In this document: one piece after another, positions 1-58,261 of the stretch
Numbering within the stretch: the stretch's first letter is position 1
Layout of the letters: every line of letters starts with the position of its first letter
Source of the DNA: an uncultured Prevotella sp.
GTDB lineage: Bacteria > Bacteroidota > Bacteroidia > Bacteroidales > Bacteroidaceae
Direction: 5' to 3'
Length of the DNA stretch: 58,261 nucleotides
Assembly (NCBI GenBank): GCA_905236165.1
Contig: CAJOOC010000063.1
Span: 1 to 58,261, forward strand
The notes under the pieces: generated by a model
Seen by the model: only the letters and a program-made list of their open reading frames with translations
What the model was told of the DNA's origin: nothing
Databases searched by the model: none
Position numbers and translations under genes: made by a program

Positions 1-107
1 CGGGGACGTGGGCGTCTCGCCCGCGACAGAAAAGTGTTAGATATCTCTGTGCACACATCAGCGTAATATGCCTCACGGCATCGCGGGCGAGACGCCCACG
101 TCCCTGG
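1..107. repeat. Inverted pair of the GGGACGTGGGCGTCTCGCCCGCGAC palindromic element
   Basis: cggggacgtgggcgtctcgcccgcgaca at 1-28 and its reverse complement tcgcgggcgagacgcccacgtccctgg at 81-107; further copies at 30267, 52685 and 54266. Confidence 0.9.
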
Positions 108-155
108 TGGACAACGTTTATTCAAGAACCCACCTTAAATAAATCCCGGTTTTTG

Positions 156-200
156 TCACTTTGTCGGTTTTTGGTTCGGAAAACTGACAAAGTGATTTTT
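156..200. terminator. Possible intrinsic terminator hairpin
   Basis: TCACTTTGTC...GACAAAGTGA stem (156-165/186-195) followed by TTTTT. Confidence 0.5.
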
Positions 201-1011
201 CATTCGTCCTCTACGGCGCCGAATTTAGCTCTGCGAGGGATTTTGTTCGCAAATATCGCGCTGTAAAGGACGAATGCGTAACGTTCTGTTACGGTGATAG
301 TTACGTCTAAAGCGTCCTTCTTTGGCCTCCGAAAACGCTGTTTTTGCCCTTGAAAAGTCCAGAAACAACCAAAAAAATGGCCAGTGGCAGACACTCCATC
401 ACCCTCTGGTGGAGTATCTATTAGGCCCTAATGGAGTATCTATTACCTCCTTGTTGAGCCTCCGCAACGCGTCAAACATATATCTTCGTCCTCTGACCGA
501 CCAAAAACAGCCATTTCATCGGCTTTTCGCGCTCTATTTCGCGACTCAAGACGGAAAAAACCGAAATGACACTTTGTAAGGTTTCCGGCCTGAAAACTGA
601 CAGTTTGGAAATCACCCCCTCACCCCTTTATCTTTATGTGGGTTCGTCTTCATAGTCACGAAAGCACCACTTCGTAGGCAAAAAAAAAGGTATTTTATGG
701 CATTTCGTCAATGTTTGACGTAAATGTCCACCATTTTCATTACTTTTTACCCCTTCCGTATCATATAATAGTATTAACTTTGCACCGCATTTGTGTGGAA
801 AAGTGGAACAATGACTGTGTACGTGCACCAAATATTGTTAAATAACCGGAAATGCTTTTGCAGAGTCGCAGGTTTTTAGTAATTTCGCGCCCAAATTCGG
901 CTTTTCGGGAGGGCAATGCCCAGGAAACGTAATAATGGCAGCCACCCAGTACAAGTGCAAGGAAACCTTGAGGTGTTCTACACCTTAATATATATAGGAA
1001 GCCCGGAGCCG

Positions 1012-1167
1012 TACGAAGCGCCAGAAGGATCTGCCTACTAAGCGAGGCTTCAGCCTCTACGAATCGGCCTTAGGCCTACGAAGCGTCACTCTGTGACTAC
1101 TGATATAGTTTTCGTAGCGTCAGCGTTTCGTAACGAAGTGTTTCGTAGGGACATCGTCCCGCTTCGT
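1012..1167. repeat. Array of small hairpins separated by TACGAA/TTCGTA linkers
   Basis: GAGGCTTCAGCCTC, TACGAA, GGCCTTAGGCC, TACGAA, GTCACTCTGTGAC, TTCGTA, TTCGTAACGAA, TTCGTA, GGGACATCGTCCC, TTCGT read directly. Confidence 0.85.
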
Positions 1168-1258
1168 TTTCCTATGAAATAGAATTCAAGCTCGTTTACA
1201 CAAAGAGGAAACATAACTAATTAATCCAAGAACCGTTCCAAAGAGAACGCATAAAATT

Positions 1259-4200
1259 ATGAGGCCAACCCCTATCATGTCATCCAACATGACATCTTTT
1301 TCAAACAACACTTCAGCCCTGTCGCGTCTCAGCGCCGTGGCACAACACTTAGTATTCACCCTGCTCCTCCTCGCCCTCGGAGTCACCAATGCCCAGGCGG
1401 CTGGGTATCCGAGCAAATTCTCTATGGCGCTGAATGACGCAGCATACAAGACAAGCCTTAAGGGTGGTCAGTCATTGGATCTCTCTACTATGGCCGACAT
1501 TACCGGAGGCACAGCTGAAGTTGTGAATTCGGGTAATGGAGAACGTGGTGTGATAGACTCTAATGGTGGCACTTTACATGTTAGGTTGAACTCTGGTGTA
1601 GATGTGTATCTTCACGTTAAAATGAATAAAGCTCTTGTAGCAGGTGATACCATTGGTTTTACTACCAATCTGTCAACCGCTGGTTTTTTGGTGACTACAT
1701 CAACTACGAGATTAGAAACTTATAGTACAGTGAATGTGTCGAATGGAAAAGCATATTTCATTGTGACCAATGAATTTTTGAATAATCAAAACAACGTAAA
1801 GGATTTCTATCTTTGGAGTGATATTAGAGATAATAAAAGAGGCTATCTGAAGACTCTTTTCGTTAATCCTGTTTTTTGCAAATATACGTTAATAGCGAAT
1901 TTGGGAGATTCTGAAAAGGAATTATCAAAAGGTTTCGTTGGAGATGAAGGTGTTACTGTATTCTATCCAAAAGTAATAGAGAAGGGTGGTTCTTTCTATG
2001 AGACATCAGGGTCAACGTTTAGTCACACATTCTTAAATGCAACAAATAACACTCCTGTTACTGAAACTATAAATTACACTCTGAATTCTGATATCAAAGG
2101 TTTCATAGAGGGGGAAGCAAGTAATGCAGCCAATGCAAGCAATAGCGCTTATTCAAATGGTGACTATGGCTATGTAGCTAGTCGTAATGCGGGTGTGGTA
2201 GCAGAGAGACTCCTCGCTGGAGAATACACATACACTGTGCGTCTGGTAAGTAACGGCGGAAGGGCATTGGTGTTGCGTGACCTGGATAACGCTGATGCTA
2301 ATGTAAACTATGTTGCGGTACCTGAAATAGATAAAAACAGTACTGCTCAGGAGTATAGCGTAGATTTTAAGGTGTATCGCGATACAAGGTTGGGAATCAC
2401 CGGTTATACCGTAAACAGCGGTAAGACTAACCAGTCGGCAGACTTCGACTATGCATATATCAAGTGGAAAGGTAGCGTTACTCCTGTTGAGTCTATAGCC
2501 CTTAGTAATACAGGTTCTGTTGCTGTAGGTTATACAAGAACCTTGTCAATTAAATGGACACCATCAGAACCGACAAACAAGACAGTCACTTGGAGTTCAA
2601 GTGATACAAATATTGCTACAGTTGATGCTGATGGTACGGTACATGGCATAGCAGTGGGTACTGCTGTCATCACGGCAACGGCGAAAGGCGGAGATAATGT
2701 CAAGGCAGAATATACAATATCCGTAACAGGTAGCAGTGGAATCGATAATCTAACTGCGATAAGTAGTGATTATACATTCATTCCCTCTCAGGAGCTTGTT
2801 TCAGGAGTAATGTATGATGACAATCACATTCTCTCAGGGGGTGGTAACTCATTCTATGTTGATGGTGTGCGCGTGAAGGGTACAGGTACCTATCTTGCTT
2901 TTAAAGTGGATAAAGAAGCAAGAGTAAGGGTGACCTTCAAGAGTCGTGCGGGATCAGATGCCGCAGCTCGAACAGCATACATTAATAACTCACTTACAAA
3001 TGTTAATGCAGTGGACGGAACTTTAGCTTCAGGTGAGACGAAAACCATAGAGGCATATTCTTCTGGTGCAAACAATTATTATATATTTACTGCGCCAGAT
3101 AATGATCTTTATGTTACAAAGATAGAGGTTATTGTTAGTAAATATACAGTAACGTACCATTATGCTAACAATGGGTTCACCTCTGTTACAGAGTCTTATC
3201 CTGCCAGTGGTATGTATTTGATGGGACGTGAAGAAGAATATGGTTTCTTAGGTTGGTCAACTCAGAGTGATGGAACCGTGGTTGATGCAGGTAAAGCAGG
3301 TGAGCTGTTCTATCCAACACAGAATACTGACCTTTATGCAGTATACCTTTCAAATATTGCCCCAATTCAAGGTCTGGAGGTAAATGGACATACCCTCGTC
3401 CCTTCTGGTACGAATAAAGATACATATACTTATGTCATAGGTAACGCTCACGAGCCATCAACTATTTCCGTCAAGGTAACTCCATACAATAAAGCATCCC
3501 TAACCATCAAAGAAAAAGATGGTGGCAATGTTTCGACGGGAAGCGAAGGAGAATCAGTAACATTTAATGCTACTATTGGAACCGAATATACTGCTATTGC
3601 AACATCGGGAGGCAGCACAAAGAATTACAGCATAAAGGTTACAAGAGCAAGTAACCTTAGTATTACCAATGATGCATATACCATAGCAGACCAGACATAT
3701 TATGAAGGTCAGAAGTTTACAAGTGATCATATTGATGCATGGATTTCTCCTACAGCTGGTGGTAATGATTTGAATAGTATAGGATCTAATTATGGGAATC
3801 TAACTGCATATTCACAATCATATACAGGTGATGTAACATACAGTTATCGTTTGGTAAATTCTTACGGTAACAACCCTTCATTCGATAAGAATACAGGTGT
3901 TCCATCGTATGGTGCATACTATGCTTTCAAACCCAAAAAGTCTGGCGTACTTGAAGTCGCTGTAAATATTGGTAAGGACAAGACTCTGTATGTATCTAAT
4001 GGCGATAAAATCCTTACGCATGGTAGTGACTTGGGTTCTGCTGACTATATTACATCGTTCACTCTGTCTAGCGGAGCGACAACTGCCAATGTAGATGCAG
4101 GCTCAATACGCATCAATGTGGAGGCTAATAAAACCTATTATGTGTATGGTGCAAATACTAAATTGGGTCTGCTAGGCTTTGCCCTCAACCAGTATCTCTA

Positions 4201-7027
4201 CGTGACATCGGGCAGCCAGACATTCACTCTTAGTTCAGAAAATTTGGATGACTTCGCATATTTCACAAAGGAGAATGCTGCAACCTCTTGCACTCATGAA
4301 GGCGCGACGATCTATCGTGTGAAGAATACCAATGACAAGGTGTTGGTAAAGGTGAAGGGTGCCAATGGTGTGGCTGGTGTTATATATAACAGCGGCGGCA
4401 ATGGTCGTAAGTTCTGCATGACAATCAATGGCTCAGCGCAGACAACTGAGACAGCAGCAACGGGAGAGTCAACATCTTCCTACTATGACATCAGTAGTTA
4501 TGCCACAACAGGAACAACAGTTGGCATTGCTGGTGCAGGTAGTGATGTGTATGCTTACCAACTCATATTCTCGAAGACTATACCATCGGTGATAACTGTG
4601 ACCAAGGGTAGTAAAGCTGTTACCAGTGACGAGATATACGTAGACGAGACACCAACCTACACGGTGACATCAACTAATACAGATTCAGAGAATTCTCCGA
4701 TTATCCTTGATGCCACTGGAGTAAGTAGCTTTGCTACTGTTACGCTCAGTAGCGGTACTCTTTCCATTACTCCAACAAAAGCAGGCGAGGGATATATCAA
4801 ATTGTCGCAGGATGCGTATGGTAACTACGATGCTGGAGAACGTCAGTTCTACCTTATAGTTAAGAAACATGAACTGTTCCTTACTATTACCCATAGTGGT
4901 GCTGATTCATATACAAAGACAGAAACGTCTCACACTGGATCTTACAAGAGTGCGTCTGATACAGGTGATGGTGGTACTACTACTGATTGGACTATAACAG
5001 CAAGGAAGGACAATCGAAATGATGGAGTTGTCGTTACAGGTTTGACTTACAAGTTCTTCTCTGATGATAAGTCTATCGCTACTGTTGATGAAACGACAGG
5101 TGCTGTGGCGTTGGTTTCGGGTGGTATTGGTACAGCAAATATTACCGTATACTATGTAGGTGATGCTTCTTTGAAGTCTGCTAAGACAGATTATACCATT
5201 ACACAGTCACGAGGATACAATGTGAAAATATTGGGTACAGGCAAAGATTATAAGCCCGCCCTTAATCAGAAGTATGCAGCAGTGAATGGAACTGACACAT
5301 TATGCACAATGATTGCATGTGGATACAAATATAATAAAGGTACGGTATTTAAGAAGGATGGCAAAGACCTGACTGACTCTTGGCATGAACCTTCTCCATA
5401 CGAGGAAATACCCAATCCTTACTCTTGCCAAATTGACGGATTTATAAATCAGTCTCAGGCCGAACAGGACTCTCGCAACGAGTATAACAAGAAGGTGGCC
5501 TGGATGGCCGACAATATTGCCGATACCGTATATCGTCAGCGCGTAGAGCCGTTTACACTGCCTGTTCGCGGGGCATACCTGAAGTTTGAACCTACGGTGA
5601 ATGGTGTTCTTACGGCTTACGTCTTACAGAATGGTGATATCTCAACAGGAAATGACCATTTACCAAATGGTATAGGAGGTTTGCCACGTATTTATTATTG
5701 GTTTGACCAGGATGGCTATCGTATCCCACCAACGAGCGTGACATCCAAGTTGCCGTTGTGCTATGGCCGCGACTATACCAATAGTAGTGAGATACAGGTG
5801 TTTAATGATCCTGACAAGCCAAACAACAATCTGGAGCATTGGTACGAGCTATATGACAACGAGAACCTGAGATATTTGTATGAGGACAATAATGGTGCTC
5901 CACAGTGGCCAACGCAGGCTCAGGTAGATGCTAACCTCGCCAAAATTATCCCAGACCCACAGCCTGTAGTACGTCTTGACAGTGGATACTGCGTTCACCA
6001 GAAGGCATACGTGAAGTATGTGCTCAATGTGGTGGCAGGTAACACATATTATTTCTTCTCAAATAATTCGAAGGTTGGTTTTGCTGGCTATAACTTCCAG
6101 CCTGCTTCAACAAACACTATTACATGCAAGGCATTTGATGCTAATGGTACAGAAAAGTATCTGACTGTTACAAGGAATTCAAGCTCTCAGGCCTTGGATC
6201 AGGAAGTCGAAGCTGTTACATCCCTCAAGCCAAATACGACTTATGCAATAACCCAATATGATCAGATAACTTTCAACCGTAAGTTTAAGGTTGACACATG
6301 GAATAGCATCACCCTGCCGTTCCCATTGACGGAGACACAGGTGCAGAAGGTCTTTGGTGCAGGCACCAAGCTGATGTTGTACAATGGCCTTGAGGGCTCA
6401 ACGGCTCACTTCATACGCCACGTGGATCAGAACATTCTGGCAGGACAGCCTTACTTCATTAAGCCTACAGGAAAGAAGTGGGGTGGAACGGCAGATCTTG
6501 ACAATGTTGGTACAACCGCTGGCGTTAAGTATGTCGGTGGCAATGGTGGTCTCACATTCAAGGGTGTGAACGTTAGCTTCACTCTTGAGGAGAACACGAA
6601 CTATGGTAGCAATAGATACGTTAGTGACCTGTATGAAGAGCCATCGGCCAGCTATGTTGTAGTCGGTACGCTGAAGAAGACTACGGTTAATAATGGTGAT
6701 TACTACATCAATGCCAATGATGGTAACCTTTATGAACTTCAGTCTAATAACACAGTGCAACTCAATGCATACCGTGCATATCTGAAACAGAACTCTGCTA
6801 ATGCTGCAAAGATTTCTTCTGTTAACTATCTCGGCCTTGACGGCGTTGAATGGGATTGGGAGGAAGAGGTTACAGGCATCATGGAGGTCCTCGTTAATGA
6901 CATGGGCGTGGAGATAGCTCCTGTACAGGGTGTATTCAACCTCAACGGTCAGAAGGTGGGTGACTCTACCAAGGGTCTGCCAGCAGGACTGTATATCGTG
7001 AATGGTAAGGTAATCAACATTAAGTAA
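1259..7027 (+). CDS. Large secreted Ig-like (BIG2) / InlB-repeat-like surface protein with T9SS-type C-terminal tail
   Basis: 1922 aa; hydrophobic N-terminal signal; VTWSSSDTNIATVDADGTVHGIAVGTAVITATA BIG2 motif; FLGWSTQSDGTVVDAG InlB-B-like repeat; C-term FNLNGQKVGDSTKGLPAGLYIVNGKVINIK. Confidence 0.85.
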   Translation: MRPTPIMSSNMTSFSNNTSALSRLSAVAQHLVFTLLLLALGVTNAQAAGYPSKFSMALNDAAYKTSLKGGQSLDLSTMADITGGTAEVVNSGNGERGVIDSNGGTLHVRLNSGVDVYLHVKMNKALVAGDTIGFTTNLSTAGFLVTTSTTRLETYSTVNVSNGKAYFIVTNEFLNNQNNVKDFYLWSDIRDNKRGYLKTLFVNPVFCKYTLIANLGDSEKELSKGFVGDEGVTVFYPKVIEKGGSFYETSGSTFSHTFLNATNNTPVTETINYTLNSDIKGFIEGEASNAANASNSAYSNGDYGYVASRNAGVVAERLLAGEYTYTVRLVSNGGRALVLRDLDNADANVNYVAVPEIDKNSTAQEYSVDFKVYRDTRLGITGYTVNSGKTNQSADFDYAYIKWKGSVTPVESIALSNTGSVAVGYTRTLSIKWTPSEPTNKTVTWSSSDTNIATVDADGTVHGIAVGTAVITATAKGGDNVKAEYTISVTGSSGIDNLTAISSDYTFIPSQELVSGVMYDDNHILSGGGNSFYVDGVRVKGTGTYLAFKVDKEARVRVTFKSRAGSDAAARTAYINNSLTNVNAVDGTLASGETKTIEAYSSGANNYYIFTAPDNDLYVTKIEVIVSKYTVTYHYANNGFTSVTESYPASGMYLMGREEEYGFLGWSTQSDGTVVDAGKAGELFYPTQNTDLYAVYLSNIAPIQGLEVNGHTLVPSGTNKDTYTYVIGNAHEPSTISVKVTPYNKASLTIKEKDGGNVSTGSEGESVTFNATIGTEYTAIATSGGSTKNYSIKVTRASNLSITNDAYTIADQTYYEGQKFTSDHIDAWISPTAGGNDLNSIGSNYGNLTAYSQSYTGDVTYSYRLVNSYGNNPSFDKNTGVPSYGAYYAFKPKKSGVLEVAVNIGKDKTLYVSNGDKILTHGSDLGSADYITSFTLSSGATTANVDAGSIRINVEANKTYYVYGANTKLGLLGFALNQYLYVTSGSQTFTLSSENLDDFAYFTKENAATSCTHEGATIYRVKNTNDKVLVKVKGANGVAGVIYNSGGNGRKFCMTINGSAQTTETAATGESTSSYYDISSYATTGTTVGIAGAGSDVYAYQLIFSKTIPSVITVTKGSKAVTSDEIYVDETPTYTVTSTNTDSENSPIILDATGVSSFATVTLSSGTLSITPTKAGEGYIKLSQDAYGNYDAGERQFYLIVKKHELFLTITHSGADSYTKTETSHTGSYKSASDTGDGGTTTDWTITARKDNRNDGVVVTGLTYKFFSDDKSIATVDETTGAVALVSGGIGTANITVYYVGDASLKSAKTDYTITQSRGYNVKILGTGKDYKPALNQKYAAVNGTDTLCTMIACGYKYNKGTVFKKDGKDLTDSWHEPSPYEEIPNPYSCQIDGFINQSQAEQDSRNEYNKKVAWMADNIADTVYRQRVEPFTLPVRGAYLKFEPTVNGVLTAYVLQNGDISTGNDHLPNGIGGLPRIYYWFDQDGYRIPPTSVTSKLPLCYGRDYTNSSEIQVFNDPDKPNNNLEHWYELYDNENLRYLYEDNNGAPQWPTQAQVDANLAKIIPDPQPVVRLDSGYCVHQKAYVKYVLNVVAGNTYYFFSNNSKVGFAGYNFQPASTNTITCKAFDANGTEKYLTVTRNSSSQALDQEVEAVTSLKPNTTYAITQYDQITFNRKFKVDTWNSITLPFPLTETQVQKVFGAGTKLMLYNGLEGSTAHFIRHVDQNILAGQPYFIKPTGKKWGGTADLDNVGTTAGVKYVGGNGGLTFKGVNVSFTLEENTNYGSNRYVSDLYEEPSASYVVVGTLKKTTVNNGDYYINANDGNLYELQSNNTVQLNAYRAYLKQNSANAAKISSVNYLGLDGVEWDWEEEVTGIMEVLVNDMGVEIAPVQGVFNLNGQKVGDSTKGLPAGLYIVNGKVINIK

Positions 7028-7047
7028 AGAGAGAGGAGACATAACCA

Positions 7048-7269
7048 ATGATTATTAAGAGAAAGATATACGTAACCCCAGAGGTAACCTTCGAACTGAT
7101 GGAGGGGGAAGACCTGCTGACGTTCTCACATACCGCAGGTGACCACACTACAGAGCATTCCAATCCAGGCGATGATGCCCCAGGTACCATACCTGGCGGC
7201 AATGTTGGCGACGGTAGCGACATGAACGATGCCAAAGGCGGCTTCTTCGACTGGGACGAGGAATGGTAG
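7048..7269 (+). CDS. Small acidic protein of unknown function downstream of the surface protein
   Basis: 73 aa MIIKRKIYVTPEVTFELMEGEDLLTFS...GGFFDWDEEW; starts 20 nt after the preceding stop, same strand. Confidence 0.65.
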   Translation: MIIKRKIYVTPEVTFELMEGEDLLTFSHTAGDHTTEHSNPGDDAPGTIPGGNVGDGSDMNDAKGGFFDWDEEW

Positions 7270-7323
7270 GCCTAAGAAGACAGACACTGCCTTTCTTTGA
7301 CAGCACTTTGACGGCAATAAGAC

Positions 7324-7372
7324 AAAAAAGCAAGATTTTCCTGAAAACGTTTGGGAAAGTCTTGCTTTTTTT
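7324..7372. terminator. Bidirectional intrinsic terminator
   Basis: AAAAAAGCAAGATTTTCC ... GGAAAGTCTTGCTTTTTTT. Confidence 0.75.
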
Positions 7373-7381
7373 GTAACTTTG
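7350..7381 (+). promoter_or_regulatory. Bacteroidetes-type promoter (TTTG-N20-TAACTTTG)
   Basis: TTTG 7350-7353, 20-nt spacer, TAACTTTG 7374-7381. Confidence 0.6.
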
Positions 7382-7422
7382 CAGGCGAAGCGTTTTGAGC
7401 GAGATGTCGCTAACGAAAGAAC

Positions 7423-7452
7423 GGTATAACGCAATAACAACAATAAACAACA
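7423..7452 (+). repeat. Short GNNATAAC octamer tract
   Basis: ggtataac gcaataac aacaataa directly before ATG at 7453. Confidence 0.5.
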
Positions 7453-8214
7453 ATGTCAACTGAGAGGAAGCCGCTTAGTATAGGCCATTTCGGATATTAT
7501 TGGCTTGACACTTGGGTGTTGGCTAATGTTATCCAGCTTGCCACGCAGGATTTCTGTATACGGTATCTGAACCATACCAATGATTCTTGCGGCAGGCAGT
7601 ATGACCAGATGACGCAAGCGGCACGCTCTGTTCCCGCCAATATAGCCGAGGGTAATTCCCGCCACTCCACCTCGAAGGAGACGGAGATGAAGCTTACCGA
7701 TGTGGCTCGGGCCAGCCTTGCAGAACTGGTCAGCGACTATCACAACTGGCTTATGCGGCAAGAGAGCATTCCCTGGTCAATGAATGATCCTGCGTATCAG
7801 GCGGTAAACAGTCTTCGCCTTGACCGCCCTACATATAAAGACGATGTGCTGCACAACAGCAGTATACACATATTGAACCAAAAACATCACTTTGACACTT
7901 GGCTTGAAAAGGGCGATTCGCTGTTGGCTGCCAACTGCCTGCTGATACTCTGCAATCGGCTTATAATGATGATAGGTCGGCAGATGGAACGTCAGCTTGA
8001 TGTCTTCAGGGAAGAGGGCGGCTTTACCGAAGGACTTACCGCTGAACGCCTTGCCCATCGAACGCAACAGAGCGTGCAGACATCAGCGCCTTCTTGTCCA
8101 CAATGCGGCAAGCCGATGATAAAGCGCGTCGCCAAGAAGGGTATAAACTCAGGGAAGGAGTTCTGGAGCTGCAGTGGATACCCTCAATGCAATGGAACGA
8201 GAAACCTGACGTGA
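7453..8214 (+). CDS. Four-helix-bundle (23S rRNA IVP-like) protein with C-terminal topoisomerase-type C4 zinc finger
   Basis: AARSVPANIAEGNSR motif typical of four helix bundle proteins; C-term CPQCGKPMIKRVAKKGINSGKEFWSCSGYPQCNGT. Confidence 0.8.
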   Translation: MSTERKPLSIGHFGYYWLDTWVLANVIQLATQDFCIRYLNHTNDSCGRQYDQMTQAARSVPANIAEGNSRHSTSKETEMKLTDVARASLAELVSDYHNWLMRQESIPWSMNDPAYQAVNSLRLDRPTYKDDVLHNSSIHILNQKHHFDTWLEKGDSLLAANCLLILCNRLIMMIGRQMERQLDVFREEGGFTEGLTAERLAHRTQQSVQTSAPSCPQCGKPMIKRVAKKGINSGKEFWSCSGYPQCNGTRNLT

Positions 8215-8224
8215 CGGCGTGATG

Positions 8225-8320
8225 TCGTTATTCCGTTATGTCGTTATTCCGTTATGTCGTTATTCCGTTATCACGACATGTCGTTATATCGTTATCTCGT
8301 TATACCGTTATACCGTTATT
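8225..8320 (-). repeat. Octamer array, CGTTATNN (reverse complement of NNATAACG)
   Basis: 12 consecutive 8-bp units: tcgttatt ccgttatg tcgttatt ccgttatg tcgttatt ccgttatc acgacatg tcgttata tcgttatc tcgttata ccgttata ccgttatt. Confidence 0.95.
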
Positions 8321-8356
8321 TTTACAACTATATTACTAACTAACAACTTTACACGT

Positions 8357-9685
8357 ATGAAGAAACTATTTACCCTTATCGTTGCACTTGTTGCAACACT
8401 GTCTGTCAACGCGGAGACTATCGGTAATACCGACAACACAAGTGGCTGGTGGACTGCATTCTCTGATGTTTACACCGTGAAGAAAGGCGAGAAGGCCGTG
8501 GTGACATTCGTGAACCACAATCCCGGCACTGGTTCGAACTGGTATTACAACTGGCTCTTAGTGGGTCTGAACCCCGGTGCTGAGGGACCGAAGACTTTGG
8601 GAGCCGCTTACACTCCTGACAACGAACTGGGTGCTCTCCGCGCCGACAACTACGGATGGGGTAAGTACTTTGACAAGCCTGGTGAGGACCCTGCAGGATG
8701 GGCTGCCTCTTACGAAAATACCTACGACTGGACAGACCTTCCCGGCCTGCTCAATGGTGCAGAGGTTGAGGCTACTATTTATCAGGATGATGCCGGCAAG
8801 CTGAATGTCAACGTGCTGACCAAGAAGAACGGCAACACCTATACATACGACGTTGTCACCAAAGAGGCTCTGACAACGGAGGGCTTCAGCTTTTTCTTCT
8901 CTGTGGATAATGCTCACCTGACTGACTTCACTGTAGCAATCGAGAAGCAAGCCGTTGCTTCTACCCACACTTATGACTTTACCGCATGGAGCGCAGAGAC
9001 AGTGGCTGCTCTGAAGGCTGAGCTCAACAGCACAGCCCCATTGTGGACCGACATTGAGAAGGAAGCATGGGATACTCCTGCTGAGCTGGCTGCAGGCAAC
9101 TGCTTCTGGAACTATGGCGGCAAGGAATATGCCGACGAGGAACTGACAGCCAACGGCGTTGTCATTGCTGAGACAAAGGGCCTGAAGTTTGGAGGCATGA
9201 GCAAGCGCGGACAGCTCGCCATCGCAGTGAACTATGGCGGACACGTAGGTACTAACTTCGGTCCTTACAATGGTCCTTGCTACCTCTGGTTGGGCAACAA
9301 GGTGGACTATTTCCTCATTCCTGACGTACCAGCAGGTTCTTCTATCACCATCGGTGTTGAGAGCCACAAAAACGGTGCTACTGAGGGTGAGGATTCTGAC
9401 CCACGCGGCATTCAGCTCTCTATCGACGGTACAAACCTCGGTGAGGCCTTCACTCCAACTCTGTATGCAGAGAACACATGGACAGTGCCAGCAGGTACAG
9501 GTAATGTTACCGTTAAGGTGCAGGCTACATCTGGCTGCCATCTCTACTTCATCGACATCAAGGGTGGCTCAAGCGTGAAGGCTGCGCAGGCAGCTCCTGC
9601 AAAGGTTCAGCCTAAGAAGGTGCTGACGAAGGACGGCATCATCATCGGTGGCAAGTATAACATTGGTGGTGCAAGGGTTAAGTAA
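8357..9685 (+). CDS. Secreted protein with signal peptide and Prevotella-type C-terminal motif
   Basis: MKKLFTLIVALVATLSVNAE signal; C-term KVLTKDGIIIGGKYNIGGARVK. The 46-residue upstream extension in the ORF track is translated octamer repeat plus adjacent non-coding sequence. Confidence 0.8.
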   Translation: MKKLFTLIVALVATLSVNAETIGNTDNTSGWWTAFSDVYTVKKGEKAVVTFVNHNPGTGSNWYYNWLLVGLNPGAEGPKTLGAAYTPDNELGALRADNYGWGKYFDKPGEDPAGWAASYENTYDWTDLPGLLNGAEVEATIYQDDAGKLNVNVLTKKNGNTYTYDVVTKEALTTEGFSFFFSVDNAHLTDFTVAIEKQAVASTHTYDFTAWSAETVAALKAELNSTAPLWTDIEKEAWDTPAELAAGNCFWNYGGKEYADEELTANGVVIAETKGLKFGGMSKRGQLAIAVNYGGHVGTNFGPYNGPCYLWLGNKVDYFLIPDVPAGSSITIGVESHKNGATEGEDSDPRGIQLSIDGTNLGEAFTPTLYAENTWTVPAGTGNVTVKVQATSGCHLYFIDIKGGSSVKAAQAAPAKVQPKKVLTKDGIIIGGKYNIGGARVK

Positions 9686-9695
9686 ATGACATTAT

Positions 9696-9734
9696 AATAA
9701 AAGGACACTGCGCACGGGCGTGGTGTCCTTTATT
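9696..9734. terminator. Intrinsic terminator
   Basis: AATAAAAGGACAC ... GTGTCCTTTATT inverted repeat. Confidence 0.75.
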
Positions 9735-9741
9735 GGGTTTT

Positions 9742-9845
9742 CGTGATAACGATATAACGCAATAACGCAATAACGATATAACGTGATAACGGTATAACGA
9801 CGTAACGTGATAACGAAATAACGGTATAACGTGATAACGACAATA
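9742..9845 (+). repeat. Octamer array, CGNNATAA
   Basis: 13 consecutive 8-bp units: cgtgataa cgatataa cgcaataa cgcaataa cgatataa cgtgataa cggtataa cgacgtaa cgtgataa cgaaataa cggtataa cgtgataa cgacaata. Confidence 0.95.
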
Positions 9846-9857
9846 ATTATTAAAGAA

Positions 9858-11438
9858 ATGAAGAATTGCGCTCTTCTTTTATTGCTGCTGATGGCGGTGC
9901 TGCAGCCGGCTTGCGCCGTGACGTTCGACGAGACGACACGCTACAGCAAGGTCGTCATCAACTCTCGACTGAGTGATTTCTATGCCAACACGAAGCAGAC
10001 GGGCTTCGACGTGTATGATGCCAATGGCACGAAGGTCAAGCCTTCGGCCAAGCCCGGCAACCTGGGCCTTGACTATGTGCTGGGCCTTGTGGGCAAGGCC
10101 GTGCTTGAAGCTGCCGACTACTATAGCGGCAAGGACGATGAGGCGGCTAAGGGATGGTATCGCACCTTGGAGAACTATGGCAATGCCTTCTATGCCACCG
10201 TGCCTACCTCGGGAGGCAGCCTCGACGACCTTAACGCCACGAAGATCTACACGCTGCTCTATGAGCTCTCAAGGGGGAAGTTCGCCGGTGTGGCCAATGC
10301 CGCCACAACCGCTAACGCCCTCAGCGCCATGCAGAATGCAGCAAAGGGACTGAAGGCACACGACAAGACCTACAGCATCGCGGCCTCTACCCTCAGCGAT
10401 GCCGCAGGCGGGTGGTTCCATAAGAGCGGATATGTAAACCAGCTGTGGCTCGACGGACAGTATATGGGGCCGGCACTGCTGGCACAACTCGTCACCCTCA
10501 ACACCCTCAATGGAGGCACACCAGTGGTGAAGGTGGACTTCCAGGAGCCCTGGAAGGTGATAATGAACCAGTTTGACATCACATGGCGTTACCTCTGGAA
10601 CGATGAGACGGGACTGCTCTATCACGCCTTCTCTGCCACGCCAACGGCATCAACGTCGGCTGCGGCATGGGGACAGGAAGGAGTCTACCACTCACAGGAG
10701 TACTGGGGACGTGCCGAGGGATGGTATTTCCTCGCTCTCATAGATGTTATGGAGCAGATGCAGCTGGCAGGCATGACAGGCAGCGCCGACTATGCCACGC
10801 TCCGCACATACCTCAACAAGATGGCGGCAGGCCTCGCTGCAAAGCAGGATGCACAGACGGGATGCTGGTATCAGCTGCTGAACTATGATGCATCGTTCGC
10901 TGCCGACACGTATAAGGGAAAGAAATATAACTCCGTCAATAACTATATAGAATCATCGGCCACGGCTATCTTCATCGCATCCTACCTGAAGGGACAGCGA
11001 CTGGGAATGTTCGATACTGACTATACCGCTGTGGCAAAGAAGGCCTACAAAGGTTTCGTGGAGCAGTTTATCGTTGATGACGGCAACGGGGGGGTGCACC
11101 TCATAGGCTCTTGCCGCTCGGCAGGGCTATGCGGCAGCAATAAGCGAGACGGCTCTGCGGCATACTATCTGCTCGGACCGGACGTGACACGCGTTACTGC
11201 AGAGATGAAGCAGACAGAGGGAAAGGTGCTGGGAGCATTCATCCTCGCTGCTGTGGAGTATGAGCGCATGGCTGATGCAACGGCCCTCGCATGCGTATAT
11301 AATAATAAGGAACGCGAGGCTGCGAAGAAATACCTTGCACAAAACAAAGTGCTGATAGAGACGCCCCAAGGCGCCTACAGCGCAGAGGGAAGAAAAAGCC
11401 CCACCCCATCCCTCCCCAAAGGGAGGGGGACGGAATAA
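9858..11438 (+). CDS. Secreted glycoside hydrolase family 88/105-like protein (unsaturated glucuronyl/rhamnogalacturonyl hydrolase)
   Basis: GGWFHKSGYVNQLWLDGQYMGPALLAQL, GREGWYFLAL-type (RAEGWYFLALIDVMEQM) and CWYQLL motifs; signal peptide; GC-rich repeat at the 3' end. Confidence 0.75.
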   Translation: MKNCALLLLLLMAVLQPACAVTFDETTRYSKVVINSRLSDFYANTKQTGFDVYDANGTKVKPSAKPGNLGLDYVLGLVGKAVLEAADYYSGKDDEAAKGWYRTLENYGNAFYATVPTSGGSLDDLNATKIYTLLYELSRGKFAGVANAATTANALSAMQNAAKGLKAHDKTYSIAASTLSDAAGGWFHKSGYVNQLWLDGQYMGPALLAQLVTLNTLNGGTPVVKVDFQEPWKVIMNQFDITWRYLWNDETGLLYHAFSATPTASTSAAAWGQEGVYHSQEYWGRAEGWYFLALIDVMEQMQLAGMTGSADYATLRTYLNKMAAGLAAKQDAQTGCWYQLLNYDASFAADTYKGKKYNSVNNYIESSATAIFIASYLKGQRLGMFDTDYTAVAKKAYKGFVEQFIVDDGNGGVHLIGSCRSAGLCGSNKRDGSAAYYLLGPDVTRVTAEMKQTEGKVLGAFILAAVEYERMADATALACVYNNKEREAAKKYLAQNKVLIETPQGAYSAEGRKSPTPSLPKGRGTE

Positions 11439-11520
11439 CGGCAGGACGTGATAACGACATACCGATATAACGTTATATCGACAGCCGTAATACCGTGATA
11501 ACGATATACCGTTATACCGA
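11431..11520 (+). repeat. Octamer array, CGNNATAA, degenerate
   Basis: cggaataa cggcagga cgtgataa cgacatac cgatataa cgttatat ... cgtgataa cgatatac cgttatac; contains the stop codon of the upstream gene. Confidence 0.85.
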
Positions 11521-11534
11521 AAGACTTGAAAACA

Positions 11535-13220
11535 ATGGACGATAAGAAGATTATATTCTCAATGGTGGGGGTGAGCAAGATTATCCCTCAGAACCAGAAA
11601 CAGATTTTGAAGAACATCTATCTCTCCTTCTTCTATGGAGCGAAGATAGGTATAGTGGGTCTCAACGGCGCAGGTAAGTCTACGCTGATGAAGATCATTG
11701 CCGGACTGGAGCAGCCTACGCAGGGCGAGGTGGTGTGGAGCCCGGGATATACCGTGGGCTATTTGCCACAGGACCCGCCTCTCGACGAGACGAAGAGCGT
11801 GATGGACAATGTGCGCGAAGGCGTGCAGCATGTTTATGATGCCCTGAAGGAGTATGACGAGATAAACCAGAAGTTCGGACTGGAGGAGTACTATGGCGAC
11901 CCCGACAAGATGGACAAGCTGATGCAGCGACAGGCCGAGGTGCAGGACATCATCGATTCTACCGATGCATGGAACATGGACTCGAAGCTGGAGCGCGCTA
12001 TGGCAGCCCTGCACTGCCCGCCAGGGGAGAGCAGCGTGCAGACACTCTCAGGAGGTGAGCGCAGGCGTGTGGCACTGTGCCGACTGCTATTGCAGAAGCC
12101 CGATGTTCTGCTGCTCGATGAGCCCACCAACCACCTCGACGCAGAGTCGATAGACTGGCTGGAGCAGCACCTGCAGCAGTATGAGGGCACCGTCATTGCC
12201 GTGACCCACGACCGTTACTTCCTCGACGATGTGTCGGAGTGGATATTGGAGCTGGACCGTGGCGAGGGAATACCCTGGCGAGGCAACTACTCTTCATGGC
12301 TCGACCAGAAGACACAGCGTATGGCGCAGGAGGAGAAGACCGCCTCTAAGCGACAGAAGGCCCTGCAGCGCGAGCTGGAGTGGATACGCATGGCACCGAA
12401 GGCACGTCAGGCTAAGGGTAAGGCACGTCTGAACTCTTACGACGCTATGCTCAACGAAGAGCAGAAGGAACGCGAGGAGAAGCTGGAGATATTCATCCCC
12501 AATGGTCCGCGCCTGGGCAACAAGGTGCTGGAGGCCAAGGGTGTGGCGAAGGCCTATGGTGACAAGGTGCTCTTCAAGGACCTGAACTTCATGTTGCCGC
12601 CTAACGGCATCGTAGGTGTCATAGGACCGAACGGAGCGGGCAAGACAACGCTCTTCCGACTCATCATGGGTCTGGAGCAGCCCGATGCCGGCACCTTCGA
12701 GGTGGGCGAGACGGTGAAGTTGGCCTATGTGGACCAGCAGCACAAGGACATTGACCCAAAGAAGAGCGTCTATGAGGTGGTGAGCCAGGGTGTGGAAACG
12801 TTCCGCATGGGAGGTCGCGACGTGAATGCCCGTGCCTACCTCTCACGCTTTAACTTCTCGGGTAACGACCAGGGGAAGCTCTGCGGCGTCCTCTCCGGAG
12901 GTGAGCGAAACCGCCTGCAGCTGGCTTTGGCACTGAAGCAGGAGGGTAACGTGCTGCTGCTCGACGAGCCCACGAACGATATCGATGTGAACACCCTGCG
13001 TGCACTGGAGGAAGGTCTTGAGGCCTTCGCAGGCTGCGCCGTCGTGATAAGCCACGACCGATGGTTCCTCGACCGTATCTGTACGCATATCCTGGCATAC
13101 GAAGGAGACGGCAATGTATTCTTCTTTGAAGGCTCATATTCTGATTACGAGATAAACAAGGCGCGCCGACTCGGCACCGACGAGATTAAGCGTCCGAGAT
13201 ACAGAAAGCTGTTGGAATAG
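11535..13220 (+). CDS. ettA: ABC-F translational throttle ATPase EttA
   Basis: Two ABC domains (GLNGAGKST, LSGGERRRVALCRLLL, GPNGAGKTT, LSGGERNRLQLA); EttA-like N-terminus. Confidence 0.92.
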   Translation: MDDKKIIFSMVGVSKIIPQNQKQILKNIYLSFFYGAKIGIVGLNGAGKSTLMKIIAGLEQPTQGEVVWSPGYTVGYLPQDPPLDETKSVMDNVREGVQHVYDALKEYDEINQKFGLEEYYGDPDKMDKLMQRQAEVQDIIDSTDAWNMDSKLERAMAALHCPPGESSVQTLSGGERRRVALCRLLLQKPDVLLLDEPTNHLDAESIDWLEQHLQQYEGTVIAVTHDRYFLDDVSEWILELDRGEGIPWRGNYSSWLDQKTQRMAQEEKTASKRQKALQRELEWIRMAPKARQAKGKARLNSYDAMLNEEQKEREEKLEIFIPNGPRLGNKVLEAKGVAKAYGDKVLFKDLNFMLPPNGIVGVIGPNGAGKTTLFRLIMGLEQPDAGTFEVGETVKLAYVDQQHKDIDPKKSVYEVVSQGVETFRMGGRDVNARAYLSRFNFSGNDQGKLCGVLSGGERNRLQLALALKQEGNVLLLDEPTNDIDVNTLRALEEGLEAFAGCAVVISHDRWFLDRICTHILAYEGDGNVFFFEGSYSDYEINKARRLGTDEIKRPRYRKLLE

Positions 13221-13252
13221 CCCCACCCCGACCCTCCCCAAGGGGAAGGGGC

Positions 13253-13336
13253 GAGATTACGGGATAACGGTATAACGTTATAACGAAAGCGGTATAACGT
13301 TATAACGTGATAACGGTATAACGAAGAAGAAATAAC
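13253..13336 (+). repeat. Octamer array, GNNATAAC
   Basis: gagattac gggataac ggtataac gttataac gaaagc ggtataac gttataac gtgataac ggtataac before ATG at 13338. Confidence 0.9.
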
Positions 13337-13337
13337 G

Positions 13338-14573
13338 ATGATGAGTTTTGATTACTTAATTGTCGGCTCCGGCCTCTTCGGAGCTACCATAGCCTATAAG
13401 GCACGTCAGGCTGGCAAGACTTGCTTGGTGATTGACAAGCGCCCACACCTGGGCGGTAATGTGTATTGTGAACCCGTGGCGGTGGCTGATGCCGACGGCA
13501 AGGGCGAGCACGTCATCAACGTGCATAAGTACGGTGCACATATCTTCCATACCTCCAACAAGGAGGTGTGGGACTTTGTCAACGGCATCGTGGAGTTCAA
13601 CAGATATACCAACTGCCCTGTGGCCAACTATAAGGGTGAGTTGTATAACCTGCCGTTCAATATGAACACCTTTAATAAGATGTGGCCTGATGTGCATACC
13701 CCTGCCGAGGCGATGGCGAGGATAGAGGAGCAGCGCGCACCATTCAATGGCGCTCACGCTCCCATACCGCAGAACCTGGAGGAGCAGGCCATCAGCCTCG
13801 TGGGACACGATATATACACCAAACTCATCAAGGACTATACGGAGAAGCAGTGGGGCAGGGACTGCAAAGACTTGCCGGCTTTTATCATCAAACGTCTGCC
13901 CGTGAGGCTGATATTTGATAATAACTACTTCAACGACCGCTATCAGGGCATTCCTATAGGTGGATATAACAAACTCATTGACGGACTGCTCGAGGGTACG
14001 GAATGTATGACGGGCATTGACTTCAAGGACTGTGAGCGCAGCTTCAACAGCGAGACAGGACTGTGGGATGTTAGATGTTCATCCTTAAATGTTCAATGTT
14101 CAATGTTCAATGTTCAATGTGGTAAGATCATCTACACCGGCCCTATCGACGAGTATTTCGGCTACAGGCTCGGCAAGCTCGACTGGCGCACCGTCTCCTT
14201 TAAGACCCGCATTGAGGACACACCGAACTATCAGGGCAATGCGGTGGTGAACTATACCTCGCATGATGAGCCCTATACCCGTGTCATAGAGCACAAGCAC
14301 TTTGAGATGTTCGGGCAGGAGGTTTATGACTGTCCCAAGACGGTGGTGAGTGAGGAATACTCTACGGAGTATCAGGAGGGCATGGAGCAGTTCTACCCCG
14401 TGAACGATGAGCGCAATAACAAGCTGGCTGAGCAGTACCGTGCTTTGGCCGAGCAGGAGAAAAACGTCGTATTCGGTGGCCGTTTAGGGCAGTACCGATA
14501 CTATGACATGGCACCCGTCATTGAGCAGGCACTGAAGGCTTCAGAGGCTTTCAGGCGCTGCTCATTGGGGTGA
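13338..14573 (+). CDS. glf: UDP-galactopyranose mutase
   Basis: DYLIVGSGLFGATIAYKARQAGKTCLVIDKRPHLGGNVY; INVHKYGAHIFHTSNKEVWDFV; YTGPIDEYFGYRLGKLDWRTVSFKT. Confidence 0.95.
   Translation: MMSFDYLIVGSGLFGATIAYKARQAGKTCLVIDKRPHLGGNVYCEPVAVADADGKGEHVINVHKYGAHIFHTSNKEVWDFVNGIVEFNRYTNCPVANYKGELYNLPFNMNTFNKMWPDVHTPAEAMARIEEQRAPFNGAHAPIPQNLEEQAISLVGHDIYTKLIKDYTEKQWGRDCKDLPAFIIKRLPVRLIFDNNYFNDRYQGIPIGGYNKLIDGLLEGTECMTGIDFKDCERSFNSETGLWDVRCSSLNVQCSMFNVQCGKIIYTGPIDEYFGYRLGKLDWRTVSFKTRIEDTPNYQGNAVVNYTSHDEPYTRVIEHKHFEMFGQEVYDCPKTVVSEEYSTEYQEGMEQFYPVNDERNNKLAEQYRALAEQEKNVVFGGRLGQYRYYDMAPVIEQALKASEAFRRCSLG
14073..14120 (+). repeat. Heptamer AATGTTC tract inside glf
   Basis: ttaaatgttcaatgttcaatgttcaatgttcaatgt; the same heptamer occurs at the right edge of the window. 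Confidence 0.85.
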
Positions 14574-14603
14574 CGTGGAACCGTTGATACTCCATCCAAA
14601 AGT

Positions 14604-14645
14604 AATAGACCGTCCATTAGCGTGTAATGGACGGTCTTCTATTGC
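14604..14645. terminator. Bidirectional intrinsic terminator between convergent genes
   Basis: GACCGTCCATTA (14608-14619) / TAATGGACGGTC (14625-14636), perfect 12-bp stem. Confidence 0.8.
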
Positions 14646-14714
14646 GTTCTTGTGATTGTTGCAAAGGTGTTTTTGCGTACTGCCTTAGCGGCCTGACGCG
14701 GTGCTTTCAGTGCG

Positions 14715-16760
14715 TTATTGCCCTGTTGCTCCCGGTGCGGCATCGTTGCCAGTGGAGAGGCTGGAGGCACCGGTGGTTTTGGTGTTTCCTGTGGTGATGG
14801 TGGTTGCGTTTTTTTCGGTAGGTTTCTGTGGCATGCGGTCACGGTGCAGCACGTCAACGATTGGAGTTGTGATACCGCTGACAGTGGCTTTAGCAGGTCC
14901 GGCGATGTCGAGGATGACGATATCGTTGAGGCCCTTCTTTAGCCAGCAGCCTGGCAGGTAGAGGGTCTGCTGCGGACCTACTTCCCAGAAACGTCCGAGG
15001 CAGTGGCCGTTGACCCATACGAGGCCTTTGCCCCATGAGGACATGTCGAGGTAGGTGTCGCCAATCTTCTTCACCTTGAAGGAGGCACGGTAGTAGGCGG
15101 GGCTGCTGCTGGAGGCCTGAGATAATACTGCGGGCTCTTGTACTGTTGGAGGCACGGGGATGGCGCTCATGTCGTCGAGGTGCTGTGAGAGGGCTGCGCC
15201 TTCCATTACGGGGAAGAGGTATGTCTGCCACTCTTTCAGGTTGTAGGTCAGTTCGTCTTTGCCCTGCGTGGTGATGAGCTCTACTTTGTTGGTGATGCCC
15301 TTGCGGTCGTGGATGAGACGGCTGTAGTTGATGCGTCCCATTGCCTCTACAAAGATGTCGAGGGTGGTGCCTTCGGCGATGTCCTTGTCTATGCGCAACA
15401 GACACTCTCCCTTGCCGCCATCGCTGTTGCCGCGATAGAAACGTCCGATTTCATCGTCGCCAAGGTATATGATGCCATAGTCGCAGAGGTCGTTGATGCG
15501 CAGCAGCGTTCCGGCCTTCACGGCGGGCAGCGTGGTGGTGTAGAGTATGCTACCGTAGCCTTGGTTATACTGCTCCATAGGCTGCAGGTCGCGACTGTTG
15601 ATGGCTGTAGGCATGTTGCCAGCCCGAAGGAGCGGCATCATCTCTGTGAAGGTGATGGCTGGGATGGAGATGACGGGGATGGGCTTCGGCACGGATGGCA
15701 GTTTCTCCTTGCTATATTGCTGCAGGAGGCTGCGCAGCTCGTAGTACTTCTCCGTGGCACGGCCCTGCTCGCTGATGGGAGCATCGTAGTCGTAGGAGGT
15801 GCAGTCGGGTGCGAACCCTTTGTTGTTGGCTCCTGCCCACCAGGCGAAGGAGGTGCCGCCATGAGTCATGTAGAGTGAAAAGGAGATATCGTTCTCCAGC
15901 ATTGTCTTGATGCCGCTGACCATTGCAGCGGCAGGACGCGTCTCGTGTTTGCTGCCCCAGCCGTCAAACCAGCCGCTCCAGTATTCGGAGCACATCATGG
16001 GACTGTCGGGCCGCAGCTCACGCAGACGGCGGAACTGCTTCAGCACGTCGGTGCCGGTGCCGAAGTTCATGGTCCACAGCAGGTCGGGGAGGGCGTTCTT
16101 CTCGAAGTTGGTGGACCAGTCGCACTGGAAGAGCAGCGTCTTGTCGAAGCCCACCTTGCGAAGGATGTCGCGGATAGATGAGACGTAAGGCTTGTCCTCG
16201 CCGTAGGAGCCGTATTCGTTCTCTACCTGCACCATGATGATGGGGCCGCCCTTGTCGGCAGTGAGGGGTGCGAGCTGTTCGCCCACCTTTTCCTCAAAGA
16301 GCTTCACGCGCTCCATGAAGTATGGGTCTTTCTCGCGCAGCTTGATGTCACGCTTCTTCAGCAGCCACCACGGCAGGCCACCCATCTCCCATTCAGCGCA
16401 GACGTAGGGTCCGGGGCGCACGATGACCTTCATGCCATGCTTCTGGCAGAGACGCACAAAGGCTGCGATGTCGTTCTGGCCGGAGAAGTCGAAGACGCCC
16501 TCCTGCTGTTCGTGGATGTTCCAGAAGACATACATACAGACGGCATTCATGCCCAGTGCCTTGCACATCTGGATGCGGTGCTCCCAGTAGGGACGCGGGA
16601 TGCGGGGATAGTGCAGCTCGGCGGCGCGGATGCCTTTGGCTACAGACAGTTGCTCAGGGGTGAGCTCGGGAAGGCGACCTACGGCCTTGCTCTCAGGCGC
16701 TGAGGCCGCGGATGGCAGGGACAGAGCAAGGAACAGGAGAAGGGAAAGAATCTTGTTCAT
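14715..16760 (-). CDS. Beta-galactosidase, glycoside hydrolase family 35, secreted
   Basis: MCKALGMNAVCMYVFWNIHEQQEGVFDFSGQNDIAAFV; RPGPYVCAEWEMGGLPWWLL; QVENEYGSYG. Confidence 0.93.
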   Translation of the reverse strand: MNKILSLLLFLALSLPSAASAPESKAVGRLPELTPEQLSVAKGIRAAELHYPRIPRPYWEHRIQMCKALGMNAVCMYVFWNIHEQQEGVFDFSGQNDIAAFVRLCQKHGMKVIVRPGPYVCAEWEMGGLPWWLLKKRDIKLREKDPYFMERVKLFEEKVGEQLAPLTADKGGPIIMVQVENEYGSYGEDKPYVSSIRDILRKVGFDKTLLFQCDWSTNFEKNALPDLLWTMNFGTGTDVLKQFRRLRELRPDSPMMCSEYWSGWFDGWGSKHETRPAAAMVSGIKTMLENDISFSLYMTHGGTSFAWWAGANNKGFAPDCTSYDYDAPISEQGRATEKYYELRSLLQQYSKEKLPSVPKPIPVISIPAITFTEMMPLLRAGNMPTAINSRDLQPMEQYNQGYGSILYTTTLPAVKAGTLLRINDLCDYGIIYLGDDEIGRFYRGNSDGGKGECLLRIDKDIAEGTTLDIFVEAMGRINYSRLIHDRKGITNKVELITTQGKDELTYNLKEWQTYLFPVMEGAALSQHLDDMSAIPVPPTVQEPAVLSQASSSSPAYYRASFKVKKIGDTYLDMSSWGKGLVWVNGHCLGRFWEVGPQQTLYLPGCWLKKGLNDIVILDIAGPAKATVSGITTPIVDVLHRDRMPQKPTEKNATTITTGNTKTTGASSLSTGNDAAPGATGQ

Positions 16761-16762
16761 GA

Positions 16763-18028
16763 TTATCTTGCGGGTGTTAGGTATGCTTTTCCACCTTTTA
16801 TATATAACGCGCCCGCGCGTGGGGTGGGGCAGGGGCGGCCAAGGAGGTCGGTGGGTTGAGTTGTCTGCGATTGTATCGCAGACTCTCCAACGGAGTTCTG
16901 TGTAGCAGGGTCATTAAAGGGAATAGAGGTGATACCGGTTGCGTTGTCGAAGTCGAGGGTAAGGTTCTTGGCTCCTCCTACTGACGGGGCGGGGAGGTAG
17001 AAGCGATACTGCGGCACGGTGACACCTGCACCGACATAATAGAAGCCCGCCCCCGCCTTGCCGTTCTTTACTTTTACTCCGAGGGCGAGGGCTTCAGTGG
17101 AGGTGGTGGGGGTGTATGTGCTTTCGTCGGTGGCAACGAACATGTTGTCATCAGTAGTGAGGGTGCAGGCGGCTGTTGCTATGGGGATGCTGAAGGAAAC
17201 GGCTCCCTCATTGGTAGAGCAGAGGAGCAGGCCGAAATGTGCCGGCACAACGCCCGTAGCCTTCGTAAGGTGAAGCACACCATTGGCATAGCTGTCAGCA
17301 TAGAAGGCCGAACACTCCGTGACATTAGTGAAGTCCAAAGCCGACGCCGACGAGAACGCCGCAACGCCGTAGTTGCTGATAGAAGTGGAGATGTTTTCCG
17401 TGTCAATGCCGACTTGGATGCCGAGTATATAGGGAAAACTGTTTGTATTGCCTGATACATCCAATTTTAACTCTGTATCATTTACAAATATTCCACCAGT
17501 AATTCCATAATATATGCGGATGGTTCTTACATCTTCCCATGAAGAAAGATCAAAAGAAATCCAATCAATGTCGTCACCTGTGTATGTGTCAGCAGTGTAG
17601 TAATCTGCGTTCTCACTTGCAGAATTTAGGCCTTTCCAACCGACTAATACAATTTGACAGGGTCTGCTCGTGTCTTTATAGCTCTGCCATGTAATTAGTC
17701 GAAGACGTTTTATACTATTGCTGTTAGAAGTAATTTGTATGTAGTTGCTATTGTAAGAGTCAGTAGCAGCATTAATGGCTTTTGAATAATAAAAGAATTC
17801 TTTGGAAACGCTTTCAAATGATCGTTTGCTTATGTTTGCCATATCATTTGTAGAAGCATTAATCTTTATTCCATTAACATCTGTAAGGTCAAAGAATGTG
17901 GAATAGAAATCGCTTCCCAAACCTGATGAAGATGATGAAAAATACGTCTTCTCCGTAAAGTTAACCTCTGCTATTGCAGACGTTGTTGTCAGCAATAGCA
18001 GAAGTAGTGTATTGAGTGTTGCTTTCAT
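16763..18028 (-). CDS. Secreted protein with T9SS-like C-terminus
   Basis: Signal MKATLNTLLLLLLTTTSAIA; C-term DLLGRPCPTPRAGALYIKGGKAYL. Confidence 0.75.
   Translation of the reverse strand: MKATLNTLLLLLLTTTSAIAEVNFTEKTYFSSSSSGLGSDFYSTFFDLTDVNGIKINASTNDMANISKRSFESVSKEFFYYSKAINAATDSYNSNYIQITSNSNSIKRLRLITWQSYKDTSRPCQIVLVGWKGLNSASENADYYTADTYTGDDIDWISFDLSSWEDVRTIRIYYGITGGIFVNDTELKLDVSGNTNSFPYILGIQVGIDTENISTSISNYGVAAFSSASALDFTNVTECSAFYADSYANGVLHLTKATGVVPAHFGLLLCSTNEGAVSFSIPIATAACTLTTDDNMFVATDESTYTPTTSTEALALGVKVKNGKAGAGFYYVGAGVTVPQYRFYLPAPSVGGAKNLTLDFDNATGITSIPFNDPATQNSVGESAIQSQTTQPTDLLGRPCPTPRAGALYIKGGKAYLTPAR
16863..16883. repeat. Palindrome GTCTGCGATtgtATCGCAGAC inside a CDS
   Basis: Read directly; related copies at 23186-23240 and 47575-47595. 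Confidence 0.9.
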
Positions 18029-18073
18029 TATGGTTTATGTATCATGGTTCCGACATGGCAGTCGGGTAATCAT

Positions 18074-18104
18074 AATTTGTTAATTTGTTAATTTGTTAAT
18101 TCGA
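18074..18104 (+). repeat. TTAATTTG octamer array ending TTAATTCGAAC
   Basis: aatttgttaatttgttaatttgttaattcgaac. Confidence 0.9.
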
Positions 18105-18108
18105 ACCT

Positions 18109-20151
18109 TTACCACAGGTTGAGGCGCTTTTCCTTTGGCAGGTAGAGCTTGTCGGTTGGCTTTATCTGGAAGGCGTCGTACCATGCGTCGATATGTGGCA
18201 GTGCTCCCTTTACGCGCCATTCGCCCTGTGAGTGTGGGTCGCTCTTTAGGCGGTTGCGCTTCTCCTGCTCTGTGATGTTCTGTGCCCAAACACCGGCATA
18301 TGCCAGGAAGAAACGCTGCTGTGGGGTGAAGCCGAGTTTGTTGCCGTTGTTCTCACCGCCTGCGTTGAGGAAAGCCTGATAGCTGACGCTCAGTCCACCA
18401 TGGTCGGCGAGGTTCTCGCCCAGCGTGAGGCGACCGTTGGCATGTAGGCCAGGTAGTATCTCTATGCCGTCGAAATATGCCGCATACTGATCGCCCAAAG
18501 CCTTGAACTGCTCTACATCAGAGGCCTGCCACCAGTCGCGCATATTGCCGTCCTTGTCGTAGTGGCTGCCCTGGTCGTCAAAGCCGTGGGTCATCTCATG
18601 GCCAATGACAACACCGATGGCGCCGTAGTTGAAGGCATCGTCGGCATCATTGTCGAAGAACGGATACTGCAGGATTCCTGCTGGGAAGCAGATCTCGTTG
18701 GTGGTGGGGTTATAGTAGGCGTTGACGGTCTGGGGATACATGTGCCACTCGTCGCGGTCCACGGGTTTGCCCACAGTCTTGCTCAGGTGCAGCTGTATGT
18801 GGAAGCGTGAAGCATTGCGCATGTTATCATAGAAAGAGATGACGGGATTGATGTTGAGGGTTGAGATGTCATCCCATTTGTTAGGATAGCCTATCTTCAC
18901 GTAGAAGGCATCGAGCTTCTCGTGTGCCACCTTCTTCGTCTCGGCTGTCATCCACTGCTGTGCATCGATGCGTTGTCCCAGTGCCTTCTGAAGGTTACTT
19001 ACCAACTGCTCCATGCGCTGCTTGGCAGAAGCGGGGAAGTACTTCTCTACGTAGATGCGGCCCAGTGCCTGTCCCAGCACGCTCTGCACCTGGTTGGTGG
19101 CGGTGCGCCAACGAGGGTGCTGCGTCTTACGTCCGCGGCGTATCTCACCGTTGAAGTGGAAGTCCTCGTCGCGCAGTTCGTCGTTGAGCAGCGTGGCGGC
19201 CTCGTTGATAAGCTGCCACTCGTAGTAGTCGCGCAGCTGTGAGAGGGTGAGGGTGGGTAGCAGTGCGTTGAGGCCTTCACAGAACTCTGGCTGGCCAACG
19301 ACGAGGCTCGCATAATGCTTCCTGTTGATGTCGAGGGAGGTCATTACGTCGTCGAGAATGAGGTTGGGATACAGCTTCTCAAACTCTGCGTAGGTCATCT
19401 TGTTGTAGTTGCGCTCAGGGTCGCGCAGCTCTACTGCCGTGCGCGAGAACTGAGCAATGCGCATCTCAAGGTCCATCACGTTCTTCATCTTCGTCTCTGC
19501 CGTAGCATTATCGAAACCGGCAATGACGAACATGCGTGCGATATGCTCACGATATGCTGCAAGGATGGCCTGCGAGGCGGAGTCGGTGGCGGTGTAGAAT
19601 TCCTTTTGCCCAAGGGTGAGGCCGCCCTGATAGATGTTGAGGATGTTGTTGCGGGAGTCTTTCTCGTCGGCTCCAAAGTAGGTGCCGTAGATATAGTCTG
19701 TGCCGTAGGGTACCTGCTTCAGCACCCATGCCTTGAGGGCCTTTGTGCTGCCGAGGCTCTCAAGCTGTGTGAGGTATGGCTTTATCGGTGACAGGCCCTC
19801 CTTGTTGCGGCGCACGGAGTCCATTGCCAGCAGATACAGGTCGCGTACCTTCTGCTCCACCGTGCCCTTGGCATAATGTCCCTTGGTGAGGGTGGAGAGA
19901 ATGTCGTTAATCTGTTCGTCCACTGTCTCGCCTACGGCATCAAAGGCACCGTAGCGTGAGTAGGCTGCCGGGAGCGGATTGTTCTTCATCCAGCCGCCGC
20001 AGGCATATTGATAGAAGTCTTCGCCCGGGGCTACAGATTTGTCAAAGTTCTCAGCCTTTATGCCGGCTTTGGCTGTCTGGGCCTGTGCCGATGCTGAGGT
20101 GGAAAGGAGCGTTAACATAATAATTAACGTAAAGATGTTGCGTAGTTTCAT
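18109..20151 (-). CDS. M13 family zinc metallopeptidase (PepO/neprilysin-like)
   Basis: VIGHEMTHGFDDQGSHYDKDG; GENLADHGGLSVSYQAF; C-terminal LYLPKEKRLNLW. Confidence 0.93.
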   Translation of the reverse strand: MKLRNIFTLIIMLTLLSTSASAQAQTAKAGIKAENFDKSVAPGEDFYQYACGGWMKNNPLPAAYSRYGAFDAVGETVDEQINDILSTLTKGHYAKGTVEQKVRDLYLLAMDSVRRNKEGLSPIKPYLTQLESLGSTKALKAWVLKQVPYGTDYIYGTYFGADEKDSRNNILNIYQGGLTLGQKEFYTATDSASQAILAAYREHIARMFVIAGFDNATAETKMKNVMDLEMRIAQFSRTAVELRDPERNYNKMTYAEFEKLYPNLILDDVMTSLDINRKHYASLVVGQPEFCEGLNALLPTLTLSQLRDYYEWQLINEAATLLNDELRDEDFHFNGEIRRGRKTQHPRWRTATNQVQSVLGQALGRIYVEKYFPASAKQRMEQLVSNLQKALGQRIDAQQWMTAETKKVAHEKLDAFYVKIGYPNKWDDISTLNINPVISFYDNMRNASRFHIQLHLSKTVGKPVDRDEWHMYPQTVNAYYNPTTNEICFPAGILQYPFFDNDADDAFNYGAIGVVIGHEMTHGFDDQGSHYDKDGNMRDWWQASDVEQFKALGDQYAAYFDGIEILPGLHANGRLTLGENLADHGGLSVSYQAFLNAGGENNGNKLGFTPQQRFFLAYAGVWAQNITEQEKRNRLKSDPHSQGEWRVKGALPHIDAWYDAFQIKPTDKLYLPKEKRLNLW

Positions 20152-20168
20152 ATTTAATGTGTCTTTTA

Positions 20169-22511
20169 TTATTTCAGTGTGAATGGCAATGCAGCCCTGA
20201 TGTCTGCACTTGATGCTGCCACGTATGCCTTAAATGTGCCGGGTTCGGCCACCCATTCGTGCTTTGCCTCGTCGAAGAAGGCCAAGTCGTCGGTGCTGAT
20301 GGTCATGGCGACGGTCTTCTCCTCACCAGGCTGCAGCGATACCTTCTTGAATGCCTTCAGTTCCTTGGCCGGTCGCATCACGCTGCATTTGTCATCGCCG
20401 ACATATAGCTGTACCACCTCCTTGCCGGCTACCTTACCAGTGTTTTTCACCTTTACGGAGATGTCGATTGTCTCGCCCTTGGTGAGTTCTTTCTTCGATG
20501 CCTTGGCACCGCTGTACTGGAAGGTGGTGTAGCTCAGTCCGTAGCCGAATGGGAAGAGGACGGCCTTTTTCTTGGTGTCGAACCAACGATAGCCCACGAG
20601 GATGTCTTCATTATACAGCTGTGTCTCGTTGCCCTTGCCGTGGTGGTCCTTCTCGTCCCATGCGGTGTTCAGCTGTGGGTCTTTGGGGTTGATGCCCTTC
20701 CACTGTGCTCCCAATGCCAGCACGTCGGCAGACTTTGGCTGAGCAACGAAGGCCTTGCCCTCAGGCATGTCCTGCGGTTCCACACCGGGATATCCTATCT
20801 TGCCCATCTGATGGCAAGGATAGTCGGTCAGCTCCTTGGCGTAGGTGAAGACGGTCTTGCCACTTGGGTTGACGGTGCCGGTGAGTACATTGACAAGCGC
20901 GGTGCCGGCCATGGAACCCATGTACCATGCCTGTACGAGGTTTGACACTTCGTTAATCCACGGCATGGCATAGGCTGTGCCGCTGATGATGACGGTGACC
21001 ATGTTGGACTGCACCTTGGCCAACTGACTGATGAGCTGGTCCTGCCCGTAGGAGAGGTTGTAGCTGCGACGGTCACCACCCTCACAGTCTTCATAGTGGT
21101 TCTTGTTCAGTCCGCCTATATATATAATAAGGTCAGCCTGACGTGCCTTCTCTATTGCCTCCTTGCGCAAGGCCTCCTGCTCGCTGTCGGGGATGATTTC
21201 TGGTGTGCCGTATGAAGGCTTGCCGCTACGCCAGCCTGCGGCATAGTCGATGGTGGCGCTATTGCCGAACTCTGCCTTGATGGCCTCTAATGGTGAGATG
21301 AGCGTCTTGGGCTTCAGCTCTGAGGAACCGCCGCCTTCTGACAGATTGCGCGTGGCATTCTCGCCCACGACGAGGATCTTCTTGTAGGCACCCTTCTGCA
21401 ATGGAAGCAGAGGGGTCTTCTGCCCCTTGGGAGCTTTGTTCTTCAGCAGTACGATGCCCTCTTCAGATATCTTCTGCGCAGCATCGAGATGCTCCTGGGT
21501 GTTGAGAGCTCCGAATCCTTTGCTGCTGTCGAGTGTGGTGAGGTAGATAAGGCGCAGTATGCGTGCGGCCTTGTCGTTGATGATGCTGTCGGGCACCTCA
21601 CCCTTGCGTGTCATATCGTAGTAGGCATTGCCAAGGTAATAGTCGTCGTAGGTGAAGCCTGTAGCCTCGGTGGTGAGGCCGTTGGTATAAGAGCCCATCT
21701 CCACGTCAAGTCCGTTAAAGATACTCTCCTTAGTGTCGTGCGCAGCACCCCAGTCGGTTACTACGACACCCTTGAAGCCCCATTCGCCCTTGAGGATGTC
21801 GTTGAGCGTGCGGGCATTGTGGGACATGTGTGTGCCGCAGTTCTTGTTGTAGGAACCCATCACGGTCCATGCCCCGCCATCGATGACGGCTTTCTTGAAT
21901 GGAGCGAGGTATATCTCATAGAGGGCACGGTCGCTGACTTTCACGTCTACGTGTCCGCGGTATTCCTCCTGGTCGTTCAGCACGAAGTGCTTGAGGCTGC
22001 ATGCCACACCCTTCGACTGCAGGGCGCGGATATATGCTGCCGCGAGGGTACCGGCGAGGTATGGGTCTTCGCCCATATATTCGAAGTTTCGCCCATTGAG
22101 TGGCGTACGGAAGATGTTCACGCCAGGGCCAAGCAACACGGCTTTATGACGGTAGCGTGCCTCCTCACCCACGTTTGCTCCATAGAGCGTGGCGAGGTCC
22201 ATATTCCATGTGGCAGCCAGACATGTCAGGGCAGGGAATGCCGTTGCGCTGTCGTTGGTCCACTTGGCATGTCCCCAGTCGTTCCAGTTTATTTCAGGTC
22301 GCACGCCATGAGGGCCGTCAGACCACCACAGCTCAGGGATGCCGAGGCGTGGCACTCCTGGTGATGAGAACTTGGACTGTGCATAGCAGAGGCGCACCTT
22401 CTCCTTGAGTGTCATCTGAGAAAGAGTCTGTTGTACGAGGTCATCCACTCTGTCGGCATACGTGCCGAGGGCGAGGGAAAGAATGGTAGTGAGGGTTAGT
22501 AGCTTTTTCAT
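20169..22511 (-). CDS. Glycoside hydrolase family 3 (beta-glucosidase/xylosidase type), secreted
   Basis: GFKGVVVTDWGA catalytic motif; FPFGYGLSYTTF; fibronectin III-like C-terminal domain. Confidence 0.93.
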   Translation of the reverse strand: MKKLLTLTTILSLALGTYADRVDDLVQQTLSQMTLKEKVRLCYAQSKFSSPGVPRLGIPELWWSDGPHGVRPEINWNDWGHAKWTNDSATAFPALTCLAATWNMDLATLYGANVGEEARYRHKAVLLGPGVNIFRTPLNGRNFEYMGEDPYLAGTLAAAYIRALQSKGVACSLKHFVLNDQEEYRGHVDVKVSDRALYEIYLAPFKKAVIDGGAWTVMGSYNKNCGTHMSHNARTLNDILKGEWGFKGVVVTDWGAAHDTKESIFNGLDVEMGSYTNGLTTEATGFTYDDYYLGNAYYDMTRKGEVPDSIINDKAARILRLIYLTTLDSSKGFGALNTQEHLDAAQKISEEGIVLLKNKAPKGQKTPLLPLQKGAYKKILVVGENATRNLSEGGGSSELKPKTLISPLEAIKAEFGNSATIDYAAGWRSGKPSYGTPEIIPDSEQEALRKEAIEKARQADLIIYIGGLNKNHYEDCEGGDRRSYNLSYGQDQLISQLAKVQSNMVTVIISGTAYAMPWINEVSNLVQAWYMGSMAGTALVNVLTGTVNPSGKTVFTYAKELTDYPCHQMGKIGYPGVEPQDMPEGKAFVAQPKSADVLALGAQWKGINPKDPQLNTAWDEKDHHGKGNETQLYNEDILVGYRWFDTKKKAVLFPFGYGLSYTTFQYSGAKASKKELTKGETIDISVKVKNTGKVAGKEVVQLYVGDDKCSVMRPAKELKAFKKVSLQPGEEKTVAMTISTDDLAFFDEAKHEWVAEPGTFKAYVAASSADIRAALPFTLK

Positions 22512-22516
22512 CGATG

Positions 22517-23176
22517 TTATGTTAGATAGATGTCATTTGTGTAGTTTACGGGTGTTGCGGGGACGGTCAGTCGGAATATATTGGAGAAATGCCAGATTGC
22601 GATGCCTGCCGTCACTGCTACGTTTAGGGAGTGCTTGGTGCCGTACTGCGGTATTTCGAGGCAGTCATCGCAGAGGTCTACGACATCCTGCTGTACGCCC
22701 TTCACCTCGTTGCCAAGGATGATGGCGTAACGATGGGGGAACTGCCGGGCACCCGAGGGGGCATTATATTCCGGCAGGAAGTCTTGCAGCATGGTGGAAT
22801 CGTGGCACTGCTCTACGGCGAGAACGGTGACACCGCTGTCTTTGAGATGCTTGACGGCCTGGCACGCGTCTTTGAAGTAACGCCATGCCACGCTCTCTTC
22901 GGCCCCCAATGCCGTCTTGTGTATCTCCTGTGAGGCCTTCAGCGTGCAGTCGCGAAGCAGGGTGCTGCCATCGTCGGACAGCACGGGCTCGGGCGTGGCA
23001 GTGATGCCGCAAAGGTATATGGCCTCCACACGAAAGGCATCGCAGGTGCGGAAGATGCTCCCTACATTATATAAGGAACGCACATCATCGAGCACAACGG
23101 TCAGCGGCAGTTTCTCTGACTGACGAAACTGCTCTACCGACAGGCGGTGCATCTCTATGGTGGTGGTCTTTTTCAT
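22517..23176 (-). CDS. TrmH/SpoU-family RNA methyltransferase
   Basis: LDDVRSLYNVGSIFRTCDAF; AIILGNEVKGV; SLNVAVTAGIAIW. Confidence 0.88.
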   Translation of the reverse strand: MKKTTTIEMHRLSVEQFRQSEKLPLTVVLDDVRSLYNVGSIFRTCDAFRVEAIYLCGITATPEPVLSDDGSTLLRDCTLKASQEIHKTALGAEESVAWRYFKDACQAVKHLKDSGVTVLAVEQCHDSTMLQDFLPEYNAPSGARQFPHRYAIILGNEVKGVQQDVVDLCDDCLEIPQYGTKHSLNVAVTAGIAIWHFSNIFRLTVPATPVNYTNDIYLT

Positions 23177-23185
23177 TGTTGTTGT

Positions 23186-23242
23186 GCCTGCGATGGTATC
23201 GCAAGCTCCCAGACGGTTGCTGTATCGCAGGCTCTCTGGCGG
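23186..23242. repeat. TCTGCGAT..ATCGCAGAC palindrome family, extended copy
   Basis: gcctgcgatggtatcgcaagctcccagacggttgctgtatcgcaggctctctggcgg. Confidence 0.8.
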
Positions 23243-23251
23243 GGTTGCTTG

Positions 23252-24466
23252 TTAGAACATTGTTACCACTCGCTTTATGCCGCTGACGAGGGAGTCGATT
23301 TCCTCTTTTGTGTTATATAGGGCGAACGAGGCTCTTACTGTGCCGTTGATGCCTAATCGTTGCATGAGTGGCTCTGCGCAGTGGTGGCCTGTGCGCACTG
23401 CTATGCCGAGGCGGTCGAGCAGCGTCCCCATGTCAAGGTGGTGGATGTCGCCTACGAGAAACGATATGACGGCGTCGCGGTTGTCGGCATTGAGCGGTCC
23501 GAAGATACGCATGCCGGGAATGGTCTGCATCTGCTCCAGGGCATAGCGCGTCAGCTCCCGCTCATGGGCTTCGATGGCTTCCAGCCCTATGGCCTCCATA
23601 TAGTCTATCGCTGCGCGCAGACCGTGGGTGGCCACGTAGTCGGGCGTGCCGGCCTCGAACTTAAAAGGCAGGTCGGCGAAGGTGGTTTCCTCAAATGATA
23701 CCGTGCCAATCATCTCTCCGCCGCCCTGATAGGGTGGCATCTCCTCAAGGTATTTCTCCTTGCCGTAGAGCACGCCGATGCCTGTGGGACCGTACATCTT
23801 ATGGCCTGAGAACGCATAGAAGTCGCAGTCGATGTCCTGCACGTCAATCTTCATGTGTGGAGCAGACTGTGCGCCGTCAATCATACAGGGTATACCGTGA
23901 CGGTGTGCCTTGCTTACTATCTCCTTCACGGGGTTGACGGTGCCGAGTACGTTGCTGACATGTGTGACGCTGATGAGGCGTGTGCGCTCGCTGATGAGAG
24001 TCTCAAGGGCTTCCAGGTCGAGGATGCCGTCATCGCTCATGGGTATCACCTTTACTACGATACCCTTGCGTCGGGCCTGCAGTTGCCATGGTACGATGTT
24101 GGAGTGATGCTCCATTACGGAGACAATCACCTCATCGCCCTCTTTCATGTATGCCTCCACGAAGCTTGATGCCACGAGGTTGATACTTTCGGTAGTGCCA
24201 CGTGTGAAGACTATCTCGTTGGTGCTGCTGGCACCGATGAACTGCCGTACCCTCTCTCGCGCTGCTTCATGCAGGTCGGTGGCTTGCTGCGAGAGATAAT
24301 GCACGCCGCGGTGTACGTTGGCGTTGACATTGAGGTATTCCTCGCGCATGGCATCAAGGACGCAAAGGGGTTTCTGCGTCGTAGCACCATTGTCGAGGTA
24401 GATAAGCGGATACTTCCCATATATGGTCTTTGAGAGGATGGGGAAGTCGTTGCGTATACTGTTCAA
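23252..24466 (-). CDS. sufS: Cysteine desulfurase SufS; likely TTG start
   Basis: YLDNGATTQKP; SGHKMYGPTGIGVLYG; HHCAEPLMQRLG. Confidence 0.95.
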   Translation of the reverse strand: MNSIRNDFPILSKTIYGKYPLIYLDNGATTQKPLCVLDAMREEYLNVNANVHRGVHYLSQQATDLHEAARERVRQFIGASSTNEIVFTRGTTESINLVASSFVEAYMKEGDEVIVSVMEHHSNIVPWQLQARRKGIVVKVIPMSDDGILDLEALETLISERTRLISVTHVSNVLGTVNPVKEIVSKAHRHGIPCMIDGAQSAPHMKIDVQDIDCDFYAFSGHKMYGPTGIGVLYGKEKYLEEMPPYQGGGEMIGTVSFEETTFADLPFKFEAGTPDYVATHGLRAAIDYMEAIGLEAIEAHERELTRYALEQMQTIPGMRIFGPLNADNRDAVISFLVGDIHHLDMGTLLDRLGIAVRTGHHCAEPLMQRLGINGTVRASFALYNTKEEIDSLVSGIKRVVTMF

Positions 24467-24500
24467 ATTGAGAATTGAAAATTGAGAATTGAAAATTAAC
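24465..24500 (-). repeat. ATTGAGAATTGAAA tandem repeat between sufD and sufS
   Basis: caaattgagaattgaaaattgagaattgaaaattaac. Confidence 0.9.
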
Positions 24501-25761
24501 TATTGCATATCCTGCATGTGCCGCAGCGCTCTTCTTTTGAGAGTCGCTTGTCCACGAGTATGTGTATCCTGTCGCGCAGTCCGTGCCATTTCATCTCGTC
24601 AATCACCTGTGAGATGAATGCGTTCTTTAGCAGGGTGCGTGCCTCTTCAAGTGGTATGCCGCGCTGCTGCATATAGAACAGTGCTGCCTCGTCCATCACT
24701 CCTACCGTTGAGCCGTGGGCACACTTCACATCGTCGGCATATATCTCAAGCATGGGCTGTGTATACATTCGTGCTTCGTTGGAGGCGCACATATTGTTGT
24801 TGGTCTCGTGTGAAGATGTCTGCTGTGCTCCTTCCCTGACGAGTATTTTGCCGGCAAAGGCTCCTATGGCGCTGTCGTCGATGACGTATTTGTACAGCTC
24901 GTTGGATGTGCATCGCGCTACCTGATGGTCGATGAGTGTATTGTTGTCAACGTGCTGGCGTCCATCGGCAATGACGGCACCGTTGAGCACCACCTCGCTG
25001 CCCTCACCTCTAAGAAGTATGTCGAGGCCGTTGCGTGTGATGCCGTTGGAGAGGGTGACGTTGTTGTGAGTCAGCGTAGCGTTGCGTCCCGTTTCAACAT
25101 ATAGGTTACTGAAGCGGCGGCTTTGTGGTGTCGTCTCCTCTATCTCGTAGAGGTCGAGGTGGGAATTGTCCTTGCAATAAACCTCTATGACCTGTGATGT
25201 GAGGAAGAGGGGAAGAGCCGTAGAATCCGACATCTCTGGTGTTTCAGTAGCCCCCGTGGGTGCAGACTTGGTCTTCTTTATGTGGTCAACAAAGAAGATG
25301 GTGGCCTCGCTACACTCTTCCATGACGATGAGAACACGCCTCACCACCATGGTGTCCTGCATACCGCTGAGGATATTCTCAATGCGTACAGGTGTCTTGC
25401 ATACCGTTCCCTTTGGTATGTAGATAATCAGCGCATCGTGTGCCAGCGCGGTGTTAAGCGCCGTCAGGGGGTCTGAGATGTCTGCAATGTGGTTGTAGTA
25501 GGGCGCAGGGTCAACGGGTGCCTCCTTCATGGGGTGGACAAATTCTACGCCTTTGATGGTATATGGAGCCAGGGAGAGGCCATAGTTGGGCTCAAAGGCC
25601 TGTGCCACGTCGGTATATCGGTATCGCTCATCCTTGCGCGTAGGCAGTCCCTTGGCCTTAAAGCTGGCTATGGCAGCCTCGCGCTGAGCATTGAGGGCAG
25701 CGCATGACTGCTTGTCGAGCAGCGGCTTGACGTCATTATATAATTCCAGATACTGGTTCAT
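24496..25761 (-). CDS. sufD: Fe-S cluster assembly protein SufD
   Basis: AGKILVREGAQQTSSHETNNNMCASNEARMYTQPMLEIYADDVKCAHGSTVG. Confidence 0.95.
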   Translation of the reverse strand: MNQYLELYNDVKPLLDKQSCAALNAQREAAIASFKAKGLPTRKDERYRYTDVAQAFEPNYGLSLAPYTIKGVEFVHPMKEAPVDPAPYYNHIADISDPLTALNTALAHDALIIYIPKGTVCKTPVRIENILSGMQDTMVVRRVLIVMEECSEATIFFVDHIKKTKSAPTGATETPEMSDSTALPLFLTSQVIEVYCKDNSHLDLYEIEETTPQSRRFSNLYVETGRNATLTHNNVTLSNGITRNGLDILLRGEGSEVVLNGAVIADGRQHVDNNTLIDHQVARCTSNELYKYVIDDSAIGAFAGKILVREGAQQTSSHETNNNMCASNEARMYTQPMLEIYADDVKCAHGSTVGVMDEAALFYMQQRGIPLEEARTLLKNAFISQVIDEMKWHGLRDRIHILVDKRLSKEERCGTCRICNS

Positions 25762-25776
25762 TCTACCCCTTTAAGC

Positions 25777-26529
25777 CTAAATGTTCAACTCTTCCTTAAT
25801 CCAGTCAAAGCCCTCGTCCTCAATCTTCTGTGCCAGGTCGGGGCCTCCGGTCTTCACTATCTTGCCATTGATGAGTACATGCACCACGTCGGGGCGTATG
25901 TAGTCGAGCAGGCGCTGATAGTGTGTTATGATGATGGCAGACGTCTCAGGCTTGCGCAGTTTGTTGAAGCCTGTAGCCACGATACGCAGCGCGTCGACGT
26001 CAAGGCCTGAGTCGGTCTCGTCGAGGATGCAGAAGGTTGGCTCAAGCATTGCCATCTGGAATATCTCGTTGCGCTTCTTCTCTCCTCCGGAGAATCCCTC
26101 ATTGACGGAACGGCTCATGAGCTTCTGGTCCATCTCAACGAGCTGACGCTTCTCCTTCATCAGTTTGATAAAGTCGGCAGCCTTCATGGGCTCTTCGCCA
26201 CGCGACTTGCGCTTGGCATTGATGGCGGCTTTGATGAAGTTGGTCATGGATACGCCCGGTATCTCCACGGGCATCTGGAACGACATGAATATGCCGGCAT
26301 TGGCGCGTGCGTCAGGCGTCATGCTGAGCAGGTCCTGTCCATTGAATGTGATGCTGCCCTGAGTCACTTCGTAGGCGGGGTTGCCCACGATGACATTGCT
26401 CAGCGTGCTCTTGCCCGCACCGTTAGTGCCCATCAGTGCATGAATCTCACCATCGCGGATGGTGAGGCTGACACCTTTCAGTATCTCTTTGTCGCCGGCC
26501 TTGGCGTGTAAGTCTTTTATTTCAAGCAT
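25777..26529 (-). CDS. sufC: Fe-S cluster assembly ATPase SufC
   Basis: LMGTNGAGKSTLSNVIVGNPAYEVTQG; FSGGEKKRNEIFQMAMLEPTFCILDETDSGLDVDALRIV. Confidence 0.97.
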   Translation of the reverse strand: MLEIKDLHAKAGDKEILKGVSLTIRDGEIHALMGTNGAGKSTLSNVIVGNPAYEVTQGSITFNGQDLLSMTPDARANAGIFMSFQMPVEIPGVSMTNFIKAAINAKRKSRGEEPMKAADFIKLMKEKRQLVEMDQKLMSRSVNEGFSGGEKKRNEIFQMAMLEPTFCILDETDSGLDVDALRIVATGFNKLRKPETSAIIITHYQRLLDYIRPDVVHVLINGKIVKTGGPDLAQKIEDEGFDWIKEELNI

Positions 26530-26659
26530 AATTGTGATCCCTCTCCTGCACCGCTCCCGCGGGAGGGGAGGTACATATATTTGTTCGTATTGATATTATT
26601 GTTCCTGTCTTTTACTGTGATAACGCCCCTTCCTCAAGCGGGGAGGTACGAGGAGGTGG

Positions 26660-28114
26660 TTATCCTACGCTGCCTTCGAGGCTTACGCTCAGTAGCTTTT
26701 GTGCTTCAACAGCGAACTCCATCGGCAGTTTCTGCAGTACCTCTTTGGCATAGCCATTGACGATAAGCCCCACGGCATCCTCGGTGGATAGTCCGCGCTG
26801 GTTGCAGTAGAGCAGCTGTGCCTCGCTGATCTTTGAGGTTGTGGCTTCATGTTCCACTACTGCGCTGTTGTTGCGTATGTCCATATAGGGGAATGTGTGC
26901 GCTCCGCAATGGCTGCCCAGGAGCAGAGAGTCGCATGAGGAGTAGTTGCGGGCTCCTGCGGCCTTTGAAGTGGCGCGTACCAAACCGCGATAAGAGTTCT
27001 GCGAATGGCCGGCAGAGATGCCTTTCGAGATAATCGTAGACTTGGTGTTGCGGCCCATGTGTATCATCTTCGTGCCAGTGTCGGCCTCCTGATAGTTGTT
27101 GGTGACGGCCACGGAGTAGAACTCTGCGGTGGAGTTGTCGCCGCGAAGCACGCATGACGGGTATTTCCATGTTATGGCGGAGCCCGTCTCCACCTGTGTC
27201 CACGACAGTTTGCTTGACTCTCCGCGCAGGTCACCGCGCTTAGTGACGAGGTTCAACACGCCGCCCTTGCCGTTCTCATCGCCCGGATACCAGTTCTGCA
27301 CGGTGGAGTACTTCACCTCAGCCCTGTCCTTTACGATAATCTCGACGATGGCGGCATGCAGCTGGTTCTCATCACGCATGGGAGCCGTGCAGCCCTCAAG
27401 GTATGAGACGTAGGAGTCGTCGTCGGCTATTATCAGCGTTCGTTCAAACTGTCCTGTTCCTGCGGCGTTGATGCGGAAATAGGAAGAGAGTTCCATCGGG
27501 CACCTCACACCGCGTGGTATATAAACGAAGGAACCGTCGGAGAACACCGCGCTGTTAAGTGCGGCAAAGAAGTTGTCGCGATATGGCACTACGCTGCCGA
27601 GATATTCCCTAACCAGTTCGGGGTGTTCCTTCACCGCTTCGCCGATAGACATGAAGATGATGCCCAGCTCGCGGAGCTTGTCTTTGTAGGTTGTCTTTAC
27701 CGATACGGAGTCCATGATGGCATCAACGGCAACGCCGGAGAGTGCCAGGCGCTCCTCCAGTGGTATGCCGAGTTTGTCGAAGGTCTTCTCCAGTTCGGGG
27801 TCTATGCCTCCCTTGCCGTCGCCCATTGCCTTCTTGCGCGCCATTGGGTCGGCATAATATGAGATGGCCTGATAGTCTATAGGCGGAACAGTAACGTGTC
27901 CCCACGTGGGCTGCTCCATCGTCTGCCAATGGCGGAAGGCCTCCAGGCGGAACTGAAGGAGCCATTCGGGCTCTTCCTTCTTTGCCGAGATAAGCCGCAC
28001 GATGTCTTCCGTCAGGCCGGCAGGGATTATTTCTGTCTGTACGTTGGTGGTGAAGCCGTGTTCGTACTTCTGCTCTGCCACGCTGCGCACAAAAGCGTTG
28101 TTATCTGAATTCAT
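26660..28114 (-). CDS. sufB: Fe-S cluster assembly protein SufB
   Basis: [83 protein letters not shown]. Confidence 0.97.
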
Positions 28115-28147
28115 TGAGATTTTTTAGGAGTGTGATAGTCCAGAGGC

Positions 28148-30091
28148 CTACAGCGAGTCGAATGGATGGATGAATACGAAGCGTGCGCCGTTGGTATATG
28201 AGGTGTCGAGCTTTACCTCGCCTCCCAATGCCTTTGAGATGTTGCGGCAGATGGAGAGACCCAGTCCGGTGCCTTCCTTGAAAGTGTCGAGCTTCTCAAA
28301 GCGCTTGAAGATGAACTCTGCCTGATCTGCCGGTATTCCTTCGCCGGTGTCGGTTACAGAGAATGTCAGCTTGCCGGGGTTCTCTGACAACGATGCATGG
28401 ATGTGTATCTCGCCTTCGCGTGTATGCTTGATGGCATTGGTGAGGAAATTGATGATGACCTGTCCGCAGCGGCGTGAGTCGGTCATTATCTTCATTGTGT
28501 CGGGCACGTCGGTGGTGAAATACAGCTTTATGTTGTTCGGGCAGCGGTAGGCCACGGTGCTCTGTGCCTGCTTGCATATCATGTTTGGCGAAGCAGGCTC
28601 AAGGAATACCTTGTATTTGCCGCTCTCCATCTCAGAGATGTCGAGGATGTCGTTGACCAGCGTCAGCAGCAGTTCGGTGTTGCTGTTGATAATCTGTCCG
28701 TAGTTGGTCAGCTCATCGTCGGTCACCATCTCGCGCATCTGCGGCTCGCAGACAATCTGTGAGAATCCGCAGATGGCATTCAGCGGTGTGCGTATCTCAT
28801 GGCTCATATTCTGCAGGAAGAGTTTCTGTGTCTGGTTGGAGCGCTTCAGCTTGTCCACCTCCTCTTGCAGACGGTTCGTTGCTTCGTTCTTCTTACGGAA
28901 GAGTACGGTGATGATGATGCCTGCCAGGGCCACGAGCAGCAGCACTACAAAGCCTGTAATCCACAGTGTGCGCATCTCTTCCTTGTGTGACTTCGCCAGT
29001 TGTTCGTCGCGACGTGACTTCGCATCCAGCTCCTCCAGGGCCACATGGGATGCCACCCTTTGTATGGAGTCGTTGTATGAGAGCAGGTTGGCGCGCGATT
29101 CATACTCCAGCATCTTGTTGCCCGACTGCTTTCCGATGAAGGCCAGGGTGGAGCATCTCTCGGTGATGTCGGTGAAGGTGCGTGCCCCTTTCTCGGCTGC
29201 TGCCCATTGTTTGTTGGCTATGGCCATGCAGACATCCATCTTCGTGCGTGTCAGCTCGTCCACCTCATACTTATGGGTGTTGCAATAGTCGTTCCAAAGG
29301 GCATAGTAACGCTCGGTGTTGGCCTTGTCCAACTGCAGGGCATACTGGCGTGTGAACATCTGGTAGAGCTGCAGCGTGTCTTGTGGGGAACGTGACACGG
29401 TCATACCCTTGTCAAGATATATGAGTGCGGAGTCTGCACCGTTCTCATACATGTTGGCAAGGCTGATACATGTCTGTGCCAGCGAGATGTTGGGGATATG
29501 CGGCTGCTCCGCCAATGCCAGCTGATAGTATCGCTTGGCATTGTCATAGTCGTGGCGTGCGGCATAGAGCATGCCGTAGTTGGCGTATGAGCTGAATACT
29601 CCGTAATGGTCGCCAGAGGCACGTGCCTCGTTATATGTACGCAACACCAGGTCGAAGGCGGCGCTGTAGAGGTGCTTCTTGCGATAGTGACGGCACAGCA
29701 TTGCTACGGCCTCCTGGTAGGAACGGGCATCGCCCACCTCCAGGCATACGTCGCGCATGTGGCCCACGGCCTTCTCCATATTCTCCGTTGTGCCGTGGTC
29801 GCGGAAGTATTCCAGCAGCATCTTGGCTGCCAGCACTCGACCTGCCGTCTCACCGTTCTTCTGGGCGAGGGCATCCATCTTCTCCGAGTAGTAGGAGATG
29901 GAGTCGTAGTTCTCTGCTGAACGCTGTGAAGCCTGATAGATGCTCCAGAGCTCTTCTGAGATGTGTAAATCGGCAGCACGTTTGGGCGCCAGTGACTGGG
30001 CATTAACTGATAGTGCCAGAACGAAGCTCAGCATCATTATCACAAGGGCGGTGAGCCTGTTGTAACTTCTCTTGGTCATTGTTGTTGTCAT
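28148..30091 (-). CDS. TPR-containing sensor histidine kinase without a DNA-binding or receiver domain
   Basis: TPR-like N-terminal half, TM ITGFVVLLLVALAGIIITVLF, H-box NMSHEIRTPLNAICGFSQ, G-box DTGEGIPADQAEFIFKRFEKL. Confidence 0.9.
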   Translation of the reverse strand: MTTTMTKRSYNRLTALVIMMLSFVLALSVNAQSLAPKRAADLHISEELWSIYQASQRSAENYDSISYYSEKMDALAQKNGETAGRVLAAKMLLEYFRDHGTTENMEKAVGHMRDVCLEVGDARSYQEAVAMLCRHYRKKHLYSAAFDLVLRTYNEARASGDHYGVFSSYANYGMLYAARHDYDNAKRYYQLALAEQPHIPNISLAQTCISLANMYENGADSALIYLDKGMTVSRSPQDTLQLYQMFTRQYALQLDKANTERYYALWNDYCNTHKYEVDELTRTKMDVCMAIANKQWAAAEKGARTFTDITERCSTLAFIGKQSGNKMLEYESRANLLSYNDSIQRVASHVALEELDAKSRRDEQLAKSHKEEMRTLWITGFVVLLLVALAGIIITVLFRKKNEATNRLQEEVDKLKRSNQTQKLFLQNMSHEIRTPLNAICGFSQIVCEPQMREMVTDDELTNYGQIINSNTELLLTLVNDILDISEMESGKYKVFLEPASPNMICKQAQSTVAYRCPNNIKLYFTTDVPDTMKIMTDSRRCGQVIINFLTNAIKHTREGEIHIHASLSENPGKLTFSVTDTGEGIPADQAEFIFKRFEKLDTFKEGTGLGLSICRNISKALGGEVKLDTSYTNGARFVFIHPFDSL

Positions 30092-30130
30092 ATTGGTGGT
30101 TTGGTTTTCTGTATTCTATATAATTCGGGA

Positions 30131-30162
30131 CAAAGTTAGTAAAAATTCTTTAGAGTGACAAA
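30131..30162 (-). promoter_or_regulatory. Bacteroidetes-type promoter (TTTG-N20-TAACTTTG)
   Basis: Minus strand: TTTG tcactctaaagaatttttac TAACTTTG. Confidence 0.65.
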
Positions 30163-30231
30163 CGATTTGGCCAAAATGTTTGTTTTATGTGTTAAAATAT
30201 CCACACGACATGTTTACACGGTCTGATACGG

Positions 30232-30328
30232 GTTGTTGTAGGAGCGCGAAAAAACTCCCGATACACCAGGGACGTGGGCGTCCCGCCCGCGACTAATGTT
30301 GTTGTAGGAGCGCGAAAAAACTCCCGAT
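30232..30328. repeat. 31-bp direct repeats flanking one GGGACGTGGGCGTC palindromic element
   Basis: gttgttgtaggagcgcgaaaaaactcccgat at 30232-30262 and 30298-30328; intervening 35 bp contains cagggacgtgggcgtcccgcccgcgact. Confidence 0.97.
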
Positions 30329-30353
30329 GCGCTACTACGGCGCATCGGGAGTT
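30313..30353 (-). terminator. Strong intrinsic terminator of pnp
   Basis: AACTCCCGATGCGC / GCGCATCGGGAGTT (30319-30332 / 30340-30353), T-run on the minus strand. Confidence 0.85.
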
Positions 30354-30399
30354 ATTCTGTATTTTTTTAGAACCGTTGTTGCCGGTTCTGCTGATGTTA

Positions 30400-32637
30400 C
30401 TATTCCTTGTTTTCCTGGCCTCCGCCATTGTTGTCGAAACGACGTGGGCGGTTAGGGCGTGGACGGCGCTCCGGGCGTGGACGACGCTCGCGCTCCTGAT
30501 ATCCCTCGGGCTTCTCGATGAGTACCTTGTGTGATACCTTGTACTTACCGGTCTTAGGATCAATCTCAAGGAGCTTCACCTGAATCTTGTCGCCTTCCTT
30601 GATGCCAGCCTCTTCGACGGTCTCAAGGCGCTTCCAGTCGATTTCAGAGATGTGGAGCAGGGCATCCTTGCCTGGCAGAATCTCTACGAAGCAGCCGTAA
30701 GGCATTACAGAACGCACGGTTCCATCGTAGATTTCGCCTACCTCGGGTACTGCTACGATAGCCTTAATCTTGGCCAGAGCCCCATCAATAGACTCCTTGT
30801 CTGGACCTGATACCTGCACCTTTCCAACGCCATCCTCTTCGTCGATGGTGATGGTGGCGCCAGTGTCTTCCTGCATCTGCTGGATAATCTTTCCGCCAGG
30901 GCCGATGACAGCACCGATGAACTCCTTCGGTATCTCAATCTGTACGATGCGTGGTACGTGTGGCTTCAACTCTGGACGTGGCTCTGCGATAGTGTCGGTG
31001 ATGCATCCCAGGATGTGCTCACGACCGGCCTTAGCCTGCATGAGAGCCTTCTCAAGGATTTCGTAGGAAAGGCCGTCGCACTTGATATCCATCTGTGTGG
31101 CTGTGAGGCCGTCTTTCGTGCCTGTGGTCTTGAAGTCCATATCACCCAGATGATCCTCGTCGCCAAGGATGTCTGAGAGGACTGCATACTTCTCTTCACC
31201 AGGATTTTTGATGAGGCCCATAGCGATACCGCTGACGGGTTTCTTCATTGGTACGCCTGCATCCATCAGCGCCAGAGTGCCTGCGCAGACGGTAGCCATT
31301 GATGATGAGCCGTTAGACTCCAGTATCTGGCTCACGATACGTACGGTGTATGGGAAGTCAGAAGGAATCTGTCCCTTCAGGCCGCGCCATGCGAGGTGTC
31401 CATGACCAATCTCGCGGCGGCCTACGCCACGCTGTGCCTTGGCCTCACCGGTGCAGAATGGTGGGAAGTTATAGTGCAGAAGGAACTTCTGATAGCTGCG
31501 GTCCAGCACGTCGTCAACGAGCTTCTCGTCGAGCTTTGTGCCGAGGGTACATGTGGTGAGCGACTGTGTCTCGCCGCGTGTGAAGATAGAAGATCCGTGA
31601 GGCATTGGCAGTGGAGATACCTCGCACCAGATAGGACGGATGTCAGTGGTCTTACGACCGTCAAGACGTATGCCTTCATCGAGGATGCAGCGGCGCATAG
31701 CATCGCGCTCTACATCGTGGTAATACTTGTCGGCGAGTGTGTTCTTCTCCTCAAGTTCCTCCTCGGTGAGGTCGGTGTGGGCAGCAGCATACTGCTCCTT
31801 GAACTCTGTGATGATAGCTTCGAAGGCATCAGCGCGGGCCTGCTTCTCCAGTGCCTGCTTCACTACGTCGTAGGCCTTCTGGTAGAGCTCCTTGTTAATC
31901 TGCTCCTTCAGCTCGTCGTCGTTCACCTCATGGCAGTACTCGCGCTTGGTGTCGGTGCCGAGTTCCTTCATCAGCTCCTCCTGCAGGGCGCACATAGGCT
32001 TGATGGCCTCGTGGGCTGCCTTGAGGGCATTGAGAAGGTCTACCTCCTGCACTTCCTTCATTTCGCCTTCCACCATCATGATGTTCTCGGCTGTGGCACC
32101 AACCATCAGATCCATGTCGGCATCAGCCATCTGGGCCTTTGTGGGGTTGATGACGTATTCGCCGTTGATGCGTGCTACGCGAACCTCAGAGATAGGACAT
32201 TCGAATGGTATATCAGAGCATGCGAGGGCGCAAGATGCTGCGAAGCCTGCAAGGGCATCGGGCTGGTCAACGCCATCAGCACTGAAAAGGATTACATTGA
32301 CATAAACCTCAGCATGATAGTCGCTGGGGAAAAGTGGGCGCAGGGCGCGGTCCACAAGTCGGCATGTGAGGATTTCATCATCGTTGGCTTTGCCTTCGCG
32401 CTTGGTGAAGCCACCAGGGAAGCGGCCTGCTGCGGCATACTGCTCGCGATACTCTACCTGCAGTGGCATAAAGTCTGTGCCGGGCACTGCATCCTTCGCG
32501 GCACAAACGGTAGCCAGCAGTACGGTGTTACCCATCTTCAAGGTACAAGAACCGTCAGCCTGCTTGGCTAACTTTCCGGTCTCAATGGTGATGGTACGTC
32601 CATCAGGCAGTGAGACGGTCTTTGTGATTACGTTCAT
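30400..32637 (-). CDS. pnp: Polyribonucleotide nucleotidyltransferase
   Basis: RNase PH domains, KH ([29 protein letters not shown]), S1 domain, Arg/Pro-rich tail. Confidence 0.97.
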
Positions 32638-32672
32638 TTAAAATCTTTATTGTTTTAACTAATTACATCTAT

Positions 32673-32689
32673 TGTGGCACCTTGCCACA
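32673..32689 (-). promoter_or_regulatory. Hairpin in the pnp 5' leader
   Basis: TGTGGCA-CCT-TGCCACA perfect 7-bp stem. Confidence 0.65.
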
Positions 32690-32701
32690 TAAAAAAGTGC
32701 A

Positions 32702-32733
32702 CAAAGTTAATGATAATAAATGAATTACGCAAA
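32702..32733 (-). promoter_or_regulatory. pnp promoter (TTTG-N20-TAACTTTG)
   Basis: Minus strand: TTTG cgtaattcatttattatcat TAACTTTG. Confidence 0.7.
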
Positions 32734-32936
32734 TATTTCGGTGAGTTTTTGGATTTTATACCGAAAAATAGGCATATTAAGGTGAGAAAAGGGGTTGACA
32801 TAAGGAAAAAAGAGCGTTAACATAATCCGTGCCAGAGGTTGTTTCCGGTTGTCTCCGACTGTGGTATTTTTGACAGAGTTTTCTTGCATTTTAGAAATCA
32901 GATGGTTGAATGAAGAGGAAAAACAGACCAGGAAAT

Positions 32937-33061
32937 TGGGGTAAAATTACCCTTCGGTTGTAAAAGGGCAACTTTTAGGACCTAAAAGAGTAACTTTTAG
33001 GATGCAAAAGACCCACTCTTACAGTGTAAAAGTGGGTCGATTACAGTGGGTTTGTGGGTCG
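32937..33061. repeat. Degenerate about 21-22 bp tandem palindromic repeat
   Basis: ttgtaaaagggcaacttttagga / cctaaaagagtaacttttagga / tgcaaaagacccactcttaca / gtgtaaaagtgggtcgattaca / gtgggtttgtgggtcg. Confidence 0.75.
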
Positions 33062-33247
33062 AAAACGATGCTTCGGAAAATCCTGCTGCTGATTATCAGG
33101 TAGTTACAACGTTCTCGGAAACGCCGTATTTCATTGCCTCGGGGCGTTTGTTGGAAAATATTGAGCCGTAGAGGACGAATAAATGGCAAAGTTTTCAAGT
33201 TTCTGGACTTCTTGGTTGCCCTGATGGGACGGGAACGGGGATGATGG

Positions 33248-33281
33248 TCAACGCCCCCTGACCCCTCTAATCTTGGAGGGG
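33248..33281 (-). repeat. GC-rich palindromic element TCAACGCCCNCTGACCCC...
   Basis: tcaacgccccctgacccctctaatcttggagggg; reverse-complement homologue inside GH94 at 51759-51793. Confidence 0.85.
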
Positions 33282-33297
33282 GAGTAGATTACGGGAA

Positions 33298-33876
33298 TTA
33301 TTTCACAGCGATGCTGACGCAATAGCCTTTCTCTTCATTGATGATAGTCTTGAGTGTTACACCCTCCATTCTTGACGAGAAGAGCACAGTCTTGAGGTCG
33401 TCGGTAATGCCCTCGCCGGTAAGTTTGAGCAGCGCCTCCTTCTTGGTCCATAGTGAGATGAATGCCACATCCTTGTCTGGCGAGGCATTTATCTGCTCCA
33501 TCTCCTCGTCGCACATGCAGTAGCGTGCCACTTGGTCGTTATATCGCCCCAGGCTTTCCACATCAATGCCGCAGGGACTGTCGCTCACGATGCAGGCGAT
33601 GGCTTTCTTCGTGTGGCTGAGGTTGAAGTGTATGTCGGGATAGTCCTTTAGGAAAGGCTTATGGTGCTCGCCATAGTCGAAGACGGGTGGGGTGGTGATG
33701 CCATAGTCCTCACGTAACATCTGACATAGCAAATGATATGCCAAGGTACACTCTTTCCTGCCCTGCTCCTTCTTAAAGGCACGGGCAAGGATGCGCCGCC
33801 ATTCAGGCAGAGCAAGGATTCGCTTCTCCAGTTCCTCAGAACCGAGGGCGAGGTCGTCTATGATGCGGTAGTTCAA
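33298..33876 (-). CDS. 4'-phosphopantetheinyl transferase superfamily protein; TTG start
   Basis: HFNLSHTKKAIACIVSDSPCGIDVESLGR; FISLWTKKEALLKLTGEGI. Confidence 0.9.
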   Translation of the reverse strand: MNYRIIDDLALGSEELEKRILALPEWRRILARAFKKEQGRKECTLAYHLLCQMLREDYGITTPPVFDYGEHHKPFLKDYPDIHFNLSHTKKAIACIVSDSPCGIDVESLGRYNDQVARYCMCDEEMEQINASPDKDVAFISLWTKKEALLKLTGEGITDDLKTVLFSSRMEGVTLKTIINEEKGYCVSIAVK

Positions 33877-33914
33877 ATTAACGAATTAACGAATTAATCA
33901 ATTAACCAATTAAG
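33875..33914 (-). repeat. TTAATTYG octamer array overlapping the PPTase start and transporter stop
   Basis: aaattaac gaattaac gaattaat caattaac caattaag. Confidence 0.9.
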
Positions 33915-35266
33915 AGATTTACGATGAAGATGATAAGGATGAATACGGGGCATACGAACCTTACAAACACGAAGAAAAGGTTTATCATGCCCTTGCTCCA
34001 ATGGTATCGCGCATTCGAGGTCAGTTGTTTCATTACTGTCCGGCGCGACATCACCCAGCCCACGAGGAGGCTGGTGAAGAAGGCTCCTACTGGCATGAAG
34101 ACTTTGCTGGTGACGCTGTCGAAGTTGTCGAAGAGCGTCTGGCCCATCACGCCTATCTCAGGATGAACGAATGACAGGGCGCAGAGAATGCTGAGGAAGC
34201 TGCAGATGACGGTAATTATCATTCCTGACTTCACGCGTGAGGTGTGCATCTCCTGGCTGATGAGCGACGTTCCTATCTCGTGAAGGGATATGGTGGAGGT
34301 GAGCGCAGCCAATACAAGGAGGGCATAGAAGAGTATCGAGACCACATAGCCTACCGTCGTAGAGAAGGCCGTGGTGAATACGTTGGGCAGCGTGAGGAAG
34401 ATGAGGCTTGGTCCGGCATCGGGCTGTATGCCAACGGAGAATGCGGCGGGGAATATCATCACGCCGGCAAGGATGGCCACGCAGATATCGATGAGTGATA
34501 TCTGTGCTGCCGACTTAATGATGTTGGCCTGTTTGTTGAAGTAAGAAGCATAGGTTACGAGGCAGGCCGTGCCGAGCGACAATGAGAAGAACGACATCGA
34601 CATAGCCTCATAGAAGGTCTTTGCGGTAACTTTGGAGAAGTCGGGTTTGAAGAGAAACTCTATGCCGCTCCATGAGTTGGGCAGCGAACAGGCGGCTATG
34701 CCCAGCAGGACAAGCAATACCTGCAGGAGCGGCACCATGTATTTGGCTGCTTTCTCAATGCCTTTCTGCACTCCCTGTACCACTATGATATGTGTCAGCA
34801 CGATGAACAGCACGGACAGGGAGCAACAGACGAAGATGCCGTCAGCGCTGGTGAGTTCATCGAACGTTTCCTGTATGTGCGCGACTGAGCCCAGCACGCC
34901 GCCTTTTATGGCAAGATACAGGTAGTATGTGCACCATCCTGACACGACACAGTAGAAGCTGAGTATCAGCACGGAACATATCACGGACATAATGCCCATC
35001 AGTCCCCACGCACTATTGCGCCCTGCCTTGATATATGCCCTGAACGGATTGCATGCTCCGTTGCGTCCCACGATGAACTCGGTCATCATACATGTCAGAC
35101 CCAATGCTACATTGAAGAAGATGTAGATGAAGATGAATGCCGCACCGCCATTCTGGCCTGCTACGGTGGGGAAGCGCCAGATATTACCCAGCCCCACGGC
35201 ACAGCCTGCTGTGGCAAGGATGCTACCCAATTGCGTAGCGAATGTGTTGGAGTTAGACGGTTTCAA
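33902..35266 (-). CDS. Sodium-dependent neurotransmitter:sodium symporter (SNF) family transporter
   Basis: FATQLGSILATAGCAVGLGNIWRFPTVAGQNGGAAFIFIYI; about 12 hydrophobic segments. Confidence 0.93.
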   Translation of the reverse strand: MKPSNSNTFATQLGSILATAGCAVGLGNIWRFPTVAGQNGGAAFIFIYIFFNVALGLTCMMTEFIVGRNGACNPFRAYIKAGRNSAWGLMGIMSVICSVLILSFYCVVSGWCTYYLYLAIKGGVLGSVAHIQETFDELTSADGIFVCCSLSVLFIVLTHIIVVQGVQKGIEKAAKYMVPLLQVLLVLLGIAACSLPNSWSGIEFLFKPDFSKVTAKTFYEAMSMSFFSLSLGTACLVTYASYFNKQANIIKSAAQISLIDICVAILAGVMIFPAAFSVGIQPDAGPSLIFLTLPNVFTTAFSTTVGYVVSILFYALLVLAALTSTISLHEIGTSLISQEMHTSRVKSGMIITVICSFLSILCALSFVHPEIGVMGQTLFDNFDSVTSKVFMPVGAFFTSLLVGWVMSRRTVMKQLTSNARYHWSKGMINLFFVFVRFVCPVFILIIFIVNLLIG

Positions 35267-35271
35267 TAAAG

Positions 35272-36444
35272 TTAAAGATTTATGTTATCCAACAATTGTA
35301 TGTATCTCTCTATTGCCCCTTCTATCTCATGCAGGCAGATATATTCGTCGGCGGAGTGGGAACGTGAGGACTGTCCGGGGCCGAGCTTGAATGACGGGAA
35401 TCGCATCAGGGCCTGGTCGGAGAGCGTGGGAGAGCCGAAGGGCTTCATGCCCATCCCGATGCAACGCTGTATGAGCGGATGCTCTGCAGGGATTGACGAG
35501 GAATGCAGATGGAAGGAACGTGCTGTCAGCTCGCTCTTCATCTTGCTCTGCAGGAACTGGAACACCTCTTCGTTGGTGTAGTGTTCGTTGGTGCGCACAT
35601 CGATGACAAAGCGGCACTCATCGGGTACTACGTTATGCTGCGTGCCGGCGTTAATCACCGTGCATTGCATCTTCGTGGGACCGAGCAACGGCGATACCTT
35701 CTCAAACTGATAGTCGCGCAGGAAGAGCAGGTCGTCAAGGGCCTCGTTGATGGCATTGATGCCCTCGGAGCGTGCTGCATGTCCGCTCTTGCCGTGAGCG
35801 ATGCCGTCGATGACCATCAGTCCGCGCTCTGCTATGGCAGGCTGCATACCGGTGGGTTCGCCGACAATGGCCACGCTGATGGGTGGAAGCATGGGCAATA
35901 CGGCACGTATGCCGTCCTTGCCGCTCACCTCTTCCTCGCAGCTGGCCAGATAGAGAAGATTGAACGGGAACGGTGGTTGTGTCAGCGGGTGAACCGATGG
36001 GCACCCTTGGGCAGGGCTTCCTGTTAGTGGGTGGACCGCCGGGCACGCAGGGGCTGGGGACAGTTGCCTGAACACCTGCAAGAGGCTCACCAGACCGCCG
36101 CCACAGTCGTTGCTGCCCAGGCCGTAGAGACGTTGTTCGGTGTGGCTGTTGCCCTGTGCATCAGTCACTTCCACGTCTTCAATGGATGGCGTGAAAGGGT
36201 CGCGTGTCCATGTCGCAACGGGTTTAACGGTGTCGATATGGGCATTGAGCATGATGGTGGGACGCGCATCGTCCCAGTCCTGAGACTTTATCCAGATGTT
36301 GTTGCCAAGCCGCTCAGGCTGATAGCCATAATCGCGGATAGCCTCTTCGAATATGTCGGCAGCAGCCTTCTCGTCGCGACTGACACGCGGGGTGGCTATG
36401 AGTCGCTTCAGAAGCGTTACTGCATCGGTAGTATATGATGTCAC
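35272..36444 (-). CDS. M20 family metallopeptidase (ArgE/DapE-like)
   Basis: MLNAHIDTVKP; GLGSNDCGGGLVSLLQVFRQL; LASCEEEVSGKDGI; GEPTGMQPAIAERGLM. Confidence 0.9.
   Translation of the reverse strand: MTSYTTDAVTLLKRLIATPRVSRDEKAAADIFEEAIRDYGYQPERLGNNIWIKSQDWDDARPTIMLNAHIDTVKPVATWTRDPFTPSIEDVEVTDAQGNSHTEQRLYGLGSNDCGGGLVSLLQVFRQLSPAPACPAVHPLTGSPAQGCPSVHPLTQPPFPFNLLYLASCEEEVSGKDGIRAVLPMLPPISVAIVGEPTGMQPAIAERGLMVIDGIAHGKSGHAARSEGINAINEALDDLLFLRDYQFEKVSPLLGPTKMQCTVINAGTQHNVVPDECRFVIDVRTNEHYTNEEVFQFLQSKMKSELTARSFHLHSSSIPAEHPLIQRCIGMGMKPFGSPTLSDQALMRFPSFKLGPGQSSRSHSADEYICLHEIEGAIERYIQLLDNINL
35980..36061 (-). repeat. Two imperfect tandem 42-bp repeats inside the M20 peptidase gene
   Basis: tgtcagcgggtgaaccgatgggcacccttgggcagggctt / tgttagtgggtggaccgccgggcacgcaggggctggggac; encodes SPAPACPAVHPLTG / SPAQGCPSVHPLTQ. 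Confidence 0.85.
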
Positions 36445-36503
36445 GAATTGTCTGATTAGAACTTAAAAGGAAGAACTCAAGCGAAAACTGGGGACAATGA
36501 CTG

Positions 36504-39029
36504 TTAGAACTTAAATGTCACTTTGCCAATGAACTGACGGCCTGCATGTGGTATACCATCAATGAGCATCGAACCAATCTTGTATTGGTTGTTCAGCAGG
36601 TTTTTCAGAGAGAGGTCTACGTCGAAGACTTTGCTCGTATAGCTGAGACCCAGGCCAATGTCGCATTGTGGCTTGACGCGATAGATTACTGAAATGAATT
36701 TAGATTGGATGAACGTCCGTATAAGGTCTAAGGACTGATAAAACGTAGCCGTCCTAAACTGTACGGTGCTTCGTGCCCACAGCTGATGCTTTCTGTTTGG
36801 GTTATGCCATACGCATCCTGCTACCGTCATGTTGGTATGGAACTCAGGAGTGGAGAAGGTTTGGGAATCATATTCTATGTAGTTCTCAGACGTTAAGATG
36901 CGCTGCCAAGTGGCATTCATGTTCACGAACAGGTCGTTGTGGTTGTATTGCGCGGAGACATCAACGCCCAGGTTGCGTACCTTGCCTGTATTGATAAACA
37001 TATAATCCTCATGTTCCAGATCGTTTCTCATGCTCGCATTGAGCACTGCCAGGTCTTTCAGTATGTTGTAGAATACAGAGACATCGGCATTGAAATGCTT
37101 TCGGGGATTATGGTAGGATGCCCCGATATTGAATGAGCGCATCGTTTCGGGTTTCATGTCGCTGCCGCCAGCGAAGATAGAGAGAATGCTTGCACGGTAA
37201 ATGTATGCCGCATCCACAAAGCTGTAGTTGTAGTTGCCACGCAGTGAGAGGTGGTCCGTAAGTTTGTAGATGAGAGAGAAGCGTGGGGAGAGGCGTGTCA
37301 GAACCTTTTCATTGAATCGTACCTTGCGGTCAAAGCGCAAGCCAGCGTTGAAAATGAGGTTTCTTGTGCGTGGCATGAAGAAGTGTTTCAACTGGGCATA
37401 GCCAGACATGGATGTCTCGTTGCCGTCTTGGAAGATGGCATTGGAGGACAGAGCACCGTATGCATTGTAGTTACCGCCAAGCAGTAGGTTGCCGTTGGCA
37501 AGTACGAAGTTTTCGTATTGTGCACCAAAAACCAGCGAGCCCTCTCCGAGAGCCTTGTAGCTGGTAAGTCCCTGTGCCTGGAAGCCATAGGTGACGCCAT
37601 CCCAATCCATCTTCTGGTAAGCACCTTGTGTGAATGGATTTTCTGCTACTATGGCGAGGGATTTTACGAATGCATCGCCCATTTCGCCAGCATCCCTCGT
37701 CGTGCGAGAGAGCAAGAGGAGCATAGCTGCTCCCAGACCTCTGTCGATAGAGTCGCCAAGGGCATTATACAGTGAGCTGCTCTCAAGTGAGATATAGCCA
37801 GAGGCCTGGAGGTCGAAGCCCTCAAAGGAATGGGAATAGTCGAGGTTGATGCGATTGTTTGAGCGCGATACGCCAGGAGTGATGCCGTCAATCTCTGCAT
37901 ATTTGTCGTAAGAGAAGTTACGGAAAGCATTCACGTCTGGGTCCCGGCCTCGTAACGCATCTGCAACACTCTGATCGTTGGGCAATTGTATTACATTTAT
38001 GTATGGCGTGTGCTTGGAGCGCTGAATGTTCAGGGACAAGGTGAAGTCTTGCCAGCGAGCCTTGATGCCCACATCATAGGCGGGTCTTCCGCGAAAGCCG
38101 TGTGAATAAAGCGTGGTGGTGCCTCCGATACTGTTGTCCACAATATCGGGAAAGCCCTCCATATATTGCAATGAGCCCCAGCCCATGATGTCAACGACAT
38201 TGTTTCCACCACCAACGACGAAGGAACCGCCATAGGTGTTAGCAGTACCGATGGTAGCAGAAACACGTCCGCCATTAAGCTCCGCACCTTTACGGGTGAT
38301 GATATTCACCACAGCGGTGAGGGCAACGTTTCCGTAGAGTGACGACGCAGGTCCGCGAAGCACCTCTATTTGCTTGATTTTATCGAGGGAAGAGCGGAAG
38401 TCCGGGGCTTCGGCATTGGTGGATGAGGAGTTCAGACGATGTCCGTCGAGCATGAAGAGTATCTTGTCCTGGGTCAGGGAGTAGATGCCGTGCATCGCGA
38501 TGTTCGACTCCATACCCTCTGCAACGGTGATGCCGGGCACGTAGAGGGCCAGCAGATCCTGCAGCGTTGTGGCACCGGAATAGCGTATCATGTCCTCGGT
38601 GATGAGCGTCACGGGGACAGGCGCTTCCTCAATGGCCTCTGCCTGACGTGAGGCGGTGGTGATACCGGCCTCTGCCGACTTTATCTCGGCCACGAGGTCT
38701 ATGAAGCGGTGAGGGTCGCCAAGGGTGGGGGTGAAGTATGGATTTGTCCTTAGCATCTTCTCAGCATAGAGACGTGCTCCGTCCATGTCGCCCTTTTCTA
38801 TACAGCAAAGGGCCAGAAGCCTGTAGCCACTGGTCTTCAGCATGTCGTCGGCAGAGGGCAACATGCTTAGTGTCAGTTCTTCACATTGATTGAAGAGACC
38901 CTGCTCGTACACCTTCAACGCCTGATTATACAGCTCCTGCGCATTGACGCCGCTGGCTTGTGCGAAGGAACTGATGGGATGGCTGCATAACAGTAGCAGT
39001 GCCGCATATATATAAATAAGGTGTCTCAT
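36504..39029 (-). CDS. TonB-dependent receptor with N-terminal TPR-like domain
   Basis: PVPVTLITEDMIRYSGATTLQDLLALYVPGI plug; IEVLRGPASSLYGNVALTAVVNIITRKG; beta-barrel C-term VTFKF; N-terminal QELYNQALKVYEQGLFNQCEELTLSML repeat-like helices. Confidence 0.9.
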   Translation of the reverse strand: MRHLIYIYAALLLLCSHPISSFAQASGVNAQELYNQALKVYEQGLFNQCEELTLSMLPSADDMLKTSGYRLLALCCIEKGDMDGARLYAEKMLRTNPYFTPTLGDPHRFIDLVAEIKSAEAGITTASRQAEAIEEAPVPVTLITEDMIRYSGATTLQDLLALYVPGITVAEGMESNIAMHGIYSLTQDKILFMLDGHRLNSSSTNAEAPDFRSSLDKIKQIEVLRGPASSLYGNVALTAVVNIITRKGAELNGGRVSATIGTANTYGGSFVVGGGNNVVDIMGWGSLQYMEGFPDIVDNSIGGTTTLYSHGFRGRPAYDVGIKARWQDFTLSLNIQRSKHTPYINVIQLPNDQSVADALRGRDPDVNAFRNFSYDKYAEIDGITPGVSRSNNRINLDYSHSFEGFDLQASGYISLESSSLYNALGDSIDRGLGAAMLLLLSRTTRDAGEMGDAFVKSLAIVAENPFTQGAYQKMDWDGVTYGFQAQGLTSYKALGEGSLVFGAQYENFVLANGNLLLGGNYNAYGALSSNAIFQDGNETSMSGYAQLKHFFMPRTRNLIFNAGLRFDRKVRFNEKVLTRLSPRFSLIYKLTDHLSLRGNYNYSFVDAAYIYRASILSIFAGGSDMKPETMRSFNIGASYHNPRKHFNADVSVFYNILKDLAVLNASMRNDLEHEDYMFINTGKVRNLGVDVSAQYNHNDLFVNMNATWQRILTSENYIEYDSQTFSTPEFHTNMTVAGCVWHNPNRKHQLWARSTVQFRTATFYQSLDLIRTFIQSKFISVIYRVKPQCDIGLGLSYTSKVFDVDLSLKNLLNNQYKIGSMLIDGIPHAGRQFIGKVTFKF

Positions 39030-39841
39030 ATCTTTGATGCGGGTATGACGAAGGTTACCTTGGTGCCTTCTCCAACGGCGGTGTCGATAAGTATCTCGCC
39101 GTGATGATTGTTGACAATGATGTCGTGGGTAATCTGCATGCCCAGTCCAGTACCTTCACCAACGGGCTTCGTCGTGATATTCTCATGGAAGAGTTTCTCT
39201 TTCACATTGTCGGGAATGCCGCAGCCGTTGTCTTTCAGCGTGATGGAGAAGCTCTGCTCACTCTGTGTCACGCTCACCTCGATGACAGGGGCGAAGCCTC
39301 CGTTGCCTTTCTCGTTCTCTGTCTGCTGTCGTTGCCTGATGGCATAGCAGGCATTGTTCATGATGTTGAGCACAGCGCGTGACAGGTCTTGCGGTATGAC
39401 CATCATCTTTGGCATGTCCTCCGGATAGTTTTCGCGGATGGTGACGTTGAAACTCTTGTCCTTTGCACGCATGGCATGAAAGGAGAGCCAGATGTATTCG
39501 TGGATGAGCTGTGGTATGTCTGTAGGCAGTTGCTCTCCTTCTTTGCCGCGTGAGATAAGCAGTATGCCCTGAATGATGCTGATGGCACGCTCTCCGTGTT
39601 CCTTAATCTTCTGGAGATTGGTGGCGAGGTCAGCGGTGATGTCATTCAGCTCTTCGGCATCATCGCTGTCGATGTCGTCGCTGATGTCCTCGATGATATC
39701 CTTAAGGTCTGCCAGCAGCTTTTCTGACATCTTCGAGAAGTTTATCACGAAATTCAGGGGATTCTGTATCTCGTGGGCTATTCCTGCGCTAAGCATTCCT
39801 AAGGAGGCGAGCTTCTGTTGTTGCTTTTCGCTTTCTGTCAT
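39026..39841 (-). CDS. Soluble histidine kinase with no sensor domain
   Basis: H-box LGMLSAGIAHEIQNPLNFVINFSKM; N-box MNNACYAI; G-box EGTGLGMQITHDIIVNN. Confidence 0.92.
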   Translation of the reverse strand: MTESEKQQQKLASLGMLSAGIAHEIQNPLNFVINFSKMSEKLLADLKDIIEDISDDIDSDDAEELNDITADLATNLQKIKEHGERAISIIQGILLISRGKEGEQLPTDIPQLIHEYIWLSFHAMRAKDKSFNVTIRENYPEDMPKMMVIPQDLSRAVLNIMNNACYAIRQRQQTENEKGNGGFAPVIEVSVTQSEQSFSITLKDNGCGIPDNVKEKLFHENITTKPVGEGTGLGMQITHDIIVNNHHGEILIDTAVGEGTKVTFVIPASKI

Positions 39842-39877
39842 GGTGTGATATTTTGGGTTTTGGGGTGAGGGTTGTTG

Positions 39878-42643
39878 TTATAGCATTATGAGGAAGTCGG
39901 TGTACTGGTCTTTCTTCGACTGCAGGGAGATGGCGCCATTGAGCGCCTGTATAGTCTCTCTGACGAGGTATAGTCCCACTCCGGAGGCTTCACCGGTGGT
40001 CTTGGTGGTGAAGAAGGGGTCGAATACCTTTTCCTGTATTGTCTCTTCTATGCCGATGCCGTTGTCGTGGATGACGATTTCCACGTGTTTGCCGTCGATG
40101 GGTGAGAGTTTCAGCGACACTTCTGCATCGTAGGGGGCTCGTTGGAATTTCTTCATTACGGCATATATGGCATTGCTTAGGATAGCCAGCAGCACCTTGT
40201 TGACCGACTCTGGGTCAATGCTGTGCGTGATGTCTTCGTCGGGCATTAAGGCCTTGACGCTGACGTTCATGGCTGCGAGCTGCTCCTTGTGGTATTCGTT
40301 GGTCACCTCTACGGCCTGTCTGCACAGCTGCGAGATATTGATGTCGCGCGGGGTGCCGACGTTGTTGTTGAGGATGGCCTCCATGGCGCGGAGTGTGCGG
40401 GTGGTGTTCACGCCGTGTTCCTCTATCTTGTGGAGGTTCTGCTGCATCATGTCGAGGATGTCCATGCAGTCATCATAGTTGTCTGCGCTGATGTTCACCT
40501 TCTCGTCTTCGATGTCTTCAGCAAGGTCATTGGCCAGTCCATGCGTCAGTTTTGAGAAGTTGTTGATGTAGTTGATGGGGTTAAGGATACGGTCGATGAG
40601 GCCCTGCGTCAGCTTGCCTGCTGTGGCGGTGCGCTCCATCCTTATAAGGTCGGCCTGGGTCTGCTTCAGCTCGCGGTTCTTCTCCTCAAGGTCGTCAAGA
40701 GCCGTGGAGAGCTCGGCAGTGCGTTCGTCGACAATGCTCTCCAGCTGTTCCTTGGCTTTCTCCAGTTTTCGTGTGCGGTAATCCATAAACTTCCTGACGA
40801 GCAGGATGGCTATAATGAAATATACCAGTACGGCCCACCAACGCATGTAGAAGGGGTAGGCACGTTCCCATTCGGCCCTGGCCTTGCCTGAGATGTTTCC
40901 AAACATGTCCATTGCCTCCACCTCGAAGAATGTCTGTCCGTAAGCCATATTGCTGAAACGGGCATAGGTCTCTGACGACCAGTTGCTCCATGTGCCGCCG
41001 TTGATGCGGTAGCGGTATTGCGTGGGGCGGAAGAGGGAGTTGTTGTCAGCTGAGAAGTATATGGTGATGGTGTGTATCGAAGATGACAGGCGCAGGTCTT
41101 TGAGGCTCTTGATGGGTGTCATTCCGTCTTTCTGGAATCCTCCCCATACGATGGAGTCGTTCATAATGGTCACCCCGCGGATGAACATCTGTGTCTGCTC
41201 CTTTATTCTGTTCAGCTCGCTCAGCTTGCCTGTCTCACACTGTATCACGCCGTATTCTCCTCCTACCCACAGCGTGTGTTCCTTCGTATAGGTCACCGCA
41301 CGTACTACAATCTGGCTCAGCGGGTGTATCCAGTTCAGCAGGTTTTTGTTGCGTGATTTGTCGGCTACGGTCAGTCCCCTGCCCTCAGGGTCGGTAAGCC
41401 AGCGGCGACCGGTGTTGTCGGTGAAGTCGAGAAGCGGCTCATTGATGTCGTCGTCTTTGCGAACGAGCGTTGAGACGTGGCGGTCGTTGATGGTGACGTG
41501 CCACAGTTCGCCGTAGATGGTCTCTATCTCCAGCACTCCATCGACGATGTCGGCATGCGCACCCTTCTCCAGTTCAGAGATTTTGGTGTACTGTCCGTTC
41601 AGCGTTACCTTGCCGATGCCATCCAGTTCGCAGATGTAACAGTATTCTTTGCCGTCATAGCATACTGCCGTACAGTTGTTCTCTACGATGCGCTGCACGT
41701 TCGTTCCGTTAATCTTGAATAGACCTACGGACGTTGCTGCAAGCAGTGTGTTGTTGCCTATGTCGAGCAGTTGCCAGCATGCCGCGTCGATGCCAGGCAC
41801 CATTGACACGTTTCCGTTGGTGATGCGGTACAGGCCTTGCAGCGTACCGACATACAGGATGTCGCCTGACTGTCCTAAGGCGTAGACCTCGCCTTTCAGT
41901 CCCTGGGCCTCAGTGAGGTGGGTATATGGCGATGGTATCTCTATGGCGAAGATGCCTTTGCTCGTTGCGCCCCATACTGTGTGGTCGCCGTCGTAGGCCA
42001 TTCGCACAACATTGTTGCTGCACAGACCGTCACTTTCGCTGATGGTCTGCCGCATATTGTTGCCTATGATGGTGATGCCGTCCTTGCCGTTGGTGGTCAC
42101 AGTGGCGTTGTAGGCCTTGATGGAGACGGTGGCGTCTGACGCGTTGGCAGTGCTGTCTTTGATGGCTGACGGTACCAGTCGTTCTCCTTCAAGATAGAAG
42201 CGGGAGCCTTCGCTGTTGATGACGAGGAGGTTTTTGCCGTCAAGGCGTATGTCCGTGACCTCGCCGAGACTGTTCTTCTGTTTGTCGGAGATGATGTAGT
42301 GTATCTGCAGCCGTCCGTTAGTGTCGGGCTCCAAATAGCCGAAGATGTTGTGTCCTCCTAACCAGATGCGGTTGCTATGGTCGCAGCACAGACGTGTGAT
42401 GCGGCTGATGCCAGTGGTATGCACCTTGCGCCATGAAGCACCGTCGAAGTATAGCAGGCCCTCGAAGTTGGCAAAGAAGACTGTGCCGTATTTGTCGCAT
42501 ACCACGTCGTAGTTGCGATTGTGGGCATTATACTCGTTGGCGCTATAGTTTCGCAGGTATGGCAGGCCACCATTAGCGGCGGTGAGGCAGGCTGAAACGA
42601 GCAGCAATGCCATTGTGATGATATGTCTGCCGTAGTGTCTCAT
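39878..42643 (-). CDS. Periplasmic beta-propeller/Y_Y_Y sensor protein with TM and histidine-kinase-like domain lacking the canonical phospho-His
   Basis: Signal peptide, propeller repeats, TM WWAVLVYFIIAILLV, H-box region GKLTQGLIDRILNPINYINNFSKL (D at the His position), intact HATPase motifs. Confidence 0.85.
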   Translation of the reverse strand: MRHYGRHIITMALLLVSACLTAANGGLPYLRNYSANEYNAHNRNYDVVCDKYGTVFFANFEGLLYFDGASWRKVHTTGISRITRLCCDHSNRIWLGGHNIFGYLEPDTNGRLQIHYIISDKQKNSLGEVTDIRLDGKNLLVINSEGSRFYLEGERLVPSAIKDSTANASDATVSIKAYNATVTTNGKDGITIIGNNMRQTISESDGLCSNNVVRMAYDGDHTVWGATSKGIFAIEIPSPYTHLTEAQGLKGEVYALGQSGDILYVGTLQGLYRITNGNVSMVPGIDAACWQLLDIGNNTLLAATSVGLFKINGTNVQRIVENNCTAVCYDGKEYCYICELDGIGKVTLNGQYTKISELEKGAHADIVDGVLEIETIYGELWHVTINDRHVSTLVRKDDDINEPLLDFTDNTGRRWLTDPEGRGLTVADKSRNKNLLNWIHPLSQIVVRAVTYTKEHTLWVGGEYGVIQCETGKLSELNRIKEQTQMFIRGVTIMNDSIVWGGFQKDGMTPIKSLKDLRLSSSIHTITIYFSADNNSLFRPTQYRYRINGGTWSNWSSETYARFSNMAYGQTFFEVEAMDMFGNISGKARAEWERAYPFYMRWWAVLVYFIIAILLVRKFMDYRTRKLEKAKEQLESIVDERTAELSTALDDLEEKNRELKQTQADLIRMERTATAGKLTQGLIDRILNPINYINNFSKLTHGLANDLAEDIEDEKVNISADNYDDCMDILDMMQQNLHKIEEHGVNTTRTLRAMEAILNNNVGTPRDINISQLCRQAVEVTNEYHKEQLAAMNVSVKALMPDEDITHSIDPESVNKVLLAILSNAIYAVMKKFQRAPYDAEVSLKLSPIDGKHVEIVIHDNGIGIEETIQEKVFDPFFTTKTTGEASGVGLYLVRETIQALNGAISLQSKKDQYTDFLIML

Positions 42644-44391
42644 TGCTGCTTGAAATTAACAAATGGTACGTTCGCACCTATGTAGTAGTTCCACTCCTGA
42701 GGCGTAAACTCACGGGTGATGCTCCTATGGGTGCTTTCGGTGTTGTTGCTGATGGATATCCTAACGGTCTCTATGTCGCCGTTGGCCAGTCCTACACGCA
42801 GTGTCCTGGCAGGTTTGTCGTAGGCAAAGCACAGAGGCCATTGGTTGAAGCCAATCTTGATGGGCGTCATGAGCGCTGTAAAGTCGGCGATGTCCCAGAT
42901 GCAGATGTTCTTGTCGTAGGAAGAGGTGACGAGTTGTGAGGCATACTGGTCTATGCTGGTGATGCGTCCTGAGTGTCCGATGAGTGTGGCGAGGTATTTG
43001 CCTGTGCGGTCACAAACATAGATATCACCGTTTTCTGTGCCTAAATAATGGCAGTTGTTGTCCTTCTGGAAGTAATAGCTGGTCACGTCATAGCTCTTCG
43101 GTATCTGCAGCATGTTGTTCACGGGTTGGCGCTGTCCGTCAAATGCCAGCACCTCGCCGTTATGGCAGAAGATGAACAGGAGGTCGTCGCTGACACCAAG
43201 CGTGGTGATGTCGTTGTTGGTCTGGTATGCCTTAACGATGTTGCCGTTGGCAGGGTCTATCCATGCCACTTGTCTTCTGCCTGCAGCCACGAGCATACCG
43301 TCACGCAAATCCTTGAGGTGCATCCATGTGTCGGGGCTGAGAGGACTGAAGCCTGAATTCTTGATCTTCGACTTCTTCTGTGCCGTTTCATTGAGGATGA
43401 TGGGCTTTGTTTGCTGCCCCACTTTGCTGTTATCCGTTCTGTTGCCATAGGCATCGAGACTCATGATGCAGCCCCTGGTGTCAAGCAGGTACAATCGGTC
43501 GCGCATCAGGCAGGCTGCGCGGAAGATATGGCTGTTATCGGAGAATAGTGGTGTGAAGTCATAGTCGTTTCCATTGTCGCTGTCGTTGATATTCACCCTT
43601 ACCACCTCGCCATAGTCAGTGACGGCGATGAAGGGTCTGACGGCTTTCGGAGCATCCATGCCGTGCTTCCATGAAATGTCGTTTTCCAGGTCTTCATCAG
43701 CTGCTATAGGACCTCCAAAAAGCAGCAGACTTCTGACGTTGCCTGTCAGGTGGCAGACATTACTCTGTGCGTCGGGAGCAGTCTTGAGGAGTGCCGTGAA
43801 GATGTCTTGTTTGTAGGGGTTGCCTCCATAGATGTCGTTGAAATACCATCCGGAGTAAGAAAGCAATGCCGCCAGCTCCCTGTTGCCGGAATTGAGCTGC
43901 ACGGTGGAGTTTTGGGCCAGGGAGCGTGCCAGTGATATATAATATAAGGTATCGGCTTGTGCCCGTGCCTGATGTGCCTGTAGGGCGTGTACCATGGCTC
44001 GTTCGCTCTCCGTCTCTGCAACGAGGCGCATGCTGTCAGCCTGACGGGCTGAGAATAGGGCTTCACGTTCGGCTTTCTGGGCGAGGCTGCGTTCCATCTC
44101 GGCCTTGCCGCGTTCGATGTCGGCGATGCGCGACTGCTCTTCGGCGCGGGCTCGCTGGCGGTCGGAGAGGGTCTTCTGTTCGAAGGCGATGTCCTCCATC
44201 TGCTCGCTGATGCGTTTTGTCACAAGGGCGTTGCGCTCTGTTTCCTGAAGGGCGGCTATTTTGTCGTGAGCCTCCTGCAGCTGCGTTTCATAGTTGCTTG
44301 CGCAGAACCAATAAGTGGCTCCGCTGCTGATCAACGCAGTAGCAGCGAGTGCTACGATGTTTTCCGATATGCCTTTAATACTTTGCTTCAC
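42640..44391 (-). CDS. TM/coiled-coil WD40-repeat protein
   Basis: N-terminal TM, long Glu/Arg/Ala coiled coil, LAQNSTVQLNSGNRELAALLSYSGW, LIGHSGRITSIDQYASQLVTSSYDKNICIWDI. Confidence 0.85.
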   Translation of the reverse strand: MKQSIKGISENIVALAATALISSGATYWFCASNYETQLQEAHDKIAALQETERNALVTKRISEQMEDIAFEQKTLSDRQRARAEEQSRIADIERGKAEMERSLAQKAEREALFSARQADSMRLVAETESERAMVHALQAHQARAQADTLYYISLARSLAQNSTVQLNSGNRELAALLSYSGWYFNDIYGGNPYKQDIFTALLKTAPDAQSNVCHLTGNVRSLLLFGGPIAADEDLENDISWKHGMDAPKAVRPFIAVTDYGEVVRVNINDSDNGNDYDFTPLFSDNSHIFRAACLMRDRLYLLDTRGCIMSLDAYGNRTDNSKVGQQTKPIILNETAQKKSKIKNSGFSPLSPDTWMHLKDLRDGMLVAAGRRQVAWIDPANGNIVKAYQTNNDITTLGVSDDLLFIFCHNGEVLAFDGQRQPVNNMLQIPKSYDVTSYYFQKDNNCHYLGTENGDIYVCDRTGKYLATLIGHSGRITSIDQYASQLVTSSYDKNICIWDIADFTALMTPIKIGFNQWPLCFAYDKPARTLRVGLANGDIETVRISISNNTESTHRSITREFTPQEWNYYIGANVPFVNFKQQ

Positions 44392-45551
44392 AGTCTCTTA
44401 ATGGTCAGCATGGTAATATCGTCGCTCTGCTCCGCGCCCTCGGCGTGGGTGTGGACAGCTTGGAGAACTTTGTCAACGAGCCCCTTTGCCGTTTCTCCCG
44501 ATAAAGTGGGCAGCAGGGCCTCTAACCGTGTCTCGCCGAAGAGATCGTTGGTGGTGGAGCATGCCTCGGTAACACCGTCGGTGAATGTTATGATGCTGTC
44601 GCCTTTTTGCAGCGTTATGGTGTCGGAGGTGTAGGCATAGTCCTCTATCACTCCCAGGCAGATGTTCTTTGACGAGGTGATTGTCTCCAGCGTGCCATTG
44701 CTCCTCAGGATGTATGGTGGGTTATGACCCGCATTGACATATTCCACGGTGCCGCTGCGTACGTCCATCACACCGTAGAAGAGTGTGACGAACATGTTGT
44801 CGAAACTCTCTGCCGCCAGCACGTTGTTGCTTTCCGTGATGACATCCACGGGATTTGTCTTCTTCTTTCCTGCAAGGCGCAGTAGTGTATGGCTGACAGC
44901 CATGAACATTGCGGCCGGCACGCCCTTGCCACTCACGTCGGCAATGGTGAAGCCGATATGGTCGTCGTCGATGCGTATTATATCATAGAAGTCTCCACCG
45001 ACATCTTTCGCTGGCTTCATTGAGGCGAAGGCGTCGATGACGCTCTTGAGGTCATCGAAGGGCGGGAACTGTTGAGGCAGGATGGCCAGCTGTATCTCGG
45101 CTGCCAGGGCAAGGTCGCTCTTGATGTCTACCAGCTGGCCGTGTTCCTTCTGGGTCTGCTTGACGAAGGCAATCTCGCTGATGGCCTTGTCGATGGTCAC
45201 CTGCAGGTCGTCAAGGTCTATGGGCTTCATGGCAAAGTCGAAGGCACCATTGTTCATGGCGGTGCGTATGTTTGACATTTCACCGTATGCGCTGACCATA
45301 ATAACCTTCAGGGCAGGATTGTGGCGGTCGTTGAGCTTCTTCAAGAGGGTGAGGCCGTCCATCTCAGGCATATTGATGTCGCTGAGTACAATGTCGATGT
45401 CGGGATGCTCCAGCATCTTCTGCAGGGCCTCGATGCCGTTGTGAGCAAAGAAGAACTCATATTCTCCCTTGCGAATCTTGCGACGGAAATACTGGGTGAG
45501 CAGCAACTCCAGGTCCAGCTCGTCGTCTACGCTGAGTATTTTTGTTGTCAT
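44388..45551 (-). CDS. Response regulator receiver fused to PP2C/SpoIIE-type phosphatase
   Basis: ILSVDDELDLELLL...DIVLSDINMPEMDGL; MKPAKDVGGDFYDIIRIDDDHIGFTIADVSGKGVPAAMFMA. Confidence 0.93.
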   Translation of the reverse strand: MTTKILSVDDELDLELLLTQYFRRKIRKGEYEFFFAHNGIEALQKMLEHPDIDIVLSDINMPEMDGLTLLKKLNDRHNPALKVIMVSAYGEMSNIRTAMNNGAFDFAMKPIDLDDLQVTIDKAISEIAFVKQTQKEHGQLVDIKSDLALAAEIQLAILPQQFPPFDDLKSVIDAFASMKPAKDVGGDFYDIIRIDDDHIGFTIADVSGKGVPAAMFMAVSHTLLRLAGKKKTNPVDVITESNNVLAAESFDNMFVTLFYGVMDVRSGTVEYVNAGHNPPYILRSNGTLETITSSKNICLGVIEDYAYTSDTITLQKGDSIITFTDGVTEACSTTNDLFGETRLEALLPTLSGETAKGLVDKVLQAVHTHAEGAEQSDDITMLTIKRL

Positions 45552-45666
45552 TTCGTGGATGGTTGTCTTTCTTTCTTTATAGCTATTAGCGGGACATAGC
45601 CCCGATGTTATTCGCCGCCAAAGTTACAAAGAATTTCTCAAACGACCGCATAAAGTTACAAAAAAA

Positions 45667-45698
45667 TTTGGATAATTCGATAAAATTTCATATTTTTG
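45667..45698 (+). promoter_or_regulatory. Bacteroidetes-type promoter (TTTG-N20-TATTTTTG)
   Basis: TTTG gataattcgataaaatttca TATTTTTG, 50 nt before ATG 45748. Confidence 0.7.
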
Positions 45699-45747
45699 CA
45701 CCCGAATTTGGCATAATCCCTGAACCTATCCTTTATTATAAGAGCCT

Positions 45748-47556
45748 ATGCAGACACTTTGTCATCTTGCTTTGTTGCCTCATGAGCAGGCTAAGAAATA
45801 CGGCGACCGTACAGTCTTTGAGTATAAGGACTTCGGAAGTAAGACCTGGAAGAAGGCCACCTGGAACGATTTCTCTGATAACGTTAGGAGAGTTTCGTGT
45901 GCCATGTTGTCGTTAGGCATCAAGGTACAGGAGAATATTGGTGTCTTCTCGCAGAATGCGCTGCCGTATATCTACACCGACTTCGGCGCTTTCGGTATCA
46001 GGGCTGTGTCCATTCCTTTTTATGCAACGAGTTCGGAGCAGCAGCTGCAGTTCGTCATCAACGATGCCCAGATACGTTTTATCTTCGTCGGTGAGCAGGA
46101 GCAGTATGATAAGGCACGCCGCGTACAGGCTTTATGCAGCACCTTGGAGCGAATCATCGTCTACGATGAAATGGTTGTCTTTGCCGACCATGACGTCACC
46201 TCGATGCGCTTCTCTGACTTTATCAAACTGGGTGATGAGCCTGCCTTGGAAGGTCCGCGGCAGCAGCGTCTTTCAGAGAGTAATGATGATGACCTGGCCA
46301 ACATCCTCTATACATCAGGCACCACGGGCGATCCCAAGGGCGTGATGCTCTCCTTCGGACAGTACACGGCGGCATTCAAGGCGAATAATGAATGTGTGCC
46401 CATTGACGAGAACGACCGTATCATCACCTTCCTCCCTATCACACATATCTTTGAGAGGGGATGGGACTTTCTGGCTCTGACAGAGGGTAGTACATTGATA
46501 ATCAATACGAACCCTCACGAGATACAGGAGGCGATGCGTGAGACGCACCCCACGTGCATGTCGGCTGTGCCGCGCTTCTGGGAGAAGGTATATGCAGGTG
46601 TCATGGCCAAGATTGACAATGCCTCGCCCATGCAGCAGAAGATGCTCAGGGAGGCCCTCAGCATTGGCTATGAATATAATATAAGGCACAAGGCAGCAGG
46701 CAAGAAGGCTCCGCTGGGCCTGTCTCTGAAATATAAGGTGATAGACAAGACGCTTCTCTCACTGGTGAGAAAGCAGTTAGGTCTGAAACGCCCGAATATC
46801 TTCCCGACAGCCGGAGCGGTGGTGTCGAAAGAGGTGGAGACCTTCGTCCACTCCATAGGCATCACGATGATAGTCGGCTATGGGCTGACGGAAAGTCTGG
46901 CAACGGTGTCGTGCGACCATCGCGATGAGAAATATACCGTGGGTTCTGTTGGCAGACCCATTAACGGGATTGAGATACGTATCGGCGAGAACTCAGAGAT
47001 ACTGCTGAAGGGACCCACCATCACCAAGGGTTACTACCGTCGTGACGAACTGAACCGTGAGGCATTCACCGAAGACGGCTTCTTCCGCACTGGTGATGCG
47101 GGGTATTTGAAGGATGGAGAGCTGTTCCTCACGGAGCGCATCAAAGACCTTTACAAAACCAGCAACGGTAAGTATGTTGCTCCGCAGGCCGTGGAGTCGA
47201 AGTTGCTGGTGGATAAATATATCGAGCAGATAGCAGTGATTGCTGATGAGCGTAAGTTTGTCAGCGCGCTCATAGTGCCTGCCTATCCCATGTTGGAGGA
47301 GTATGCCCTGCAGAATGACATACACTTTGCCGACAGGGCCGACCTCTGTAGCAATCCTAAGATAATGCAGATGCTCGCAGAACGCATCGAAACCCTGCAG
47401 CAGGGACTGGCGGGATATGAACAGGTGAAGCGGTTCACCTTGCTTACCGAACCGTTCTCTATGGAGAATGGCGAACTCACCAATACACTCAAGACCCGCC
47501 GCCCAACCATCATAAAGAATCACGCCGAAGAGATAGAGGCGATGTATAAGGAATGA
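45748..47556 (+). CDS. Long-chain fatty acid--CoA ligase (AMP-binding)
   Basis: LANILYTSGTTGDPKGVMLSFGQYTAAF; GYGLTESLATVSCDHRDEKYTVGSVGRPINGIEIRI; FRTGDAGYLKDGELFLTERIKDLYKTSNGKYVAPQAVE. Confidence 0.95.
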   Translation: MQTLCHLALLPHEQAKKYGDRTVFEYKDFGSKTWKKATWNDFSDNVRRVSCAMLSLGIKVQENIGVFSQNALPYIYTDFGAFGIRAVSIPFYATSSEQQLQFVINDAQIRFIFVGEQEQYDKARRVQALCSTLERIIVYDEMVVFADHDVTSMRFSDFIKLGDEPALEGPRQQRLSESNDDDLANILYTSGTTGDPKGVMLSFGQYTAAFKANNECVPIDENDRIITFLPITHIFERGWDFLALTEGSTLIINTNPHEIQEAMRETHPTCMSAVPRFWEKVYAGVMAKIDNASPMQQKMLREALSIGYEYNIRHKAAGKKAPLGLSLKYKVIDKTLLSLVRKQLGLKRPNIFPTAGAVVSKEVETFVHSIGITMIVGYGLTESLATVSCDHRDEKYTVGSVGRPINGIEIRIGENSEILLKGPTITKGYYRRDELNREAFTEDGFFRTGDAGYLKDGELFLTERIKDLYKTSNGKYVAPQAVESKLLVDKYIEQIAVIADERKFVSALIVPAYPMLEEYALQNDIHFADRADLCSNPKIMQMLAERIETLQQGLAGYEQVKRFTLLTEPFSMENGELTNTLKTRRPTIIKNHAEEIEAMYKE

Positions 47557-47574
47557 TGTAAATATTGTCCTAGA

Positions 47575-47595
47575 GTCTGCGATACCATCGCAGAC
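47575..47595. repeat. Palindrome GTCTGCGATaccATCGCAGAC
   Basis: Read directly; same family as 16863 and 23186. Confidence 0.9.
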
Positions 47596-47620
47596 ATCCA
47601 TAATTAAATTTGAAAGATAG

Positions 47621-48745
47621 GTGATAACACAAGATCAACTGAAAGACATCCTTGACCGTGCCGAGGCTCTTAACAAATACCTCGACATAGACAGGAAGAA
47701 AATAGAATATGAAGAGGAGGACCTGCGCACTCAGGCTCCCGACTTCTGGGACGACCCTGAGAGGGCCCGAGCCCAGATGAAGGTGGTGGGCGACCTGAAG
47801 AAGTGGCTCGATGGCTACAAGGAGGTGCGCACCGCTGCTGATGAGTTGGAGCTGTCGCTGGAGTTCTACCGCGATGAGATGCTCACCGAGGCAGAGGTCG
47901 ACGAGGCCTATCAGCGTGCCTTGACGGCCATTGAAGACCTTGAGATGAAGAATATGCTACGTCAGGAGGAAGACCCTATGGACGCTGTGCTGAAGATAAA
48001 CTCCGGTGCTGGAGGTACCGAGGCCCAGGACTGGGCTCAGATGCTCATGCGTATGTATATGCGCTGGGCAGAAAAGGGGGGCTACAAGTGCACCATCGTA
48101 GACCTCCTCGAGGCTGACGAAGCCGGCATCAAGTCGGTGACAATGCAGATAGAGAATGTGGCGGGTACTGGCGCTGACTATGCCTACGGATACCTCAAGA
48201 GCGAGAGTGGCGTACATCGCCTTGTGCGTGTCTCGCCATATAATGCCCAGGGAAAGCGAATGACGTCCTTCGCCTCTGTCTTCGTCACGCCCCTCGTTGA
48301 TGATACCATTGAGGTGTATGTTGATCCGGCACGCGTCTCGTGGGACACGTTCCGCTCAAGTGGTGCTGGCGGACAGAACGTCAATAAGGTTGAGACGGGA
48401 GTCAGGTTGCGCTATATGTATAAAGATCCCGATACGGGCGAGGAGGAGGAAATCCTCATTGCCAATACCGAGTCGCGCAAACAGCAGCAGAACAGGGAGA
48501 ACGCAATGCGTCTGCTTAAGTCACAGCTCTATGACCGTGCCATGAAGAAACGCATGGAGGCCCAGGCTGCTATCGAGGCCGGCAAGATGAAGATAGAGTG
48601 GGGCAGCCAGATACGCTCCTACGTCTTCGACGACAAACGCGTGAAAGACCATCGCACGGGCTATCAGACCTCTGACGTCGATGCCGTGATGGACGGTAAG
48701 CTGGAGGGGTTCATCAAGGCCTACCTCATGGCTCTGAATAACTAA
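47621..48745 (+). CDS. prfB: Peptide chain release factor 2 (GTG start, no programmed frameshift)
   Basis: SSGAGGQNVNKVETGVRLRY GGQ motif; KYLDIDRKKIEYEEEDLRTQAPDFWDD N-terminus in a single frame. Confidence 0.96.
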   Translation: MITQDQLKDILDRAEALNKYLDIDRKKIEYEEEDLRTQAPDFWDDPERARAQMKVVGDLKKWLDGYKEVRTAADELELSLEFYRDEMLTEAEVDEAYQRALTAIEDLEMKNMLRQEEDPMDAVLKINSGAGGTEAQDWAQMLMRMYMRWAEKGGYKCTIVDLLEADEAGIKSVTMQIENVAGTGADYAYGYLKSESGVHRLVRVSPYNAQGKRMTSFASVFVTPLVDDTIEVYVDPARVSWDTFRSSGAGGQNVNKVETGVRLRYMYKDPDTGEEEEILIANTESRKQQQNRENAMRLLKSQLYDRAMKKRMEAQAAIEAGKMKIEWGSQIRSYVFDDKRVKDHRTGYQTSDVDAVMDGKLEGFIKAYLMALNN

Positions 48746-48769
48746 CACATTCAAACAATATCAACAACA

Positions 48770-48919
48770 ATGAGTAACAAAGCAAAAAAAGAAGCAAAGA
48801 AGGCTGCCTATGCAGCCAAGAAGGAACAGGAAGGCCGCAAGGTGATAAATTGGATTTTCGGCATCCTTATCGCGCTGGGTGTGCTGTATGCCATCTATTC
48901 CATGTACATCATGGCATAA
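48770..48919 (+). CDS. Small single-TM protein (49 aa), absent from the ORF track
   Basis: ATG at 48770: MSNKAKKEAKKAAYAAKKEQEGRKVINWIFGILIALGVLYAIYSMYIMA*; Lys-rich N-terminus then a TM helix. Confidence 0.7.
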   Translation: MSNKAKKEAKKAAYAAKKEQEGRKVINWIFGILIALGVLYAIYSMYIMA

Positions 48920-48923
48920 CAAA

Positions 48924-49002
48924 TTGAGAATTGAAAATTAAGTTGGTGTATGGTATAGTACCCTGGTAATCATAATTCTCAATTCTCAATTCTCAATCTT
49001 CA
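48924..49002. repeat. ATTGAGAATTGAAAATT and AATTCTCAATTCTCAATTCTCAA tracts in opposite orientation
   Basis: Read directly; the right tract abuts the ATG of the CYTH gene (cttcaATGgag). Confidence 0.9.
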
Positions 49003-49554
49003 ATGGAGATAGAACGCAAATACCTCGTAAAGCGAGATGGGTCGTTCCGGTCAATGGTGGTGTCATCTACGGACATCGCCCAGGGATATATGGCCGTTCA
49101 GGGCGCCACGGTGCGCATACGTCTTCGTTCTCGTAGCGCTGCAAGCGCCTTTCGTAAGAGCGGCAGCACCGCTTCGTCTTCGTCCCCAGAGGGCGTCGCC
49201 TACCTCACCATCAAAGGCCCGTCCCGTGACGGAGGACTGTCGCGCTATGAGTTTGAGCGCGAGATACCCCTTGCCGATGCAGAGGAAATGCTGCATCTGT
49301 GTAAGGGCGGACTGGTGGAGAAGACGCGCCATATCGTGGAATACGAGGGACACGTCTGGGAGATTGATGAGTTTCATGGAGCCAACGAGGGACTGCTCAT
49401 GGCAGAGGTCGAGTTGGCTGAGCCTGACGAGGCAGTCATCTTGCCCCCCTTCATCGGACCAGAGGTGACAGGCGATCCACACTTCTATAATAAGCGCATG
49501 CTGACAGACCCCTATCCCAACTGGAGGCACTTGCTCCCAGAGGAATACAGGTAA
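49003..49554 (+). CDS. CYTH domain (adenylate cyclase class IV/triphosphate tunnel metalloenzyme) protein
   Basis: MEIERKYLVK; ATVRIRL...AYLTIKGPSRDGGLSRYEFEREIPLADAEEML; WEIDEFHGANEGLLMAEVELAEPDE. Confidence 0.93.
   Translation: MEIERKYLVKRDGSFRSMVVSSTDIAQGYMAVQGATVRIRLRSRSAASAFRKSGSTASSSSPEGVAYLTIKGPSRDGGLSRYEFEREIPLADAEEMLHLCKGGLVEKTRHIVEYEGHVWEIDEFHGANEGLLMAEVELAEPDEAVILPPFIGPEVTGDPHFYNKRMLTDPYPNWRHLLPEEYR
49126..49197 (+). repeat. 72-bp in-frame hairpin-module insert in the CYTH gene
   Basis: CGTAGCGCTGCAAGCGC identical to 56599-56615, with TTTCGT following at both sites. Confidence 0.88.
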
Positions 49555-49560
49555 AAAAAT

Positions 49561-50040
49561 ATGACATCAGAACAGACAGAATCGCTCGTAGCCAAGGGCG
49601 TGGCCTACTTCAAGCAGGGCTATAACTGCTCACAGTCGGTCACGTTGGCTTTTGCTGACTATTACGATGTGCCCGAAGACCTCATGGCACGCATCTCAGC
49701 CTCCTTTGGGGGCGGTATCGGCAGGATGCGTGAGACGTGTGGCACGGCATCAGGTATGTTTATGCTGGCTGGGCTACAGATTGCCACACCTTATGCTGAC
49801 AAAGAGGTGAAAGCAAGGAACTATGCCGCTGTGCAGCAATTGGCAGCTGCATTTAAGGCCCAGACAGGGTCGCTGATATGCAGGGAGCTATTGACGGGCT
49901 ATGTAAAGGACATAAAGGTCAGCACCGACCCTACACCCGAAGAGCGTACCGATGAATACTACCGCAAGCGCCCATGCGTAAAGATGGTAGAGTTGGCCAT
50001 AAGGACCTACTGCAAATGGCTGTCAGGGGAAATTCGTTAA
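49561..50040 (+). CDS. C_GCAxxG_C_C family protein
   Basis: YFKQGYNCSQSVTLAFADYY; ASFGGGIGRMRETCGTASGMFMLAG. Confidence 0.9.
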   Translation: MTSEQTESLVAKGVAYFKQGYNCSQSVTLAFADYYDVPEDLMARISASFGGGIGRMRETCGTASGMFMLAGLQIATPYADKEVKARNYAAVQQLAAAFKAQTGSLICRELLTGYVKDIKVSTDPTPEERTDEYYRKRPCVKMVELAIRTYCKWLSGEIR

Positions 50041-50070
50041 TTTGTTAATTCGTTAATTTGTTAATTCGAA
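50031..50070 (+). repeat. TTAATTYG octamer array between two CDS
   Basis: aattcgttaatttgttaattcgttaatttgttaattcgaa; contains the stop codon of the upstream gene. Confidence 0.92.
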
Positions 50071-50073
50071 TAT

Positions 50074-52635
50074 ATGACCTACGGACATTATGATGACGCC
50101 AATCGCGAATACGTCATCACCAGCCCTGCTACGCCCTTCCCTTGGATTAATTACCTGGGGAACGAGGATTTCTTTGGGTTGATATCTAACACGGCAGGAG
50201 GATACGACTTCTACCTCGATGCCAAGTTTCGTCGCATCACGCGCTATAGATATAATGGCGTTCCCATGGATAATGGTGGACGTTATTTCTATATCAAGGA
50301 CGGCGACACAGTGTGGAACCCCGGATGGAAGCCCTGCAAGACACCTCTCGACAGCTATGAGTGCCGGCATGGCATGAACTACACCCGCATCACGGGGAGC
50401 AAGAACGACATCACGGCCAGTGTGCTATTCTTCGTGCCGCTGAAGACGTGGGCAGAGGTGCAGAAGGTGACGCTCACCAACAACACCTCTCAGAGGAAGA
50501 GCCTGAAACTATTCTCCTTCGTGGAGTGGTGCCTGTGGAATGCAGCTACGGATATGGAGAATTTCCAGCGTAACTGGTCAACGGGGGAGGTGGAGATTGA
50601 TGGTAGCGTGATATATCATAAAACGGAATACAAGGAACGCCGCAACCACTACGCTTTTTATTCTGTCAACACTCCCGTCTCGGGTTACGACACAGACCGT
50701 GAGAGCTTTATCGGTCTTTATAACGACTTCTCCGAACCACAGTGTGTCATGGCGGGCAAGGCAGGCAATTCGCTTGCCAATGGCTGGAGTCCTATAGCCT
50801 CACATTACATAGAGGTGGAGCTTGCCCCGGGTGAGAGCAGGGACTTCATCTTCCTCTTGGGCTATGTGGAGAACGACAGGGACGAGAAGTTCTGCGAGGC
50901 CGACATAGAGCGCAAGCGCCGCGGAGAGCTCGTCTCCTCCCAGGCCAGCGATGTCACGCTCGTCAACAAGTCGAAGGCACAGGCCACAATACGGCGTTTC
51001 GCTACCGTGGAGGACGTGGATAAGGCCTTCGAGGAGCTGCGCAGCATGTGGGACGACCTGCTCGGGCGCTATACCGTCAGCAGCGATGATCCACGTCTCA
51101 GCCGTATGGTCAATATATGGAACCAGTACCAGTGCATGATAACCTTCTGCTTCTCCCGGTCAGCCAGCTTCTTCGAGAGTGGCGTAGGGCGCGGCATGGG
51201 ATTCCGCGACTCCAACCAGGATCTTGTGGGCTTTGTTCATCAGGTCCCCTCACGTGCGCGGCAGCGCATCATCGACATCGCTTCTACACAGTTCCCTGAC
51301 GGAGGATGTTACCACCAGTACCAGCCCTTGACCAAGCGCGGCAACAACGATATCGGTGGAGGTTTCAACGACGACCCTTGCTGGCTCATCTTCGGAACGG
51401 TGGCGTATATCAAGGAGACAGGAGACTTCAGCATCCTCGACGAGATGGTGCCATGGGACAATGAGCCCGGTACGGAGGTGACGCTGCTCGAGCATCTGCG
51501 TATCTCGTTCAATCACGTCGTGGAGAACCTCGGCCCGCATGGTCTGCCACTCATCGGACGTGCTGACTGGAACGACTGCCTTAACCTCAACTGCTTCTCA
51601 TGGGACCCTAACGAATCATTCCAGACAACAGAAAACAAGAGCGAGGGCTCAAAGGCAGAGTCGCTGATGATTGCCGGGCTCTTCGTCGTGACGGGAAAGG
51701 AATATGTAGAGCTGTTGAAGGCCCTCTCACAAACTCCTTCCACCCCTGTAATAAACTTCCCCTCTAAGACTATAGGGGGTCAGTGGGCGTTGAAAATGTC
51801 CAATTCTCAATTCTCAAACGAAATCTCCCGTGCCCAGAAGTGCATCGACGACATGGTGCAGGCTGTGAAGAAGCATGGCTGGGACGGAGAATGGTTCCTC
51901 CGTGCCTACGACTACTACGGCAACAAGATTGGCTCCAAGGAGTGTGAGGAAGGCAAGATTTTCATCGAGTCGCAGGGCTTCTGCACTATGGCCGGCATTG
52001 GACTTGAGGAAGGTATGGCCGACAAGGCCATCGACTCATGTCGCAAATACCTTGACAGCGACTTCGGCATGGTGCTCAACAATCCGGCCTTCACACGCTA
52101 TCATGTGGAGATGGGCGAGATAAGCTCCTATCCTGCGGGCTACAAGGAGAATGCCGGCATCTTCTGCCATAACAACCCCTGGGTCATCATTGGCGAGACC
52201 GTCGCGGGACGCGGCAACGACGCATGGGAGCTGTTCCGCAAAATCAGCCCGATGTATATCGAAGACCAGACCCTCCACAAGGTCGAGCCTTACGTGAACT
52301 GTCAGATGGTGGCAGGCAAGGATGCCGCCAGGCCCGGTGAGGGCAAGAACTCATGGCTCACGGGCACGGCAGCATGGATGTGGCTCACCGTCAGCCAGTA
52401 TCTCCTGGGTGTCAAACCAACGTATGACGGTCTGCTCATAGACCCGTGTCTCTCAGAAGACATTAAGGAATATACTGTCCGTCGTGTCATTCGTGATGGG
52501 GAATATATCATCAGGGTGAGCAACCCCAATGGCAGGCAGAAAGGCGTCGCTACCGTCACCGTCGATGGTGCCCCCGTCAATGGCAACGTCATACCCTACA
52601 CCCCCGGCACCCACACCGTCGACGTCATAATGTAA
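50074..52635 (+). CDS. Glycoside hydrolase family 94 phosphorylase (cellobiose phosphorylase-like)
   Basis: [110 protein letters not shown]. Confidence 0.93.
51726..51824 (+). repeat. Composite repeat insert within GH94
   Basis: 51759-51793 matches the reverse complement of 33248-33281; 51800-51817 is the AATTCTCAATTCTCAA repeat. Confidence 0.88.
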
Positions 52636-52655
52636 AACCACGCTGACGTGGGAAC

Positions 52656-52770
52656 AATTTGTTAATTTGTTAATTCGTTGTACCCAGGGACGTGGGCGTC
52701 TCGCCCGCGACAAAAAAGGTTCGACCTCTTATAATTCGTTAATTCGTTAATTTGTTAATTCGAAACCGTT
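52656..52770. repeat. TTAATTYG array interrupted by a GGGACGTGGGCGTC palindromic element
   Basis: aatttgttaatttgttaattcgttg + cagggacgtgggcgtctcgcccgcgaca (52685-52712) + aattcgttaattcgttaatttgttaattcgaa. Confidence 0.93.
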
Positions 52771-52774
52771 TTCA

Positions 52775-54109
52775 ATGTACGAAAAAATAGGCTATGCTCT
52801 TGGCGATGCTGCAGCAGGCGGCATCACATGGAAGGTAATGTCGATAGCCTTCCCGTTCTTCTTCACCAATGTCTTCGGGCTCACCGTGGCCGATACGGCA
52901 ACGCTGATGCTTGTGGCGCGTATGTTCGACGTCATCACCGACCCTCTCATGGGAAGCCTGGCCGACCGTACCCGTTCGCGCTGGGGCACATACCGCCCTT
53001 GGCTCATCTTCGGAGCCATACCCTTCGGACTCATCTTCGCCCTGCTCCTCTACACCCCCGACTTCGGGCCTGTGGGCAAGCGCATCTATGCCTATACGCT
53101 CTATCTGCTGATGATGGCGGTATATACGGCGGTGAATGTGCCGTATGGCTCGCTGCTGGGCGTGATGACCGACGATGACAACGAGAAGAACCAGTTCTCG
53201 TCCTATCGCATGGTAGGAGCCTATGCCATGGGCTTCGTCACACTCCTCTCCTTCCCCTATCTGCAGAAAATGGTGGGAGGCAGCAATGCTCACCAGTACG
53301 CCGTCCTCGGAGCAGGCTTCGGCACCCTCGCTGCGGTGATGACGCTGGCATGCGGACTGATGACCAGGGAAAGACTGAAACCCGTCATGGCCGAGACATT
53401 CTCCATGAAACAGTATGCAGACCTCCTCCGCAACAAACCATGGATATACCTCACCCTCATCGGCATCTGCACCAACTTCTTCAATGGCTTCCGCTATGCC
53501 GTGGCGGGCTATCTGCTCGAATACTGCCTGCATGGCAACGTCACCATCAGCGGACTCATCATCAACTATACCGTCTTCATGACCTTCGGCGAGGTCACCT
53601 GCATGATCTTCGGAGCCCTCTCGCCTGCCTTCACGCGTTGGGCGGGCTCTAAGCGCAGGGCATTCATCATCGCCGCAGCCATCTGTGCGGTGTCGTCGGT
53701 GCTCTTCTTCTTCATACCCATGCAACCCGCGTATATCTGGGCAATGATAGCCATCGTGGTAATAACATCTGTGGGCATAGGGCTCTATTCGCCACTGCTG
53801 TGGTCTATGTATGCCGACGTTGCCGACTATGCCACGGAGAAGAACGGCACCTCATCAACGGGACTCATCTTCTCCTCGGGCACGATGTCGCAGAAGTTCG
53901 GCTCTGCCATCTCCGGAGCACTCGTGGCATTGCTGCTGGGCATGGCAGGCTTCGTGTCGCAGACCAATGAGGCGACAGGCGAGACCGTCATCACCATCAC
54001 CAACGCCGAAGCCGTCAACCAGATGATATGGGCTATCTTCTCCCTCTTCCCCGCAGCAATAGTCCTCATCATGATATACCTTATTTATAAATACCCTATC
54101 AGGAAATAA
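52775..54109 (+). CDS. MFS/GPH-family sugar:cation symporter
   Basis: YALGDAAAGGITWKVMSIAFPFFFTNVFGL; DPLMGSLADRTRSRWGTYRPWLIFGAIPFG. Confidence 0.93.
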   Translation: MYEKIGYALGDAAAGGITWKVMSIAFPFFFTNVFGLTVADTATLMLVARMFDVITDPLMGSLADRTRSRWGTYRPWLIFGAIPFGLIFALLLYTPDFGPVGKRIYAYTLYLLMMAVYTAVNVPYGSLLGVMTDDDNEKNQFSSYRMVGAYAMGFVTLLSFPYLQKMVGGSNAHQYAVLGAGFGTLAAVMTLACGLMTRERLKPVMAETFSMKQYADLLRNKPWIYLTLIGICTNFFNGFRYAVAGYLLEYCLHGNVTISGLIINYTVFMTFGEVTCMIFGALSPAFTRWAGSKRRAFIIAAAICAVSSVLFFFIPMQPAYIWAMIAIVVITSVGIGLYSPLLWSMYADVADYATEKNGTSSTGLIFSSGTMSQKFGSAISGALVALLLGMAGFVSQTNEATGETVITITNAEAVNQMIWAIFSLFPAAIVLIMIYLIYKYPIRK

Positions 54110-54123
54110 TCCCGTTCCTATAC

Positions 54124-54162
54124 TAAAAGCTTAATGCTTAAAGCTCAATGCTTAAAGCTCAT
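54124..54162. repeat. GCTTAATGCTTAAAGCTCAATGCTTAAAGC tract
   Basis: Read directly; related tract at 58228-58261. Confidence 0.85.
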
Positions 54163-54198
54163 AACCACCCCCCTCCCAGCGGCGCAATTATAAAAGAA

Positions 54199-54230
54199 GC
54201 GTGGGGCACGCCTATTGGCATGTCCCACGC
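54199..54230. terminator. Bidirectional terminator between convergent genes
   Basis: GCGTGGGGCACGCC tatt GGCATGTCCCACGC. Confidence 0.75.
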
Positions 54231-54265
54231 ATTGATTTTATAAAATGAATGGTTAATGGTCAACT

Positions 54266-54293
54266 CAGGGACGTGGGCATCTTGCCCGCGATA
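54266..54293 (+). repeat. GGGACGTGGGC palindromic element, variant with a compensatory pair change
   Basis: cagggacgtgggcatcttgcccgcgata. Confidence 0.9.
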
Positions 54294-54311
54294 ATGCTTA
54301 ACGCTTAACGC

Positions 54312-54974
54312 CTAAAAGTCTGCTATGGCGAAATCTTTCCCAAAGGCCTTTGCACTCTGTGGCCATGTAGTCGTTTCAGACATACCGTCACCGTCACCGA
54401 TGATGCGATAGCGACCAGGCTTCATGATGTACTTCTCTTCGTAGTCATTATTCTCCAGCATAATGAACGCATAGCGCATGTCCTTAATGCCGCTGGAAGT
54501 CTTTGTACCAGTGATCAGCGTCGCAGTCTTGTAGGTGTAGCCGTGGTTTGTTCCCGACATGTTCAAGTATATGGTGAAGTTGTTGCCCTTACCGCTGATG
54601 AGGGCTCCACTGCCTGTACCTGTGCTACCGCCGGACTCCATGAGGCTGATGGTGTTATTGGTCGTGTTCTGACTATAGAAGTTGAAGTATGCATCTGAAA
54701 ATTCATCTATGCCCTGTGCATTGTATGAGTCATAGATTAGTTTTGCAGGCGACATAATGTATACACCTTCTATTGACGGCGGTGTCACACCATCATAGAT
54801 AGTTATGTGTTTTGACAACTCGCTAAGGTACTGGGCCGGTATTACAGTCGTAATACGACTGTCCTCGTATGTCACTGGGGAGTCAGAGCCACCATTATCA
54901 TCATCACCACCGCAGCCGGTGAATCCCAACATCGCTCCGAAGAGCATTGCAATCATTGTAAGTTCTTTCTTCAT
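54312..54974 (-). CDS. Lipoprotein of unknown function
   Basis: MKKELTMIAMLFGAMLGFTGCGGDDDNGG lipobox; no recognised domain. Confidence 0.75.
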   Translation of the reverse strand: MKKELTMIAMLFGAMLGFTGCGGDDDNGGSDSPVTYEDSRITTVIPAQYLSELSKHITIYDGVTPPSIEGVYIMSPAKLIYDSYNAQGIDEFSDAYFNFYSQNTTNNTISLMESGGSTGTGSGALISGKGNNFTIYLNMSGTNHGYTYKTATLITGTKTSSGIKDMRYAFIMLENNDYEEKYIMKPGRYRIIGDGDGMSETTTWPQSAKAFGKDFAIADF

Positions 54975-55116
54975 TGTTCAGTTTTTTTTAGGGTAATATT
55001 TGATTCTTTACTTTTGACTTCGTCGACCCACTCACAATGCTTCTTAAAGAATTTGCCCGCCCCGCGGGGGCAACAACGGGCAATTCTTTATAGTCGCTTT
55101 GCTCGGGGTTCACTCT

Positions 55117-56544
55117 TCACTTCACCGTCACCTTTCTTGAGGTGTCGTCAGCCTGTTTCTCTATCACCATGCCCTTTGCCGGTGTAGTTATGCGTTTGCC
55201 GTCGAGGGTATACCATTCTGTGGCAACTTTATTGCTCTTGGCACCAATGTTCTTCACGCTGTTAACCTCCTTAACCCTGCTCTGTGCGGTGGTGAGGAAA
55301 GTCTTCATGTCGCCTATGACAGACTGTACCTTCTCGTTGGCGGCAGCGAAGTTAGTCTTGCTGAAGAACTTCTTGAAGGCGTATTCGGCATTGTTGTTAT
55401 TATAGAAGATGATGTGTGGCATCAGCTTCCATTCCTTCTCTTCCTCGTTATACAGAGAGCTGAGCACCATCGTTGCTGCGGGGGTGCTGCTGCCGTCGTA
55501 GTAGAGCTTCACGTCCACATACTTGTTGGCCTCGTCGAGGGATGGCTGGAAGGCCTCTTGGGTGGAGTTGTCGGCTGACATTAGGGCCTTCAGGAAGGAA
55601 GAAATGTCGCTCACCTTGCCTACTGCCTGTGCCTTTCCGAGCACGTCCACCTCCATGTTGATGGTGTTGATGCCGAAGTCCATAGTGTTGAGGTTGATGC
55701 CGGTGAAGGTGCCAGGCATGCTGAGCTTCAGCGATGCGATGGTGAGGTCGTTGCTCTTTGCGGTGAAGTCAATGTTCAATCCGAGGCCGGGCTTGTAGCC
55801 TGTCTGGTTCATCGTCAGTGTGAAGAAACCGTCGCCGTTGCTCTTGGCAAAAGAGAAGGAGGTATTGAGGAGCAGACCCTCCACTTCGTTGGTGACAGAG
55901 CTGGGGTCGATGCCGATGGTGGCATCCATCACTTTCTTACCGCCCTGTGTCAGCACGATGTTTGTCGTCTCAACAGCCACCGTCACCTTTTTCACGCCGT
56001 TCACGTAGTTCTTCACCTTCTCTAATGGTATGCCCAGAAGAGATGACAGCATCTTGCCATAGTCATCGAGGAAGTCCTCGGCATCATCGTCTGTTACGGG
56101 CAGGAGATACTCCACCGGCTGTCCCGTCACGTTGGCTGACAACACGCAGTCGTTGCCGTTCTTGTCGGGGAAGGCCATACGCAGGTCCTGCGAATTAGCT
56201 TTCTTAACCCATTTGCCGTTCTCCACGGCGAAGATGCCGCTGGCTATGCGCGGTGTTATGGCCACCTGGAAGTTTGAGGTGCCTTCGATACCCGTCTTCA
56301 GGTCGAGCAGCGTGTGGCGCAAGTCCTGTGCTATTTCCGTCATGTCATACTTCATGGCCTGATCCAGCAGGTCCAGTGAATTCTTGTAGGCGTTGTCGTC
56401 CCACATTCCCAACATCTCCGTCACGATGCCGTTAATCTTGGCGAAGTTAGGATCATCAGTAGGGTTCGTTTCGGCATTGGCATGGAATGGTGCCATGACC
56501 ATCATGGCCAATGCAAAGATGTAAGAGGTAAATTTTACTTTCAT
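55117..56544 (-). CDS. Secreted protein of unknown function
   Basis: Signal MKVKFTSYIFALAMMVMAPFHANAE from ATG 56544; C-term EWYTLDGKRITTPAKGMVIEK. Upstream MKTKRACSATKTKTKTKT reading is repeat-derived. Confidence 0.8.
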   Translation of the reverse strand: MKVKFTSYIFALAMMVMAPFHANAETNPTDDPNFAKINGIVTEMLGMWDDNAYKNSLDLLDQAMKYDMTEIAQDLRHTLLDLKTGIEGTSNFQVAITPRIASGIFAVENGKWVKKANSQDLRMAFPDKNGNDCVLSANVTGQPVEYLLPVTDDDAEDFLDDYGKMLSSLLGIPLEKVKNYVNGVKKVTVAVETTNIVLTQGGKKVMDATIGIDPSSVTNEVEGLLLNTSFSFAKSNGDGFFTLTMNQTGYKPGLGLNIDFTAKSNDLTIASLKLSMPGTFTGINLNTMDFGINTINMEVDVLGKAQAVGKVSDISSFLKALMSADNSTQEAFQPSLDEANKYVDVKLYYDGSSTPAATMVLSSLYNEEEKEWKLMPHIIFYNNNNAEYAFKKFFSKTNFAAANEKVQSVIGDMKTFLTTAQSRVKEVNSVKNIGAKSNKVATEWYTLDGKRITTPAKGMVIEKQADDTSRKVTVK

Positions 56545-56580
56545 AGGTTTATTTTTTATTTGGTTAAACAATATAGTTTT

Positions 56581-56680
56581 CGTCTTCGTTTTCGTCTTCG
56601 TAGCGCTGCAAGCGCGTTTCGTCTTCATAGGGACGAATGTCCCGCTTCGTAGACAGGAGTCCTCCTGCCGCTTCGTCTTC
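56581..56680. repeat. Array of small hairpins with TTCGT linkers
   Basis: GCGCTGCAAGCGC (56603-56615), GGGACgaatGTCCC (56630-56643), CAGGAGtcCTCCTG (56654-56667), each flanked by TTCGTA/TTCGTC-like linkers. Confidence 0.88.
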
Positions 56681-56919
56681 CATTGCGCTACAAAGTTAAT
56701 AAAAAGACTTGAAACACCTTTCCCAAATTCTCAAATTTTAGTCCCAAATTCTCAATTTTTTCATTTGCCTTCAAAAAACGCCCATTTCATCGGGATTCAT
56801 ATTTCGACGATTTCTTTGACGATTTACTCTTTACTCTCCCATTTTTCAATCTTCGCTCCTCCTCTTCAATCCTCTGTTCCACTTTTTTTCTGCACTTTTA
56901 TTTGCTCAAACCATCAAAA

Positions 56920-58170
56920 ATGCTTACCTTTGCCCCCACTATGCTGTTCAACATCCTCACCATATTGCCCATGTTGGTATGCGGACTCATCACAATGTGG
57001 CTCCTCATGATACAGTGGCGCTATCGCCGCCGTGAGCGTTCCTGGCTCATAGCATGGGGCGTCGCCGCCACGATGCTCTATGCATGTCATGCAGAGTATT
57101 TCAGCCGACCCGATGTGGCCAATCCCTATGCCGACACCATCTATGCCGTATGCAACCTGGCCGTCTATCCCCTATACCTCTTATATATTATAACGCTCGT
57201 CAGGGGTCGCTGCCCCCGGCGCGGCATCATAGCACTACTGCTGGGGCCTGCCGTCATAGGCGGCGTGGTGCAGGGCATCCTCTATGGCATGATGGACAGT
57301 GCCGGGGCCCGTGAGTTCAACCTCATATTCCTGTGTAACGACAGCATGGAGCCACTGCATGGCGTGTCCCGGCTCCTGGCCCTGTGGCATGTGGCGTGCC
57401 GCATCATCTTTGCCATAGAGGTCGTCGGCGTCGTCTTCGCCGGACAGTATCTCATACGACACTACGACGAAGACATCGCCATGAACTATGCCGACACCGA
57501 GGGACGACTCCTCACCTCTGTGCGAACCATACTGTGGATACTGCTGGGCATATCCGTAATGTCAGTGGTGGCAAACATCATAGGGCGCCATTGGTTCTCC
57601 GACTCGACATGGCTGCTCATGATACCCTCCCTCGCCTTCTCCCTGCTACTCTCCCTCATAGGGTGGGAAGGCATAATGTACGGCCTCGCACCAACCAGCA
57701 GCGAGACCCTGGCCACGTCAGAGTCACTCGCCCTCAATGCCGACGAGGCGCAGCTTGCTGACGGCACGGTGCCCACACCTGTCGTGGCAGAGCACATCAG
57801 GCAGACGCTGCGCGAGAAGAAGCTGTTCCTGCGTCACGACCTGCGTCTGTCAGACCTCACCGAGGTGATGCACACAAACCGCACCTACCTCTGGCAGGCA
57901 CTCAAAGAGAGCGACACCACGTTCTCCGACCTTATCAACACGCTGCGAATAGAATATGCGGCAGAACTGATACGCAAGCAGCCCGAGACGTCCATCAGCA
58001 ACATTTATGTCTTGTCGGGATACTCCAGCCGCAACTCCTTCTACCGTAACTTCCACGACATAATGCATTGCACTCCCCGAGAATATGCAGCAAGATACTA
58101 TCTCACTATCACCTCCCCCCAACCCTCTCCCGAGACCTCTCCCCAACCCTCTCCCAGGGAGAGGGAGTAA
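56920..58170 (+). CDS. Membrane-anchored AraC-family transcriptional regulator
   Basis: N-terminal multi-TM region; C-terminal HTH LSDLTEVMHTNRTYLWQALKESDTTFSDLINTLRIEYAAELIRKQPETSISNIYVLSGYSSRNSFYRNFHDIMHCTPREY. Confidence 0.88.
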   Translation: MLTFAPTMLFNILTILPMLVCGLITMWLLMIQWRYRRRERSWLIAWGVAATMLYACHAEYFSRPDVANPYADTIYAVCNLAVYPLYLLYIITLVRGRCPRRGIIALLLGPAVIGGVVQGILYGMMDSAGAREFNLIFLCNDSMEPLHGVSRLLALWHVACRIIFAIEVVGVVFAGQYLIRHYDEDIAMNYADTEGRLLTSVRTILWILLGISVMSVVANIIGRHWFSDSTWLLMIPSLAFSLLLSLIGWEGIMYGLAPTSSETLATSESLALNADEAQLADGTVPTPVVAEHIRQTLREKKLFLRHDLRLSDLTEVMHTNRTYLWQALKESDTTFSDLINTLRIEYAAELIRKQPETSISNIYVLSGYSSRNSFYRNFHDIMHCTPREYAARYYLTITSPQPSPETSPQPSPRERE

Positions 58171-58261
58171 CTCGCCCCGCAGGGGCAACAACGGGCTGCG
58201 TTTCATAGACGCCTCGCTCGGGGTTCAAAGCTTAATGCTTAAAGCTTAATGTTCAATGTTC
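58171..58261 (+). repeat. GCCCCGCAGGGGCAACAACGGGC...GCTCGGGGTTCA element followed by GCTTAA/AATGTTC tracts
   Basis: Second copy of the GC-rich element at 55055-55112. Confidence 0.8.

Follow-up and report, generated by a model that had tools for sequence, protein, structure and literature searches.

The gene of a CYTH-domain protein in an uncultured gut Prevotella carries an in-frame insert that most probably arose when a two-module segment of a clade-specific palindromic repeat was copied into a turn of the enzyme, adding 20 codons net. The gene lies on contig C63 (58,261 nucleotides, analyzed over its full length and called the window below) of a draft genome of 2.5 Mb in 171 contigs (G000; 83% complete, 4.5% contamination). 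The best-known cases of palindromic repeats that become protein sequence are those of Rickettsia, Wolbachia and other intracellular bacteria and of some REP-rich species. The family described here, for which we found no earlier report, turned non-coding DNA into new protein sequence in core enzymes of gut Prevotella, such as TtcA, DnaX, MetH and homoserine dehydrogenase.

The CYTH gene (49003–49554, plus strand) is an open reading frame for 183 amino acids. The product matches the Pfam CYTH family (34.9 bits) and retains the invariant acidic and basic residues of CYTH proteins in a 43-sequence alignment. Between R42 and A66, and hence between the motifs RLR and AYLTIKG, this protein contains 23 residues (SRSAASAFRKSGSTASSSSPEGV), where nearly all orthologues contain three (DEK, DDK or GDK). 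Alignments of approximately 110 orthologues (about 30 from the genus and 80 from public genomes), the codon view and a loop of low pLDDT delimit the inserted segment to codons 43–65 (49129–49197, plus strand), which corresponds to a net gain of 20 codons (60 bp). The first-pass annotation, made from the sequence of the window without database searches, had correctly recognized an in-frame insert in this enzyme but put its size at 24 codons. The case that this annotation named against itself, in which most close orthologues would carry the segment, does not apply: none of the approximately 110 aligned orthologues contains it, and the site is also empty in the CYTH orthologues of two relatives that carry the repeat (G008 and G134). 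In a search of 150 genomes, most CYTH matches started around query residue 65 and their N-terminal portion formed a separate alignment, the pattern expected when the matched orthologues lack the insert. Since the closest orthologues are only about 70–74% identical in protein sequence, the junctions of the insert are inferred.

AlphaFold2 (43 sequences) predicted a CYTH fold with a mean pLDDT of 86.8. Residues 47–50 and 52–61 have a pLDDT below 50, the insert joins strands 35–43 and 64–71, and the remaining fold is confident. In this model the insert is a low-confidence turn or loop between two strands, and the conserved residues and the predicted fold are retained, in agreement with the earlier reading that the insert sits between strands and keeps the frame. 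The CYTH protein is presumably made and active with the insert in place. Three orthologues (L071, L088 and L100) contain extensions of 8–9 residues at the same turn, which would fit an ordinary variable CYTH loop that resembles the repeat by chance. However, the DNA of these extensions contains no repeat modules, the extensions are unrelated to the insert in the window, and the 20 additional residues occur in no orthologue. Together with an array match far above shuffles and above other stretches of the CYTH gene (see below), these observations leave this explanation with next to no likelihood.

The first hairpin module of the insert has the core CGTA-GCGCT-GCA-AGCGC with an intact stem (49132–49148, plus strand), as claimed in the first-pass annotation. 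This 17-mer (CGTAGCGCTGCAAGCGC) is also found as an exact copy in a non-coding array at 56599, again as claimed; 0.13 matches would be expected even with three mismatches allowed. Elsewhere in the genome we found two further exact copies and two with one mismatch, and the reversed 17-mer, used as a control, gave no match genome-wide. Local alignment of positions 49118–49203 to the fetched arrays revealed a 55-bp ungapped match with 49 identities between the CYTH gene (49123–49177, plus strand) and an intergenic array of the same genome (C167:15337–15391). This match scores 80, compared to 27 for the best of 100 shuffles and 19–26 for other stretches of the CYTH gene, excepting one stretch that overlaps the insert.

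Both stems of the C167 copy are perfect (GCGCT/AGCGC and GGAGC/GCTCC), whereas the second stem of the CYTH copy (49151–49177, plus strand) has decayed. With two perfect stems, the array is probably nearer to the original state than the CYTH copy. The stem decay suggests that copying proceeded from the array to the gene. According to the alignment with C167, the second module is a decayed GGAGC-GTCA-GCTCC hairpin; we rejected AGCGG/CCGCT as the original stem, since this pairing is probably secondary and the earlier reading of an AGCGG-CAGCA-CCGCT hairpin probably a misreading. Taken by itself the second module is a weak hit: within the window the covariance model gives it 16.4 bits and an E value of 0.53, and decayed CYTH modules cannot be called genome-wide with this model alone. 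The third proposed hairpin, CCC..GGG, is a plausible module remnant (TTCGT-CCC-CAGA-GGG-CG, 49179–49195, plus strand) that resembles the TTCGTAGCCCGCAGGGCGTTTCGT modules of relatives, but it is a weak assignment made by direct reading only.

The C167 match begins inside the native codons L41–R42, and its first six bases (CTTCGT) overlap these codons. In the window, RLR is encoded by CGT CTT CGT, which is identical to the repeat spacer, compared to CGT CTG CGT and similar codons in close orthologues. This resemblance of native codons to the CTTCGT spacer, along with runs of TTYYCG hexamers that expand in intergenic regions of the window genome, would be consistent with a local expansion in which the native CGTCTTCGT codons slipped and chance did the rest, with no copying from elsewhere. 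Such an origin is very improbable, because a 9-bp native repeat cannot yield a match of 55 bp in which two distinct hairpin modules follow each other in the C167 order.

The hairpin repeat is a clade-specific family of gut Prevotella. Each module consists of TTCGTAG, a short hairpin and CGYTTCGT, and modules are joined directly or by CTTCGT or related TTYYCG hexamers with a period of mostly 19–25 nt. The shell TTCGTAG ... CGYTTCGT is constant, and the enclosed stem of 4–7 bp is variable in sequence, with loops of 2–4 nt. We examined the genome by pattern, by model and through targeted stretches. Counts of exact flanks only, which are lower bounds, gave 66–72 copies in the window genome, 21 in G008, 52 in G134 and 29 in G181; the remaining 296 genus genomes sampled contain at most three such copies each. 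The reversed flank pattern found no copies in the window genome. The scenario of a match that is not enriched genome-wide, which the first-pass annotation had listed as a second point against its own reading, is at odds with these counts. A related search pattern also recovered several modules with paired stems from G319 and G414, two genomes that belong to a different genus of this bacterial family. The window itself contains two arrays. One (56579–56676, plus strand) combines CTTCGT spacers with the modules GCGCT-GCA-AGCGC and GGGAC-GAAT-GTCCC and a CAGGAG/CTCCTG hairpin. The other (1037–1167), identified by the covariance model and pattern matches, contains modules on the minus strand (1037–1063 and 1078–1100) and on the plus strand (1111–1131 and 1142–1167). 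A second hairpin element (GTAGCCAGGGACGTGGGCGTCTCGCCCGCGAC) is often found at the 3′ end of module arrays (L003, L044, L160, L162 and L163).

Among copies that were picked by their flanks alone, 93% (relatives) and 89% (own genome) contain stems of at least 4 bp, compared to 2.5% and 2.3% after shuffling. We counted 43 different 5′ arms in the relatives and 20 in the own genome. Among 34 copies aligned without gaps, pairing holds in 98.8% of the cells (shuffled: 63.9%), with a covariation score of 0.907 (shuffled: 0.210). These results show that the shell is constant while the palindrome is free to vary as long as the two arms match. The strong covariation of short stems and the proximity of the arrays to genes (median distance approximately 55 bp) could also point to functional RNA or terminator-like signals, with intragenic copies as side effects. 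This explanation is quite improbable, however. Modules in gaps between tandem genes show no strand preference (58 vs 55), an orientation that does not support a terminator-like role, the hairpins are not followed by a T run, and an Rfam search of the window matched no family. Only 23 of 105 examined arrays lie inside a roughly called open reading frame, far below the expectation for random scatter over a mostly coding genome. The family mainly accumulates in intergenic DNA, with no strand preference, as a selfish or mutational element would and unlike a strand-specific signal.

The resemblance to Rickettsia palindromic elements (RPE; Ogata et al. 2000, 2002, as cited in PMC2996958 and PMC3733652) that was proposed in the first-pass annotation holds at the level of the class. 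As with RPEs, copies of one repeat are found both between genes and, in frame, within them, and in CYTH as well as in other genes the insert is absent from orthologues and located in a tolerant loop. The empty sites, the 49/55 match to an array and the recurrence in other genes (see below) support the claim that an intergenic repeat has become protein sequence. In contrast, identity with the Rickettsia element itself is not supported: RPEs of intracellular alphaproteobacteria terminate in CGTC (PMC3733652), whereas the modules of gut Prevotella carry no CGTC tag, are flanked by TTCGTAG and CGYTTCGT and contain hypervariable stems. Palindromic amphipathic repeat coding elements (PARCEL, PMC2996958) also consist of coding DNA with dyad symmetry that has spread within genomes. 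These elements are 25-aa (75-nt) tandem domains mainly of membrane and surface proteins (PMC2996958), whereas the inserts described here comprise one to three short modules, show no shared 25-aa period and occupy loops of housekeeping enzymes.

Di Nocera et al. (2013, PMC3733652) described GTAG and CGTC repeats, some of them intragenic, and list GTAG repeats from other phyla and not from Bacteroidetes. The modules share several traits with GTAG REPs: GTAG at the 5′ foot of a short hairpin (part of our search pattern TTCGTAG, and invariant in set A1), stems of 4–7 bp, loops of 2–4 nt, frequent clusters, and intragenic copies that encode 20–30 residues. These traits would agree with GTAG-tagged REPs that are moved in trans by a REP-associated Y1 transposase (RAYT), which also made the CYTH insertion, and the window genome does encode one RAYT-like Y1 protein (G000:C58:36983–37222; L067 and L167; 208 aa frame). 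However, this gene is not adjoined by any module within the fetched 4.1 kb. Y1_Tnp has no match in G008, and G134 and G181 are not among the matching genomes (all three are drafts), whereas nearly all of the 106 genus genomes (of 190) with Y1_Tnp matches lack the repeat. Furthermore, REP families are defined by their stems, while here stem sequence changes freely within a single family (43 and 20 different 5′ arms). Mobilization by a RAYT is thus unsupported by the distribution of Y1_Tnp matches and by the surroundings of the G000 gene, and we consider this explanation unlikely. Because of the constant 3′ shell CGYTTCGT, the hypervariable stems and the lack of a visible RAYT partner, we do not assign the family to a named one; we call it GTAG-like and place it outside the named families. 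Our literature search, which covered little of the subscription literature, found no report of this hairpin family in Prevotella or Bacteroidetes.

The CYTH gene is one of several genes with translated modules. By scanning open reading frames that span the fetched arrays and then checking the protein families, we found at least 17 further loci with in-frame modules in four carrier genomes, representing roughly 16 protein families besides CYTH. In G000 these loci encode a Reg_prop/AraC-type regulator and a DUF6298 protein; in G008, a HemC-CobA-HemD fusion, a nucleotidyltransferase and GalM; in G134, DnaX, MetH, homoserine dehydrogenase, TtcA, an auxin-efflux-type carrier, a PD-(D/E)XK nuclease, a GH88 protein and, as a weak case, a TPR-like protein; and in G181, TtcA, ArgE, riboflavin synthase and an AMP-ligase/acyltransferase. 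Comparison with solved structures placed the inserts in alignment gaps for homoserine dehydrogenase (43 residues vs 4), ArgE (32 vs 5), GalM (38 vs 9) and MetH, where the excess amounts to 11 residues.

The same TtcA insert occurs in G134 and G181, the corresponding loop is empty in G000 and G001, and in G008 the same point holds a different, longer set of other repeats. Between G134 (L234) and G181 (L235), 4 of the 81 bases of this insert differ (95% identical), compared to 21% in the flanking codons (P = 4 × 10⁻⁵). Three of these four changes are synonymous; by inspection, three lie in the loops of hairpins, and the stems are unchanged. The contrast between insert and flanks could reflect gene conversion between repeat copies, hairpins under constraint, or insertions that happened separately and recently. 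Module number also differs between species: the coding tail of riboflavin synthase contains three modules in G134 (L231 2700–2826) and one in G181 (L242 1970–2062).

In the confirmed genes other than CYTH, 26 of 26 modules are antisense to the coding strand, with all three frames represented; two sense matches in L242 lie upstream of the start codon and are outside this count. The CYTH modules, which are sense to the coding strand, are the exception within the series. Three frames are open in antisense copies and two in sense copies; on this basis, 16 independent antisense arrays would occur with P ≈ 0.6¹⁶ = 3 × 10⁻⁴. Since this bias exceeds what the frame difference accounts for, selection on the encoded peptide seems likely from these sequences.

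Copying of array segments into genes, which we consider the most probable origin of the CYTH insert, may proceed by recombination or by template switching, with the TTCGT spacer as the sequence common to both sites. Entry into the CYTH gene would have occurred at a shared CTTCGT, given native RLR codons of the form CGT CTN CGT. Among distinct modules, five of the six reading frames are open in 86–91%, and the sixth contains the TAG of GTAG. Because five of the six frames are free of stop codons in about 90% of cases, some intragenic insertions survive, and they may do so in loops or tails that can accommodate additional, mostly polar residues. Sites in related species that are full, empty or filled differently form a natural series, in which one can ask by what route a selfish-like repeat gets into genes, which loops admit it and whether the residues it adds are neutral. 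The combination of a fixed shell with freely varying paired stems also raises the question as to how such palindromes arise. A tentative answer, of which we are more doubtful than confident, is that the stems are continually rewritten inside the fixed shell with the arms kept complementary, for example by arm-to-arm template switching. The arrays might then be a running source of in-frame peptide cassettes in core enzymes, so that related species carry different modules, and different numbers of them, in sites such as the TtcA loop and the riboflavin synthase tail.

Other intergenic repeat families of these genomes seem to be translated in frame as well, giving peptides such as HSSQFTVHSS, RACSPEHLLERKN and SPLFKRGAGGE (L290, TtcA of G008; L239, ArgE, and L240, ArgS, of G181), and at times occupy the same loop as the hairpin modules. 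An ArgE-like gene in the window (35290–36450, minus strand) contains a loop with a different, tandem-like peptide (CPAVHPLTGSPAQGCPSVHPLT) where the G181 orthologue has a repeat-like insert. The spacer directly upstream of the CYTH gene (48919–49002) is made up of successive AATTCTCAATTCTCAATTCTCAATC-type repeats, which represent a further intergenic family of low complexity.
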